This document shows positions 1 to 64,000 of a stretch of DNA of 64,000 nucleotides, piece by piece (the first letter of the stretch is position 1; each line of letters begins with the position of its first letter). This DNA is from an uncultured Candidatus Altimarinota bacterium (GTDB taxonomy: Bacteria > Patescibacteriota > Gracilibacteria > BD1-5 > UBA6164), in assembly GCA_937944145.1 (NCBI GenBank), contig CALDZK010000004.1:1-64000 (forward strand), read 5' to 3'. The notes beneath the pieces were generated by a model that saw only the letters and a list, made by a program, of their open reading frames with translations, was not told the DNA's origin and did no database searches. Position numbers and translations under genes: made by a program.

Positions 1-143
1 GCGCTTGTTTCGAAAAATCTAGGGATAATTCCATGAATAAAAGCCATACAGCTTGCCTTGAGGGATTCACGTGCAAAGAAAAATGCGAGTTTTTGGTGTT
101 GCTTATAAGAGACACCATGATCTTGTAAGTGTTTTTGGAACAT
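1..143 (-). CDS. DUF6356-like small membrane protein (partial, runs off left edge)
   Basis: Begins at an ATG at 143 and continues past base 1, so about 47 N-terminal residues are visible. The start MFQKHLQDHG, followed by SYKQHQKLAFFFARES and then CMAFIHGIIPRFF, resembles DUF6356 proteins, which have an xxHLxxVGExYxQH start and a hydrophobic LIHxxxPFLF stretch. DUF6356 is a short family of unknown function with a hydrophobic second half. No start other than 143 is obvious. The assignment rests on pattern memory only and the C-terminus is missing. Confidence 0.55.
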   Translation of the reverse strand, partial: MFQKHLQDHGVSYKQHQKLAFFFARESLKASCMAFIHGIIPRFFETS

Positions 144-208
144 AATTCAAATAGTAAGATAGTATCATATATCTCTGCAAAACGTATATTCACACTACTA
201 AGGAATCG

Positions 209-685
209 TTATTTTAGAATCCCATAATTTACTACTCATTTATAACTTCTATCTAAAATTATAGACATATTATCGTCTCATATGACCTTATTTCAATTCA
301 TTCCGAGTAAAGACTCAGTATTAATTTCACTATAACTAGATCCATCCAACATTCCTATACTACATTCTGTTTTAATATTATCTTGTACCATTCCTTCTAT
401 ATCAATCAAAATTTTCCCCATTTGGGATATAAAATGTCTTACTGTCTTATTCAATACCTCACTTCGAACAATACGCTCAAATTCTTTTCAATGAAGGAAC
501 ATCTTTACGGTTTTAGACGAATTATTTATCAAAACTTGGGATGCTAACGCAAAATCGTTAAATCAATGTATTTGTATATCTGAATCTATCTTATCCTCAG
601 CATGAAATTCTAGCACCTTCTTATAAGTATCTGTAACACTTGGAACAGAAGAATCTATCTTTATAGGCTTATACAATCCAAACAT
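209..685 (-). CDS. Hypothetical protein, 158 aa
   Basis: Open from ATG 685 to TAA 209 only if five in-frame TGAs are read as Gly. It starts MFGLYKPIKIDSS and is a soluble, mildly charged protein with no membrane segment or recognisable motif. It lies just downstream of gyrB on the same strand (21 bp from the gyrB stop), so it may be co-transcribed with it. I do not recognise the family. Confidence 0.6.
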
Positions 686-706
686 AAGTTTTTATATTAA
701 TAATAT

Positions 707-2617
<1,911 letters not shown>

Positions 2618-2690
2618 AATTCGCTCTAATAATTAAGATATATTTGTATATATACAATATAATAGGCTTCAAAAACAAGGCAAATAAAAA

Positions 2691-2716
2691 TTTTCTCCAG
2701 ACGGGAGAAAAAATAA
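2691..2716. other. Hairpins in the divergent gyrB / 2887 intergenic region
   Basis: The 269-bp gap between gyrB (minus) and the plus-strand gene at 2887 holds an 8-bp inverted repeat TTTTCTCC / GGAGAAAA with a 4-5 nt loop, followed by a second small palindrome CCTCTGAGAGG near 2729. They could be leader hairpins of gyrB or transcription barriers. I see no gene in the gap. Confidence 0.35.
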
Positions 2717-2886
2717 AACCTCTGAGAGGCTTAATTTTGAGGGAATTCTTATCGTTTTTGAGAAAATTGGTTTTTTGAAGAATTTTTTTCTAGACGGGGA
2801 TGGAAATAGGAACGTTTTGAGGGGAATTTTTTGACTATTAACTAGAACATAATACATTTATTATAAATCTAGATATATAATTACAA

Positions 2887-3456
2887 ATGATGTCAGTTGA
2901 AAGAAAAATAGAAGATATAGAAAATGAAATAATACATATGATCTATGTAGTTGAGTTATGATTTAAGATATGTGAAAATATGGAATTAATCCCTTGAAGA
3001 GGCAATGATTTTTTACCTTATTGGCATAATTTAAACTATTCTAATTCTATTATTATTTTAGAAGAAGTTTTAGGAGGTGGGAATAAAAAAGAACTTAATT
3101 TAAATTACTACATAAAAAGAAAAGAGAGCGAAATAACAGAAGAGCAGATGCCTTCATTAGAAAAGTTTAAAGAAGAAATTAATACATTATCAAAAAGAGT
3201 AAAGGACAATCCACTATACACAAACGATCAGTGAAAAAGACTCAGTTTAAGAAGCAATATAGCAGCACATAAAAATAAGAACTTTATACATAGAGATTTT
3301 ACATGTGGCTATATGTCTCCTGAAATTCAAGAAAAATACACTGCAATCATAAGTGACCTAAAAAAGATTTATTGTAATTTTACAAATCGGACAACTGAAA
3401 ACCCTTTCTGAAAAATAGAAAGTCAATCCCAAAAAATCATTTCAAAATTAATATAA
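2887..3456 (+). CDS. HEPN/AbiU2-like hypothetical protein, 189 aa
   Basis: Open from tandem ATGs at 2887/2890 to TAA 3456, with four TGA=Gly codons. It is a helical protein. A segment RLSLRSNIAAHKNKNFIHRD near residues 120-140 resembles the R-x(4,6)-H region of HEPN/AbiU2-type proteins (R..IAAHKN), which in other families act as RNase toxins or abortive-infection factors. No antitoxin-like partner is adjacent. The HEPN call is a weak resemblance, not an established assignment. Confidence 0.5.
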
Positions 3457-3656
3457 ATCAGAGATCTACTTACTCCACTTCACATCCTAGATGAAAGCAC
3501 CAATCATACAAGTTTTTACAATAGTTTACTATCTAAAAAATATTTACTGTAGTTGTCAATAAGAAACATCTCCCATAGATCTAAAATATCTTGCTCATAA
3601 TAAAGTATATATGTTAGCGTAGTAATAAGTACTTACTCACTAACACCTCCCATGCT

Positions 3657-6600
3657 ATGAAGCAAACAGTAAAATACAAACAGATACTCGCCCATATCTG
3701 TCTCTATTCGATGGTACTCCAAAACCTTGTTTTTGTACCGATAGGTCACGCTGGTGATACTGGAGAAATACTTGATTCTAGGATAAAAACTCAGCAAGAA
3801 CTCTTTCCTCAAAATCACAAAGATATAATCTCTCAAGAAATACAAATCCCAAAAATATCAAATGAAGCAGAGATAGCAAACGACATAGACTTCATAGAGG
3901 GATTAGGGGCTTTTCTAGAAGAAGACAAAAAACAAGGTAGTACAAAACCTGTAAGCAAAACAAAAGTACTCGAATCTGAAAAACTCGACTATGTAAACTC
4001 TCAAAAAAGTACCAAAGATACCTACTCGAAAGAAAAAATCATAGTAAAATACAAAGAAGGAAAATCTATCAGTGGAAGAATCCAAATAAGAAATAGCATA
4101 AAAAATGAAGGTATATCTGGAATCAAAATGGAAACTCTCAACAGTCTAGATATAGGGGTGATATCCATGTGAAAAGAAATACAAAATATAGAAAAGACTG
4201 TCAAAGACCTAAATTCTCTCCCTCATATAGAATACGCAGAACTCGACTACGCACTCTCACGTCAAGATCTCACATGAGTTCAGAGTAGTGACCCTAGGAG
4301 TATAGAACAATGGCATCTGAGATCTATATCAGCTGAATCAGCGTGGGAGGTATATGATGACACGAGCTCCCAATCTATCGTTTCTATCATAGATACCTGA
4401 GTGGACTACCTTCATCCTGACCTCGTTGGAAACCTCCAAGATCTCTCAAGCGAATGTAGGAGTTATACAGGAGCAGTGATCAGTTCATGATGTCCTAACC
4501 ATGGAAGAAATTTTGAAGATGGTTTTTTTACACTCTTTGATCGAGACGAGACCTTTGACATCTCTGGACATGGAACACATATAAGTGGAGTGATATGAGC
4601 TACTAGAGATAATAATATAGGTGGTGCAGGAGTGACCCAAAACGCAAAACTTATCCAAGCTAGAACAGATACATACAATGCTCTTTTTCAAACATTTTTT
4701 GTCTCTGATTCGATAAAAGCACTCGATTTTGCTATACAAAATAATACAAAAGTTGTAAATGCAAGTTATGGAGGGACTTCTTTTTCCCAAGCCGCACATG
4801 ACTCAATAGACAGGGCCAGACAAGAATGAATACTCTTTGTAGCTGCAGCATGAAACAATGGGGAAGATAATGATAGTGTTGCTTTTTATCCAGCAAACTA
4901 TGATCTAGATAATATCATCAGTGTTGCTGCTCTTTCTGCAAATGACACACTCCCTGCGTATTCTAACTACTGAGCAAATCAAGTAGACATAGCAGCTCCA
5001 GGATGAGATATAACAAATGATGAAACAGGGGAAGGAGGTATACTCTCTACCTATCCCGGACAACAAACTGTATTTTTAGAGGATTTTGAAACTGGATCAT
5101 GATTTACCGTGACAGGTACAGGATCTGACTGGTATCTGTATGGATGAGGGGTAGGAATACACACTCAAGAACCTCTGTTTTATACTGGAGGGGTTGATAG
5201 TATATTGACCTTCAATGACGTATTTTCTCTCGACTGAGCAACTGCGTGAACTGTCGAATGAGTAGTAAGTTGTAGTTTTTGATCTTTTGGAATCTTTGAT
5301 AGCGACTTTTGAGATGAGATTAACTTTTTTATACATGATAGAGACTTAGGGACAGATAGGTTCGTAGGTGGAGCATTTACGAGTGATCCATGAACAGCAA
5401 GTGATTTTAGGTTTAAAATACCTTTTACTGATCCTACTCTCATGAGAGACAATCTACAACTCAGGGTACAGTTTTTCACCGATCAAGATGACGACGTCGG
5501 AACATGATGTCTCCTGGATGATATCGAAGTCATCTCTCACAACAAAGACAATCATGGTTACAAGTTTATACAAGGAACTTCATTTGCTGCCCCTATAGTA
5601 GCATGAGCTGCTGCTATGGTATGGAGCTACAATCCTGAGATGGGATATCAAGAAGTAAAAGACATACTCCTCACAAGTGGTGACGACATCTGACTCCAAA
5701 GCCAGATCCTCACGGGGAGAAAAGTAAACCTCAACACATCTATACAAGAAACTATAAATAGGTATGGAATCATTCAAAGTGGAAATTTCATATGATCGAG
5801 TTTCTCTGCTCCAGTGATCGATCTAGACGATAAAAGTATATCTCTATCTGGATCCACTATTCAACTCCAAAGTACGGGAACATCTATAAATCTACAAAAC
5901 AATGCTTCTATAGAATGAAACGGGGAAATACATATCTCTACAGGCTCTGAGCTCCTGAGTGGAACGGGACAAATACTCGCAACATCAGAAGACTTTGATG
6001 TGTTTTTCTATGATAGCTATAACCAAAACATCACGAGTGAAGATCAAGTAGTGTACGGACAGTGAGTATATCTATCATACACTGGAGCTCTCAGTGGAAC
6101 AGGGGTACAAATCCAAATCGGAGATATATACCAAGGCGAAATACAACAAGACCTATTTATTCCTCTAGAGGAAAGCTTCTCTGGAAGTCTCCAATATAGA
6201 GTATATGCAGACTGAGATACTCTGGACAGAGTCTCCTCTGGTATAGAAGTTCAAGTCCTTCAAGGAAGTACTCCTAGTATAGACTTTCGTGAATCTGAAG
6301 AACATTTCGAAGTAGAAATCACACCAAGTCAAGTAGAAGTATGACAAAGAGCTGACATACAAATAACAGCCATTGGTCTAGATGGAAATACTCTAGAGTG
6401 ATATACCTGATCTATAAATATAAGCAGTGGTACAGACTCTGGAGTTGTTTTTAGTAGTGAACTCTGAGGAAGTCCATATGTATTTCAGGCGAGTGACAAT
6501 GGACAAAGACTCTTTGAAGACAGTGTAGAGTTCTCAAGTGAAGGTCTTCATAGTATCAGCGTCAACGATACAGATAATACTGAAATACAATGAAGTACTA

Positions 6601-8588
6601 CACTGCAAGTAGGAACAAGAGTGTTCCCTATAGTTAGCATCACATGAGAAAATACTATTTCAAATACTCAAACTCAAACACTCACTCTGAACTCTTCTGA
6701 GTACCCAATAAGCTACAATATAGAATGAGACATAAATACCGATATATCTGGAAGCACCACTCAAGCCATAGAAGTACAAGTAGAACTCAGTGGAGTATCA
6801 GGAGAGAAAGATATTAACTTTTCTGCCACTGACACGGATGGAAACACTGCTACTGGTACAACTCGTATAACTCTCGACCAAGAACTCCCTGAGATAAACA
6901 TAAATTCTCACCAAACAGATCAAGCAGTTAGCGGAGACAATATAGTCATTGCGTGAACTGTTTTTGATACTTACTGAGTAGAGACTCTGTCCATCGGGTG
7001 AAACTCTGTTGAGATATCTTGATCTGGATCATGGTCACAACAGCTAGGGATAAATGGATGAGAAAATACTATACCTTATATTCTTAGCGATACTGCAAGT
7101 AATATTCTCACCGGAAGTCTAAATATCATACGAGTACCTGAAGTTACAGCAATAAGCACTCAAGATATCTGACCAAACTCTGGAGTCATACAATTCCAAA
7201 CAGATCTCGAGTCTATCTGAGAAGTCATCTATGGAACTCAGAGTTGAAACCTCAACCAGAACATAAGCTCTCAAAACACTCAAACAGACCACAATATCCT
7301 CATACCCGGCCTCTCTCCTAGTACAAAATACTACTATAGTGTAAGGTGAAACTTGTGAACACATACATGATCTTATTCTGAAGTACAAGAGTTTTCTACT
7401 ATAGAAGTAGACACAACACCTGATATATTTGAACTTCCTGAGATACAAGGAGTAGGCCTGAGTCAGCAAGTACCCTCAAACCCTGTCAATATATCTGGTA
7501 TCAATACTCCTACTATAATACAAATCCAAAACGGGGAATACAGAGTCAATCAATGAGAGTGGACAAACCAAGAATGAACTATACAAAACCAAGACACTCT
7601 GGAGATAAGAACACTCTCAGCATCAGAGTATACTCGTTCAAATACTGCTACATTTCAGGTAGGAGGAGTAAGTTTTAGTTTTGTCGTCACAACTCGTCAA
7701 GCATCACTCTCACGTGGTGGAAGACCATCCAAAACATTTGCTACTCCTAAAAGACAAACAAGAAAAACCTCAGCCTCAGTTGAAAATAGCACAAAAGCAA
7801 AAAAAGAAAGCACCACAAGTAGCTCTCCTCAGAGAAACACGATTACAAAACCTCAAGAAAAAACAACTCTTTCTGAGCCAAAAAAAGAAGAACTAGACTA
7901 TCAACTCCTACAAGAATCAGAAAAGATACAAGACATGTTTCTGAGTAATGTAGAAGACTACAAAAAACTCGATACTATACTCAATCACATGAAGTATCTA
8001 TCAAGCGATATACAAGAACTACAATCAGATCTACAAGGGGAATATCAAAACTGGAAACACGATCTAGAAACATATGACGAAACAACACCAACAAAGATTC
8101 TTATCATGCGTCATAGGGAAAATATAGAAACCCTCAAAGAGTATTCTCAAAGAGTGCTATCTCTATGAGATATACAAATAAAAAAAATCGATTGAGCTCC
8201 TCTATGATATATACACTATCCAGAGGGAAGTGTCGGAATAGTACAGCAAAAGTTTAGAGAAAACTATAAAACCAATAGTAGAGAAAAGCAACAAAAGGTA
8301 GAACAGTTTCTATACTTGCTTCATAAAATAGAACTACTAGAAAACACTTCTCCTGAGAAAAAGGAACTCCAAAAACAAGCCCGTACACTCTTTCAAAGAG
8401 AGATAAAAACTCTTGAGGTACTAGAATGAAAAAGAAAAAAGAGTACTAGTACTCATCCTGCTACAACCCCAAAACAAAAAGATACTACAAAAGATAGAAG
8501 AAAAGACTCAAAAAATATAGAACTCTCTCCTGTAGAAGAAAATAGACTGAGAACAAAAAAATCTATATCTGAATTAATCAGTATCTAA
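3657..8588 (+). CDS. Giant secreted subtilisin-like (S8) serine protease, 1,643 aa
   Basis: One continuous frame from ATG 3657 to TAA 8588 with dozens of TGA=Gly codons. A hydrophobic signal-like segment lies at residues 8-30 and an I9-like propeptide at about 130-205. The S8 triad is visible: Asp246 (SIIDTGVDY), His305 (SGHGTHISGV) and Ser642 (GTSFAAPIVAGAA). Between His and Ser, residues of about 473-622 form a Gly/Asp-rich beta insert (starting FLEDFETGSGF) that looks like a MAM or jelly-roll domain. Repeated beta/Ig-like segments follow, then an Fn3-like module at about 1160-1248 (GLSPSTKYYYSVRG). The last 300 residues are highly charged and coiled-coil-like. Likely exported for extracellular or cell-surface proteolysis. 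No sortase motif or GlyGly-CTERM tail is seen. Confidence 0.9.
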
Positions 8589-8593
8589 ACAAA

Positions 8594-9157
8594 CTATTTA
8601 CTCCATTCCCCATCTTTCAAAGCTAGCTTTATATCTTCGATGAATTCGTCTATCTCCAACCCAAGCAGAGTTTCACAATTCCTCGCTTCAGCTCTATCCA
8701 CTCCTGCAGCAAATCACTTATCTTTGAGTTTTTTCTTGATGGACTTTGGTTTGATATCCATCACGTCGTCAGAGGGTAGCATACGAAAATATGCCCAGAT
8801 AAACCCTGAGAGCTCGTCAACTGCGTTTATGTATTTGCTCACTACAGTATCTGGTTGCTCACTAATCCCAGGAAGAAAATGTCCGTGTGAGCGAATATCT
8901 CCCAGCAGATCTGCGGGAGCATCTATCTCGGCCATGATTTTTTCAAAATCGTCTCTCAGGTGTTTATCTCCATCCTTTTCTATATAATCCCAGTCTATGT
9001 CATGGAGTACGCCGACCAGCCACCAGTAGTGACTATCTTCTCCAAGTTTTTCTCCGAAGTATTTCATGATTGTTCCGACTTGTAGGAGATGTTGTTTAGT
9101 TTTGGTTGAGTATTTGTCTATCAGATCGAGAGCTTGTTGTTGTGTAGGAAGAGACAT
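8594..9157 (-). CDS. HD-domain hydrolase, 187 aa
   Basis: A small HD-superfamily metal phosphohydrolase. The N-terminal helix (QALDLIDKYSTKTKQHLLQVG) supplies the first His, His52-Asp53 (GVLHDIDWDY) is the HD pair, and later metal ligands appear as SHGHFLPG and AVDELSGFI. Such proteins hydrolyse nucleotides or phosphoesters, but the substrate cannot be told here. A TGA at 8714 (read Gly) would truncate it under the standard code; the true end is TAG 8594. It converges on the protease gene with a 5-bp gap. Confidence 0.8.
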
Positions 9158-9168
9158 TATATAAAATA

Positions 9169-9834
9169 TTAATCCGTAAAATCTCTAACCTTCTGTTCTA
9201 TTTCTTCTATTGGGAGTAACATTCAAGTACATTTTTTCAGTTCAAGTCTAATCTTTTTTAGAACTGCCTCACTAAATAAAACTTTTTCAATATTCTCTTC
9301 TCTTGTAGCATTTGCAACTTCAAACAGTCATTCTACTGCATCTTTCTGAAACGACTCCTTATGAAAATACTTTAACGCCTCTACCAACTTAGGTATATTC
9401 TTTCAAGAAAGTAAATCTACGCTTAATACAAGGTCAAAATCTACTTTTTTATTAAAAGTTAGTCTATACAGCTTCCATTGTCTCAGGTTTGTTAAAACTA
9501 CCCACTTGACTCACTCGTTAGACGCATAGCTCGTAGCTTGAAATAGATGATTATCATTTAATTCTAAGTTTATAGCTTTTACTTCTATAAGAAATTTTAA
9601 TTTTCCATCAAGCTTTACACCGTAATCACAGAATTGTCCTCTAATTTTATACTCAGTAGTAACTTCGAAAAACTTATCATATCATAAAACATCTCCTAAA
9701 ATATCGTTGATTATATTTGAAGTATCGCTTTCGTTAATTCACTTTTGATACGCTAACTCTATAACTTTTTTGTACTTACGTAGTCATTTAATAGCCTGAT
9801 CTTGAGATTTTTTGGTAAGTTTGAGGTTTTTCAT
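9169..9834 (-). CDS. Type I restriction HsdR_N-like PD-(D/E)xK protein, 221 aa
   Basis: Resembles the N-terminal nuclease-fold domain of type I restriction R subunits (HSDR_N_2). It has an acidic GQFCDYGVKLDGK segment, then FLIEVKAINLEL (the ExK of a PD-(D/E)xK core), HLFQATSYASNEG, and WVVLTNLRQWKLYRL. It is much shorter than HsdR and lacks helicase motifs, with no hsdM or hsdS nearby, so it is a stand-alone domain. It may be a nuclease or DNA-binding accessory protein. It ends 11 bp upstream of the HD gene start on the same strand, so the two may be co-transcribed. Confidence 0.7.
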
Positions 9835-9957
9835 GTATTATTTTTATTGACTATAAATACTTCTAAATGTACGAGTTTTCCTCAGAAAATCAAAAAAATA
9901 CATTTTTAGAATCCCGATTCATCCATATACTTATTTTTAGTTTCTCTCTAAAAAATA

Positions 9958-11559
9958 ATGAGAAAAAAATACATCATCATTACCGGTTGAGTTATCTCGT
10001 GAATCTGAAAGTGAGTCACCAGTGCTGCAACCGGTTTTTTCTTTGCAGAAAAACACAAAGTCACCCCGATAAAGCTCGACTGATATCTCAATGTAGACCC
10101 AGGAACGATGAATCCCCATGAACATGGAGAAGTATTTGTCCTGCATGATGGTTCTGAGGTAGATATGGATTTTGGTCATTATGAGCGTTTCCTCTGAAAT
10201 ACCTGCGAAGGAATTCAAAGTATCTCTATGGGGAAAATATTTGCTGGAATACTGGAAAAAGAACGTAGAGGAGACTTTCTCGGGAAGACGGTTCAGATGA
10301 TCCCCCACGTAACAGACTATATCGTAGATCGTATAGAAGAGACATTTGCGCAAACTGGGTGAGATATATGTATGGTCGAAGTCGGAGGAACTGTCGGTGA
10401 TATAGAGGCAGAGTTGTATTTCGAAGCGATTCGTCAGATGCGTCATAGAAAGAAAAGAGGGGACTTTCTCCATATACATCTGACCTATGTCCCTATTCCT
10501 GGTGGAGTGCAAGAACAAAAAACCAAACCAACTCAACAGTCTGTAAATCTACTACAATCTCGTGGTCTCTTCCCAGATATAATTGTCGCTCGTAGTGTGA
10601 GTCCTCTCAGTAGTGACTCACGTCGCAAGATAGCACTCTTTTCAAATCTGCGAGAAGACCGAGTGTTTTCTATTCCTGATGTTGCCTCTATCTATACGAT
10701 TCCGAGTCTTCTCAAAAAGCAAAAGATAGACAAGGTCGTATATGGACTCCTGGGAGTACCGTTTTTTGAAGGGAAAAAACTCGAAATTTGGGACAATATC
10801 CTAAAAAACGAAGCAAAAAAATCTATACATATCGGTATAGTGGGAAAATACACAGCACTCGAAGATAGTTACTCCAGTGTCGTGGAGGCCCTGTATCATG
10901 CCGGATATAATCTGGGAGTACATATCGATATATCATTTATCAATACGCGCACAAAAGACGGAATCTCTGGAGTAAAAAAATGTGATGGATGTATCGTGCC
11001 AGGATGATTTGGTGATACAGCTATAGAAAATATGATCGACACACTGCAGTATATTCGTGAAAATAATATCCCCTGTCTATGAATCTGTCTCGGACTGCAA
11101 CTGATGACTATAGAATACGCGAGAAATATCCTAGGTATCAAAAAGGCAAATAGTCTCGAGTTTAGTAAGACCAAGGACGATGTTATCACTCTACTTGATA
11201 GTCAGAAAAAAGTCGTAAACAAATGAGGAACTATGCGTCTGGGGGGACAAAACAGTATCCTGAAAACATCACAAATATATGATCTCTACACATCTGCGAA
11301 AAGAATCTCGGATATTGATATCGTGACTGAGAGGTTTCGTCATAGGTATGAAGTCCATCCAGAGTTTGCAAAAAAACTCCAAAAATCTGACCTACAAGTC
11401 GTAGGAAAAAGTCAAAAAGAAGGGATTGTTCAGTTTATCGAGATGAAACAGGATATACATCCTTATTATGCAGCAACCCAAGCTCATCCAGAACTCACGA
11501 GTAAACTCGAAAATCCTGGACCATTATTCATGGGGTTGGTAAGAGCTTGTATGAAGTAG
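9958..11559 (+). CDS. pyrG: CTP synthase
   Basis: Makes CTP from UTP, ATP and glutamine; 533 aa, normal for PyrG. The amidoligase domain opens with YIIITGGVISGIGKGVT, in which four glycines are TGA within 13 codons. It continues with [15 protein letters not shown] and [11 protein letters not shown]. The glutaminase domain has the nucleophile motif [11 protein letters not shown] and the C-terminal HPELTSK. A PFFEG-type motif precedes the class I amidotransferase half. Complements the pyrBCDFE genes elsewhere in the window. Confidence 0.96.
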
Positions 11560-11562
11560 TTA

Positions 11563-11590
11563 TTGACAAATACTATAAAAATCATATAAA
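11563..11590 (+). promoter_or_regulatory. Sigma70-type promoter for the 11618 gene
   Basis: Perfect TTGACA at 11563-11568, a 16-bp spacer and TATAAA at 11585-11590. It lies directly after the pyrG stop and 28 bp before the next ATG. Confidence 0.65.
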
Positions 11591-11617
11591 TACCCTTATA
11601 CTTAATGGTAAATTTAT

Positions 11618-12184
11618 ATGAATACTTCTGATTGGTCAAGATTTGAGTCCTCTTTCTGTAAATTACGCTACTGTACAAATATTCCAAATTCTATCGAAAA
11701 ACTAGAATGAGAGATACTCCGAAAGATAAAAGTACTCCTCTATATTCAAGAACGAATAGATAGGTGTTTTCTATGTTATGATGGAGATATAAATAGAAAA
11801 TCAAAACATTTTAGAGCAATAAATAATTGTCACTCTACTGCAGATTTTGTATCCTCACAACAAAGACAAAATCCATCATATTTATCTTTTCAGAATATCG
11901 AAAGCCTCATAGAGAATGACTGGAATATATGCCAAAGTATAGCTAATAGTATCCAAACAGACTATGCAATATGTAGTATATGATGAGAGAAAATAGACGG
12001 ATCATGAATATATATAGAACATTCTTTCATTATCTGTAACGCAAAAGAGTGAAACGATCTCTTATGCTTCCACCAGTATTGAAGTGGGGGTATATATATG
12101 TTTTCTCCTATATCAGAAATAATAGAAATTTATTTATGACACATAGAAAAAAATAAAAGATTTATATGTGTTAAAGAGTTATAA
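11618..12184 (+). CDS. Hypothetical protein, 188 aa
   Basis: Starts MNTSDWSRFESSFCKLRYC and needs eight TGA=Gly codons. It is unusually rich in cysteine (about ten), including CFLCYDG near residue 55, an ICSIGG segment, and CFHQYCSGG near 160. This could suggest metal binding or disulfides, but no known zinc-finger spacing is met. It has its own consensus promoter and converges on prfA, with no clear terminator between them. Family not recognised. Confidence 0.6.
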
Positions 12185-12190
12185 ATAGAT

Positions 12191-13267
12191 CTATTCCCCC
12201 TTTCCTGCAGCCTCGAGTTTCATCTGTTGATCAGCCACAGCACATCCATCAATTATGGGAGCGAGTTTCCCTGACATAATACCTGGAATTCCTGAAAAGT
12301 TTTGTCCGATACGGTGATCAGTAACTCTATCCTGAGGAAAATTATAGGTTCTGATTTTTTCACTTCTATCTCCAGATCCTACCTGAGCAAGACGAGCTTC
12401 TCCCATCTCTTTTTGCCTTCTTTCTTCTTCGACTGCATAGATTTTTGCTCTGAGGATTTGATAGGCTTTTTCTCTATTTTTATGTTGGGATCTCCCTTCC
12501 TGACAAAATACCGATATACCTGTTGGTATATGGACCATATGAATAGCAGAATCTGTCGTATTTACGTGCTGACCTCCCGCACCTGATGACTTTGTTGCTT
12601 TGATTTCTAGATCTTCGTCTTTGAGTTCCACGTCAAATTCTTCTGCCTCTGGCATGATCGCAACCGTGATAGCGCTCGTATGAACACGTCATTTACTTTC
12701 GGTTTCTGGAATTCTCTGAACTCTGTGAACTCATGACTCGTATTTGAATCTGCTATACGCTCCAGCACCACGAACCTCAAAGACCATTTCCTTTACTCCT
12801 CCAGATTCTCACTCGGAACGTTCTGTCACTTCGACTTTGTATCATTCTTCTTCTGCGAACATGATATAGCTACGAGCGAGTTCTCCAGCGAAGAGTGCTG
12901 CCTCTTCTCCTCCTGCTCCAGCACGGATTTCTACCATGATGTTTTTATCATCATTTGGGTCTTTTGGGAGCAGTGCCACTTTGAGTTTTTCTTCCAGATC
13001 GGGTATTGCTCATTCTGCTTCCGATATTTCCATCTTTATTAAGTCTTTCATCTCAGCATCTGATTCTGACGTAAGCATTTCTTTGTTTTCCTCTAGAGAT
13101 TCACTCAGGGTTTTGTACTCAAGGTAGAGAGTCACGGCTTCTTCTATAGATTTTTTTCTCGTCGAAACTTCTTTGACCTTTTTTTGATCTTTAAATATCT
13201 CAGGATTTGAAAGCTCTTGTTCGAGTGATTCGAATTCTGTTACGAGGGTATCGAGGTTAAATTTCAT
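12191..13267 (-). CDS. prfA: Peptide chain release factor 1
   Basis: 358 aa. It releases the nascent peptide at UAA and UAG. The specificity loop reads RIPETES, i.e. the PxT signature of RF1 rather than the SPF of RF2, and the catalytic GGQ is in [26 protein letters not shown] and the C-terminal part of the catalytic domain are typical. Three TGA=Gly codons interrupt the standard frame. An RF1-only repertoire is what a UGA-sense genome needs. A MazF-like toxin lies immediately upstream on the same strand. Confidence 0.96.
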
Positions 13268-13328
13268 GATAGACTTGATTTTAAAATAAATTTTTATATA
13301 CTAGCTAGTACTTTGGGCTTCGGCCTCA

Positions 13329-13346
13329 TCTCACAGAAATGTGAGA
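13329..13346. other. Hairpin between the MazF-like gene and prfA
   Basis: Seven-bp perfect stem TCTCACA / TGTGAGA around a GAAA loop, beside a second small stem GGC-TTCG-GCC at about 13317-13326. There is no T-run, so it is not a classic terminator. It sits in the 95-bp leader of prfA and could be an mRNA processing or stability element. Confidence 0.35.
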
Positions 13347-13362
13347 AGAATTATGAAAAGAG

Positions 13363-13761
13363 CTATGAAAATAGTTCTTTTATTTTTTCGAGAAGTATTC
13401 TATAATCATCTTTTGAAAGCATTCACTTTTTTTCTGCCAATCTTTTCGAAGAAACAAGTTTTAGTTGAGCTAAAGACGCAAAACTCTTCTTATCTTTTTC
13501 AAATCACTGAACTTCTACATGATGAATACTTTGCGTCTTGTCTACAGAAGTAAGAGGAAGTGCGTAAAAACTATGTCTGTTGAGTTTTTTTATGATCACT
13601 ACCGGTCTCAAGAACTGTTCTCATTTTCCATTCTGTTCTACTCCGACATTTATCCCAAAAGTACAATACCATATCTCTCTATCATGAAAATACGGTATAT
13701 TTTCCTTCTTATGAATATTCTTTTTTTGAGAATTCCAGATATCAAAGTCCTTGTAATCCAT
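13363..13761 (-). CDS. PemK/MazF-family endoribonuclease toxin-like protein, 132 aa
   Basis: MazF-fold signature: after a Lys-rich N-terminus, EIWYCTFGINVGVEQNGKG (start of the SH3-like barrel), then EQFLRPVVIIKKL (the RPVVVI strand) and FYALPLTSVDK. The C-terminal SFASLAQLKLVSSKRLAEKKG matches the SxLxxxQlrtvsxxRL helix. MazF proteins cleave mRNA at short motifs. No antitoxin gene is visible upstream: the gap 13762-13886 holds only a promoter for the divergent gene. It therefore looks like an orphan, or a housekeeping member of the family, 95 bp upstream of prfA. Confidence 0.8.
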
Positions 13762-13831
13762 GTATTATATCATTTCTAAATTCTTGCACAGTGTAGTGAA
13801 AAAGAGGCAAAGAGCAAGGGGAGATATGATA

Positions 13832-13859
13832 TTGACAAAGTTATAAATATTTTTATTAT
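13832..13859 (+). promoter_or_regulatory. Sigma70-type promoter for the 13887 gene
   Basis: TTGACA at 13832-13837, a 16-bp spacer and TATTAT at 13854-13859 (with a further TATAAT overlapping 3 bp downstream). It lies 27 bp before the ATG. Confidence 0.6.
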
Positions 13860-13886
13860 AATAAATAATACTGTTATTAATACTAT

Positions 13887-14429
13887 ATGAATATATTTTC
13901 TATCTCCTCTTTAGGGAATCCTACTATATTTCGTTTGGTAGACTTTTGGAAGCCAGATATAGAAGAAACTATATATAATTTACGATCTCACATAAAATAT
14001 GGTTTATTATCTGTGTATGAAGCACAAAATTATCCTGAAGTATCTTGACTTGGTGTAGGAAATATCCTTGAAAATCCTCATGCTATCTCTGTTTTCTCTT
14101 CTAAAAGAGGATATTTAAAATGAAATCATGGGTTATTCATGTTTACAGAAGGATTAAATAAAGTCTGAGTAATAACAGATGCTCCTACTATCGAAAACCC
14201 TGAAAAAAATTGATCTCATGGATTAGATCATCTTATAATAGATGCAAAAAATATTCCTTTGGAACAAAGGCAAGTAACTGGTATTATTATTTCTGAAATA
14301 AATATAGATTGTATAGAAACAATAAATGAAATACTTGAAATTTGAAAAGAAAATAATTTACCAGTATATCAATGAGATAATATGAAACTCGAACTCATGC
14401 AGCATTTAAAAAACACCTCTAATCTCTAG
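13887..14429 (+). CDS. Hypothetical protein, 180 aa
   Basis: Starts MNIFSISSLGNPTIFRLVDFW and has six TGA=Gly codons. No signal peptide or membrane segment. Mixed alpha/beta character, with a FSSKRGYLKGNHGLFMFTEG strand-turn region and a SHGLDHLIIDAKNIP segment that could be a ligand-binding or enzymatic site. It is flanked by its own promoter and a strong terminator, so it is a monocistronic unit. Family not recognised. Confidence 0.6.
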
Positions 14430-14440
14430 AGGTGTTTTTT
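14408..14440 (+). terminator. Rho-independent terminator overlapping the stop codon
   Basis: Perfect 14-bp inverted repeat (14408-14421 and 14427-14440) with loop ATCTC and a T6 tail. The TAG stop of the preceding gene (14427-14429) is the first codon of the descending arm. The A-run on the left arm makes it functional for the convergent aquaporin gene too. Confidence 0.85.
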
Positions 14441-14458
14441 AATGAAAAATTGTACTAA

Positions 14459-15103
14459 TTATTTCTGACACAGAACATGTCTCCAAACGATCACTGCAAG
14501 AGCAGCTCATACCATCGGAGCAAGAATAAACATCCAGAGTTGTGCCATAGCATCTCCACCTGCAAGCGCAGCTGGTCCGATACTTCTAGCAGGATTGAAA
14601 GAAGCGTTACTGATAGGTCCCATAACCATGATAGACATAGTCAGTGCGAGACCAATAACTACTCCAGCGAGATCTCCTGCACCTTTTTTTGCGGTTGCTC
14701 AAAAGATAACGAGGATAAATAGTGCTGTAAAGAGTACTTCTCCGAGAAGCACAGCTACTTGGTCATATCCAACACCAATAGTATTAGCTGCAAGGATACC
14801 AGGATTTGCTGCAAGCTGCGCGAGTACTGCTGCTGCAATCAGGGCTCCTATCACCTGACTTCCCATATAACAAAGAGCTTCCTTGAGAGACATATCACCT
14901 CTGAGCATCATCGCAAAAGTGATAGCAGGATTTATATGACATCCTGAGATATTTCCTATCGTATACACCATAGTCATAACCGCGAGACCAAAAGCAAGCG
15001 CAACACCAAGAAGACCAAGAGCATCTCCAGCGATCACGGCTGCACCACAACCAACGAGTACGAGTACAAATGTACCAAAACCTTCTGCTACGTATTTGTT
15101 CAT
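14459..15103 (-). CDS. Aquaporin (MIP family), AqpZ-like
   Basis: Six-helix water channel of 214 aa. Both NPA half-helices are present: GCHINPAITFAMML, and ASFNPARSIGPAL near the C-terminal half. The start MNKYVAEGFGTFVLVLVGCG is family-typical. FNPARS, rather than the GlpF-type NPARD, favours a water channel over a glycerol facilitator. Several TGA=Gly codons split it under the standard code. I chose ATG 15103; ATG 15112 would add MHT. It sits alone between convergent and divergent neighbours. Confidence 0.88.
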
Positions 15104-15242
15104 AGTATGCAAAAGTTAGAAGATAAAGTGTGTTTTGAAGCCAAAACATCATGCCTATACTACGGATTTGAGGTTGGAAGTAAAGTTTTGGAAAATTACC
15201 TAAATATATGGTAGAATAATTTTATACATAAAAAATGCACAA

Positions 15243-15959
15243 ATGGTACTAAGAAATGCTGGTCAATATCTCTACGAAAAAATATATACAGAAAGGAATG
15301 GATTCATAGAGAAAAGTATAGGGGGAATAATAGCTGCAAGTTTTTTAGCAGGCATGGCTTTTCCACAAGTACTAGAAATACTATTTCAAGAAAATACCTC
15401 CTATGCTACGTTTGTAATACAAGTTATTATTCTTGTGTTTATAATTATTTATGCGAGAAACTTGCGTTCAGACAAAAAGGAGCTTGAAAAACAAGAAGGC
15501 AAGCATGAAAAATGAGGTACATGAGAAAAAGAAGTAGAATTTGAACTCACTCTCCTTCAAGGAAGATGTAAAAACTTTTATGTGGTGAATGATTTTCAAA
15601 TCTCAAAAGCTGGCAACATAGATCATATAGTGATATGTGAAAAATGAGTATTTGCTATAGAAACTAAAAATCTAAGTTATATAGAGAAAGGGTCAAAAAA
15701 AGAGAGAGGACAAGCAAAGAATGAAGCAGTAACTCTACAAGAGATACTCCCACAAGAGTTTTGAATCAAATGGGTATCTGCAATATTCACTGTTATAAAT
15801 GAGGATAACTTGAATTATGTGCAGAGCGAAAAGTATTGTGAGGTCTGTTACTATAAAGACCTATGAAGTAAAATACAAAAATCCACCAGATATGTTCCTA
15901 CAGATCAAATCGAAAATATTTATAAATACCTCGTAAGTCTTCAACAAAAAAAGTCCTAA
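15243..15959 (+). CDS. Membrane-anchored NERD (nuclease-related) domain protein, 238 aa
   Basis: Two hydrophobic segments at about residues 22-45 and 52-72 are followed by a charged linker. A NERD domain begins near residue 100: LLQGRCKNFYVVNDFQI, then AGNIDHIVICEKGVFAIETKN. The last motif carries the D...ExK pattern of PD-(D/E)xK folds. NERD proteins are suspected nucleases or nucleic-acid processing factors, often membrane-tethered. Five TGA=Gly codons. The stop codon lies in the left arm of a bidirectional terminator. Confidence 0.82.
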
Positions 15960-15973
15960 ATAGGACTTTTTTT
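15946..15973. terminator. Bidirectional terminator between the NERD gene and obgE
   Basis: Inverted repeat of 13 bp, AAAAAAAGTCCTA / TAGGACTTTTTTT, with a 2-nt loop. It serves the NERD gene (plus) and obgE (minus), and both stop codons touch the stem. Confidence 0.85.
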
Positions 15974-17330
15974 ATAAATCATACTTGAGCTTCTCCAGCC
16001 CAATCTCCCTCTGACCAATAATAATCTTTGGAGAGATATTTTCACTCTCACTTCCCTCGAAGAAAAAACTATTATCGATATCTGTGTCTTTGAGTATTTT
16101 GGTAAGTTGTTTCTCGACTTGTTTTATGACTCCCATTTTATCGAGAACATCATAGACTCTCATAACAGCTTCGGAGTTTTCAAAATCGGTCATACGAACG
16201 ATTTGTTCGAGTCTCTTGTGCTCTGTCTTAAAAATTAGATCTCACATATACGATACTTTGGGGATACGTGTATCTTCGACTTGATCCTTGAGATTATAAA
16301 CTTTTACATCTTCGTCTTGTGGAGTGAGAGTCGTATCTGCTTGTATTGCGTAGGTATCTATGAGGAAATCTTTGAGTGGTTCGAGTCACTGTCCCGTTGC
16401 TGCTGATATGATAAATGTTTTGATGTTTGGATACTTTGTTTGGAATTCTGCGACTATATGTTCTCTCATTTCCTGATCGAGGAGATCTCACTTGGAAAAT
16501 ACGACTATCTCTTCTTTTTGGAGTAGGTTCTCTGAGAATACTTCGAGTTCATGACGAATATCCTGGTAATCACTCAGAACGTTGTCGAGTCTATAGAGAT
16601 CGAGCATATGCAGGAGTACTCCGGTTCTTTCTATATGTTTGAGGAATTCGATTCCGAGTCATTTACCCTCAGAAGCTCCTGGGATAAGTCCTGGAACATC
16701 CTCGAGAACAAGTGATTGTCATTTGTGATCGAGAACTCCCAGATTTGGAGTCAGGGTCGTAAACGGATAATCTGCTATTTTTGGAGTTACGTTTGAGAAT
16801 TTTGAGATGAGTGTAGATTTTCCTGAACTCGGGATACCGATAATCCCGATATCTGCAACGAGTTTGAGTTCGAGTTTTAGGTCTTTTTCTTCGGGGATAT
16901 CTCCGAGTTCTGCAAACGTTGGAGCCTGTCTCGTCGAGCTTGTAAAGTGGGCATTTCCAAATCCCCCCCTTCCTCAGTTGGCAACGAGGACCTTCATGTC
17001 TTTTTCACTCAGATCAAAAATAACCTCCCCCGAATCCAGATCTGTTACCAGGGTTCCACTTGGGACCTGTAGAACGAGATCTTCACCATTTTTTCCGTGG
17101 CAGAGATTTGGCATTCACCTCTCTCCATTTTCGGCTGAGAGCATTTTTTTGTGTCTATAATCACTGAGGGTATTGATGTTGTCACTTGACCTGATATATA
17201 TATTTCCTCCGTTTCCTCCGTCTCATCCCCATGGACCTCATTTTGGGATGTACTTTTCACGTCTCCACGATACAAGACCGTCTCATCATTTTCAAGCAGT
17301 TACGTGGATTTGGACTTCGTCTATGAACAT
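15972..17330 (-). CDS. obgE: Obg family GTPase
   Basis: Ribosome-assembly and stress GTPase; 452 aa. The glycine-rich Obg fold comes first ([27 protein letters not shown]), with many glycines as TGA. The G domain follows: [12 protein letters not shown] (P loop), [12 protein letters not shown] (switch I) and [18 protein letters not shown] (switch II). The C-terminal OCT domain is [16 protein letters not shown]. It ends in a bidirectional terminator. The small membrane-protein gene 83 bp upstream lies on the same strand. Confidence 0.96.
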
Positions 17331-17413
17331 AATTACTATAGTTTTTTATAACTTGCAGATTGTAGGGATTTTTGTCTAAAAGTAAAAAATAAAGAAAATA
17401 TAATACCTATTTC

Positions 17414-17692
17414 TTATCTAGATAAAGTAAGAATCGTAATTACAACATTTATTCATGGTAAAAGAGCTAAAATCGCTGTTCTATTTCAAAATAACATTCT
17501 AGTTCTTAGAAAGATTATAAAAGAAAAAGGTATAAACGTAGAAAATGAAAGTATCATCGAATATATTTTGTAATTTTGATCCCAAATGAAATACTCAAAA
17601 AGTAATCATTCTGCAATCATGTAAATAGTAATCATCCCTACACAAAAAAGCACAAAAGGTATTTTTTTCTGAACAATAGTTAATTCAGTCAT
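17414..17692 (-). CDS. Small membrane protein, 92 aa
   Basis: Invisible under the standard code because of three in-frame TGAs. With TGA=Gly it reads from ATG 17692 to TAA 17414 as a three-helix membrane protein: KIPFVLFCVGMITIYMIAEG, MILSFSTFIPFSFIIFL and ILALLPGINVVITILTL. Positive residues fall between helices. Same strand as obgE and 83 bp upstream of it. An antisense open frame without a start codon overlaps it and was rejected. Confidence 0.65.
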
Positions 17693-17747
17693 ATAATGGA
17701 TTAAAAGAGTAATGTCGTTTAGTATAATAAAATTCTTCTTGTGAACA

Positions 17748-17783
17748 AAAAATACCTTCTAAAACTTTCTAGAAGGTATTTTT
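17748..17783. terminator. Terminator downstream of the tRNA cluster
   Basis: 14-bp inverted repeat AAAAATACCTTCTA / TAGAAGGTATTTTT with an 8-nt loop. It is 13 bp beyond the 3' end of the CAT-anticodon tRNA and would end the minus-strand tRNA transcript. Confidence 0.85.
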
Positions 17784-17796
17784 GTAGATTATTTTT

Positions 17797-17873
17797 TGGT
17801 GTCACTAGGTGGATTTGAACCACCGACCTCGGGGATATGAATCCCGCGCTCTAACCAACTGAGCTATAGTGAC
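17797..17873 (-). tRNA. tRNA with CAT anticodon (elongator Met, or Ile2)
   Basis: 77 nt with encoded CCA. Acceptor GTCACTA pairs with TAGTGAC, D arm GCTC..GAGC, anticodon loop TTCATAT, T arm GGTGG TTCAAAT CCACC. There is one A:C mismatch closing the anticodon stem. The initiator is the next tRNA, so this is elongator Met or the lysidine-type Ile tRNA. The two cannot be separated without identity-element analysis. Confidence 0.9.
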
Positions 17874-17980
17874 AAAAAAAGTTCAAAGTGGAAAGTAAAA
17901 AGGGAAAAGTAACTCTTCTTCTAAATCCTTTCAACTCTTAACTTCAAACTTTTATATGCAAATTTTTGGAAGAATCAAGA

Positions 17981-18085
17981 AGTTCAAGGCAGATTTCCTT
18001 GAGTCGAGATAAGCTTACGAGTGTAAGCGTTCGAGCGAAAGGTAATCTAACGAAGAACTTCGAAGATTATTTCATAAATTTTTGG
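17981..18085 (-). repeat. tRNA-spacer repeat, copy 1
   Basis: About 105 bp between the CAT tRNA and tRNA-fMet. It shares AGTTCAAGG, then TCGAGATAAGCTTACG, GTAAGCGTTCGAG and an AATTTTTGG end with copy 2 at 18201-18306. The core GCTTAC-GAGT-GTAAGC folds as a hairpin. It is likely a duplicated tRNA-processing spacer. Confidence 0.7.
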
Positions 18086-18157
18086 TTGCGGAGATTGGAA
18101 TCGAACCAATGACCTCCAGGTTATGAGCCTGGCGAGATACCACTTCTCCACTCCGCG
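18083..18157 (-). tRNA. Initiator tRNA-fMet (CAT)
   Basis: 75 nt with encoded CCA. The 5' end CGCGGAG faces CTCCGCA, leaving the C1:A72 mismatch that marks bacterial initiators. Anticodon stem-loop CCAGG CTCATAA CCTGG. The stem has G-C at 30:40 and 31:39 but A-U at 29:41, so the usual run of three G-C pairs is reduced to two. Confidence 0.93.
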
Positions 18158-18200
18158 GAATATTTTTTTGGACAATGTCCAATTTTGTATAAAAACAAGT

Positions 18201-18306
18201 AGTTCAAGGAAAATCATATTGAATCGAGATAAGCTTACGTGCAGTAAGCGTTCGAGTGAAATGTGATTTGACGAAGGAATACGTAGTTTATATGCAAAAT
18301 TTTTGG
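18201..18306 (-). repeat. tRNA-spacer repeat, copy 2
   Basis: Second copy of the spacer, between tRNA-fMet and tRNA-Glu. It has the same framework (AGTTCAAGG, TCGAGATAAGCTTACG, GTAAGCGTTCGAG, TATGCAAAATTTTTGG). The hairpin loop is changed from GAGT to TGCA, so the stem is conserved while the loop is not. Confidence 0.7.
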
Positions 18307-18378
18307 TACGGCCACGGAGAATCGAACTCCGGTTACATGGATGAAAACCATGGGTCCTAACCACTAGACGATGGCCGC
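18304..18378 (-). tRNA. tRNA-Glu (TTC)
   Basis: 75 nt with encoded CCA. Anticodon stem-loop CATGG TTTTCAT CCATG. Acceptor GCGGCCA pairs with TGGCCGT, closing with a G1.U72 wobble. Confidence 0.93.
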
Positions 18379-18401
18379 ATACACACAAATTGAGCTCGGG
18401 T

Positions 18402-18428
18402 ATTATATACATATACTATAATAGTCAA
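18402..18428 (-). promoter_or_regulatory. Promoter of the minus-strand tRNA cluster
   Basis: On the minus strand, TTGACT (complement of 18423-18428), a 15-bp spacer and TATAAT (complement of 18402-18407), about 24 bp before tRNA-Glu. It would drive Glu, fMet and the CAT tRNA as one transcript ending at 17748-17783. Confidence 0.55.
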
Positions 18429-18545
18429 ATATTTTAATAACTTTTTTGTTTGTCAATAATGAAGTAGACAAAAACTTTTGCTTCGTATAGCTTTTTTGTT
18501 ATCGTATTGTGGACAAAAATAAAATCATAATACCTAGGAAATATC

Positions 18546-19106
18546 ATGTATAATATCACCAGACAAGAAGCTTCTGAGATCCTACAAATATCAACAAGAA
18601 GTGTAGATAGATATGTAAAATCATGAAAACTGAGAGCCAGAAAAGAAGGAAAGATTATCTATATTCACTCCGAAGATATAGCCTCTATCTGAGGGAATAA
18701 TCAAAAACCTCAAGAAGTGATTATTCCCCGTCAAGCAGAACAATCACAATCAATAGTAGAGTCTTCCCCAGCTCCAAGAAATGATTCTACAGCGCTCGAA
18801 AAAATCTATGCTGATCTGAGAGGAGAAATACAAAAAAAAGACACGCTCATACAGACGCTCTCACTCCAACTCGGAGAAGCAAAAGAAATCGCAAAAAATT
18901 CTATCAGTCTCGTAGAGTACAAAAAATCTCAGTTTTTACTCGAAGAATCAAAATGATATCTCCATAAAGAAGTTGCAAAAGTACGAGAGGAAAATACAAA
19001 AATACAAGAAAAACTCAAGTATGAAAAGAGTACCAATTATATGCTTATTGTTTTTGTAATGATACTCTTTGTAGCTCTTGGACTTTTATGGTTTATTAGG
19101 ATATAA
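18546..19106 (+). CDS. HTH / coiled-coil / C-terminal membrane anchor protein, 186 aa
   Basis: Residues 1-45 form a MerR/excisionase-type helix-turn-helix: YNITRQEASEILQISTRSVDRYVKSGKL. A Gln/Ser/Pro linker follows, then a coiled coil from about 85 (DLRGEIQKKDTLIQTLSLQL). A C-terminal transmembrane helix closes the protein (YMLIVFVMILFVALGLLWFI). This layout suggests a DNA-binding protein tethered to the membrane, tail-anchored with its HTH in the cytoplasm. Its target is unknown. It is directly followed by tRNA-Arg. Confidence 0.75.
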
Positions 19107-19118
19107 CTTTTGAGAAAT

Positions 19119-19193
19119 GTCCTTATAGTTCAACGGATAGAACAACCCCCTCCTAAGGGGTAGATGTAGGTTCGATTCCTACTGAGGATACCA
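19119..19193 (+). tRNA. tRNA-Arg (CCT)
   Basis: 75 nt with encoded CCA. Anticodon stem-loop ACCCC CTCCTAA GGGGT, T arm GTAGG TTCGATT CCTAC. It starts 12 bp after the stop of the HTH gene and reads AGG. Confidence 0.93.
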
Positions 19194-19315
19194 TACACTT
19201 TTAAGGAATCCAAGTGAAAGTTTTTTTCTAAACAACTAAGTTTTAGATTATCTTAAGGTGAAAAACATATATATTGGAGTATTGTGCAATATATTATCCA
19301 TATTCTAGAAACACT

Positions 19316-20347
19316 ATGACAAAACAAGAAACTCTGTGAGCAGCAAATAACAATATGTTGTTTGCTGTTATTATCGTTCTTTTAGTTATTATAGCTATTC
19401 TCGCATTCTTCGTAGGAAGAGGTACTGGTGGATGAGGATCTCATCACGCAGCAGTTGTCTCAAATGGAGAAGATGTAGTAGTAACTATCATAGATGACAA
19501 GAGGTGTAGTGACTGTGGCACAGACCAGATCACGACTCAAATGAAACAAGTTCCATTTCTTTCACTAGCAACATTTGAAGAAAAAGATTTCTCTGATGAA
19601 GGAACAAAGGAATTTCTCGAAGAAAATAATATCTCTGTACTTCCTGCTGTAGTTTTTAGTACCAACACTCTTTGAGATGGTGGTACGATGACTCCGTATC
19701 TCAAAGCTCTTCCGGGTTGAGAATTTTCTCTAGAAATAGGTTCGAGCTTTGATCCTTTTCAAGAAAGAAGTGATAAATGATTTCTCGTACTCGATCCTCA
19801 AGTACTCGAAACTATAAATACGAGTTCTCATTTCTTGTGAGCACAAGAAGCATCAGTAGCATGGGTAGAGTATAGTGATCTCGGGTGTCACTTCTGTCAA
19901 AAACTCCACTCAGAGTGAACAATAGAGGAAGTAATGAAGAGATTTCCAAATGAATTACAAAAAACCACAAACCACTATATCAGCGTCTGAGGGCAAAACA
20001 GTAGGACAGCTGCTGAGATAATAGAGTGTGTTGGTGAAGTTGCTGGAAGCAAAGAGTTTAATGAAATATTTGAAATCGCATTTGAAAGTAAGAAATACAC
20101 AGCTGACTTTCTCATAGAAGAAGCAGGAAAACTCTGAGTAAACACTGAAGCACTTAACAACTGTATCGAAAATCCAGATATAAAAACACAGGTGCAAGAT
20201 GAGATGAATATCTGAAATCAGGTATTTGGTATTACAGGAACACCAGGAAACGTTATCATAAACGTACAAACCGGAGAGTATCAAGTAATTCCTGGAGCAT
20301 TTCCAGCTGAAAATTTTATCCAAACTATAGATTCTCTATTAAACTAG
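19316..20347 (+). CDS. Membrane-anchored double thioredoxin-fold (DsbA-like) protein, 343 aa
   Basis: One N-terminal transmembrane helix (residues 14-33), then a Gly/His linker. Two thioredoxin-like units follow. The first has Cys64-x-x-Cys67 (KRCSDCGTD) and a cis-Pro region VLPAVVF. The second has Cys191-x-x-Cys194 (LGCHFCQKLH), an alpha-helical insert and the cis-Pro motif ITGTPGNVII, as in DsbA/BdbD. Probably an extracytoplasmic thiol oxidoreductase acting on exported proteins. The pairing of two redox motifs could let it relay electrons internally. No DsbB/VKOR is seen nearby. Confidence 0.85.
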
Positions 20348-20363
20348 AGGAAATACTTTACAT

Positions 20364-20396
20364 AAAAATAGAGGCATATAGAATGTCTCTATTTTT
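20364..20396 (+). terminator. Rho-independent terminator after the DsbA-like gene
   Basis: 10-bp stem AAAAATAGAG / CTCTATTTTT with a 13-nt loop and T5 tail. The next gene starts 3 bp after it, at 20400. Confidence 0.8.
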
Positions 20397-20399
20397 ATA

Positions 20400-22055
20400 A
20401 TGCTATCACGAAATATGAGATATATAGTATTGTTTCTATGAATACTTTCTATACAGTTATTTTCACCTACTGGAGTCGCTGCTGAAAGTAAAAACCTCTC
20501 TGAGATAAAAGATCAAATTGTATCTGATATATTCAAATGAGAACAATATATCTGAGCTATAAATATCATACTAGGAAGTAACTCACACAACCAGAGATAC
20601 CTCAACAAAATTATCAGTCAAACTCTGAGTTTCAAAGAGACCTATGATACTCAAACAAAACTCTCTCCTAAAAAACAAAGAGACTCTCTACTGAACAATT
20701 ATATCTATCATAAAGCAGTAAGTTATACTACTCTTCTAGAGACTCCCGTCGAAGTAGTTCCAACTCGAAATCCAAAAATTTCTCAAATCTGAGAAACACC
20801 AGAGTTTCAAGTCACACAAGAAGAATTTGATGCCTGGAAAAATAGTACTTCTCAAGAATCACTCGCGTCCACGCTCAAGAAAATATACACAGAAAATGAT
20901 AAACAACTCGAGACAGAAATACAACAAATACGTACGTGGAGTGATAGATCTGCTGAAGTAGAAAGAGATAATAGTAGAATAAATGATCTTCAGAATATAG
21001 CATGAAAAATAGAAAAGTACTACAAAGAAAATAATTCCTATCCTGAATACTCAGAAATCTCTGATATAGTCGACGATATAAATCCAGATCCCCTGAGCGG
21101 ATATATAAAATACAATTGTCGATTCTGATACATGTATGAAGTATGGGATCAAGGACAAAATTATAGAGTCTCGAGCTGTCTAGAAGATCAAAAAAATACA
21201 CTGTTATTTTCCGATAGATGAATAGACGATTTCAGGTATGAGCTGGGGAGTGATACTTCCTATGAGTGAAAAGGAACAGCCTATACAAATAATTCTGATA
21301 TTTATTATTTTTCTCGTATAGACCTAGGGTCTAATGGAGGGAGTATAGAAAAGATAGATTCTTGGATAGAACTCCCAAGAGAAGATATAAATGATGAGTT
21401 TGCTCTCATTCGAGCGCTCATAGACATAGAATACCAAAGACAGAATTCTTGGATTGATCACAATAGAGTTCTGTTTCATTCCCTCAATATGCTCGCATCT
21501 GCTATAGATAATTATTTTCTAGAGGGAAGTATACTTGAGCTCATCAAACATGATGAGAGATACGCAGGGAAAAATATATTTATCTCTGGTCTACTGGAAA
21601 ATGGAAGGACCTATAAAACAGGAAAAATAAAATATAGTGAACTTGGGATAAAAGACATAGGGTACAATGTTATCCTAGGATACGCAAATTCTTGATGGGG
21701 ACACTATCAAATAGTAGGTTTTGGTCAGACTATCCTAGACACTACACTCAAAGAGCAAATATTTCTCAGAGGAACCTATAATCCTCTCAAAAAAACACTC
21801 CAGAAATGATCTGACTTTTCTATAACAGACAAAAACACACTCCAACTTTCTGATGTCAATAACACGTATCTTTTCAAACGTGGGGAATCTATAACTCCAA
21901 ATACCATAATAATAGATATAGACTATAGTCAGTGAATCTTGAGTTTTTGAGAAGATATATCAGATATAAGGTCTATCATTTTTGATCAACCTGATGGTCT
22001 CGTGTTTGATCCAAAAGGTAAAAAACCATATCTAGATGGTCAGATTTTGAAATAA
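20400..22055 (+). CDS. Secreted protein with pseudopilin-like segment, 551 aa
   Basis: The N-terminus MLSRNMRYIVLFLGILSIQ.. ending SPTGVAA looks like a cleavable signal peptide. At about residues 205-250, DLQNIAGKIEKYYKENNSYPEY leads into DPLSGYIKYNCRFGYMYEV. This resembles the C-terminal half of type II secretion/type IV pseudopilins (helix, then a YP...DP..G.Y.Y block). The rest is not recognised; it includes a hydrophilic N-terminal helix region and a C-terminal beta-rich part. More than ten TGA=Gly codons. It abuts era convergently with no gap (22055/22056). Confidence 0.65.
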
Positions 22056-22955
22056 TTATTGAAACATATTTTTTAGGAATTTTTCATCTTTTCTCCATCA
22101 CTTTTTTGTCTTTGCTCTGAGAGCCAAGAAAACTTTTGTATCAAAAATCTTTTCGAGTTCCTGACGTGCTTCTGTTCCGATTTTGGTGATGAGTTTTCCA
22201 GATTTTCCTATGACTATGTATTTTTGACTCTCTGTCTCAGTATAGATATACGCGACAATGCGTAGGAGTTTTGGATCACTTTCGTCTATCTCTTCCACAG
22301 CGATATAGATACTATGGGGGAGTTCTTGTTTTGTATGAAAAAATACCTTTTCACGAATCACCTCAGAAACACGGAAGAACATCGTTTGTTTCGTATAGTA
22401 TTCCTCTGGGAAAAGTATAGGTCCTATCGGAAGTCGGTCCTGTATATGTGCTAGTAGCTCACTAAAACCTTCACGAGTTACCGAAGAAATAGAAAAAGTA
22501 TGTTTATCCGAGAGGTCCATACTCGTACTAGAAATATCTGCCTTGGTATACACTCTCAGAGTAGGGGCCCCTGAGCGAGTAACAATATCTCGGATGTAGG
22601 CTTCTTCTGATCCACTCGGACGAGTAGAATCTATAAAGTATAAAATCAGTTCTGCATCACTCAGCGAAGAAATAGCCTGATTATTTATCTCTTCGTTAAA
22701 CATCTTGTTACTCTCATGAATTCAGGGAGTATCAAAAAATATAATTTGGGAGATATCATCATTATAGATAGCGAGTATCTTATTGCGAGTTGTCTGGGGA
22801 ACATCACTGGTGATAGATATTTTTTCTCCTATAAGTTCATTGAGAAAGCTAGATTTTCCGACATTTGGACGTCAAACAACTGCAACGTATCCTACTTTTT
22901 TTTCTTTGAGATCGGAAGTATTTTCGAGTATTTCTTGGAGATTGAGTTCTTTCAT
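22056..22955 (-). CDS. era: GTPase Era
   Basis: 16S rRNA-binding GTPase needed for 30S maturation; 299 aa. The G1 loop is [11 protein letters not shown], with its first Gly a TGA. It continues [11 protein letters not shown] (G2), IIFFDTPGIHE (G3, Gly as TGA) and YTKAD (G4). The KH domain shows [19 protein letters not shown]. The end [15 protein letters not shown] matches the family's GWxxDExxLxxL tail only when TGA 22098 is read as Gly. Confidence 0.96.
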
Positions 22956-23130
22956 GTATTTGAAGCAGTAACGATATATCAACCAAGTTACTCTGAAATT
23001 ATAGGAAAGTCAATTTTCTTTTGACAACAAAGGGTTTTTCTATAGAATTTCGAGGCTTTTTTCAAAAAGCGTATTTTATACCCTTCTCCAAGCGCAGCCA
23101 AGTCGCGGAGATATATAACCCAAAGGAATT

Positions 23131-23418
23131 ATGGCAAACTATGAAATGATGGTCATTATTGACCCAACGCTTCCTGATGCAGATCTCAAAACAACGATCG
23201 ATACTATCAAAAAAATAGTATCAGAAGCAAAAGGAAAAATCACAAAAGAAGATGTATGGGGAGACAAAAAACTCGCATACAAGATCAATAGATCAGAAAG
23301 AGGATACTATGTTCTCCTAGAGATGGAACTCGATGGATCAAACATCGCATCTATGAATGGTTCTCTCAATCTCGAAAAGAATATCTGGAGATATATGTTT
23401 GTAAATCAAGACGCATAA
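23131..23418 (+). CDS. rpsF: Ribosomal protein bS6
   Basis: 95 aa. MANYEMMVIIDPTLPDAD start, WGDKKLAYKINRSERGYYVLLEME core and a NIWRYMFVNQD end are typical of S6. An AAAGGA Shine-Dalgarno-like element precedes the ATG by 6-7 bp. First gene of the conserved rpsF-ssb-rpsR operon. Confidence 0.96.
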   Translation: MANYEMMVIIDPTLPDADLKTTIDTIKKIVSEAKGKITKEDVWGDKKLAYKINRSERGYYVLLEMELDGSNIASMNGSLNLEKNIWRYMFVNQDA

Positions 23419-23448
23419 AAAGGAATAATTCACTAAAAATACAAAATC

Positions 23449-23859
23449 ATGAGAACTGTAAATAAAGTCATACTCATCGGAAATGTTACCAAAGACCCAA
23501 TTATAAAATCAACAGAAGGAGGAAATAAACTCGCTCTCTTCACAACTGCTACAAACAGATACTACAAAACTTCTGATGGAGAGAGTAAATCTGAGGCAGA
23601 GTTTCATAACTGTGTTGCATGGGGAGGACTCGCTGAGAGAATAGAACAATTTCTTACAAAAGGAAAACTCATATATATAGAAGGAAGACTCAAAACAAGA
23701 GTCATCGAAAAAGATGATGGAGAAAAGCTCTATAAAACAGAAGTTGTTGCGATGAACCTGATATTTCTTGACAAAAAATGAGACCCAATAGAAGGAGCTC
23801 ACTGAGACGAAACACCAGCTCCTATGTCAACAAGTATAGATGACGACGATCTCTTCTAA
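23449..23859 (+). CDS. ssb: Single-stranded DNA-binding protein
   Basis: 136 aa. The OB fold begins RTVNKVILIGNVTKDPI, continues LALFTTATNRYY and FHNCVAWGGLAERIEQFLTKG. Two TGA=Gly codons after LDKK extend it to the acidic tip SIDDDDLF, the DDxLF tail that recruits SSB partners. A standard-code call would lose that tail. Between rpsF (30-bp gap) and rpsR (77-bp gap). Confidence 0.95.
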
Positions 23860-23936
23860 ATACAAAACAAAAGTTACGAGTGAGACTATAATACTCGTTA
23901 CATATCCATAACTTTTACCACTAAATTATAACTATT

Positions 23937-24158
23937 ATGGCAACAAAAACTGCATGTCCTCTCGAAGGACAAAACATCGATTACAAAAACGTAGAGCTTC
24001 TCAAGAAGTATATTACAAAATTTGGGAAAATCGTACCAAGATACTACTCAGGAGTATCACTCAAAAACCAAAAGAAACTTGCAACAGCAATAAAAAGAGC
24101 AAGAACTATGGCTCTTATTCCTTTTGTAAAGAGATTTGATCCAAATTTCGAAGGATAA
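23937..24158 (+). CDS. rpsR: Ribosomal protein bS18
   Basis: 73 aa. [22 protein letters not shown] followed by [18 protein letters not shown] is the S18 core. Partner of bS6 in the 30S platform. Ends the rpsF-ssb-rpsR unit and is followed by a strong terminator. Confidence 0.96.
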
Positions 24159-24173
24159 ATAGTAAATCCTCAT

Positions 24174-24207
24174 AAAAAAACCTCAGAATTAATTCTGAGG
24201 TTTTTTT
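24174..24207. terminator. Bidirectional terminator after rpsR
   Basis: A perfect 34-bp palindrome (arms of 17 bp, centre AATT|AATT, A7 and T7 flanks). It serves rpsR and the convergent gene at 24206. Confidence 0.85.
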
Positions 24208-24778
24208 ATGTATTTAATGTAATAAAATCTTTTATATCTCTTGCTATATCAGTCACAACTATGTTTACTGTTCCATTCTCAAAAGATTGTATCTTCATAT
24301 TTCCCTCTGCCAGAGTTTTATCACCTATTATAATTCCTTTTTTTTCAGACACATAAGTTAAAACATTACCAACCATATGTCTGATTTTTTTTATAATAAC
24401 TCTATCTTGCTCTGATGAGCTCTGATACAAATCAAAAAGACTCTCCCCAGAAACAAATTCTGGCTCTGTAATTCTGATGGGTCTTCTATACTTCTCTTCC
24501 TCTCATACGTAGCTTCCCTCTACAGAGTAGCCTGGAAGATTCAAAACAGATATAATAAGCTCATTTACGATGGATCACTGAAAAGTTTCTCCCACTCACG
24601 ATATATCTATACGATACATAGATCATGATAGTGTATTTTGTAGCTCTGCATATCGACGCAATTCTTCCTTTGTTCTATTCCAGTACATTTTTATTGCTGC
24701 ACTTTTCAACTCAGGAGCATGATACACATAGCTATCATGTGTATCGTCTTCAGAGATGGGAAGGATTCCTTTAGTCAT
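24206..24778 (-). CDS. Hypothetical protein, 190 aa
   Basis: Starts MTKGILPISEDDTHDSYVYH and needs four TGA=Gly codons. It is soluble, with a helical N-terminal half (KSAAIKMYWNRTKEELRRYAE) and a mixed C-terminal half. A VGETFQGSIVNELIISVL segment could be a helix-turn element. It is preceded by the 80-aa gene at 24804 on the same strand with a 25-bp gap, so the two probably form one transcript from the promoter at 25079-25106. Family not recognised. Confidence 0.6.
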
Positions 24779-24803
24779 TTGTATCTAAAAAAACAAACAC
24801 TAT

Positions 24804-25046
24804 CTATAAAGATTTCTTTGGGAGCTTTCAAATAATCCTCCATAAATCATCACTTATACTAGCAAAGAAAGCATCTCGAAACTCATCTAATTCTAGTTTT
24901 CCAGGAGTCTCATCAATAATCTGCTCAATCTGGGAAACAGCGAGGGAAATTTCTTCCCAAGCATCTTTAACTACTCTATCATCATGTATTTCTTGTTGTT
25001 CTTCTCTATAGTTATCAAGGCTAGAAATGTTAGTATCTTCTCTCAT
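24804..25046 (-). CDS. Small acidic hypothetical protein, 80 aa
   Basis: MREDTNISSLDNYREEQQEI start, strongly acidic and helical, ending IIGKLPKKSL after one TGA=Gly. It has its own consensus promoter 32 bp upstream and lies 25 bp before the 24206-24778 gene. The small acidic protein plus larger partner resembles antitoxin-like organisation, but nothing else supports that. Confidence 0.55.
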
Positions 25047-25078
25047 AGTATATTAAAGTTATTCTCGTAGTTTAATTG

Positions 25079-25106
25079 TTTATATATTTTTTATTTAATT
25101 TGTCAA
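25079..25106 (-). promoter_or_regulatory. Sigma70-type promoter for the 25046 and 24778 genes
   Basis: On the minus strand, TTGACA (complement of 25101-25106), a 16-bp spacer and TATAAA (complement of 25079-25084). Confidence 0.6.
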
Positions 25107-25233
25107 TTTTTCTCTTTTTTTCCTTGCAATTCCCTTTTTTCTGCCTATAATCCTCGCGAATTTTAGTTTTACATCTCGTAAAGTTCACTTCTGTTGTAAA
25201 GGGAGGGATCAGGGATGAGTTATTAACATACAT

Positions 25234-27036
25234 ATGTCATTTAGAAATATTGCAATTATTGCCCATGTAGACCATGGAAAAACAACACTCGTAGATGAGC
25301 TTCTCAAGGCTGCTGATGGGTTCGATGAAAGAGTCGGTATAGAAGAAAGAGCTATGGATAGTAATGCTCAGGAACAAGAAAGAGGGATTACTATCTACTC
25401 AAAAAATACTTCTATCAGATACAAAGGAGACAAGATCAATATCGTTGATACTCCAGGACATGCTGATTTTGGGTCGGAAGTAGAACGTGTTCTCAGAACC
25501 GTTGATAGTGTATGTCTCGTAGTAGATGCATATGAAGGGCCTATGCCTCAAACAAAATTTGTACTGAAAAAATCACTCGAACTCGGACTTCATCCTATCG
25601 TTGTTATCAACAAAATGGATAAACCAAGTGCGAGAGCTGATTGGGTAGTAGATCAACTCTTTGACCTCTTCGTACAACTCGGAGGTTCTGACGAACAGCT
25701 CGAAAACCTCAACGAACCAGTATTTGCCATTGCTCGTGAAGGACTTGCTTGGAGAGCAGAAGGGGATGAGAAAAAAGACATCACTCCACTTCTTGATTAT
25801 GTTATGGAACATGTACCAGAAGCAAAAAATGACGCGTCAGTACCACTCAAAATGCAGATAGCAAACCTAGGATATGACAACTTCCTGGGAAGACTCGGAA
25901 TAGGAAGGGTGTATGAAGGAACCGTGAAACAAAATCAAGATATCATCATCACAGCAAATGATGGAACTCAAAGAAAAGGAAGAGTAACAGAAATACTTAC
26001 CAACGAAGGACTCGAAAAAGTAAAAGTAAAAGAAGCAGTTGCTGGGGATATTATCACTATCGCAGGTATACCAGATATATTTGTAGGAGAAACGGTTGCT
26101 GGGGACGAATCAGTACCTCAAATGCCTCCTATCACTATCGATGAACCAACACTAAAAATGGAATTCCTCGTAAATAATTCCCCATTTGCTGGAAGAGAAG
26201 GAAAGTTTGTAACTTCTCGTCAAATCAGAGATAGACTCGAAAAAGAACTCGAAACCAATGTCGGTCTCAAGATAGATTTTGATGGAAGTGAAAACTATAC
26301 CGTATCTGGTCGTGGGGAACTCCACCTCTCAGTACTGATAGAAACCATGAGAAGAGAATGATTTGAACTCCAAGTAGGAGCTCCAGTTGTTATCATGCAA
26401 GAAGAAAACGGACAAAAAATGGAACCAGTAGAAAGAGTAACTATTTCCCTTCCATCTGAATCATCAGGAGGAGTCATAGCAGAGCTCGGAAAAAGAAAAG
26501 GAGAAATGACGAACATGTTTGATGAAAATGGAATCACCAACCTAGAATTTATCGTCCCAACTCGTGGACTCCTTGGGTTCAAATCAGAGTTTACAACCAT
26601 GACCAAAGGAGAAGGACTTATCTCAAGTGCTTTTGAAGAGTATGTACCTCACAAAGGACATATAGAAAAAAGAGCCAGAGGATCAATGATCTCTATGGAA
26701 AACGGTACTGCTATGGCCTACTCACTCTTTAACCTCCAGGATAGAGGGACGATATTTATAAATCCTCAAACAGAACTCTACGAGGGAATGATCCTCGGGG
26801 AATCAAGCAAAGACCAAGATCTCTCGGTAAACGCTACAAAAAACAAGAAACTTACCAATGTTCGTGCATCTGGTACAGATGAAGCACTCAAACTCACTCC
26901 ACCAAAACTTATGAGTCTCGAAGAAGCAATTGACTATATATCTCCAGATGAGTATGTAGAAGTTACTCCTGAGAATATTAGACTCAGAAAGAAGTGGTTG
27001 AAGGAACATGAGAGGAAGAAAAATAAGAATGGATAA
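25234..27036 (+). CDS. typA: Translational GTPase TypA/BipA
   Basis: 600 aa. Ribosome-associated GTPase for stress and ribosome assembly. Shows [17 protein letters not shown], the switch region [26 protein letters not shown] and [10 protein letters not shown], then the BipA-specific C-terminal half ([17 protein letters not shown]). The only TGA (26359) falls at the Gly of [13 protein letters not shown]. Very few UGA compared with its neighbours, perhaps because it is highly expressed. An AGGGAGGG stretch lies about 30 bp before the ATG, too far for a standard Shine-Dalgarno. Confidence 0.97.
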
Positions 27037-27039
27037 AAT

Positions 27040-27069
27040 AAAAAGGACAAACTTAAGTTTGTCCTTTTT
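27040..27069 (+). terminator. Rho-independent terminator after typA
   Basis: A perfect 30-bp palindrome, arms AAAAAGGACAAACTT / AAGTTTGTCCTTTTT, directly after the typA stop. Confidence 0.85.
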
Positions 27070-27157
27070 CGATGGTTTTTAACATTAATTTTTTATTAGT
27101 TTATTTACTTATTTAGGATAAAGGTAATATACTTTATACACATAATATATATTGCCA

Positions 27158-28357
27158 ATGATAAATACCGTAAAAATCTGAGATAGATACGAAAATAAGT
27201 GTTTTAATATTATTAATACTGCTCTTGAAAGAGATGAACTTTGTTTTCCATCAAATTACTCTGTAATATTTAAAAAAAGAAAATATTTTTCTAAAGAACG
27301 AGAAAAAAATATTGTTTTTGATCTTGCCGTAGAGGTAACCCCTAAAAATTCTGAGAAATACCAATTACTATGAATAATAGAATGTAAAACTTATGCTAAT
27401 AAAAAAGTCCCTGTTGATGATATAGAAGAATTTAATGCAAAAGTAAAACAGATTTCTGGCTTAAATATAAAGGGTATTATGATAACTGATTCATGATTCT
27501 CTGACTGAGCTTTTAAGTACGCAAAAAATAATAATATTATGTTGATAAACACCTCCGACGATGATTATTCTATCATGTTGTATAGAACCAAAAAATTTTA
27601 TATTGAAAAAATAAATTTAGAAAATGATATAGAGAATTTCTTAATGAGAGCCTTCTATAAACCAAAAATTACTTGATTAAAGAAGTTATCATGAGATTCC
27701 ATAGAGAGCATTGCAACAAAGATTTTAAAAGATTATAGTAACACTTATTCTAAAATTAATACAAAAGATATAATAATATACTTAGAAGAAAAATATAAAC
27801 TAAAAATAGATTTAAATGCCGATTTATGCTCTGAGTTCGGAGATAATATAGAATGATGCTTTAATATAAGTCATAATACTATATATATTGATAGAACTAT
27901 TTCTAAAACTTCGAAACTATCATTTATACTTGGTCATGAAATATGACACTTTTTTCTACACAGTAAATTAAAAATAAATAATAAAGTGTATTGAGAGTTT
28001 TCTGATTCAACATTCAGTATCTTGGAACAAAAACACCAACTCATAAGTGATAAGGATTGGATTGAATGGCAAGCTAATAAGTTTTCAAGTGCTTTTTTTC
28101 TTCAGAAAAATATATTTATGGAAAGGTTTATAAATTTTCGTAGGGATAATCTATGAATTAGTTCACCTGAATACATATACTTAGATGATCAACCCTGTAA
28201 TATATCTGACTACCTAAAGACTCTAGATTACTTAAGTAGATATTTTAATACCACAAAGTTAGCAATCGAATTTAAAATAAAAGAACTAAATTTAATTACC
28301 AAAACTCAAGAAGAAAATACTTTATTTAGCTGAGTAACTAAATTTAATAACATGTAG
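27158..28357 (+). CDS. Mrr-like nuclease domain fused to ImmA/IrrE-like metallopeptidase, 399 aa
   Basis: The N-terminal 150 residues look like a restriction-endonuclease-fold Mrr domain: VFDLAVEVTPKN, LLGIIECKTYANKKVPVDDI (D...ExK) and GIMITDSGFSDGAFKYAKNNN. From about residue 170 a COG2856/ImmA-IrrE domain appears, with the zinc motif SFILGHEIGHFFLHS (HExxH near 255) and the later WIEWQANKFSSAFFL helix supplying the third ligand. ImmA peptidases cleave phage-type repressors, so a nuclease-peptidase chain suggests a defence or stress-response switch. No repressor gene is adjacent. Base composition is more AT-rich than its neighbours, hinting at transfer. Confidence 0.78.
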
Positions 28358-28358
28358 T

Positions 28359-28540
28359 CTTTTTGCTTCTTTATTTCGAAAAATCAGCCATATTTTCATT
28401 TGAAGTGAAACGTTATTTTTGAAACTGTTTGAATCCCAATCTCTGATTAGTTGAGTTTTTGAAAAATAGTGGAACAAGAATAGAAAATATCTGATTTGAG
28501 GATAAAAGAAGGACTTTTGGTACTTTTGGTTACAAAAGTA
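28359..28540. repeat. Dispersed repeat, copy A (182 bp)
   Basis: Nearly identical over 182 bp, in the same orientation, to 42121-42302, starting CTTTTTGCTTCTTTATTTCG. It directly follows the stop of the fusion gene. The distal end carries the palindrome TACTTTTGGTTACAAAAGTA. Short open frames inside it look spurious. Confidence 0.8.
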
Positions 28541-28767
28541 CGTTAGGGAAGAAAAAAGTAACAAATATCTTAGAAAACAAAACGTTTTGAATTCTATAAT
28601 ACCCATTACCACGCAATCATACTTTTGTCACCAAAAGTATGCAAAAGTGCTCAAGGAAGTGAATCTTCCCTGATGCATAGTAGCTACGTTTTATTTATCG
28701 ATTCATGGGGAAATCACTTCCTTAAGAATCCTAATTGATACATATCGAAAAAATTAGGAGTAAAGTA
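28541..28767. other. Non-coding region with inverted repeats next to copy A
   Basis: Contains ATACTTTTGTCACCAAAAGTAT, a palindrome related to the one ending copy A about 80 bp upstream, and a distant inverted pair AAGGAAGTGA / TCACTTCCTT 40-50 bp apart. No gene seen. The region separates two convergent genes (fusion gene, dnaE), so it may be an expanded form of the repeat element that copy B lacks. Confidence 0.5.
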
Positions 28768-31700
28768 TTAAGAAACCACTCTCAAATTCTCCTCTTCCCA
28801 ACATTTCACCCCCTCCACACTCGCCACACTAAACTTCGTATCTACCTCTTGCCCTGTCGAAAGCTGTATAAATACTCCTATACCTCATGGCTTTTCTGTC
28901 GTTAGGAAATCTTTGAGTTTATTCAAATCATCTTTTTTTGCAATTGACGGAATCTGTATCACATACTTTAGTTCTTCTGGAGCAAGCTCTGCCTTTATTT
29001 CCTTATTTTCAGAAATCTTTCCCTCAAGTTCTTTTTCAAATTTTGTATCTTCAGTCTTGTCCCCCTCTCCTTTGAGGAGAGGACCAGGGTGAGGTATAGT
29101 ACTATCCTCTTGTTCCTTTCATACAACAGGTATGAGACTCTTTCTCACAGAGTTATCAAGCAGACCCATGTCACGAGCCTGAGCACGAACCTGTGTCAGA
29201 GTTCCTACATTTGCTGTCTGGAGACTTACTGCTTTTCTATTGTAGTTTGGATCTATCATCGCACGTCCCTCTACTACTATGACCTTTCCTATATCGACCT
29301 TGTTTTTATAATCATCAAAATACCTATCATAGATAGTAACTTCAAAATCATAATCAAACCCTTCGCAATAAAGAAACATCATATTTTTCCCTGTTTTAGT
29401 CACGATTTTTCGAGTATCGAGGATCACTCCTATAGCCTTGAGTTGGGTCGCTCCGATGTCTTTTTTGAATTTTTCTTCATCTGCTTGTTGCATCACTGTC
29501 AGTTCCTCCATAGACATCTTGAGATATCTGACGTTGGTACTACGACGTCCACAGTAGGTCTGGAGGGAATCAAGTGGGTGACCAGAAACCATAAATCCCA
29601 TCACATCTTTTTCTCCAAAGAGTTTTTGCTCATAAGTAAATGGTTTTACTTGTTGGAGCTGCAGTGATTCTTTGTAGGTGCTTTCTGACATATCAAAGAG
29701 ACCTATTTGAGAAGATTCTTTCTTCTTCTCCAGAGCACGGCTATAACGAATCATATTGTCGATACTACTCAGAAGCATATTTCTCTCTCAGAAGTCATCC
29801 ATAGCTCAGGCAAGTATCAGAGCTTCGAGTGCTTTTTTATTGGTCACTTCTTTCCCTCATCTCTCGATAAAATCAGAGATATTTTCAAACTTTTGATCTT
29901 CTCTCGCTGTAATCATCCCGTCTATCGGTCCATCCCCGAGCCCCTTGACAGCCTTGAGTCCAAAACGAATATTTTTGTCATCGATATAGGTAAAGTGTTT
30001 GAGTGAGTGATTGACATCTGGAGGGAGAATATTGATACCTTTTGATTGAGCCTCAGCTACTTCTAATGTGATCCTGTCCATATTTTCCTCGTCACACATC
30101 ATGAGTGCCGTGAGAAACTCTGTAGGAAAGTTTGCTTTGAGATATGCTGTCTGATAGGCAATATACGCGTAACACGCAGCATGGGATTTGTTAAATGAAT
30201 AATTTGCAGCAGGCTGTATCATCTCCTCATAGATATACTGACTTACTTCTGGCTTATATCCTCTGAAACTCTCAGCTTTTTCGATAAATTGTACCTTTAT
30301 CTCTTCTATAACCTTGGCTATTTTTTTTCCCACTCAACGTCTCAGGAGATCTGCCTCTCAGAGGGAAAAACCTGCCATATACTGTACGATAAACATCAAT
30401 TGTTCCTGGTAGACAGCAATACCATAGGTGACATCAAGTATCTTTTTGAGATCTTCTTCGAGTTTATTTTTTTGTTCTTCTATTTCCTCGTCTGAGTATT
30501 TTTTCTTTTTCATTATCGCTATCAGATCGTCAGTCATGTAGACAATATCTTCTCTCCCGTATTTTCTGTCTATATACTCTGGGATATAGGCCATAGGCCC
30601 TGGACGATAGAGTGACACCATCGCGATGATATCCTCGAAACTATCTGGTTTGAGGTCTTTAAGGTATTTTCTCATCCCATCAGACTCAAACTGAAATACT
30701 CCGGTACTATCTCCTTTTGCAAATACTTCATATGATCCCGTATCAGAGATATCTATATGTTCCATATCTATCTCAATTCCTTTTGTTTCTTTGACGATTT
30801 CTAGAGTTCTTTCAATAATTGTCAAAGTGCGGAGTCACAAAAAGTCCATTTTTAGCAGTCCTAGATCCTCAAGTGGGTAAGCACTGTACTGTGTCACGAT
30901 AGACTCACTATCTTTTGGTGGACGGGCAAGAGCTGTGAATTGCGTCATAGGCTCTGGAGCTATGATCACTGCACAGGCATGTACTCAGAGTTGACGAACA
31001 TTTCCTTCTATCTTGAGTGCATTGTCTATAATATCCTTATATACAAGACTACTTTCGTATGCTTGTTTGAACTCTGGACTTTCATCCAGTGCTCCTTGGA
31101 GCTTGGTTCCTGGTTTTTCGGGTATGAGTTTAGCAAGTTCATTCATCTCTGTAAATGGTATTCCTTTGACACGACCGACGTCTTTTACTGCAGCACGTGC
31201 AGCAAAAGTCCCAAAAGTACAGATCTGTGCTACGTGGTCCTCTCCATATTTTTGTCGACAATAGTCTACTACCCTATCTCTTCCAGTATCAGAAAAATCC
31301 GTATCTATATCAGGCATAGAGATACGAGCAGGATTGAGAAATCTCTCAAAAAGCAGTCCATAATCAATAGGATCGAGATCGGTAATACCTGTCAAATATG
31401 CCATCAGACTCCCCGCAGCAGAGCCACGTCCTGGTCCAACAGGGATTCCATTTTGACGAGCCCATCCTATATAGTCGGCTACGATGAGAAAATACCCATC
31501 AAATCCCATCTCATGTACTACTACCAGTTCGTATTCGAGACGCTCTATACGCTCTTGAAACTTCTCTGGAAGTTCTTTGAGTATTTTCTTTTTTTTGTTA
31601 GAATAATAGGTCAAAGAAAGATCTTTGAGTTCTTCTGGGGTAGTTTCTGTCAGTTTTTTTTCAAGACTCGGTTTGTCAGTTTTTTGAAGCAGATCAAAAA

Positions 31701-32703
31701 TAGTTTCTTCTGGTATATCTGTTTTATACCTCCAATTCAGTCCTTTGAATGAAAGATATCTCAAATACCATTCATCCGAGCTTAGTTCTTTCCAATTTCC
31801 CGTTTGCTTTGTTTGATACTGCTGCGCTCTCTCAAATATAGCCTGATCAGCCTCTGGAAGCTCAAAGCGAGGAATAAGTATATCCCCCATAGGAATGTCT
31901 ATATCAACTCTATCTGCGATCTTTTGCGTGTTTTCCAGAGCATTTGGTATATACCCAAAAATTACCTGCATCTCTTCCTCTGAGAGCAAGCTGTAATCAC
32001 CGTTTATAAGGGTCGGTCTATCGGGATTTTCGATTTCATAACCTTTTCACAGGGCCATAATAACATCCTGTGTCGACTTGTCGTCTTTGTCTACATAGTA
32101 ACAGTTGTTTGTAGCAACAACGGGGATATCATAAGTATTATGAAACTCTATGAGTTTCTCTGTGATAAATTTTTGTTTTGGAACATCATCATGCTCAAGA
32201 AGTTCTAAAAAATAATTTTCTTCTCCAAATATCTCCTGATACTTTTTTATACGCAGCACTACTTCCTCATCAGATTTCCCAGCAAGTATATAGTAGGCAA
32301 TCTCTGAACTTGCCGTTCCACTCAAACAAATAATATCACTCGTATACGCAGCTATATCCTCCAAAAGTATTACAGGGGTTCTTCCAGGATTATCCAGACT
32401 CCCTTTTGATATGATCGCGATGATATTTTTGTATCCTTTGAGACTCGTAGCTAAAAGTACCAGTTTATGACTCAGGTTTTGGTCCAGTTCTGATTGTACA
32501 AATACTTCTGCTCCGAGAATCGGGTTAATACCTTCTGCTTTACAAGCTTTATAAAACTCATGGCACCCATGGGTATTTCCAGTATCAGTAATAGCCAGCG
32601 CTGTCATCCCGAGCTCTTTGGCACGTTTTACATAATCCTTAGGCTTTGGAAGGCCCTCGAGGATGGAGTAGTGTGTATGATTATGTAGGTGAACAAATGC
32701 CAT
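28768..32703 (-). CDS. dnaE: DNA polymerase III alpha subunit
   Basis: Replicative polymerase, 1,311 aa, with the DnaE rather than PolC layout. The PHP domain is first (FVHLHNHTHYSILEG). The palm has GRGSAAGSLMAYLTG and the catalytic aspartates in MPDIDTDFSD (about residues 465-469). The fingers/HhH region follows (YRPGPMAYIPEYIDRKYG, NKSHAACYAYIAYQTAYLKA). An OB-fold region (KNMMFLYCEGFDYDFEV) precedes a charged C-terminal extension. At least nine TGA=Gly codons break it into five fragments under the standard code. It contains no 3'-5' exonuclease domain, so a separate proofreading subunit would be needed. Confidence 0.96.
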
Positions 32704-32800
32704 GAAATTTCCGTTAATAATTCTCCTATGAGTCTATTTATTTTTGGAAAAAGAGCTATGAGAACTATACTCTTTATGTTTATAATTTGTGTAAAAATAC

Positions 32801-33475
32801 ATGCCTATAGAAATAGGATCTTCTTGGAAAAAAGAACTCTCTGAGGAGTTTAAAAAACCATACTTCTCTGAAATAAGAACTTTTCTGAAATCTGAAATAG
32901 AATCATGAAAAACTATATACCCTCATCCGAGTAATATATTTCATATTTTCAATATTATCCCGTTTGAAAAAGTACGTGTCGTGATTCTCGGGCAAGATCC
33001 CTATCATGGTCCAGGACAAGCTCATGGGATGAGTTTCTCCGTAAGGGAAGGGACAAAAATCCCTCCAAGTCTGAGAAATATATACAAAGAAATATCCTAC
33101 GAATACGAAGATATAGAGTTCTCGGAAAATGGTGATCTCACTACGTGGGCACAGCAATGAGTGTTTCTGCTCAACGCTATACTCACGGTCGAAGCCAGTA
33201 AGCCAGCCAGTCATAGTAAAATCGGTTGGGAAAATTTTACTGACGCAGTTATTAAGAGGATTTCATCTGAGAGGGAAGGGGTTGTGTTTTTATTGTGGGG
33301 GAATTTTGCGAAAACAAAAAGACCTCTGATCGATCCATCCAGACATCTTGTCCTCGAGGCTCCACACCCATCACCATTTTCCGCGCATAGTGGATTTTTT
33401 GGTTGTGATCATTTCAAGAAAGTGAATGCGTATCTCAGAGAGAATGGAGAGAAAGAAATTGATTGGAGAATTTAA
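32801..33475 (+). CDS. ung: Uracil-DNA glycosylase
   Basis: 224 aa, family 1. Removes uracil from DNA. Catalytic motif [22 protein letters not shown] (Asp of the water-activating loop) and the minor-groove loop [16 protein letters not shown] are intact. [10 protein letters not shown] is also family-typical. Two TGA=Gly codons. Divergent from dnaE with a 97-bp gap. Confidence 0.96.
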
Positions 33476-33503
33476 TTGACTTTTTTTATAAAAATATTAT
33501 AAA
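33476..33503 (+). promoter_or_regulatory. Sigma70-type promoter for the 33538 gene
   Basis: TTGACT at 33476-33481, a 16-bp spacer and TATAAA at 33498-33503. It begins at the base after the ung stop codon. Confidence 0.6.
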
Positions 33504-33537
33504 TCTATAATATAATTCTAAATTTATCTAAAATTCC

Positions 33538-34239
33538 ATGCCCTATACAGAAACGCATCCACTTCTTTACGATGGTACTCCTTCATGAAAAATTACAGAA
33601 ATAGAAGAACATATTATAATTCGTGATAATACAGGAAAAGAAATATCACGAGTATTAAATGATGGAAAAAATGGTGTATGGAAAACAAGTCCAGTAGGAA
33701 TTGGTATCGGGGAGGTAGTACAGATACTTGGAAAACAGAGGGCTGAAATTATAAGTCAAAGTGTATTTGACCAAGGTTTTGGCAACCTCTTTCAAGGTAT
33801 AAATGCAAACGCATGTGCCCAAAATCCTATACAGATATTCTGAAACGACACAAATCCCAAAGCAAAAACACAAGCCCTAAAATCTGCAAAAGAAAATAAA
33901 CTTCTTGTAACTCCTATACTCAGTGAATTATGTGATTTCAAAGAGTTTACCGATCATATTCAACTCGCTATCTCAAACATGCCCCAGACTCCACAGATAC
34001 CAGAGTGAGGTTCGGCAGTACAGAGAAGAGCAATGAATGATTTACTAGAATATTTACATCCCAAGTTTCTTCTATTCAAGGATGTTTGATGGGCTGAGCC
34101 AACATATGATATCTCTGGGCTCGATAATTATATGATAGAGAAAGTCTGAGAAATGGATATAAAAAATCCTTACTCCGAAGAGGTCACAGACTCTCACGCA
34201 TCTATCTATCTCGCAGAAAGAAAGTATACAGAAATATAA
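33538..34239 (+). CDS. Hypothetical protein, 233 aa
   Basis: Starts MPYTETHPLLYDGTPSGKITE. No signal or membrane segment. An N-terminal beta-rich segment (HIIIRDNTGKEISRVLNDG) is followed by a helical middle and the segment GGSAVQRRAMNDLLEYLHPK. Five TGA=Gly codons. Own promoter; its TAA lies 5 bp from the convergent cyclase stop. Family not recognised. Confidence 0.6.
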
Positions 34240-34244
34240 AAGTC

Positions 34245-36293
34245 CTATTTTGCTTCCATCTTCCAAACTCCATCCCAATCCTTTTCTGGAGGATGGAGAA
34301 GATACATACTACAACGTGATTTAAAGGTCAAGCTCGGTTTGTCTCACAGATTCACAAGTTCATTAAATAAGAGTTTTGCTTGTTGAAAGTCTTGCTCAAA
34401 ATACGTATCAAGTGCTATTTGAAACTTTTTGTATATAGTTTTTTGTTTCCTATTTAGACTATTTTTGTGCCCTAAAAGTTCATAAATCTTGAGAGTTTCT
34501 GTCTTTCATTTTACCATGATATTGTCTATATAACGGTACTCAAAATCCTCACATGTATGTTCGTATACTCGGTGACTCACACAAATACTTGTTCCATAAA
34601 ACTTATTGACTCACTCGAGACGAGAGGCTATATTGACCGTATCTCAGAGAGCTGTAAACTCCATTTTTTTTCACTCAAGTCAGATATTTCCAACAATTAC
34701 ATCCCCTGAATGAATCCCTATACGAATATTGATCTGATGTCCATAGTGTTCGAGCCAGTCTTTATTGAGTATTTTTAAGAGTTCCAATTGTTTCAGAGCT
34801 ACTTTACAAGATTCTTTATAATTTCGTGGACTCAGTTTTGAGAAAACTCCCCAAAGTGCCATAATAGCATCTCACTCATACTTATTTATATACCCCCTCT
34901 CCTCCATGATAACATGAGACATTTGACTCAGATACTCTCTGAGAAATCCAACAAGTCGTCTAGGAGTAAGTTTTTCACTCATAGAGGTAAATCCCTCTAT
35001 ATCAGAAAAAAACAGTATTGCAGCTTTTTCTGCTCCATCAAAATTTACCTTTCCTTCTTCTTCGAGTACTTCATGAGCAATATCTGATCCAACGTATTCA
35101 CTGAGGGATTGTTTAAGTCGTTGTTTGTTTTTGTCTTCTATGAGGTACTTTACTCCGTTTGAGAGTGTCTGAGAGAGGATCAGAGCTAGAAGTATCTCTG
35201 CGAGATAGTTCATAACGAGATTTGTATAGACAAATATCCCCAGAGGAATCAAAATAGCAAAGAGTATCACAATAATGAGGTTACTCAAGATCAGTACCTT
35301 GCGGGAACGAGTGAGGTTAAAATACACCGAAAGAACCACAACAAGAAATATCATTACCCACTCCAGCCCTCTATCAAAGTAGACAAGGAAATTTTTAGTC
35401 AGTATCGTATTAATAATATTTGCATGTATAAACACTCCATACTCGAGTCCATAAGGAGTAAAAAACTCATCTTTTATACCATCTACAGCTGTTCCTACTA
35501 GTACGATAGTGTCTCTCAAATTATACTCTGAAAGTGCTTCTCTATCGAGGAAGTCTACAAAAGAAATAGTTCGAAATCTCTCGGAGGGAACAAAAGAAAT
35601 AAGTACATCATTATGCGTACCATGAGCGAGAGGAATAGAGATATCTGAGGTAAAGCTATACTCTGTATCTTCTCCAGGAGAAAATTTTCCTTGTGAAGTG
35701 TCTCTCTGATAGAGATAGTTATAAAATCCTCGCAAAGTCGAAAGTCAAAAATGCTCATACCCAGAGTCATCAAACTCTAAATATGGAGAAAAACTATAAA
35801 CTGTTCTGTTAGAGGTCTGTATATTTGGGGGAAGAAATCATTGCTCAGAGATGTGTGTTTGAAACTTTTGAAGTGGGAACTCTAGCTCGTTTTCCCCTGT
35901 TATAGGGAGTCAAAAAACAATAGGTATAGATGTCTTCTCTATTGAAGTTACAAAACTATCATCCTCTGCATTAGAAGTAGTATCAGAAAAAATAATATCA
36001 AAGCCAATAGTCCCAACTCCTGCTCAGTCAGCATTTTCTATAAAGTCTCCATATACTGACCTCTCAAAAGGAAATCTCCCGAGTTGTTCCAAAGTCTTTT
36101 TATCAATCGTTGCGATAACAATATTTTCGCTCACTTCACGTGGGGAAATAATATTTTTGAGAACATAATAATTGTTTTGAATTTGTTTATCTAGTACCTG
36201 TAAGATAGGAGTACACAAAAATAATATCCCAACAACAAGTGATGAGAGTATCAAGGTAAGAAGGATTCTATTTTTTAAGAGTTTATGAAACAT
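34245..36293 (-). CDS. CHASE2-domain adenylate/guanylate cyclase (class III), 682 aa
   Basis: An N-terminal transmembrane helix (about 10-30) and an extracytoplasmic CHASE2 sensor (IVIATIDKKTLEQLGRFPF; DTIVLVGTAVDGIKDEFFTPYG). Three membrane helices at about 300-390 lead to a cytoplasmic class III cyclase domain. The cyclase keeps both metal aspartates (FFSDIEGFTSMSE; EGDAIMALWG) and the NxxxR motif DTVNIASRLE. The Lys of INKYEGD and Asp of ALGDTVN are the residues that favour ATP over GTP. Two of these motifs need TGA=Gly. It starts 3 bp after the FecR gene stop, so the two are one operon. Confidence 0.9.
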
Positions 36294-36296
36294 GTA

Positions 36297-37613
36297 TTAG
36301 TTCGTAGTGAATCATTCAAAAAGTGTATCCAGACCGTTTTCTATCACTTCCTCTGCACCAGACTTTGCATCCCTGAAGGAGTCCGTTGCACTATCTAGGA
36401 GCTCTTTTCCGTTTTCTACAGAAATCCCCGAAGTATCTGGGAGGCCTCACTCAAAAAAGTCTGAAATTCATTGAAATTCATCTGAAAGTATCTGTTCAAG
36501 ATCATCAGGAATTAAATTTATATTTCCCAAAATATTTCTTGTATCGAGCTTCTCAAGAATATTTGCATTTTCATTGAGGAGTTTGAGTGTTTCATCAAAC
36601 CCAGGAATATTTTGGGATTTGAGGATGTCTTTGAAATCATATAAAGAAGTTTCCAATAGCCTCTCCTGATCTGTTTCAGTCGAGAGAAGAACAAGCAGTC
36701 TCTTGTGAAGTATCTTGTCAGCATACTGGTCTGGGTCCTCTGCAGAGACGATATTGAGTTTTTGGTAGCGAGAAAGTATCTCTGTGCGAAGCTTCATCTT
36801 ATTTTTATCTCAGAGAGTATCTAATAATTTCCTGAGTTCTTCAAAAGACGCTCCTCTCTCAAGGTCATAGAGAAAACTATAGTTCTTATCAAAAATCCTT
36901 CTGAGGAAAGAAAATGGACTGGAGATAGTAAGTTGATCTTCTATCTGAGTTTTGAGATTTCCTAGCTGATTGATATCCAGTTCTTGGTTGAGACTCGACC
37001 AAGAAGTATCACGTATCTCAGAGAGAAACTGCTCGAGAGAGATCAGAGAAAAGTCATTATATTTCAGGGGTGATTTCTCGTCAAGTGTATACAGATCTCC
37101 ATCCTGATTGATAAGATCTATCTGATGATCTGATACATACACTATTCACTCCGTCAGATCCACATCAAAAACCGTACCTCTCACTCAGGCCTCCACTCAC
37201 TCAAACTGTTGGGTAAATGAAGAATCCTCAGATATAAACGATACTACCTGTGACCAGGTCTTTCCAGAAAAGAGTTCAAAAGATATGTCTATCAGCGTCT
37301 GATCAGGAGAAACATCGTTTCGAGTAATAGAAACACGTGTATTTCCTGCGAGTCTCGTCATACTCCCATCTCCCCACTCTATGAGAGCAAGACTTTCTTT
37401 TCCTATAGTACGGATGACGTCTCCTGGCTGTGCAATCTGGGCGATATCAAGCTCAAGAAAATCATCATTCATCTTTGCTTGGCCTTGTATCAAAGATACA
37501 TAGGTCTCAGTATCAGTATCTCAAACAGAAAGTGATTTAAATATTTGGGAAGCAATGATACCAACTACCAGAAGGATTACTCAAATAATAAATGTATTTT
37601 TTAGCTTTTTCAT
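36297..37613 (-). CDS. FecR-domain membrane-anchored protein, 438 aa
   Basis: N-terminal membrane anchor (NTFIIGVILLVVGIIASQIF), then a FecR-type beta domain: DIAQIAQPGDVIRT, ALIEWGDGSMTRLAGNTRVSI and EAGVRGTVFDVD, the usual GxRGTxF motif. The rest is helical and charged. FecR-domain proteins sense envelope signals or ligands. FecR plus CHASE2-cyclase is a recurrent gene pair, which suggests an envelope-to-cAMP signalling unit. Its stop overlaps the leader of the cyclase gene (3-bp gap). Confidence 0.85.
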
Positions 37614-37687
37614 TATAATTTATAGCAAAGAAGAAGTATAAAAGTATAGAACTATACTATTCAAAAACTGTATTTTGCAAAACCCCT

Positions 37688-38095
37688 ATGAAAAAAGAAT
37701 ATATATTTGTAGTCCTTATCCTCATTATGTTATATATGGTCTATCTCGTACTGAGTTATAAATACACAGAATACAAGATAAACTCAAACATACAGTACCT
37801 ATCTGACCTAAAGCAGGAGTTCTCAGAGAAGATACAAGAAGCTGAAGATATCATAGAGTATACCAATACAAAAGCCTACAAAAATAAAATCCTCAAACAA
37901 CATCAATCAAAGAAAAACAAATGAGAGCAAGTGGTAAATCTCATCAGTGAAAAGAAGTACGAGAAATACACTCGTAACCAAGAAATAGGTATCACTCGTA
38001 TCGAGGCTCCTCTGACAAGTGAACAAACACTGATCTCTACGATGACCATATACCAGAGATGGAATTATTTTTTGTTTGGCACAGATACAAGATAG
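37688..38095 (+). CDS. Small DivIC/FtsL-like membrane protein, 135 aa
   Basis: One N-terminal transmembrane helix (YIFVVLILIMLYMVYLVLS), followed by a coiled coil (KINSNIQYLSDLKQEFSEKI..) and a basic tail. The topology matches septum initiator proteins of the DivIC/FtsL type but the sequence is too short and general to prove it. One TGA=Gly. Followed by a strong terminator. Confidence 0.6.
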
Positions 38096-38100
38096 TTTTT

Positions 38101-38132
38101 AAAAAAACTTTGAATAATTCAAAGTTTTTTTT
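38101..38132 (+). terminator. Rho-independent terminator
   Basis: Stem AAAAAAACTTTGAA / TTCAAAGTTTTTTTT with a 3-nt loop, 6 bp after the DivIC-like gene. Confidence 0.85.
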
Positions 38133-38193
38133 GTTTATTGCATTAGTTCACTGGATTATTCGCTTGTCTTCACTCTGAGTGACGCAATATTTT

Positions 38194-38640
38194 TTATAAG
38201 TCTGAGAAGTCAGCAGGGAAATCATCAAGACTTTCGATGTTTGTAGATCTTGTAGGGCTACTTGAATCTCCTGTAAATATTCTGTCTCCGATTTCTTCTA
38301 TTTTTTCAAATATTCTTTTTGGTTGTGCGTATTTTTCTACATCGAGTCATAAGAGTCTCCCAAATACTGGAAAGAGGAATATCGTTAGAACTGTTACTAC
38401 TACTCAGATAACTGCGTAACGAATCGTGTTTATAGCTGGTTTAATTTTGTCGTCTTTTCCTCCTGAGAGAATGAGAAGCAATCCTCCCCAAAGAATAAAG
38501 AGAATAGAGAGAAGTCCTGCAGCAAGAACAAAAAGTGAAATTGCGAGCAAGATAAATTCTCCGAAATCAAGTCTCCCAGCAAAAATCGAGCCTTCATTGG
38601 CTACACTGGTGTTTGCGTATGCTGTAGCGATAAGATTCAT
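38194..38640 (-). CDS. TrbC/VirB2-like small two-helix membrane protein, 148 aa
   Basis: A signal-like start (MNLIATAYANTSVA), then two hydrophobic helices: ILLAISLFVLAAGLLSILFILWGG and YAVIGVVVTVLTIFLFPVFG. They are separated by a short polar turn SGGKDDKIKPA. This is the layout of the VirB2/TrbC pilin-like proteins common in CPR genomes. The soluble C-terminal tail (about 45 aa) is longer than in pilins. No other conjugation or T4SS genes are nearby. It lies 13 bp downstream of khpA on the same strand. Confidence 0.6.
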
Positions 38641-38653
38641 ATATATATCTGGA

Positions 38654-38893
38654 TTAGTCGAGTACTTTTACGTTTATTTTTTTTCCGAGTTTCATACCCA
38701 TCAGTCTCATAACTGATCTGAGGGCATTGATAGTAGATCCTTTCTTTCCTATAATGATACCCATATCGTCTGTATGCACTTTGAGCGTAAGAAGTGTCCC
38801 TAACTCGTCTTGTGTATGCTCTATTTGTATATCGTCTCTATGTTCGACGATCGCTTCTATGAGAAATGTGAGAAATTCAACTTCTTGCATCAT
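38654..38893 (-). CDS. khpA: KH-domain RNA-binding protein KhpA
   Basis: 79 aa, a single type II KH domain with the GxxG loop in DMGIIIGKKGSTINALRSVM. KhpA binds RNA and, with KhpB, tunes cell-envelope and division genes in other bacteria. Located after rpsP, the classic rpsP-khpA arrangement. The second Met (38890) is an equally good start. Confidence 0.92.
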   Translation of the reverse strand: MMQEVEFLTFLIEAIVEHRDDIQIEHTQDELGTLLTLKVHTDDMGIIIGKKGSTINALRSVMRLMGMKLGKKINVKVLD

Positions 38894-38955
38894 AACTGAA
38901 TTATACTATAATAAAAAAATAACATCCTTCAAGTTTTCTTAAAGGATATTAGGGC

Positions 38956-39195
38956 TTAGACTGACAATTTATTTACGTCCATAAGTTTTTTTACTCTTGG
39001 AGAGAGTTGCACTCCATGAGAAAGATACTCTTTAATTTTAGTAAGATCTTTGATCTTGAACTCCTTCGTAAGAGGGTTGTAGAAACCAAGCACTTCTTTA
39101 TATCCATGCTTTGCAGCTCTCGTATGTTCTGTAAGAACTACTCTGAAAAACGGCATATTCCTCTTTCCAGCTCTTGATAATCTAATTTTTAACAT
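38956..39195 (-). CDS. rpsP: Ribosomal protein bS16
   Basis: 79 aa. MLKIRLSRAGKRNMPFFRVV start and VLGFYNPLTKE are the family hallmarks, with a VQLSPRVKKLM end. No TGA inside. Upstream of khpA with a 62-bp gap. Confidence 0.96.
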   Translation of the reverse strand: MLKIRLSRAGKRNMPFFRVVLTEHTRAAKHGYKEVLGFYNPLTKEFKIKDLTKIKEYLSHGVQLSPRVKKLMDVNKLSV

Positions 39196-39277
39196 AGTGT
39201 AATAAGTAATAATAAATGTTTGGTGTAATTTCTTTTTTGACGTATTTTCTTATTTCTTCTCATAAAGAAAATATAAG

Positions 39278-39362
39278 TGGTGCCCAGACCGGGGATTGAA
39301 CCCGGACTCCCAAGGGAACAGGATTTTAAGTCCTGCGTGTCTACCAATTCCACCATCTGGGC
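39278..39362 (-). tRNA. tRNA-Leu (TAA)
   Basis: 85 nt with encoded CCA. Type II tRNA with a long variable arm. Anticodon stem-loop CAGGA CTTAAAA TCCTG, acceptor GCCCAGA/TCTGGGC. Confidence 0.95.
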
Positions 39363-39382
39363 AGAATAGTAAGCAAGACTTA

Positions 39383-39580
39383 CTATAGTATGCCTTTTTT
39401 CTTTAGTGTTTTTAATCCTTTTGCAGAAACTTTTACTACATACACCATTCCTGTTATTGGATCTTTTATTTTTCTCTTAAATATATTTGGAAGAAATCTT
39501 CTCTTTGTCGCTCTCATAGACTTACTTCTATTGTTTCCAGTAGAGGGTCTTTTTCCAGTGACGTCACATACTCTAGACAT
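39383..39580 (-). CDS. rpmB: Ribosomal protein bL28
   Basis: 65 aa from MSRVCDVTGKRPSTGNNRS, the canonical L28 start, then TKRRFLPNIFKRK. An upstream in-frame ATG at 39589 would add MKI and is less likely, since L28 proteins begin at MSRVC. No TGA codon. Confidence 0.94.
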   Translation of the reverse strand: MSRVCDVTGKRPSTGNNRSKSMRATKRRFLPNIFKRKIKDPITGMVYVVKVSAKGLKTLKKKGIL

Positions 39581-39624
39581 AATCTTCAATTAAAATTTTA
39601 AATATACATTAGCACTCTTTGGTG

Positions 39625-39948
39625 TTACGCTTTTATCTCTACTCCTACTCCACTTGGAATATTGATCTCCTGAAGAAGTTCAAGAGTCTTTGGAGTTGGG
39701 TCTTGGATTTCTACCAATCTCTTATGTCTACGTATCTCAAACTGTTCTCTTGCATCTTTATTAACAAAAGTTGATCTATTTACCGTTACTTTTTCTATCT
39801 TTGTAGGAAGTGGTATAGGTCCTACTACATGTGCTCCAGAATCTGTCGCGATAAGTACTATTTTTTTCACAGCTTCATCAAGAAGTCTATGGTCAAATGA
39901 CTTTACACTTATTCTGATTTTCTGACTATCGTCTTTTTTTGCAGACAT
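39625..39948 (-). CDS. rpsJ: Ribosomal protein uS10
   Basis: 107 aa. KIRISVKSFDHRLLDEAVKKI, then GPIPLPTKIEKVTVNRS and INIPSGVGVEIKA identify S10. It follows tuf, the usual tuf-rpsJ junction, but here rpsJ is followed by rpmB and tRNA-Leu rather than rplC. The S10 operon has therefore been split. Confidence 0.96.
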   Translation of the reverse strand: MSAKKDDSQKIRISVKSFDHRLLDEAVKKIVLIATDSGAHVVGPIPLPTKIEKVTVNRSTFVNKDAREQFEIRRHKRLVEIQDPTPKTLELLQEINIPSGVGVEIKA

Positions 39949-40064
39949 TTTCCAAAATTACTAAATACTAAAAGAGTTTACAAAACTAATCTCATAGGCT
40001 CAGCCCCAGAGTTTGGAGCTGAGATATATGAAACGAGTTTATCGCGCAAAGCTAAAGAGAGTTA

Positions 40065-41261
40065 TTATGCGTGTATTTTTGCAACAACTCCTGAACCTAC
40101 AGTTCTCCCTCCTTCTCTAATTGCAAATCTTAGACCTTCAGTCATGGCAATAGGTACTTGAAGTTCAACTGTCATTTTGATGTTATCACCAGGCATAACC
40201 ATTTCAACTCCAGCAGGAAGTTCGATATCACCAGTAACATCAGTAGTTCTAAAGTAGAATTGTGGTTTATATCCTTTAAAGAAAGGAGTATGTCTTCCAC
40301 CTTCATCTTTTGAAAGTACGTATACTTCACATTCAAATTTAGTATGTGGTTTAATCGATCCTGGTTTTGCCAGAACTTGACCTCTTTCTACATCTTCTCT
40401 TTCAATACCTCTGAGGAGTATACCAGCGTTATCACCAGCTTGTCCTTGATCAAGAAGTTTGTGGAACATCTCAACACCAGTAACTGTAGATTTAGATGTA
40501 TCTCTGATACCTACTATTTCTACTTCTTCACCAACTTTGATGATACCTTGTTCGATTTTACCTGTAACTACTGTACCTCTCCCTTTGATTGAGAATACAT
40601 CTTCGATAGGCATAATAAAATCTTTATCAACTGGTCTGTCTGGAATTGGTACGAATTTTTCGATTTCTTCGAAAAGTTCAACGATACATTTTGCTCCATG
40701 AGCTTTGTCCATGTCAGTAGGGTTTTCAAGAGCAACAAGTCCTGAACCTCTAATAACTGGAGTATCGTCTCCTGGGAAATCATATTTAGAGAGAAGATCT
40801 CTGATTTCCATTTCAACGAGTTCTAGCATTTCTTCGTCATCAACCATATCACATTTGTTGAGGAAAACAACGATATAAGGAACACCTACCTGTCTTGAAA
40901 GAAGGATATGTTCTCTAGTTTGTGCCATAGGCCCATCAGTTGCAGCAACGATAAGAATCGCAGCATCCATCTGAGCAGCACCGGTAATCATGTTTTTTAC
41001 GTAATCAGCATGTCATGGACAATCCACGTGAGCGTAGTGTCTTCCTTCTGTTTCGTATTCAACATGTGAAGTATTAATAGTAATACCTCTTTCTCTTTCT
41101 TCTGGAGCGTTATCAATCGACGCGAAGTCTCTTACTCCTTCACCACCACCATATTTTGCATTGAGTACCGCAGAGATACCAGCAGTAGTAGTAGTTTTAC
41201 CATGGTCTACATGACCAATGGTACCAATGTTCATGTGTGCCTTAGATCTATCAAAAGCCAT
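40065..41261 (-). CDS. tuf: Elongation factor Tu
   Basis: 398 aa. Delivers aminoacyl-tRNA to the ribosome. G1 [15 protein letters not shown]2 region [17 protein letters not shown]3 DCPGHADY, G4 [12 protein letters not shown]. The single TGA (41013-41015) is Gly83 of DCPGHADY, an invariant switch II residue, and is the clearest proof of UGA=Gly in the window. No Shine-Dalgarno is evident in its AT-rich leader. It begins a tuf-rpsJ unit. Confidence 0.98.
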
Positions 41262-41360
41262 AATAGAAAAATTTAAAAATAAAATATAAATTTAAGTAAG
41301 GGTACTGTATCAATTTCTCCGAGAAAATCAATGATTTCTCGCTATGTATATAAGCGAAGC

Positions 41361-41447
41361 CTACCCTCTAGACTTTCTTACTTTTTTTTCGATTATCTTT
41401 AATGCTCTTCTGAGTTTTCTGTGAGCATGTCCTGTTAGTCTTGCCAT
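41361..41447 (-). CDS. Tiny basic protein, 28 aa
   Basis: MARLTGHAHRKLRRALKII followed by EKKVRKSRG: 28 residues, about half of them basic, ending at TAG. It begins one base after the stop of the 69-aa gene, i.e. translationally coupled, and sits between tRNA-Ala and tuf. The composition is like a small ribosomal or nucleic-acid-binding protein (bL36 or bTHX size), but it does not match either. Not recognised. Confidence 0.5.
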   Translation of the reverse strand: MARLTGHAHRKLRRALKIIEKKVRKSRG

Positions 41448-41448
41448 T

Positions 41449-41658
41449 TTATATTTTGTTAGGATTTATACCATACTTCTTTAACTTCACGAGTACAATA
41501 GATACTGCATTAGCGAGCCATTTTGTTTCTCCTTCAAACTTGAGTCTGTCTTGGAGTTTTTTATAGTGGCTGATAGCTTTTGCTACTTTTGTACCTGCTT
41601 TTGGTCATTTTTTATTTACCGCATAATTTAATCTTCTCGGTCTCTTATTTGCTGGCAT
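41449..41658 (-). CDS. Small basic protein, 69 aa
   Basis: MPANKRPRRLNYAVNKKGPKAG start with one TGA=Gly, then a helical AISHYKKLQDRLKFEGETKW and VLVKLKKYGINPNKI. High Lys/Arg content suggests RNA or ribosome binding. Between tRNA-Ala and tuf on the same strand, with the 28-aa gene immediately after. The pair is absent from any operon I know; lineage-specific ribosome-associated factors are one guess. Confidence 0.55.
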
Positions 41659-41681
41659 ACATCTATATAAAATAAGTAAAT

Positions 41682-41758
41682 TGGTGGAGAATAGGAGAGT
41701 CGAACTCCTGACCTCTCGCGTGCAAGGCGAGCGCTCTAGCCAACTGAGCTAATTCCCC
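41682..41758 (-). tRNA. tRNA-Ala (TGC)
   Basis: 77 nt with encoded CCA. Anticodon stem-loop CTCGC CTTGCAC GCGAG. Acceptor GGGGAAT/ATTCTCC contains the G3.U70 wobble that is the alanine identity element. Confidence 0.95.
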
Positions 41759-41915
41759 ATGTAAACAAAAATTCTGTACTAAGTTGTATCTCTCGCCTCA
41801 TAAGTTGATTAAAGAAAGATAAATCTTCGTACGCAATATCGTTTATAGTATTTTGGCTGTTACACCTCGGGTGCAACTTTCTGTCCGATTCGCAAAGCTC
41901 ATCGCAGAAACTTAA

Positions 41916-41994
41916 TGGCGGGAGCGACGGGACTCGAACCCGCGACCTCCGCAGTGACAGTGCGGCGCTCTAACCAAAACTGAGCTACGCCCCC
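41916..41994 (-). tRNA. tRNA-Asp (GTC)
   Basis: 79 nt with encoded CCA and G73, the Asp discriminator. Anticodon stem-loop CCGCA CTGTCAC TGCGG. The D loop AGTTTTGGTTA is two bases longer than in the other tRNAs here. Confidence 0.92.
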
Positions 41995-42120
41995 ATTGCA
42001 GAGCCAAAAAAAGGGTCTGCTTTCCAAAGAAAGCGAGGGAATTATATAAAAAATATAATCTATTGCAAATGTTTTTTTGGATTTTTACTATGAAATACAT
42101 ATAAATCTTTTGTTGTGTAA

Positions 42121-42302
42121 CTTTTTGCTTCTTTATTTCGAAAAATCAGGTAAATTTTCATTTGAAGTGGAGCGTTATTTTTCAAACTGTTTGAATCCCA
42201 ATCTACGATTGGTTGAATTTTTGAAAAATAGTGGAACGAGAATAGAAAATATCTGATTTGAGGATAAAAGAAGAACTTTTGTTACTTTTATAACTAAAAG
42301 TA
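42121..42302. repeat. Dispersed repeat, copy B (182 bp)
   Basis: Same-orientation copy of 28359-28540, beginning CTTTTTGCTTCTTTATTTCG with scattered substitutions. The terminal palindrome is degenerate (TTACTTTTATAACTAAAAGTAA). It occupies most of the 322-bp gap between tRNA-Asp and the small gene at 42317. Confidence 0.8.
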
Positions 42303-42316
42303 AGAGTACATATAAA

Positions 42317-42484
42317 TTATAACTCTATCAGATCTCGTATTTTCTCTTTCATTTCAGCAGATGATATTTTTCTGAAGGAATCTTTAGTAGGTAAATCATT
42401 TATATCGAATCCTTCAGCTTCAGCCCAATACATTCTATTTGAAAAAGAACTAGGGCGTGGGCTATGTACTAAATTATTAGTCAT
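42317..42484 (-). CDS. Small hypothetical protein, 55 aa
   Basis: ATG 42484 to TAA 42317 with no TGA. MTNNLVHSPRPSSFSNRMYW, an acidic middle and a C-terminal helix SSAEMKEKIRDLIEL. It lies 45 bp downstream of pyrD on the same strand. Codon use fits the genome, but the length and lack of homology leave it uncertain. Confidence 0.45.
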   Translation of the reverse strand: MTNNLVHSPRPSSFSNRMYWAEAEGFDINDLPTKDSFRKISSAEMKEKIRDLIEL

Positions 42485-42529
42485 ACTTCTATAATCTCTT
42501 AAACAAATATATTACTATATACAAAAAGT

Positions 42530-43468
42530 CTATAATTCTTTTAAATTCCCTATCACTTCATCTACACTCGTATACCCTTTATTCTCTACATATTCATAAA
42601 ACTCTTTTTGGATTCTTCCAAAACACTCTACATCTTCTTTTCATAGAACTGTCCCGAGTTGCACCATAGACGCTCCAGCTAAGAGATGCTCAAAAACATC
42701 TACTCCATTTTTGATTCCTCCACATCCTATAATTCTCATCCTATCACCAAGAAGTTTATAAAATGCGCGAACGTTTGCAAGTGCGACTGGTTTGACGTAG
42801 TCTCCTCCAAGTCATCCAAGTCATCATTTCGGAGCAATCAGAGGCTGTTCTGTCTCAGGATCTATAATAAGCGTATTCCCCACAGAATTAATACAGGTAA
42901 TAAACGAGATTGGGTATTTTTTGAGTACCTCGGCCATAGATGCCGTATGTACGGGGTCAAAATATGGAGGTAACTTGAGTCCAATAGGCTTATTTCCTGA
43001 GATTGTAAATATCTTCTCCAGTAGTTCATCAGAAGTCTCAAAGTCATAGGCTATCTGAGGTTTTCCTACCACGTTTGGACATGAGAGATTTACTTCGAGT
43101 ACATCGACATTTGGTTCGTTTTGAAAATCCTCTACCAACTGCAGAAAATCCTCATGACAGAAACCCACAATAGAAGCAACGATAGGTTTATCAGGAAATT
43201 GTTTTTTGAGGTCAGTTGCGTACTCTATGTATTTTTTGTATCCGTGATTTGCAAGACCGATAGAATTGATGCTCCCGAGCTCTACTTCTTTATATCTTGG
43301 TTCTGGATTCCCAGTCCTTGGCTCTGGAGAACATGACTTCATCATGATAGCTGAACTCTCGGAGTTCCCAAGAGCTACAAGCTCTTCTGGAGTGGTACAA
43401 CGAGGACCAGACGAGTTGTAGATGATGTCTGGAAAAGTCACATTTCCGATTTGTGCTGTGAATGTCAT
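42530..43468 (-). CDS. pyrD: Dihydroorotate dehydrogenase, class 1A type
   Basis: 312 aa. FMN enzyme oxidising dihydroorotate to orotate. Starts [20 protein letters not shown]. The active-site cysteine lies in [14 protein letters not shown], which with the short soluble length favours class 1A (fumarate-linked). FMN phosphate-binding segments are [20 protein letters not shown] and [11 protein letters not shown]. The stretch after IAPK is almost all glycine coded by TGA (GGLGGLGGDY). Its start is 10 bp after the Tat-like gene's stop, completing pyrB-pyrC-Tat-like-pyrD. Confidence 0.92.
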
Positions 43469-43478
43469 AGGATTTTTT

Positions 43479-44384
43479 TTAGTTTTCTAAAATATTCTTA
43501 AACTCTATATCCATTTCTTTTCTATACTGAGATACTGGTGTTAAATATGTAGTAGATAAAAGAAACTTGGTAAACGTATTTTCAGTATTTGGTCATTTCA
43601 CTTTATGACGATTCTCATAATTTTTTCGATACTCTTTTTGTTCCTCCAGACGTTGTAGATAATCTGTATGTAGTTTAATAAAACGGAGGAGATCTCAAGG
43701 GGCTTTGCTCAGAATATTCCTAACTTCTTCATGTTCTCAACTAAATGAAAATCCATTACACCAATGAGCTTTCTCATCTATATGTCACTCAATATTAATT
43801 CTGTCTCCTTGAAATTCCAAGTCTAAGTATATGGTATCTTGTGTATTCTCCATGTCCGTTATCTTAAAAGAATAGGACGTATTAAAAAATGTATAATCAC
43901 TCTTTTCTGAGGCATGTCCTTGTCTTATATCTTCTAAAATTTGATATAAACCATCCTCGTCAATAGAAATATGTGAATTTGGAGAATAGAGACAATTTTG
44001 AAATTCTATCGGGAGGCTTAACAAGAATTTTCCATGAATTTGAAAATATGTTTCTCGTTTTTTATTATAGTTTCTCTTCATCCATAATTCTATATCCTTT
44101 TCCTCCCAAGAAGGAAGTGGAGAAATATTTTCTCAAGGAAATACCTCCTCTAATCGTTTATTAAACTCTATTAAAGCGCTTCTACTATTACCCGATTTTC
44201 CTTGTGAAAATCAATAATCTAATATATCAAAATTTGGAAGGGTATGAAGTATCTGCGTATTCTGACTGAGGATGCTGGAAACTCTTGTCTGAGATATAGT
44301 TGAAATATTTTTCGGTCCCAAAATAACCCCAGTAATTCCACCAAGGAATTGCCTTCTGTTTATATTTAAAAAATCTTTGGTCAC
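43479..44384 (-). CDS. Tat-signal-like hypothetical protein inside the pyr operon, 301 aa
   Basis: The frame opens directly after the pyrC stop. The only usual start codon is GTG 44384, 24 bp downstream of that stop, and no ATG fits. The N-terminus reads TKDFLNINRRQFLGGITGV, an RRxFL twin-arginine-like motif plus hydrophobic stretch. The remainder is soluble, with WMKRNYNKKRETYFQIHG and SLPIEFQN segments that resemble WIIENYKQQAEG and TLPGDIQN of the protein at 48876-49835. Probable diverged paralogue; function unknown. Four bp before its GTG the pyrC message ends, so expression must be tied to pyrC and pyrD. Confidence 0.65.
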
Positions 44385-44408
44385 ACTGTCATTTCTATAA
44401 AAATAAGA

Positions 44409-45698
44409 TTACACTATCTCTCCTTTCTCAAATTTCACCTTCCCTCCCACAATTGTATAGACAGCTTTTCCTGTGAGCTCTTTCCCTATATAGGGAGAAC
44501 TCTTTCATTTTGAGAAGAACTTTGTTTCGTCCACGATCCATTTTTCTTTGAGGTCAAAGATAGATATATCTGCGTCAGCTCCAAGCGAGAGATGTCATTT
44601 GTCTATTCTGAGGATATCAGCCGGCCCTGTCGTCATTTTTTTGATTCCATGAGAGAGATCTACATGTCCTGGTTCTACGAGATAGGTATGCATCACGGCA
44701 AAACTCGTCTCAAGTCCAACAAACCCCATAGCTGCGTCCTGAAATGGAAGGAGTTTGTCTGGTTCTGTATGAGGAGCATGATCGGTGGTAAATGCGTCGA
44801 TCGTATCGTCTTGGATTGCCTTTATGATCTCATCGATATGACTCTGATCTCGTAGTGGAGGATACATAAGTGCGTTAGTATTGTAGGTCAGACACTCTGC
44901 ATCTGAGAGAGAAAAGTGTTGTACCGTTACTTCTGCTGTGATGTTTTTTGATCCTCTTTGTTTTGCTTCTCTGATTGCTCTCATAGCTCATGACGTCGAG
45001 TTATGGAGGAGATGGAGCCTGGCTCCGGTTTCTTCTGCCAAGAGGATATTTTTGTATACCGACATATCCTCGGCAATAGCCGGGAGACCCGGAACTCACA
45101 TCTGGGTAGATACCCATCCTTCGTGCATACATCCTCCTTCTGAGAGATTTTCTACCTCACAGTGACTCATGAGCAATATATCACAAGTATTACAGTATTG
45201 CATCGCACGTTTGAGGATTCCTTCGTGTTGTACATCGACTCCATCATCTGTGACTGCTATTGCTCCAGAACTCTTTACTTCGTTTATTTCGGTAAGTTTC
45301 GAACCATCAAGTCCTTTGGTAATAGAACCTGTTGGATAGACGTTTATGAGATTGAGTTCACGAGCACGTTTCACGATGAACTCCACGACACTCTGATTAT
45401 CCGCAACTGGAGTCGTGTTTGGCATACATACCACTGAGGTTACTCATCCCGCAAGAGCTGCCCATGAACCTGTTTCTATTGTTTCCTTGTCCTCTCTACC
45501 CGGTTCTCTGAAATGCACCTGCATATCGATAAGTCCTGGAGTCACTACGAGCCCTGTAGCATCGATAGTCTTTTGTGCTTGCACCTCCAATGCTTTTCAG
45601 ATTTTTAAGATCTTTCCATGTTCTATAAATATATCGAGTGTTTCATCGATATTGTTCTTTGGGTCTACTACCCTTCCGTTTTGGATTAAAAGAGACAT
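44409..45698 (-). CDS. pyrC: Dihydroorotase
   Basis: 429 aa, amidohydrolase fold (class I type by length). Metal-site motifs: [37 protein letters not shown] and [13 protein letters not shown]. The first is normally D-x-H-x-H; here the first His is Gln (DMQVH), so one ligand of the binuclear site is changed while the other three motifs are intact. It could still be active with an altered metal set. Start 45698 is 6 bp after pyrB. Confidence 0.88.
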
Positions 45699-45704
45699 AT
45701 ATAA

Positions 45705-46697
45705 TTATTTGCGAGTAAAAGTTTTTTGTTTTCCGTCATAGCGAAATGCAAGGAGCCAGAGAAGTGATTTACGAACAGCGAGACCATTTTCTACCTGCTG
45801 GAGTATATGTGACTGACTATCAACAGCACTCAGAGCTGAGTGGACATCTATATCACGGATAACGGGACCAGGATGCATGAGTATCGCGTCAGGTGCAGCG
45901 AGATCGAGTCTCTTTCTGGAGATACCAAACATTTTTGAGTATTCACGAAGAGATGGAACAAAACCCTTTGCTCCTCTTTCTTCCTGAACCCTGAGTGTAT
46001 ATACTACATCTGTGTCTTTTATTGCCTCTTCTATATCGCCATACAATGTAAGTCAAAAATTTTCTACATGTGATGTGGCAATTGTCTGTGGGGTTGCTAC
46101 TCTTATCTCAGCTCCAAGTTTTTTGCATAAACGTACCAGTGAGCCAAAAGGACGAGAGTGTCTAATATCCCCAACAATAGTAACTGTTTTTCCTTTGAGG
46201 TCTTTAGTTCCAAAATAATCCAACATCGTAATCCCATCAAGCAATGCCTGAGTTGGGTGTTCGTGCCATCCATCTCACGCGTTCAGAACTGAAGCCTGTA
46301 CATGACGAGAAAGAACCTCTGCCACTCCTGCCTCGCTCGAACGAACTACCAGTGTTTTTACATTGTAAGAATCCAGAGTTTGTATCGTGTCGAGATAACT
46401 CTCTCATTTTTTCACGGAGCTTGATGACCCCACACTCACAGTGTCCATCGAGAGATTTTTTGCAGCCAGATCAAAACTCGCTTGAGTCCTGGTTGAATTT
46501 TCAAAAAAGACGTTCACTTGAGAACATCATTTATTGAGAGAGAATTTATAGGTCTTATGTTCTCTAAACTTGCGGGCTATATCGTAAATGATTTCTATAT
46601 CCTCTAGAGAGAGTTGGTCTATAGAATAAAGATCAAAGAAGCTGACATCACGACCATCTCTGGTTGCTATCATATCTTGCTCACGAATATCTGCCAT
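45705..46697 (-). CDS. pyrB: Aspartate carbamoyltransferase catalytic subunit
   Basis: 330 aa. Carbamoyl-phosphate site FFENSTRTQASFD, then HPTQALLDGITML, and VTIVGDIRHSRPFGSLVR for aspartate binding. LMHPGPVIRD near the end also belongs to the active site. Five TGA=Gly codons. No regulatory subunit (pyrI) and no carAB are seen nearby, so the source of carbamoyl phosphate is not shown. First gene of the minus-strand pyrB-pyrC-Tat-like-pyrD run. Confidence 0.93.
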
Positions 46698-46798
46698 AGA
46701 GTATTATGTTTGAAAAGTATACTATATCTTGATAGTACCGTGCTTAAAAAGATTCTCAAATTCAGATATATTTTGATGTGAAAAAATTGTGGAAAGAA

Positions 46799-47362
46799 CT
46801 ACATATAAAGCCTCTGAGATAAATATGGATACTGCTTCTCAGCAAGAGAGAAGTGGTATTGCCATCAGTGATATACAAAGAAATTTCTGAGATCTTGTAA
46901 TGCGTTAAGTACAAGAATATCCTGAGAATTATACTTTTGTGAGTTTGTAATAACAGTATCTACTAAAGACTTGATAAGAGGAAGTGCCCACTGTATAAGC
47001 AAATCATCATAATGCCTGTGAATTTCAGGAGAAGTCTTTTTTATTGCAGAGTTTTTGTATAGATTTTTTCAGGATACAAGGGCAAAGTACATGCCTATAA
47101 CAGTAGGAATAAAACTCATTTTTATATCCATAGAGTTGAAACTCCCATAAGCCAAACCTGAACCGAGCAAAATTCCAAAAATATCTTCTTTTACATCCTG
47201 GGTAATTCTTTTGTAATCTATATGTGTTACTATCTTTGGAACCTCTGCGTCTATCCTCTGGATCTCAGAAAGTACTTCTGAAAAATCAATCCCCTCAAAA
47301 AGCTCTGATCGGAAACATTCATTCTCAGGAATTTCAGATATAGGAGAGTTTTCTAAAGGCAT
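46799..47362 (-). CDS. Hypothetical protein with hydrophobic segment, 187 aa
   Basis: MPLENSPISEIPENECFRSE start; an acidic, helical N-terminal half; a moderately hydrophobic segment at about 68-97 (IFGILLGSGLAYGSFNSMDI, then SFIPTVIGMYFALVS), followed by a helical C-terminal part. Two TGA=Gly codons. 101 bp upstream of pyrB on the same strand, so it may head that operon. Family not recognised. Confidence 0.6.
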
Positions 47363-47399
47363 GGATTTTTTGGAGAAAATAATAATATATATTTTCTAT

Positions 47400-47427
47400 A
47401 AAATATATATTATTATTTATTTGTCAA
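47400..47427 (-). promoter_or_regulatory. Possible promoter for the 47362 gene and downstream pyrB operon
   Basis: On the minus strand, TTGACA (complement of 47422-47427) and TATTTT 16 bp later, in an AT-only stretch 38 bp before the ATG. The -10 fit is weak. Confidence 0.4.
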
Positions 47428-47434
47428 TAGTCTT

Positions 47435-48853
47435 CTACTTTCTCATGCTCTCAACCAACTCTCCCCACTCATTTTTAGGTTTTTCAGCTATCTCGGCTCT
47501 ATCTGGAATTTGAGGGAAATTTTTTCTCTGATCCTCTGGAGTGTTTTCATCCCAGTAGAGGTCAAATTGTTCCGGGACATAACAAGAAATCAAAGGTACT
47601 CCATCAAATATATTATTTCCATGACGATTTCATACACATGCTATAGCAACTACTTGACCACCTGCTTCCTCTATCATAGACTTCATTTTCCTGAGGGTAG
47701 ATCACTTCGTGACAATATCCTCAGAGATAATGACTCTTTGCCCTCTCAGTTCTATATCATGTCTCTTGAGCTTCATCTGCTCATTATCATCTCATGACTT
47801 CTCTGTATATACGGATTGCTCTATGCCGAGTTTTTCTGCGAGATATAAAGACGAACGGACACTTCACATCTGAGCCCCCATCACTACATCAGCCTCTATA
47901 TTTTGAGATCTGATTTTTTGAGCTAATTCTCAAGCAGCTTTTTCGACAACCAAATAGTTTCTTTCGGTGGTACCTATATTTATATAAGCATTGCTCAGGA
48001 GCCCACTTGCAAGCCTACAATACTTTCCTCACTCAGGACAAAAGTAAAACGCTCCAATATATGAGAGTATTTCTTTCCAGTCTCCCGTGTAGAGCATCTT
48101 TTCAAAGTGATATTTTTGCTCAGGGATATATTCGACATCTTTTACTTCACTAAAAAATCTCGTAATTGATTGAGATACATCTTCAGTCTCAAGTATCGGT
48201 CTTCCCATGACGATATTTGTAGCTCCATGACGAATTGCTTCTGCTGGGGTCATAACGCGTTTTTGGTCTCCAGTATCTCCTCCTGCAAATCTGACTCCAG
48301 GAGTTACGATATCGAAGTCACTCCCGTAGACTTCTCTGAGAACTAATCCTTCATACGCAGAACATACGAGTCACTGTATTCCTGAGTCAAGAGCGAGTTT
48401 CGCGAGTCTGAGAACAGAGTGCCTCGCAGTATTATCAAATACATATCCCGTATCATCATCATCAAGCGAAGTCATAGCCGTAATTCCTAGGAGTTTGATG
48501 TGTGGCAAATATTCATCTTTTGTAGTTTGAACGAGTTTGAGCATGTCTGCTCCTCCACTGGTATGAACGGTGATGTATTCGACCTTGTCTCCCAGTCCTG
48601 AGTTCTTAAGTTGGATAATATAGTTCTTGAGCGTATTTGGTATATCGTGCCATTTTGGGTCCAGCATGAATTTGCAGTCTACTCACTCAAAGAGTTTTTG
48701 TATACCGGTAAATCCTATCAGGGAAACGATATCGTGGATCTTGAAAATAATTCTGTTTTGGTACTCTGTATTTTCCGAGAGAATATTTTTCATTATTTGT
48801 AGTGCCTGCTCAGGATAGAGATTATCGAGGGCTATTATGAGTTTTGCTTGCAT
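47435..48853 (-). CDS. pyrFE: Fused OMP decarboxylase - orotate phosphoribosyltransferase
   Basis: 472 aa doing the last two steps of UMP synthesis. Residues 1-250 are OMP decarboxylase: AKLIIALDNLYPEQALQI, the catalytic array MLDPKWHDIPNTLKNYI (DxKxxDIPNT) and VTPGVRFAGGDTGDQKRVMTP. About 260-472 is OPRT: ECPEGKYCRLASG-type linker, SGLLSNAYINIG, VVMGAQMGSVRSSLYLAEKLG, then GQRVIISEDIVTKGSTLRKM as the PRPP loop. The order is PyrF then PyrE, the reverse of animal UMP synthase. Many TGA=Gly lie in the OPRT half. 22 bp downstream of the second Tat-like gene. Confidence 0.93.
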
Positions 48854-48875
48854 GGGTATATATTTATAGGGTATT

Positions 48876-49835
48876 TTAATTCGTAAGTTCTTTTGGTTGA
48901 ATTATCTGCAATAGTCTTCCAGAATACAAGAGTTCATATGACTGTACAGGAACGAGTCACGAGTGTGTCTCCAAAAAATACTTCAAAGGCATACTGTCCC
49001 CTGGGATACCTAGTTTTTTCTGTATTGGTTCTTGTTGTATTCTTTGTAGTTTTTGTTGCTTACTTCAGATGCTATCTCCGAGAAAATCCCCATCATTATG
49101 AATTTTTTTGAGTACGTCTGACTCAGACATATCATACATCTCAAATGCTTTTTCAGCATCCTGCGTCCTTAGTCAATAAATAATCCATCATATTCATCCA
49201 AGTTCATATATCATATCGACATAATAGTGAAACCCTCATTTACTCTCTGAAGATTCAGGAATCCAGTCACACATAAAGTCTATATATCCCCAATCAAATT
49301 GTTTTTCTGGTAGTTGAAAATGTAGACTACACATTTGAGAAACAGATCATGGCTTATTATGTAAATCTATAAACCTGAAGTACTCATCTGCGTCAAGAAA
49401 CGATGGTTCTATTTTCATGTCTGGAATTCTATTTTGAATATCTCCTGGTAATGTATCAAAATACTGTGTAAATAATACTTTTAAGCCCTCAGCTTGCTGC
49501 TTATAATTCTCTATTATCCAGTCACGCACAGATTCTTTTGATACTTCCCCGAGATTCAGCCTATCTGCAGATCAAAACATTGTAACTGAAAACTCATGAG
49601 CTTCGCGTAAATACGAAGAAAGGTATCACGGGTATTTTTTCATCCCTTGGAATAGTTTTTCTATTTTATCAAGATCGACTGATGTCATGTTCATAGAAAT
49701 ATCCACTAAGGATTTTTTGGAAGTTGCTATAACATCTTGAACTGTTACTGGAACAGAAGTTGAAACAGCAAATCATGTAAGTCATGACAAGAACCCTCTT
49801 CTACTTATAGATGTTATATCTCAAGGTTTATTCAT
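48876..49835 (-). CDS. Tat-signal-like hypothetical protein between the ATP-grasp fusion and pyrFE, 319 aa
   Basis: The N-terminus ITSISRRGFLSGLTGFAVS is a good twin-arginine signal pattern (SRRxFL plus hydrophobic core), implying export of a folded protein. The mature part is helical, with WIIENYKQQAEG, YFDTLPGDIQNRI and SFLDADEYFRFI, which align by eye with the protein at 43479-44384. Then come QFDWGYIDFMCDWIP, a run of TGA=Gly (ELGGIGWIIYG) and an extension to LQIIQPKELTN. Function unknown. 15 bp after the fusion gene and 22 bp before pyrFE. Confidence 0.65.
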
Positions 49836-49850
49836 AATTTTAAATATATT

Positions 49851-52247
49851 TTATGAGAAAAATGGAGTCTTTATATCTGCCTCGGGAATATCCATCATAC
49901 CAGATTCGTCTATCTCCTGAAGATCTCCAAGGGCTATCTTTCCTCGGTAGAGTTTTTTTAGGTCTCATCCAGAGTTCATATAGTTACTGACTGCAAGATA
50001 TCCATTGGTATAGACAACATCTTTCATAAAAATCCCTTCTCTACTTGGGTCCTTGAGTCATCTCTTGAGACGGAGCATGTAGCTAAATACTCTTTCATAA
50101 TCATCACTGTAAAACTCTGCGAGTCTTCCTATGAGTCTCCTATAGGAATGTTTGAGTGCGTACTGAACAAAATAATATCTCTCAAAAATAGAATAAAATT
50201 TCTTGTCTTTATTACTGATAAAACGCATCTGGTTATAGATAGCGATTCACTCCTCTGTTTCTGTATATCCTGCCGTACCTCTCGAGAACATCTGGTATTT
50301 TGAGAGTTTTCCATTGATCTTTCTGAGGTAATGTCCTTCTATTTCATGAGCCACAATAGAGCGAAGTTCTCTCTTTCCTACGCTTCCTCCACTACGAAGT
50401 ATCAGCTCATCACCCTTCATAGTAAAACGTGCTGTTGCATCTCTCTCCACGAGACGCGCTTTGATGCTGTAGATATGGTTAAACTTTTTGAGGTAGTCTT
50501 TTATATCTTCAAAATACAAAAGCTCATCTTCCTCATGTATATTGTCTCTCTCATCGATGACAGATTTTGCGTAATCAAAATTTTCTGATTCTATTGATCA
50601 AAATATTTTTTCTGAATACTGTGTCATCGCTGAACCATCTTGCTCCATAAATGCTGCAACAAATAAAAGTTTGTTTTCTATCTCTTGTTTCTTTCTCTGA
50701 TAGAGTCCTCCTAGAGGAATATCTGGAATCTCGATATTCTTGAGTTCCAAAAGGAGTGTATCAATATCAAGAGTGATAGGGTTGTACTCAAACTCTGGGA
50801 TATGCTTCCCTTTTGACTGAATAAAAAGATGCTTTTGCTCAGATATATTTGTTGGGGTAACGATCTTGAGGAGAATGATTTTCTTTTCTATTTTTACAAG
50901 CCTCTTGTCTATATCAGTAAGCTGGTTTTCATGAGTTTTTGTGATGGCTGTATTTTTTGCTTTGGGTCATTCTCAGTCACCCAAAATAGGGGTTTGTCCC
51001 TTTTTATATTTAAAAGGATCTATGAGAAATCCTTTGAGAGAACCTAGTCCAAGGATAATATTGGTATCCTCGAGATCCTTCACGACAAACCTCATAGATT
51101 TTTGGACTCAGAGTATTTCACAATCAAGTTTTATCTTAGTTGTATCATTTTCTGGTATTTTCAACACATCTCTGACAAAACTGCGAGAGATGTAACTCGA
51201 TGACTGAGAGACACGTACATTTGCAAGATAGGTGTGAGTTTTATCATCCAGAGATATCTTTATGTATTCTTTTGTTCCGAGGACTTTTTTTCCAGATATA
51301 TTTTTGATCTTTTCTTCTATATCTCCAGAAAACAGATCTCTTCCGAGACGAACTCATTTTTCTACCGAGCTCACTTGGATTCACTCAACACGTTTGAGAC
51401 GAGATTTGAGTGGAGCAAGATTGGCAACTTGCACCTCGAGTCCAGCACGGATATTCATCTCGAGTAGAAGAGGTCCATCGCGTTCATCTATCACGACATC
51501 ACATCCAAGATACCCTATATTTGTAACTTGCTGCACTTTTACTGAGAGATGTAGTATCTCATCCCAGTGAGGCAAGACAATTCCTCGTACATCCCCGATA
51601 CCTGGGATAGATTTTACTATTTTTGATCCTTTGGTTATATAGGTCAGTTTTCCAGTTCCTATATCGATTCCAACTCCACAAGCTCCCCCATGAAGATTTG
51701 CCTTCCCTCCAGATTCTTCTGTAGGGATACGCATCATAGCCATGACTGGGACCATGTTGTAGCAAATAACTCTGAGGTCTGGAAGTCCGTATTTTCCTAG
51801 GAGTTCTATATCTTTTGTGAGAACAATTTTCTTTTCGATTACTACCATATCCCTCCCACCAGAAAGTGAGAAAAATCCATCGATAATATAGTGGAGATGT
51901 TCTTTAAATTCACTACGAGTAAAAACTCGCCCTGTGTTTGTTACTAGGTTCCCCTCAGGATTTTTTTCTTCAAACACATAGATCCCCTTTCCTCCATATC
52001 CGTTGTTTGGTTTCACTACAAATGGAGGTTCTAGCGTATCGATGACTTCGTCTTGAATCTGTTTGTGTTTGGTGAAAATAGCGAGTGTTGCAGGAACTGC
52101 GATCTTGTGATTTTGGAGAAATTCTTTTGTCTTGAGTTTGGAGTCAGCGAGTCTACGAGATATCGCAAAATTATTGGACTTTATGTATTCCAGATTTCTC
52201 GCATTTTGCCCGAGGAGTCAGTAGTCTTTTCGAAAAAAAATTCACAT
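49851..52247 (-). CDS. RimK/ATP-grasp ligase fused to DUF1704 (MATCAP-like) metallopeptidase, 798 aa
   Basis: The N-terminal 300 residues are ATP-grasp: FVVKPNNGYGGKGIYVFEE (P-loop-like), GLPDLRVICYNMVPVMAMMRI, then VIDERDGPLLLEMNIRAGLE (metal-binding ExN). It resembles the alpha-L-glutamate-ligase-like ATP-grasp branch. The C-terminal 350 residues are DUF1704/QEGLA-type: a helical lead-in, ARFTMKGDELILR, the HExxxH motif IVAHEIEGHYLRKING, and SRGTAGYTETEE. The two proteins are normally separate neighbours; here they are one chain. MATCAP proteins remove C-terminal Tyr or similar residues. A ligase and peptidase together suggest peptide or protein tail editing. 5 bp after ftsX. Confidence 0.82.
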
Positions 52248-52252
52248 AGTTA

Positions 52253-53149
52253 TTATTTGAGGTATTTACGAGACGATACAAATCCGCTCATTCATCAGAT
52301 AAGTCCACTAATAGCTAATTGTATCATGAAAATCGCAGCAAAGTTCTGTATCAATCCACTATCTGAGAAGCCAACTGGAAGTACTGCGTCAATACTCTTG
52401 AGTAAAAAGAAAAACAGTATCACACTTACACTATAGGCAGCAACTGAGTAGATTGCCCCCTGTATTCCAAATGGTCCGTATATAAAGAGTTTACTCCCTC
52501 CTACGAGTCTCGTGATATAGATCTCATCTCTATAATAGTAGATAAAATTTCCAATAATCGAATAGATAATTATCGCAATAGAAAACATAAATATCCCTAT
52601 CATGATATAAAGTCCTATTTGGAGGATTTGCAAGGTTCTTGTGACACTATTTATCCTGTTGTATTGCGCGTTATAACTCGAGAAGAAATCCTTGTCTCAT
52701 TCATCAGGTTGCGCGAGTATAGTAAGTTTTGATTGGATAACTGTGTCGAGTTTTGAGAACTGTTCCAGAGCAATATTATTGAGAGAAATAGTTTCTGGGA
52801 GTGGGTTTTGACGCTCAAGAATCTTGACCAGATTTGGGTCCTGTTCACGGATCTCATCGAGTACCTGTTCTTTTGATTTATAGAGTGTTTCTATATTTGG
52901 GAAATCTTGTTTTATTTCACCCAGTAGGGAAATGACCTCTCCTGAATTTTTATTGTATCCTTCTTCGAGATACAGAGATATCGTCAGCTTATCATTGACT
53001 CCATCGATGATGCGAAAACTGACGTCATGAAGCAAAAAGAGGATATTGATAAAAAACATCAACAATGTCAGTACCAGAACCGAAGAAAAACTCAAAAATG
53101 AGTTCCTCATGATGTTTGTCAACGAGTATTTGAAAAGTCGAAGTAGCAT
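52253..53149 (-). CDS. ftsX: Cell-division protein FtsX
   Basis: 298 aa permease-like protein that, with FtsE, controls peptidoglycan hydrolases at division. MLLRLFKYSLTNIMRNSFLSF with the first helix, then an extracytoplasmic domain (SLYLEEGYNKNSGEVISLL). Three more helices follow: YIMIGIFMFSIAIIIYSIIG, QGAIYSVAAYSVSVILFFFLL and IFMIQLAISGLIGG. RLVGGSKLFIYGPFGIQGAI is the family's RLVGAs.. motif. ATG 53149 is preferred to a TTG at 53164. No ftsE in the window. Next gene begins 5 bp after the stop. Confidence 0.9.
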
Positions 53150-53293
53150 GAAAACGAGTATCAAAATAGTATGTCAGATATTGTATTGCGATTGCCCATT
53201 TTTGCAAATAGATACCATGAAAGTAAAATATTTGATTTTTTGAGAGGAAGTATGATAGAATTGAGAGGAATTTAAAAATATAATCATACTGCA

Positions 53294-55273
53294 ATGGCTA
53301 TTGAGAATATAAATAAACTCGTGGAGAACGGGCTACAAGAAAGTGAGCTACAGCAGGCAAAGATCGAACTGCAAAAGATGCAAAAACAAACACCAAGTTT
53401 TGTTCCTGAAGCACTTGCAATACTCAAAGAAGCTATTCTTCATTCTGAGGCAGCCAAAACTGAGCGTGACGCACTGATAGCTGAGTTTGAAAAGCCTCAA
53501 TTCCTCTCTCATTGATATGAGCAACTCACCGAGGAAATAGAAGACCATGGATGAATCTCCAGGGTTATGGAACAATTTCAACACTACATAAACGCAAAAT
53601 TTGAATCTGCTGAAACAGAGTTCTCATCAAGCGAAAAAGACAGTATAAAAATCGTCATGTGGTGAGAGTTCCAAAAACTTTTTACAACAGATACAGCTCT
53701 TGGAAGGTTTATAGAAAATACTTGAACAAAAGTATCAGATGCAATACAAGAGTGATTCACTATACTCTATAAAAAAGATGGAAGTCAAAAATCTATATCA
53801 CAAATAGCAAGTGACGCAGAGCTGGCTCTAGAGGGGTTTTGAAAAACATCTGAAAGTAATGCAACAGCTCTATGATATCTCGATAGTCATATCTGAGATA
53901 CATTTCAAGATATACTAACTCATAAGGAAATCAATCCTACAAAAGACCTCGATATACCCACTACTTATAAAGTTATCTCAGGAGAAACTCTCTCCCCTGA
54001 AAAAATATATGACACTATAAAGTCTCATACTCTAGAAATCGGGAAAGATCTGAGCAACCACAAAGAATTATGAGAAAAGCTCGCAACACAAATAGACTCA
54101 CTCCCACTCTGACTACCAGGGAAATTACGCGATGTAGTATCAGGTATAGCCGAGTCTTTTCCTATACTTGCTTGGGTTATTGGTATCATTATGGGCGAAG
54201 ACTTTCTCTCTGAATTCTTATCTGGAAAACAAAAAAAGAGAAAGGATTCCCTCAATCAACTTGCAGCCCTACAAGAACAGGACAACTCGCCTGTGAACTG
54301 ATTTTTTGAAAATTCATGGATACAGAAACTCGATCCTAAAAAACTCGATGGATTTTTTGATTACGCAGAATCACAAGACATAGATCATAATGATGAGAAT
54401 TTTTGGGAAGAAATAGTTACAGGGAAAACAAAAAATCCAAAAACACAAGAAATACATCTAGCTCTAAAATGAAATAACTCTACAGCTATAGAAAAATCCG
54501 ATTTTAAAAATAATGGAGCATGATTTCTCAAAAAACTTAATAGAGTTGAGGCATCCATTCATGAGAAAACAACTATCGAAGAACAAAAGCAACTCGAGAC
54601 TAGTGCTGCGAGTCTGCCTCCTGTGATCGCTCCTACACCAGTAGTTACTACTCAGACACCAACTAAAACAAAAATAGATACCCCTAGAGACACTACTCAC
54701 AAGGAAAAATCAGATTTTTCTCTCCATGACGTACATGGAAAGCAAGAAGTATCAACAGTACCTCCTGTACAAAAGTCAGAAGTAGAACAAGTCGAAACAA
54801 AAGAAAATACTGAAGCTCTCAAAAAACAATATACTCAGTTCCGTGATAACGTCTTAACTCTCGCACTCAAACAAAGTACTAAACTTCCTATGAATATAAG
54901 CTACCAAGGGAAGGAAGCTGAACTACAAACTCTCTGAATCGAGGCTCCAAAAACTCTAGATTTCAAAGAAGGAAAACTCGTAATAGGGGATAAAAAATAT
55001 GTCATAGATTTTGATACATTTACGCATAAATACCTTGGTTATGTACCAACCTCTGTTTCTGATCTTCGCATACAAAAAATCTCAAAAGTATCGGTAAATA
55101 ATATAACACTCAGCGTTGTAAGTGATGAGCATAAAAAAGACCAAGAACAAGATCTTGAAAAATCTGAGTTCACAGAAATCATTCTCTGAGTCTTGGAAAA
55201 AAATACCTATAATTCACAGATACCCGCAAGTGGAAATAATTCTGAAATAAGATATCAAGTACTAGAAGCCTAA
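53294..55273 (+). CDS. Large coiled-coil protein with one hydrophobic segment, 659 aa (cluster gene A)
   Basis: Starts MAIENINKLVENGLQESELQ. Largely helical and coiled coil in the first 280 residues. A hydrophobic stretch SFPILAWVIGIIMGEDFLSEF lies near 288-308, then KQKKRK. A Thr/Pro/Glu-rich linker at about 430-500 (PPVIAPTPVVTTQTPTKTK) precedes a C-terminal beta-rich domain with KLVIGDKKYVIDFDTFTHK. Over 30 TGA=Gly codons. No family recognised. The hydrophobic patch AWxIGxxxGxDxL recurs in the next gene's product. Ends in a terminator at 55294. Confidence 0.7.
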
Positions 55274-55293
55274 TACAATAGAAAACCATAAAG

Positions 55294-55323
55294 TCCAGTT
55301 GACTATTTTGTCACTGGATTTTT
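55294..55323 (+). terminator. Terminator after cluster gene A
   Basis: Stem TCCAGTTGAC / GTCACTGGA (one bulge) with a 6-nt loop and a T5 tail. Confidence 0.75.
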
Positions 55324-55374
55324 ATTATGATAAAATTTAAGAGTATATATTTAATTATCTAAGAAACTTAGATT

Positions 55375-58300
55375 ATGGCATTTGAAACTCCAAATCACGA
55401 GACAACTCCTATAAACACTCCAGAAACTGAACTCGTTCCTGATCAAATAAGAGACAGCGTTACTGATAGTACTGAAAAAGAACTCTCCGAGCACGAATCA
55501 CAACTCACGGGCTCAAGCCTAAATACACTCAAGGACATATCTCGTAGTGATGCCCTGAAACTGGCTATAGAGGAACTAGATCTCGTTGAGCCTATCGATA
55601 CTCACATAACTGGGGAAAAAATAAAAAGTTATCAAAAATCTCAGGGAATTGATATAGATGGAAAAATAGGAAAACAAACCTATCTTGCTCTCCGTGCCAG
55701 CCAAGCATTCAAAAATGCAAGTCACAAAATCGAGCAACATGGAATTTCAAAAACAACTCAAAAAGATATTAGTTTTGTACTATCCCATCCAGGAATATCA
55801 ACAGACTATCTTGCGCTCACAGTTCTCCTACAAGACTTTGAAGGAAAACAAAAAGACAATCCAAAATATACTGACTTCCTGAAGGAGACAAAAACCCTTC
55901 TCAAGAAACAAGAGAACAATAAAAACCATCCAGCGAGAATAGAGCTACACAAAAAAGACAAAAACGGGAATTCTCCAGGATGAGATATAGCCAAGGCTAT
56001 AGAATGAGAATTAGAGTGGTCTGATGTACTCAAAAGAAATAAATGAACTGCGATAATAGCTGGTCTCATAGGTTTTGTATTTTTCGGAGGAGAAATAAAA
56101 GGGCTCAATAAAATCCCAGGAACCGGATCTATATTTGGAAGAATTGCGTGGCTCATCGGTGGAGCTATCCTCGGAGGAGATGATCTCATCGGGTATGGTA
56201 TCGATAAAGCTATCGCAAAAGCAGAGTGAACAGATACTACTGGGTTTGGGAAATGATTTAAAAATGGTCAGAAAGCTGTAACAGAAGCAGCTCAATCCCT
56301 AGAGTCAGAACTCGCTCCAGGATCATGGACAGACGCTACATCAAATTTTTTCAAAGAAAGTTATCAAACACTTCTCGGGAGTATTTCTACAAGTAATGAA
56401 ACATTTAAAAATGCAACAGATCCAGCAGACAAAGCAAAATATATCCCTGAGACAGCATTTCAAGTACTCTGAGAAAACGTTCTTGGAAACAAGGAATTTA
56501 TGAAAATACCAAAGGATTCTCTAAAAAACATAGACTCTATAGCAAGTCTCGTAACATATCTCCCAGCAGATATAGCAAAAAAACTCCAAAAATCAGGAGC
56601 AACAGACAAAGATATAAAAAACTTCCTAACACTCTATGTACTCCCCGAAATACATAGTGAAGAATCTTCTTTTTGGGAAAATTGGATGTGAAAAGTCCAA
56701 GATCTCAATAATGCTGCCCAAGGAAGTCTAAAATGAGAATATATAGCAAACAAGAAACTCAATGATATCATCGTTACCGAGATATCTACTCTCACCCAAA
56801 CAGGAACTCCAAAAGTCCAAGAACAAGCAAGAAATATGCAAACAGCTATACTCCAGGGGAAGATACAAGACTTTCAACTCAAACTTGATGGTTTCTCTAT
56901 CACTGAAAAAACTTCTCTAGAAACAACTCTCCAAAAAATACAAGGTATAGAAAAAAGTGAAGCAGCTGTAATACACCATATAGGGAAAATAAGTGCTATA
57001 AGACTCCTCTCAAAATGACAACTCGAAAAAGAAAACGAACAAACACTTACTCATAAATTAGAAGAGCTATTCAAACTACAAAAAGCTCCTGATATTGCTA
57101 GCAATACTGGAACTCACCCTTCTGACTACAATCTCGAAAGAGTCACTGAGGCTTTTGAAGGTAAAAAGTATGAAATACTTACTATGATGAGTTCTTTGGG
57201 GATAGTAGCGTATAATGTAGAATGAAGTTCTGTAGATATAAAAAAGGAACTCCAGAAATCAGAAGACTTGAAAAAACTCTCTGAAGATCAAAATACTGTA
57301 CAAGAAATACGAGAAAAGATAGGAGAAGTCCCTACTTCTGAATCTACTGCGCTCAAAATGAGAGATTGGTATGATACAAGCAGCACATCATTTACACAAC
57401 TGACCAAGATACAAGACAGTACAAATAATAAAGAGCTCCAAAACAAGATAGAGACTATTCTCAAAAAAAGAGATATATTCGTAGATAATTATAAGATAGT
57501 ACGTCAAAAGACTCAAAATGAGATGAAAGAATTTACAAATGAACTAGATAATCTTGCAAATAAGTCTGTAGAAAGTAGCTCTGAGTTCGCTGCAAGGAAA
57601 GAAGAGATACTTCGTATAGTAGAAAAGATAAATTCTACATTAGCCGGTATCACCTCTGAGAACGGTATACATATAAAATCTTTTTGGAAAGACTTATTTT
57701 CAAATGACTATAAGAGGTTTACATCCGCGAGACAAGCAAATGCTATCTATGCACTAGATGAAGAGCTCAAACTCAAAGATCTCAGTGACCTAGGTATAGT
57801 TACTCTCATAGCAAAAATTAGAACGACCGTTAGAAGTATAGAGGAAAACTTTAGCGTTGATGTGTGAGTAGATGATATAGATATCTCAAAGGAAGAAACA
57901 CTCGCAAGAACTATAGAGAAACTCGGGAGACTTTCATCTGTGACGACTAGAGGAATACTCACCTTTGCAAATCCTGATGTACTAGAATCCAAAAAACAAA
58001 AAATAAAAACACAAGTACAGGATATAAATATGGCATTTATACATGCAATAAACTCTAGTACGTCTGGATCTGAGCTATGAGACATAGAGAGCAAGTATCG
58101 TGTGTATTTTGAGGGAAAGTTTTCTAATACATGGCAAGATATCAAAACAGCTGTTGGTATGGAAGATGATCCTGTAAGAGTAGCATATGAGAGAAAGAAG
58201 GAAGAGTTTGAAAAAACTGTGCTAGAAGAGAACAGAAAAGATATCATATCAAAAAATGCATGAGATGATTCTGTGACACACATCGTAAATCCTATAGTGA

Positions 58301-58479
58301 CATTTCTGAAAAAAAATGCAGATACCTCAAAGGATATCAAATCTATTTACACTCGCCTAGGAGGAGCAAAAACTGTACTACTTTCTGATGTTCTCAATGC
58401 TTTAGAGCTTATCAACAAAACTAAATGAGTACAAGATGTTATAGATACTGCATACAAACAAATTGATTCTATAAAATAA
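55375..58479 (+). CDS. Giant coiled-coil protein with peptidoglycan-binding-like module, 1,034 aa (cluster gene B)
   Basis: An N-terminal polar region is followed at about residues 60-105 by a PG_binding_1-like unit (SYQKSQGIDIDGKIGKQTYLAL, the typical FQ..GL..DG.vG..T..aL pattern). Two hydrophobic segments come next at about 222-260 (IIAGLIGFVFFGGEIKG; IAWLIGGAILGGDDLIG). About 750 residues of charged helical sequence follow (KKLSEDQNTVQEIREKIGE). Dense TGA=Gly. Gene C starts 3 bp after its stop. Probably membrane-anchored and reaching the wall; function unknown. Confidence 0.72.
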
Positions 58480-58482
58480 AAT

Positions 58483-61400
58483 ATGGCAAACCCTGAGTTT
58501 AAAAATCCGTTTCAAAAACCAGAGACACCTAAAAATCCTTTTGCACTAGAAGAAAAACCCCAAAAAGAAACTTCTCTACAAAATGAAAATATAGATACTC
58601 TCATAACACAATTTGAAAATAGTGATGATTTTTTGCTATGAGTATACTCTGATCAGTTGAGAAATATAAAAGATACTCTATCTTCTGAAAACATAAACTC
58701 TGTTCAGGGAACTATTAATAGTATGCTCAAAACCAGAGATAAGCAATTATTGAAAGGATACATGGAAGACCTTCAAGAGGAAGTTGCATCTTACGAGAGA
58801 AAAAAGGGAGAAATTACAGGACAGGCAGAAGAAGACAGAAAGAACCAAACGGAAGAAAATAATAATTCTTGGTTAGATTTTTCAGGTCCTATGGCATGGA
58901 TAGAATCAAGTATTTGGTCATCCGAAGATGTAGAAAAAATAGAAGAAATATCTATAGACGGTCAAGTAGAAACTCCTGAAGAATTTGTATCAAAAATTGC
59001 AAGACTACAAGAGACGATAAAAACCACGCAATACTTTCAAAAACTAGATACAGAAGAACAAAACAGCCTTCTTACATTTCTAGAAGATTTATGAAATACT
59101 TTCGTATCCGAAAATAATAAAAGTGTAAACTTTGTAAATACGACCTTTGACGATCTGGCTCGTCAGATAGATAAACAAGCAGAATGAGAGATATCTATAG
59201 ATCTCTGAGGAAATATGGGGAATATAAATTTTTCTTCAAAAAAAGAAGCTTTTGAGTTTATCACAAGACTCAAGTCAGAAGCTGAAAGTGAAATACAATG
59301 ATTTTTGAGAAACACAGCAGAAACAGTTGGTTCACTACTACTTACATGAATGTTTTACGGATCAGATATATTCACAAAACCATACCAGATATATGGCGAT
59401 ATTATCTCTGAGTCCTACAATGACTGGAATGAGAAAGCAAGTGGTCTGGAACAATCTGGAAATCTCCTACTGTTAACTATCTGAGGTTTTGCTACTGTGA
59501 ATTATACTGAAACACTTTATAGAAGAATCGTTGTCGATACACTTTGAAAATTTGGTATTGAGAGATTTAATTATACGAGTTTTGATAGACAACAACTTAC
59601 ATTTCTTCCAGAAGGTATGAGTGCTACAGATCAAGAAGAACTCAACAACAGAATGGATGCTTTTAGGTATCTTGAAGAAAAATGAGCATCTTTGGTAGGA
59701 AAAGAAAAAATCGAATTCGAGAAGGAACTCATAAATATACGAGAACATATAGGTATTAGATCCAATACTTTTTGGTTGAAAGTGAGAGCCCTTCGTCTTG
59801 GAAGAGGGATATTTATCAGACCCCTATATGCCTTGAAGTACGGTCCGAAACTTACTCCTTTCAATATCATTCGACATGAAAGAAACTATGTAACTACAAA
59901 TAATGAGGCCGAAAAAACACGTCTCAAATCTGCTCTGAGTTATGTATTTTCAAATCCAAGATTTCAAGAAACAAGTAACGGAAAAATAGAAAGAGTAGAT
60001 CATGATGGGGAATCAGACAATATAAAATTTATTAAAAATTATATCCTATCTCGTTCTGATATATCTGAGTCAGAGAAAAGATCTAGAATAAAAAGACTGG
60101 ATGATTTTATGAATAGTCTCGAAACATATCCAAGATGAGAAGTATTTATAAAAGCAGAGCTCGTTTCAATAGCAAAAGAGTGAAAACTCTGAGCTGATGA
60201 AGTAAAAGCAAAGATGGAAAAGAAATATCCTTCTCTTGAGGCTATTACTGATGAGGGGAAAAAGAAATCTCTAGAATCTAGGTGGCAAGACATAAAGAAA
60301 TCTATCACAAAAAAATATGGAGAAAATGCTCCTGCCGTACTCACTAGAAGTTATTCCCTTGCGTTTAGGTTTATATCTTTAGTGGAATCAGAAAAGTGGT
60401 CTGGAAATCAGCAGCAACTTGAAAAAATATTTACTATGATTGATAGTTGAAAAATAGAATTAAGGCAAATATATAAACTCAGTCTTGTAAACCCAAAGAT
60501 GTATTTTGATTTCGTAAAAAGCATATGGGGTAAATATGGATTGAAAAGTCCACAGTTATCACAGTTAGAGTCATATAATGAATCATATTCAAACAAAAAT
60601 CTAAAATCGATGCTGGATACTGGAAAGGATTTTGATGAAAATACTGAAAAACTACAAAAAATACTCAAAGGTGGAGTTGATATAGAGGGAAAAAAATATA
60701 ATCCTGTGAAAGCACTCGAGAACTATATTAAATATGATATTCCAGATGCGGAGGAATCTCGACTTACACCTATCTTTCAAGACTTTCTGAAACTCATTAA
60801 TAAGAAAGAGATACTTCTCTCTCCTACAGAATTATTCCAAGAACTCGAAAGACTCAAACAATGACTCGTCCCAAGTTCTGTAATACTTAATAGACTTGAT
60901 AACAAAAAACAGCAGCTAGAAAAGGATAAAAAATCTGCTCAAGAAATCAGCCGATTCATAGATATCGCAAAACAATGAAGACTCTCTATTACAGAATCTC
61001 AACTGAGCAAGATAGAAAACGGAAAGAATCTATCAGGTGACTATACTGCATGAGATTATTCAAAAAAAGATGGAGAAAAGTTTGTGCGTTCTCTTGAAGA
61101 ATTCGAAGAACTCCATAAATATGACTTAGCGAGAAGTCTCTGAATATGAGAATCTGCTTCTATTCCTGATATAGAAAAAGCTCTATTAGAAAAATATAAA
61201 GATGAGCTGAGCTTAAGAATTTTACATCACGAAATACAAGGTACAGAGGGGAAAGAAAAAAATGCTTTGAAAAATTTTGCAGTACTTATAGAAAAAAATG
61301 GTTTTACGAGAGGACAAGCAAGAGCAGTATTAGATAATATATTTATCGAGTGAAAAGCATTTTCTGAGATAGATATAGATGAAATAATACGTTCAACAAA

Positions 61401-62244
61401 AGATAATTCGACTGAGTTTTCAGGGGGAAAAGCTATCAAAGAAGAAGTAAAAAATGCTTTTGGAACTCTCAAAGATATGAAGCAAAGAAATATTATTGAA
61501 TTCATAAAAGATAATTCTATAGATATAGATATACTGCCCCAAACAATAAAGGAATCTATAAAAAAATATGAAGACGCTCCTAATCAGGAAGAGATAAATA
61601 GAAAGATATCTGCTATAACTGCAATGGCTCATGATATAGAAAATTCTGAAACAAAAGAAGAGTTACAGGATGTGAAAAATAGGTTTGATACATATATAAA
61701 CGATCCTATGAACAAGATTGATCGTAATTCTAAGGAGTTTAAAGATATTGTTGATGGCTTCATAGAAAAATACAGAACACTGAAAAAGACGCTTCCATGA
61801 TCTAGTGATACATCGAGAAAACAGGAAGTAACAAAGAAAGAGATACCAAAAGAATCCAAAGAAAATATCCCTAATTATAATTCTATAAAAGGATACCTCG
61901 ATGAGATATATCCAAGTATATTGCTTAGTGGTGATAAAAAAGCTATAGACAAAGTAACCAAGGAATACGATAAAATAGTTACAGATGAAGTATATCTAGA
62001 AAAAATTATAAACGCAGCAAACATAGAAGATTATTACAAAAATATATTTCAAGGTGTAGAAATATTCTCTATCAGAGATCTCTGAGCTCTCAGAAATATA
62101 AATATAAAGCTCGCAGAAATAGATACCAAGTTTGTAGGGGCTTCAAAATATACACAACTCGGTGATATGATACGTGGAGTTACTGATACAGATATGAAAA
62201 ACAATATTATCAAAGCAATACAAGAAATGCGTGTATCTAAATAA
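58483..62244 (+). CDS. Giant coiled-coil membrane-associated protein, 1,253 aa (cluster gene C)
   Basis: MANPEFKNPFQKPETPKNPF start (a Pro-rich head with repeated NPF), a helical segment to about 260, then two hydrophobic segments: TVGSLLLTGMFYGSDIF near 280-297 and LLLLTIGGFATVNY near 328-342. The next 900 residues are charged, helical and low in aromatic residues (YENFESYLGDDSR-like pattern absent). Many TGA=Gly. No enzymatic motif seen. Coupled to B (3-bp gap) and D (5-bp gap). Confidence 0.72.
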
Positions 62245-62249
62245 TAGAA

Positions 62250-64000
62250 ATGAAAAAAGTATTTACTCCAGAGAAAAAATATTCTCAAGACACAGAGCTT
62301 GGGAGTATTTCCTATACCAAAATACCAAAATATGTAAGAGAAAATACGGATATTAGTGACTTTATAACCGCAAAAATACACCCTATTTTAAAAGAATTAA
62401 AAATAGGAAGAAAAGACTTTGAAACATTCTTCAATAATCGGATAGATTCAAATATTCTCGAATCTGATATTATTGGATTCTCGTTTTCTGATTCTACTTT
62501 CAATATATTTAGTGCGACTGGAGAGGAATACACTATCAAAACTCATGAAATACGTGATTTTCTTGTAAATCAAATAACAGGTGGAGAAAAAGTATCCATT
62601 ATAGAAGCTCGTATATGAACCATACTTGATGCCATAGAATGAATTTACAATGATAATGATGGTATTATATTTGATGGAGAAATAAATCATGAAGATGTCG
62701 TCACAAATGGTCCCCTCAAAGGGAAAAAATTGCAAGAACTTAGAGAAATTCTAGACGTAGAAAAGAAGCAACTCTATGAGATATATCATGTCAATAACGA
62801 CACACACAAACAACAAAAACTACTCAAAAGAGAGATAAATTTATTCACATGAGTAGGGGATCTATATGAAGGGGGAGCACAATATTTTGCTTTAGGAGAT
62901 AAAGAAATACAACAAAAAGTAGGGCTTTTGATACAAGGAATGAGTACTCATGAGACATTTTCTACTATCATAGACTATAACAAGAAAATCAATAGTAACT
63001 GGAGAAAATCTGATATGGTAAAGCAAGTAAATGCCAAACTTATGACAGCATTTTACATACAGACTCTCGATCATCTGCAAAAAAACAATGCCTCAAACCA
63101 AGATATATTTCACTTTGTGAGAATAATAACATGAAGGGAAAATATTCAAACAACCTATAGAGATCTTTACAGTGAAAAAACCATAACATCCAAAATAAGT
63201 TTTGATAATGACATGGCAAACTATGACATTGCAAGTAAAGCCCTACTATATGCTATGCATAGACCTGGTGGGGTTTTTGATGAAATACAAAAAACTAAAA
63301 AAGGTTTTGAATTTGGAGATCCAGAAATAGAGGGTATGTCTCCGATATCTGTTGTAACACAAGCCACTGAGCAGCTCAATAAACTACAACCTAATAATCC
63401 CGAATTTTGAACAAATGTTATAAAAGTAGCAAATTTTGGTGATTTACTCACTACACAGAAGACGTATCAGGAGCTCAGTTTTGATGAAAAAATACAACTC
63501 TGAGCTATATATAGAATAGGAAAATACCTCTCTGATCTCTCTCCGGAAAAACAAAAAGATGCCGAGGTGATACATGATTATATAAAAAAAACAAGTGCTG
63601 AAGCGTTTACAGTACTCGAAGAAGATTTTAATCAAGAATTTGATGGAACAAGTATAAATCTATGGATCGCAAATCCCAATTTCTTTGGTGCAGACGCTGA
63701 GGATTTATGACTTACAGGGGATTTTGCTGAGATATTTAGTCTCTATCAAGACATACATGGAAATAGTTGATTTTTTGATCTCCACGACGCAAACCAGGAC
63801 TGGTTTCAATCACCATCAAACATCGCTACACTTGGAGTAGGAATAGTAGCTTGAGTCGTAGCACTTGCCGTGGCTCCAGCAACAATTGCCTGACTTACAC
63901 TTGCATGAGCAGGTATGTGACTCGCTACAGGAATTACTTCTCTGATAACCTCCAGAAAATGATACGATACCTATAAAGAAGCCATAATAGACAGTGGTAT
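62250..64000 (+). CDS. Large coiled-coil membrane-associated protein, partial (cluster gene D)
   Basis: Runs off the right edge after 583 residues. Starts MKKVFTPEKKYSQDTELGSI. The visible part is helical and charged for about 510 residues. A long Gly/Ala-rich hydrophobic block follows at about 520-567 (NIATLGVGIVAGVVALAVA, then AGLTLAGAGMGLATGI). Such a hairpin resembles glycine-zipper membrane insertion segments. 5 bp after gene C, same operon. The missing C-terminus may hold the diagnostic domain. Confidence 0.65.

Follow-up and report, generated by a model that had tools for sequence, protein, structure and literature searches.

A bacterial ATP-grasp ligase fused to a MATCAP-family carboxypeptidase through a degenerate retropepsin domain

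The Rlo system of P. aeruginosa consists of the secreted retropepsin RloA, the 7TM protein RloB, which carries an inactive transglutaminase domain, and the ATP-grasp protein RloC, and the three act in one genetic process, since the loss of rloA is rescued by deletions of rloB and rloC (PMC12239564). In a second system, RimK puts glutamates on the C-terminus of RpsF and RimB takes them off, while RimB also raises the RimK ATPase activity fourfold and permits polyglutamate synthesis, and in RimBK, a natural RimB-RimK hybrid, the protease is active (PMC11957791). The metallocarboxypeptidase TMCP/MATCAP cleaves C-terminal Tyr, Ala and Glu and acts on tubulin tails (PMC10499314); in the literature searched, the MATCAP (DUF1704/QEGLA) family is characterised only as eukaryotic tubulin tail trimmers.

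The protein described here, from an uncultured bacterium of the Gracilibacteria, shares features with each of these systems. As in Rlo, an RloC-type ATP-grasp ligase, a RimB/RloA-type retropepsin and an RloB-type 7TM protein co-occur, but in this protein the ligase carries the retropepsin, apparently dead, in its own chain, and a MATCAP peptidase has been added. The retropepsin is moreover internal to a chain that starts with the ligase and shows no signal peptide by eye, and no inactive transglutaminase was found by Pfam in the RloB-like proteins tested. The likeness to RimK/RimB lies in a ligase writer accompanied by a presumed eraser of its own tail, and RimBK likewise unites the two in one chain; however, RimBK has an active aspartic protease N-terminal to RimK, whereas in the present chain the protease follows the ligase and is predicted to be inactive, and there is an additional zinc carboxypeptidase from a different family. 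With MATCAP/TMCP (KIAA0895L, PDB 7z5g) the protein shares the fold, the HExxxH and EEG zinc site, and C-terminal trimming as the proposed activity, but it is bacterial and fused to the presumed opposing ligase, while animals have their opposing ATP-grasp-like ligases, TTL/TTLL, as proteins separate from MATCAP. As all parts come from known families and a writer-eraser hybrid of another type is already published, the protein is not a new category.

The window, the 64,000-nt stretch of contig CALDZK010000004.1 that was analysed, contains the following features, all on the minus strand, with residue numbers referring to the 798-aa fusion protein:

52253-53287, minus strand: ftsX (NCBIfam FtsX models), 5 bp upstream of the fusion gene
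49851-52247, minus strand: whole fusion gene, 798 aa in code 25, with 11 TGA codons read as Gly
51381-52223, minus strand: ATP-grasp ligase domain, aa 9-289, RimK/RloC type, TIGR02291-like
51984-52013, minus strand: K79-P80-N81 and the glycine-rich loop to G88, assigned from ATP-grasp conservation
51453-51461, minus strand: ATP-grasp ExN metal site E263-N265, both residues in 73/73 fused homologues
51018-51290, minus strand: degenerate retropepsin-like core (RimB/RloA, PF05618-type), aa 320-410, assigned from profile and fold
51204-51215, minus strand: lost catalytic motif R345-V346-S347-Q348, aligned with DTGA of active relatives
49902-50909, minus strand: MATCAP (former DUF1704) metallocarboxypeptidase domain, aa 447-782, assigned from PF08014 and PDB fold
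50331-50348, minus strand: HEIEGH zinc motif, aa 634-639, with H634, E635 and H639 in 73/73
50247-50255, minus strand: EEG motif, aa 665-667, with the third zinc ligand E666; E666 and G667 in 73/73

Under genetic code 25, in which TGA encodes glycine, one unbroken frame of 798 aa spans exactly positions 49851-52247 of the minus strand, while under translation table 11 the frame is interrupted at every TGA. Homologues of equal length exist in most relatives, and since these include standard-code members of the class whose genes have no in-frame TGA, the code-25 reading is independently backed. The unusual code, with its 11 in-frame TGA codons, is the only feature that would speak for an assembly join or a frame artefact. 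Against it, a whole-protein search gave matches in 65 of 99 related genomes, about 60 of which hold the fusion itself at equal length, the TGA-free standard-code genomes among them, and a scan of named, independent genomes added dozens more in Gracilibacteria, Peregrinibacteria and Peribacteria and a few in Magasanik- and Uhrbacteria. The probability of an artefact is therefore negligible, and the join between the halves that the original prediction had allowed for was rejected. An origin from a phage or mobile element was likewise rejected, with no relative found among viral contigs, as was a defence system, for which PADLOC gave only a weak and irrelevant match.

Around the gene, the order of ftsX followed by the fusion is kept in most code-25 loci of the window's family, and this conservation is limited to that family. 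Directly downstream of the fusion lies a gene for a 319-aa protein (48876-49835, minus strand) with an N-terminus resembling a twin-arginine signal (SRRGFLSG). The protein scores above cut-off with neither Pfam nor NCBIfam models, and as a candidate partner it was rejected, having no homologue beside the fusion in relatives. Further on, pyrF and pyrE form a single frame (47435-48853, minus strand; OMPdecase plus phosphoribosyltransferase) in a pyrimidine gene cluster.

Both enzymatic halves named in the original prediction were recovered by the domain searches, and the single 798-aa chain with its ExN and HExxxH motifs was borne out. In the ligase half, the Pfam family ATPgrasp_ST (PF14397) matches aa 17-288 with an E-value of 9e-57, and the NCBIfam model TIGR02291 (rimK_rel_E_lig) concurs with an E-value of 3e-69; because its score of 233.3 bits falls short of the equivalog cut-off of 314.2, the ligase is, by its profile score, a relative of TIGR02291 and not the named equivalog. 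The predicted fold resembles RimK (5zct) and ArgX (3vpb), with cyanophycin synthetase also among the fold matches. Within the ATP-grasp domain, K79, E138, D157, R159, D250, E263 and N265 are invariant across 73 distinct fused proteins, as are P80, G83, G86 and G88, while N81 is kept in 71. A RimK-like ligase of this kind probably extends some molecule at its end by amino acids.

In the C-terminal half, PF08014 (MATCAP) matches aa 475-782 with an E-value of 3e-29 and 102.7 bits against a curated cut-off of 27, and TIGR02421 (QEGLA) also matches, below its equivalog cut-off. The nearest PDB entries in both sequence and fold are those of human MATCAP (7z5g/7z6s), the best Foldseek match being 7z5g (E 1.7e-11, TMt 0.63), and the EEG motif at aa 665-667 has its counterpart in TMCP1/MATCAP (PMC10499314). 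By profile, zinc motifs and fold the domain is a member of the MATCAP family, with a predicted carboxypeptidase activity. A loss of catalytic residues, which might have undone the original assignment, is not seen in either half, as K79, E263, N265, H634, E635, H639 and E666 are all present in 73/73 fused homologues.

A different pairing of the two chemistries is found on Shinella plasmids of the Alphaproteobacteria (L133, L134), where an operon encodes an N-formylglutamate amidohydrolase, a QEGLA protein of the MATCAP family and a glutathione-synthetase-like ATP-grasp protein. The operon is alike in placing a MATCAP-family peptidase gene beside an ATP-grasp ligase gene, but the ATP-grasp protein is of another family, an amidohydrolase is additional, and the genes are unfused. 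The position of the Shinella peptidase gene between the other two, together with the Pfam name of the ligase family, sugar-transfer associated ATP-grasp, would fit a small-molecule chemistry in which the ATP-grasp domain makes a glutathione-like or formylglutamate-related amide metabolite and the MATCAP domain hydrolyses a related amide, with no protein tail involved. This is considered unlikely, as the nearest folds, those of RimK, ArgX/LysX and MATCAP, belong to enzymes that take protein or peptide carboxylates as acceptors, and the N-formylglutamate amidohydrolase-like family is not recurrent beside the fusion among the top gene families.

The two-domain description in the original prediction proved incomplete, for a degenerate retropepsin lies between the halves, as indicated by a profile match and by fold matches. 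On its own, the 157-residue inter-domain segment matched no Pfam family. A profile of the middle segment built from the fused relatives, however, matches the corresponding segments of unfused proteins with 99.9% probability (E 6.5e-34), and 11/11 of these unfused counterparts match PF05618, the RimB/RloA retropepsin-like proteases, while the profile of the unfused segments matches PDB entries 9g58 and 9g59 ('Putative ATP-dependent zinc protease'), the former described as RloA. The predicted model of the fusion's own middle segment, with a mean pLDDT of 65 and a higher value in the core, has only retropepsins as its top matches, in the order Ddi1, RloA (9g58) and HIV protease. In the full-length model most of the core at aa 320-410 reaches a pLDDT of 74-91, and the mutual placement of the domains is unsure (pTM 0.51). 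In the set of proteins compared, DTGA is intact in 29/29 complete unfused relatives versus 0/73 of the fused ones. Since D[TS]G is retained in four fused homologues (L019, L070, L084 and L092), and in only these, the middle domain need not be inactive in every fusion; the flap segment that active relatives have, SSHG with R after it, is absent from the aligned fused proteins, including L070, L084 and L092. The middle domain in the window is, by fold and homology, a retropepsin, and appears to be a pseudoenzyme and not a member peptidase.

The unfused ligase was found in 59 of 287 sampled genomes of the phylum. In 19 of the 59, a MATCAP-like gene stands on its own no more than 10 kb away, in 6 cases on the same strand and at 3 kb or less. 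Moranbacteria-type loci combine RloB with a ligase-retropepsin that has DTG, with no MATCAP nearby. In two genomes (G117, G116) the order is an RloB-like gene, a ligase-retropepsin with DTGA intact and a separate MATCAP, and two others (G292, G141) share this order but have NTG in place of DTG, an exchange of D for N. The INTERMEDIATE states, namely no MATCAP, a separate MATCAP with DTG, a separate MATCAP with NTG, and the fusion with the aspartate and flap lost, are judged from alignment and gene order to be a graded series. Its direction would be from the active protease onwards, as suggested by the conservation of DTG in the family and not by a rooted tree. In the tree of the ATP-grasp domain, obtained by a quick search and without an inferred root, fused and unfused proteins are split by one branch with an SH-aLRT of 99.

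MATCAP thus seems to have taken over the eraser role from the retropepsin, because DTGA is kept in 29/29 unfused proteins and complete in 0/73 fused ones, and because the D-to-N exchange occurs next to a separate MATCAP. In a staged replacement, a ligase with an aspartic-protease eraser would have gained MATCAP as a neighbour and then within the chain, while the old eraser died and turned into a ligase-activating scaffold; this course of events is put forward tentatively, with the balance leaning somewhat against it. No MATCAP fusion, mid-chain dead retropepsin or graded replacement is described in the literature searched, which covered few subscription journals, and the same searches gave nothing on DUF1704 with ATP-grasp or on Gracilibacteria with ATP-grasp. 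The series also bears on whether the fusion merely secures the co-expression of two enzymes with different substrates, given that the fold similarities do not demand a shared substrate and that the model has no confident domain packing. This is very unlikely, as ligase and MATCAP are repeatedly linked as separate adjacent genes, the fusion is kept across a class, and the decay of the resident eraser once MATCAP joins points to a shared job.

Some loci among the relatives show other arrangements. In a fusion-free genome of the window's family (G015:C45:7464-9482; L033, L039), a 7TM protein, an ATP-grasp protein and a PF05618-matching protein are encoded by separate neighbouring genes, a set possibly acquired from elsewhere. 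Four unfused loci (L097, L099, L124 and L143) have an extra small ORF of about 330-350 aa with a weak ATP-grasp match after the ligase-retropepsin gene.

The 7TM protein appears to be a steady companion of the fusion. The original prediction noted no transglutaminase neighbour, which holds inside the window but not for the genome, where a search for the 7TM partner returned a 504-aa protein matching 7TM_transglut on a different contig from the fusion; in most relatives such a gene is directly upstream of the fusion. Across the 99 genomes, the presence of the fusion and of the 7TM family is concordant in 95 (60 with both, 35 with neither, 4 discordant), with a Fisher p of 4e-22 that treats related genomes as independent; counted by genus, concordance is 53/56. 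Of the 37 long fused loci in relatives, 33 have the RloB-like gene immediately upstream of the fusion, often overlapping it, and among the top gene families of these loci there is no other frequent conserved neighbour. The window's family differs in that the fusion is preceded by ftsX, and in the window the RloB-like gene is not adjacent. Since Pfam detects the 7TM region and not an inactive transglutaminase domain (7TM_transglut only in the genome's own protein, PKD and 7TM in that of G117), 'RloB-like' is a careful name for these proteins. A bacterial sugar transferase gene comes immediately before the RloB-like gene in members of the window's genus, this genome included, and of a related genus in its family (L126:922-3911, and likewise L128 and L130).

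Alternatively, the fusion could serve synthesis and maturation, with the ligase building a peptide or a polyglutamate-like polymer and MATCAP trimming it to a fixed length before it is used, or exported together with the 7TM partner, so that the two activities would be sequential steps on one product and not on/off switches. RimK with RimB does yield free poly-alpha-L-glutamate (PMC11957791), and the polymer-making cyanophycin synthetase among the fold matches, the constant pairing with a membrane protein and the adjoining sugar transferase gene in the window's lineage all agree with such a role. Nevertheless it is rather doubtful, as besides RloB there are no consistently adjacent export or polymer genes, and MATCAP/TMCP is characterised as a protein tail trimmer (PMC10499314).

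The reading given about an even chance is a cytoplasmic writer/eraser akin to Rlo. The RimK/RloC-type domain would ligate an amino acid, for which glutamate is the best guess, onto the C-terminal carboxylate of an acceptor in an ATP-driven reaction, and the MATCAP domain, acting as a zinc-dependent carboxypeptidase, would strip C-terminal residues off that tail. The retropepsin, which is the remover in RimB/RloA-type systems, would have been kept without its catalytic aspartate and flap as a scaffold or as a ligase activator, the latter modelled on the activation of RimK by RimB, and the fusion products would work with the 7TM RloB-like membrane protein. The proposal that ligation and hydrolysis in one polypeptide point to a reversible tail modification fared well as regards the writer/eraser arrangement, to which the intact sites, the one branch, the occurrence of ligase and MATCAP as adjacent genes in unfused relatives and the precedent of RimBK all lend support. 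Housing two opposed activities in one chain calls for some control to prevent a futile cycle, and no such regulation was found. In this bacterium the usual target of RimK is not evident, because its own ribosomal protein S6 ends in YMFVNQDA, with no glutamate tail, and S6 was accordingly judged an unlikely substrate.

The fusion offers a direct hypothesis for bacterial MATCAP proteins, namely that they may take off what the ligase adds, and its family would let two unrelated erasers that serve one writer be compared as they occur in nature. If the staged replacement is true, MATCAP would have long served bacteria as an eraser paired with ATP-grasp ligases, and the TTL/MATCAP tail cycle of animals would have a bacterial counterpart. 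The window's own genome encodes, in addition, two tandem divergent MATCAP-like proteins of 517 and 531 aa (G000:C2, about 31025-34234; L127:2026-3579 and 3640-5235), of which the first, but not the second, exceeds the Pfam cut-off; these could act on other things, and their genes lie near an apparent lytic transglycosylase gene and dnaA, as judged by eye.
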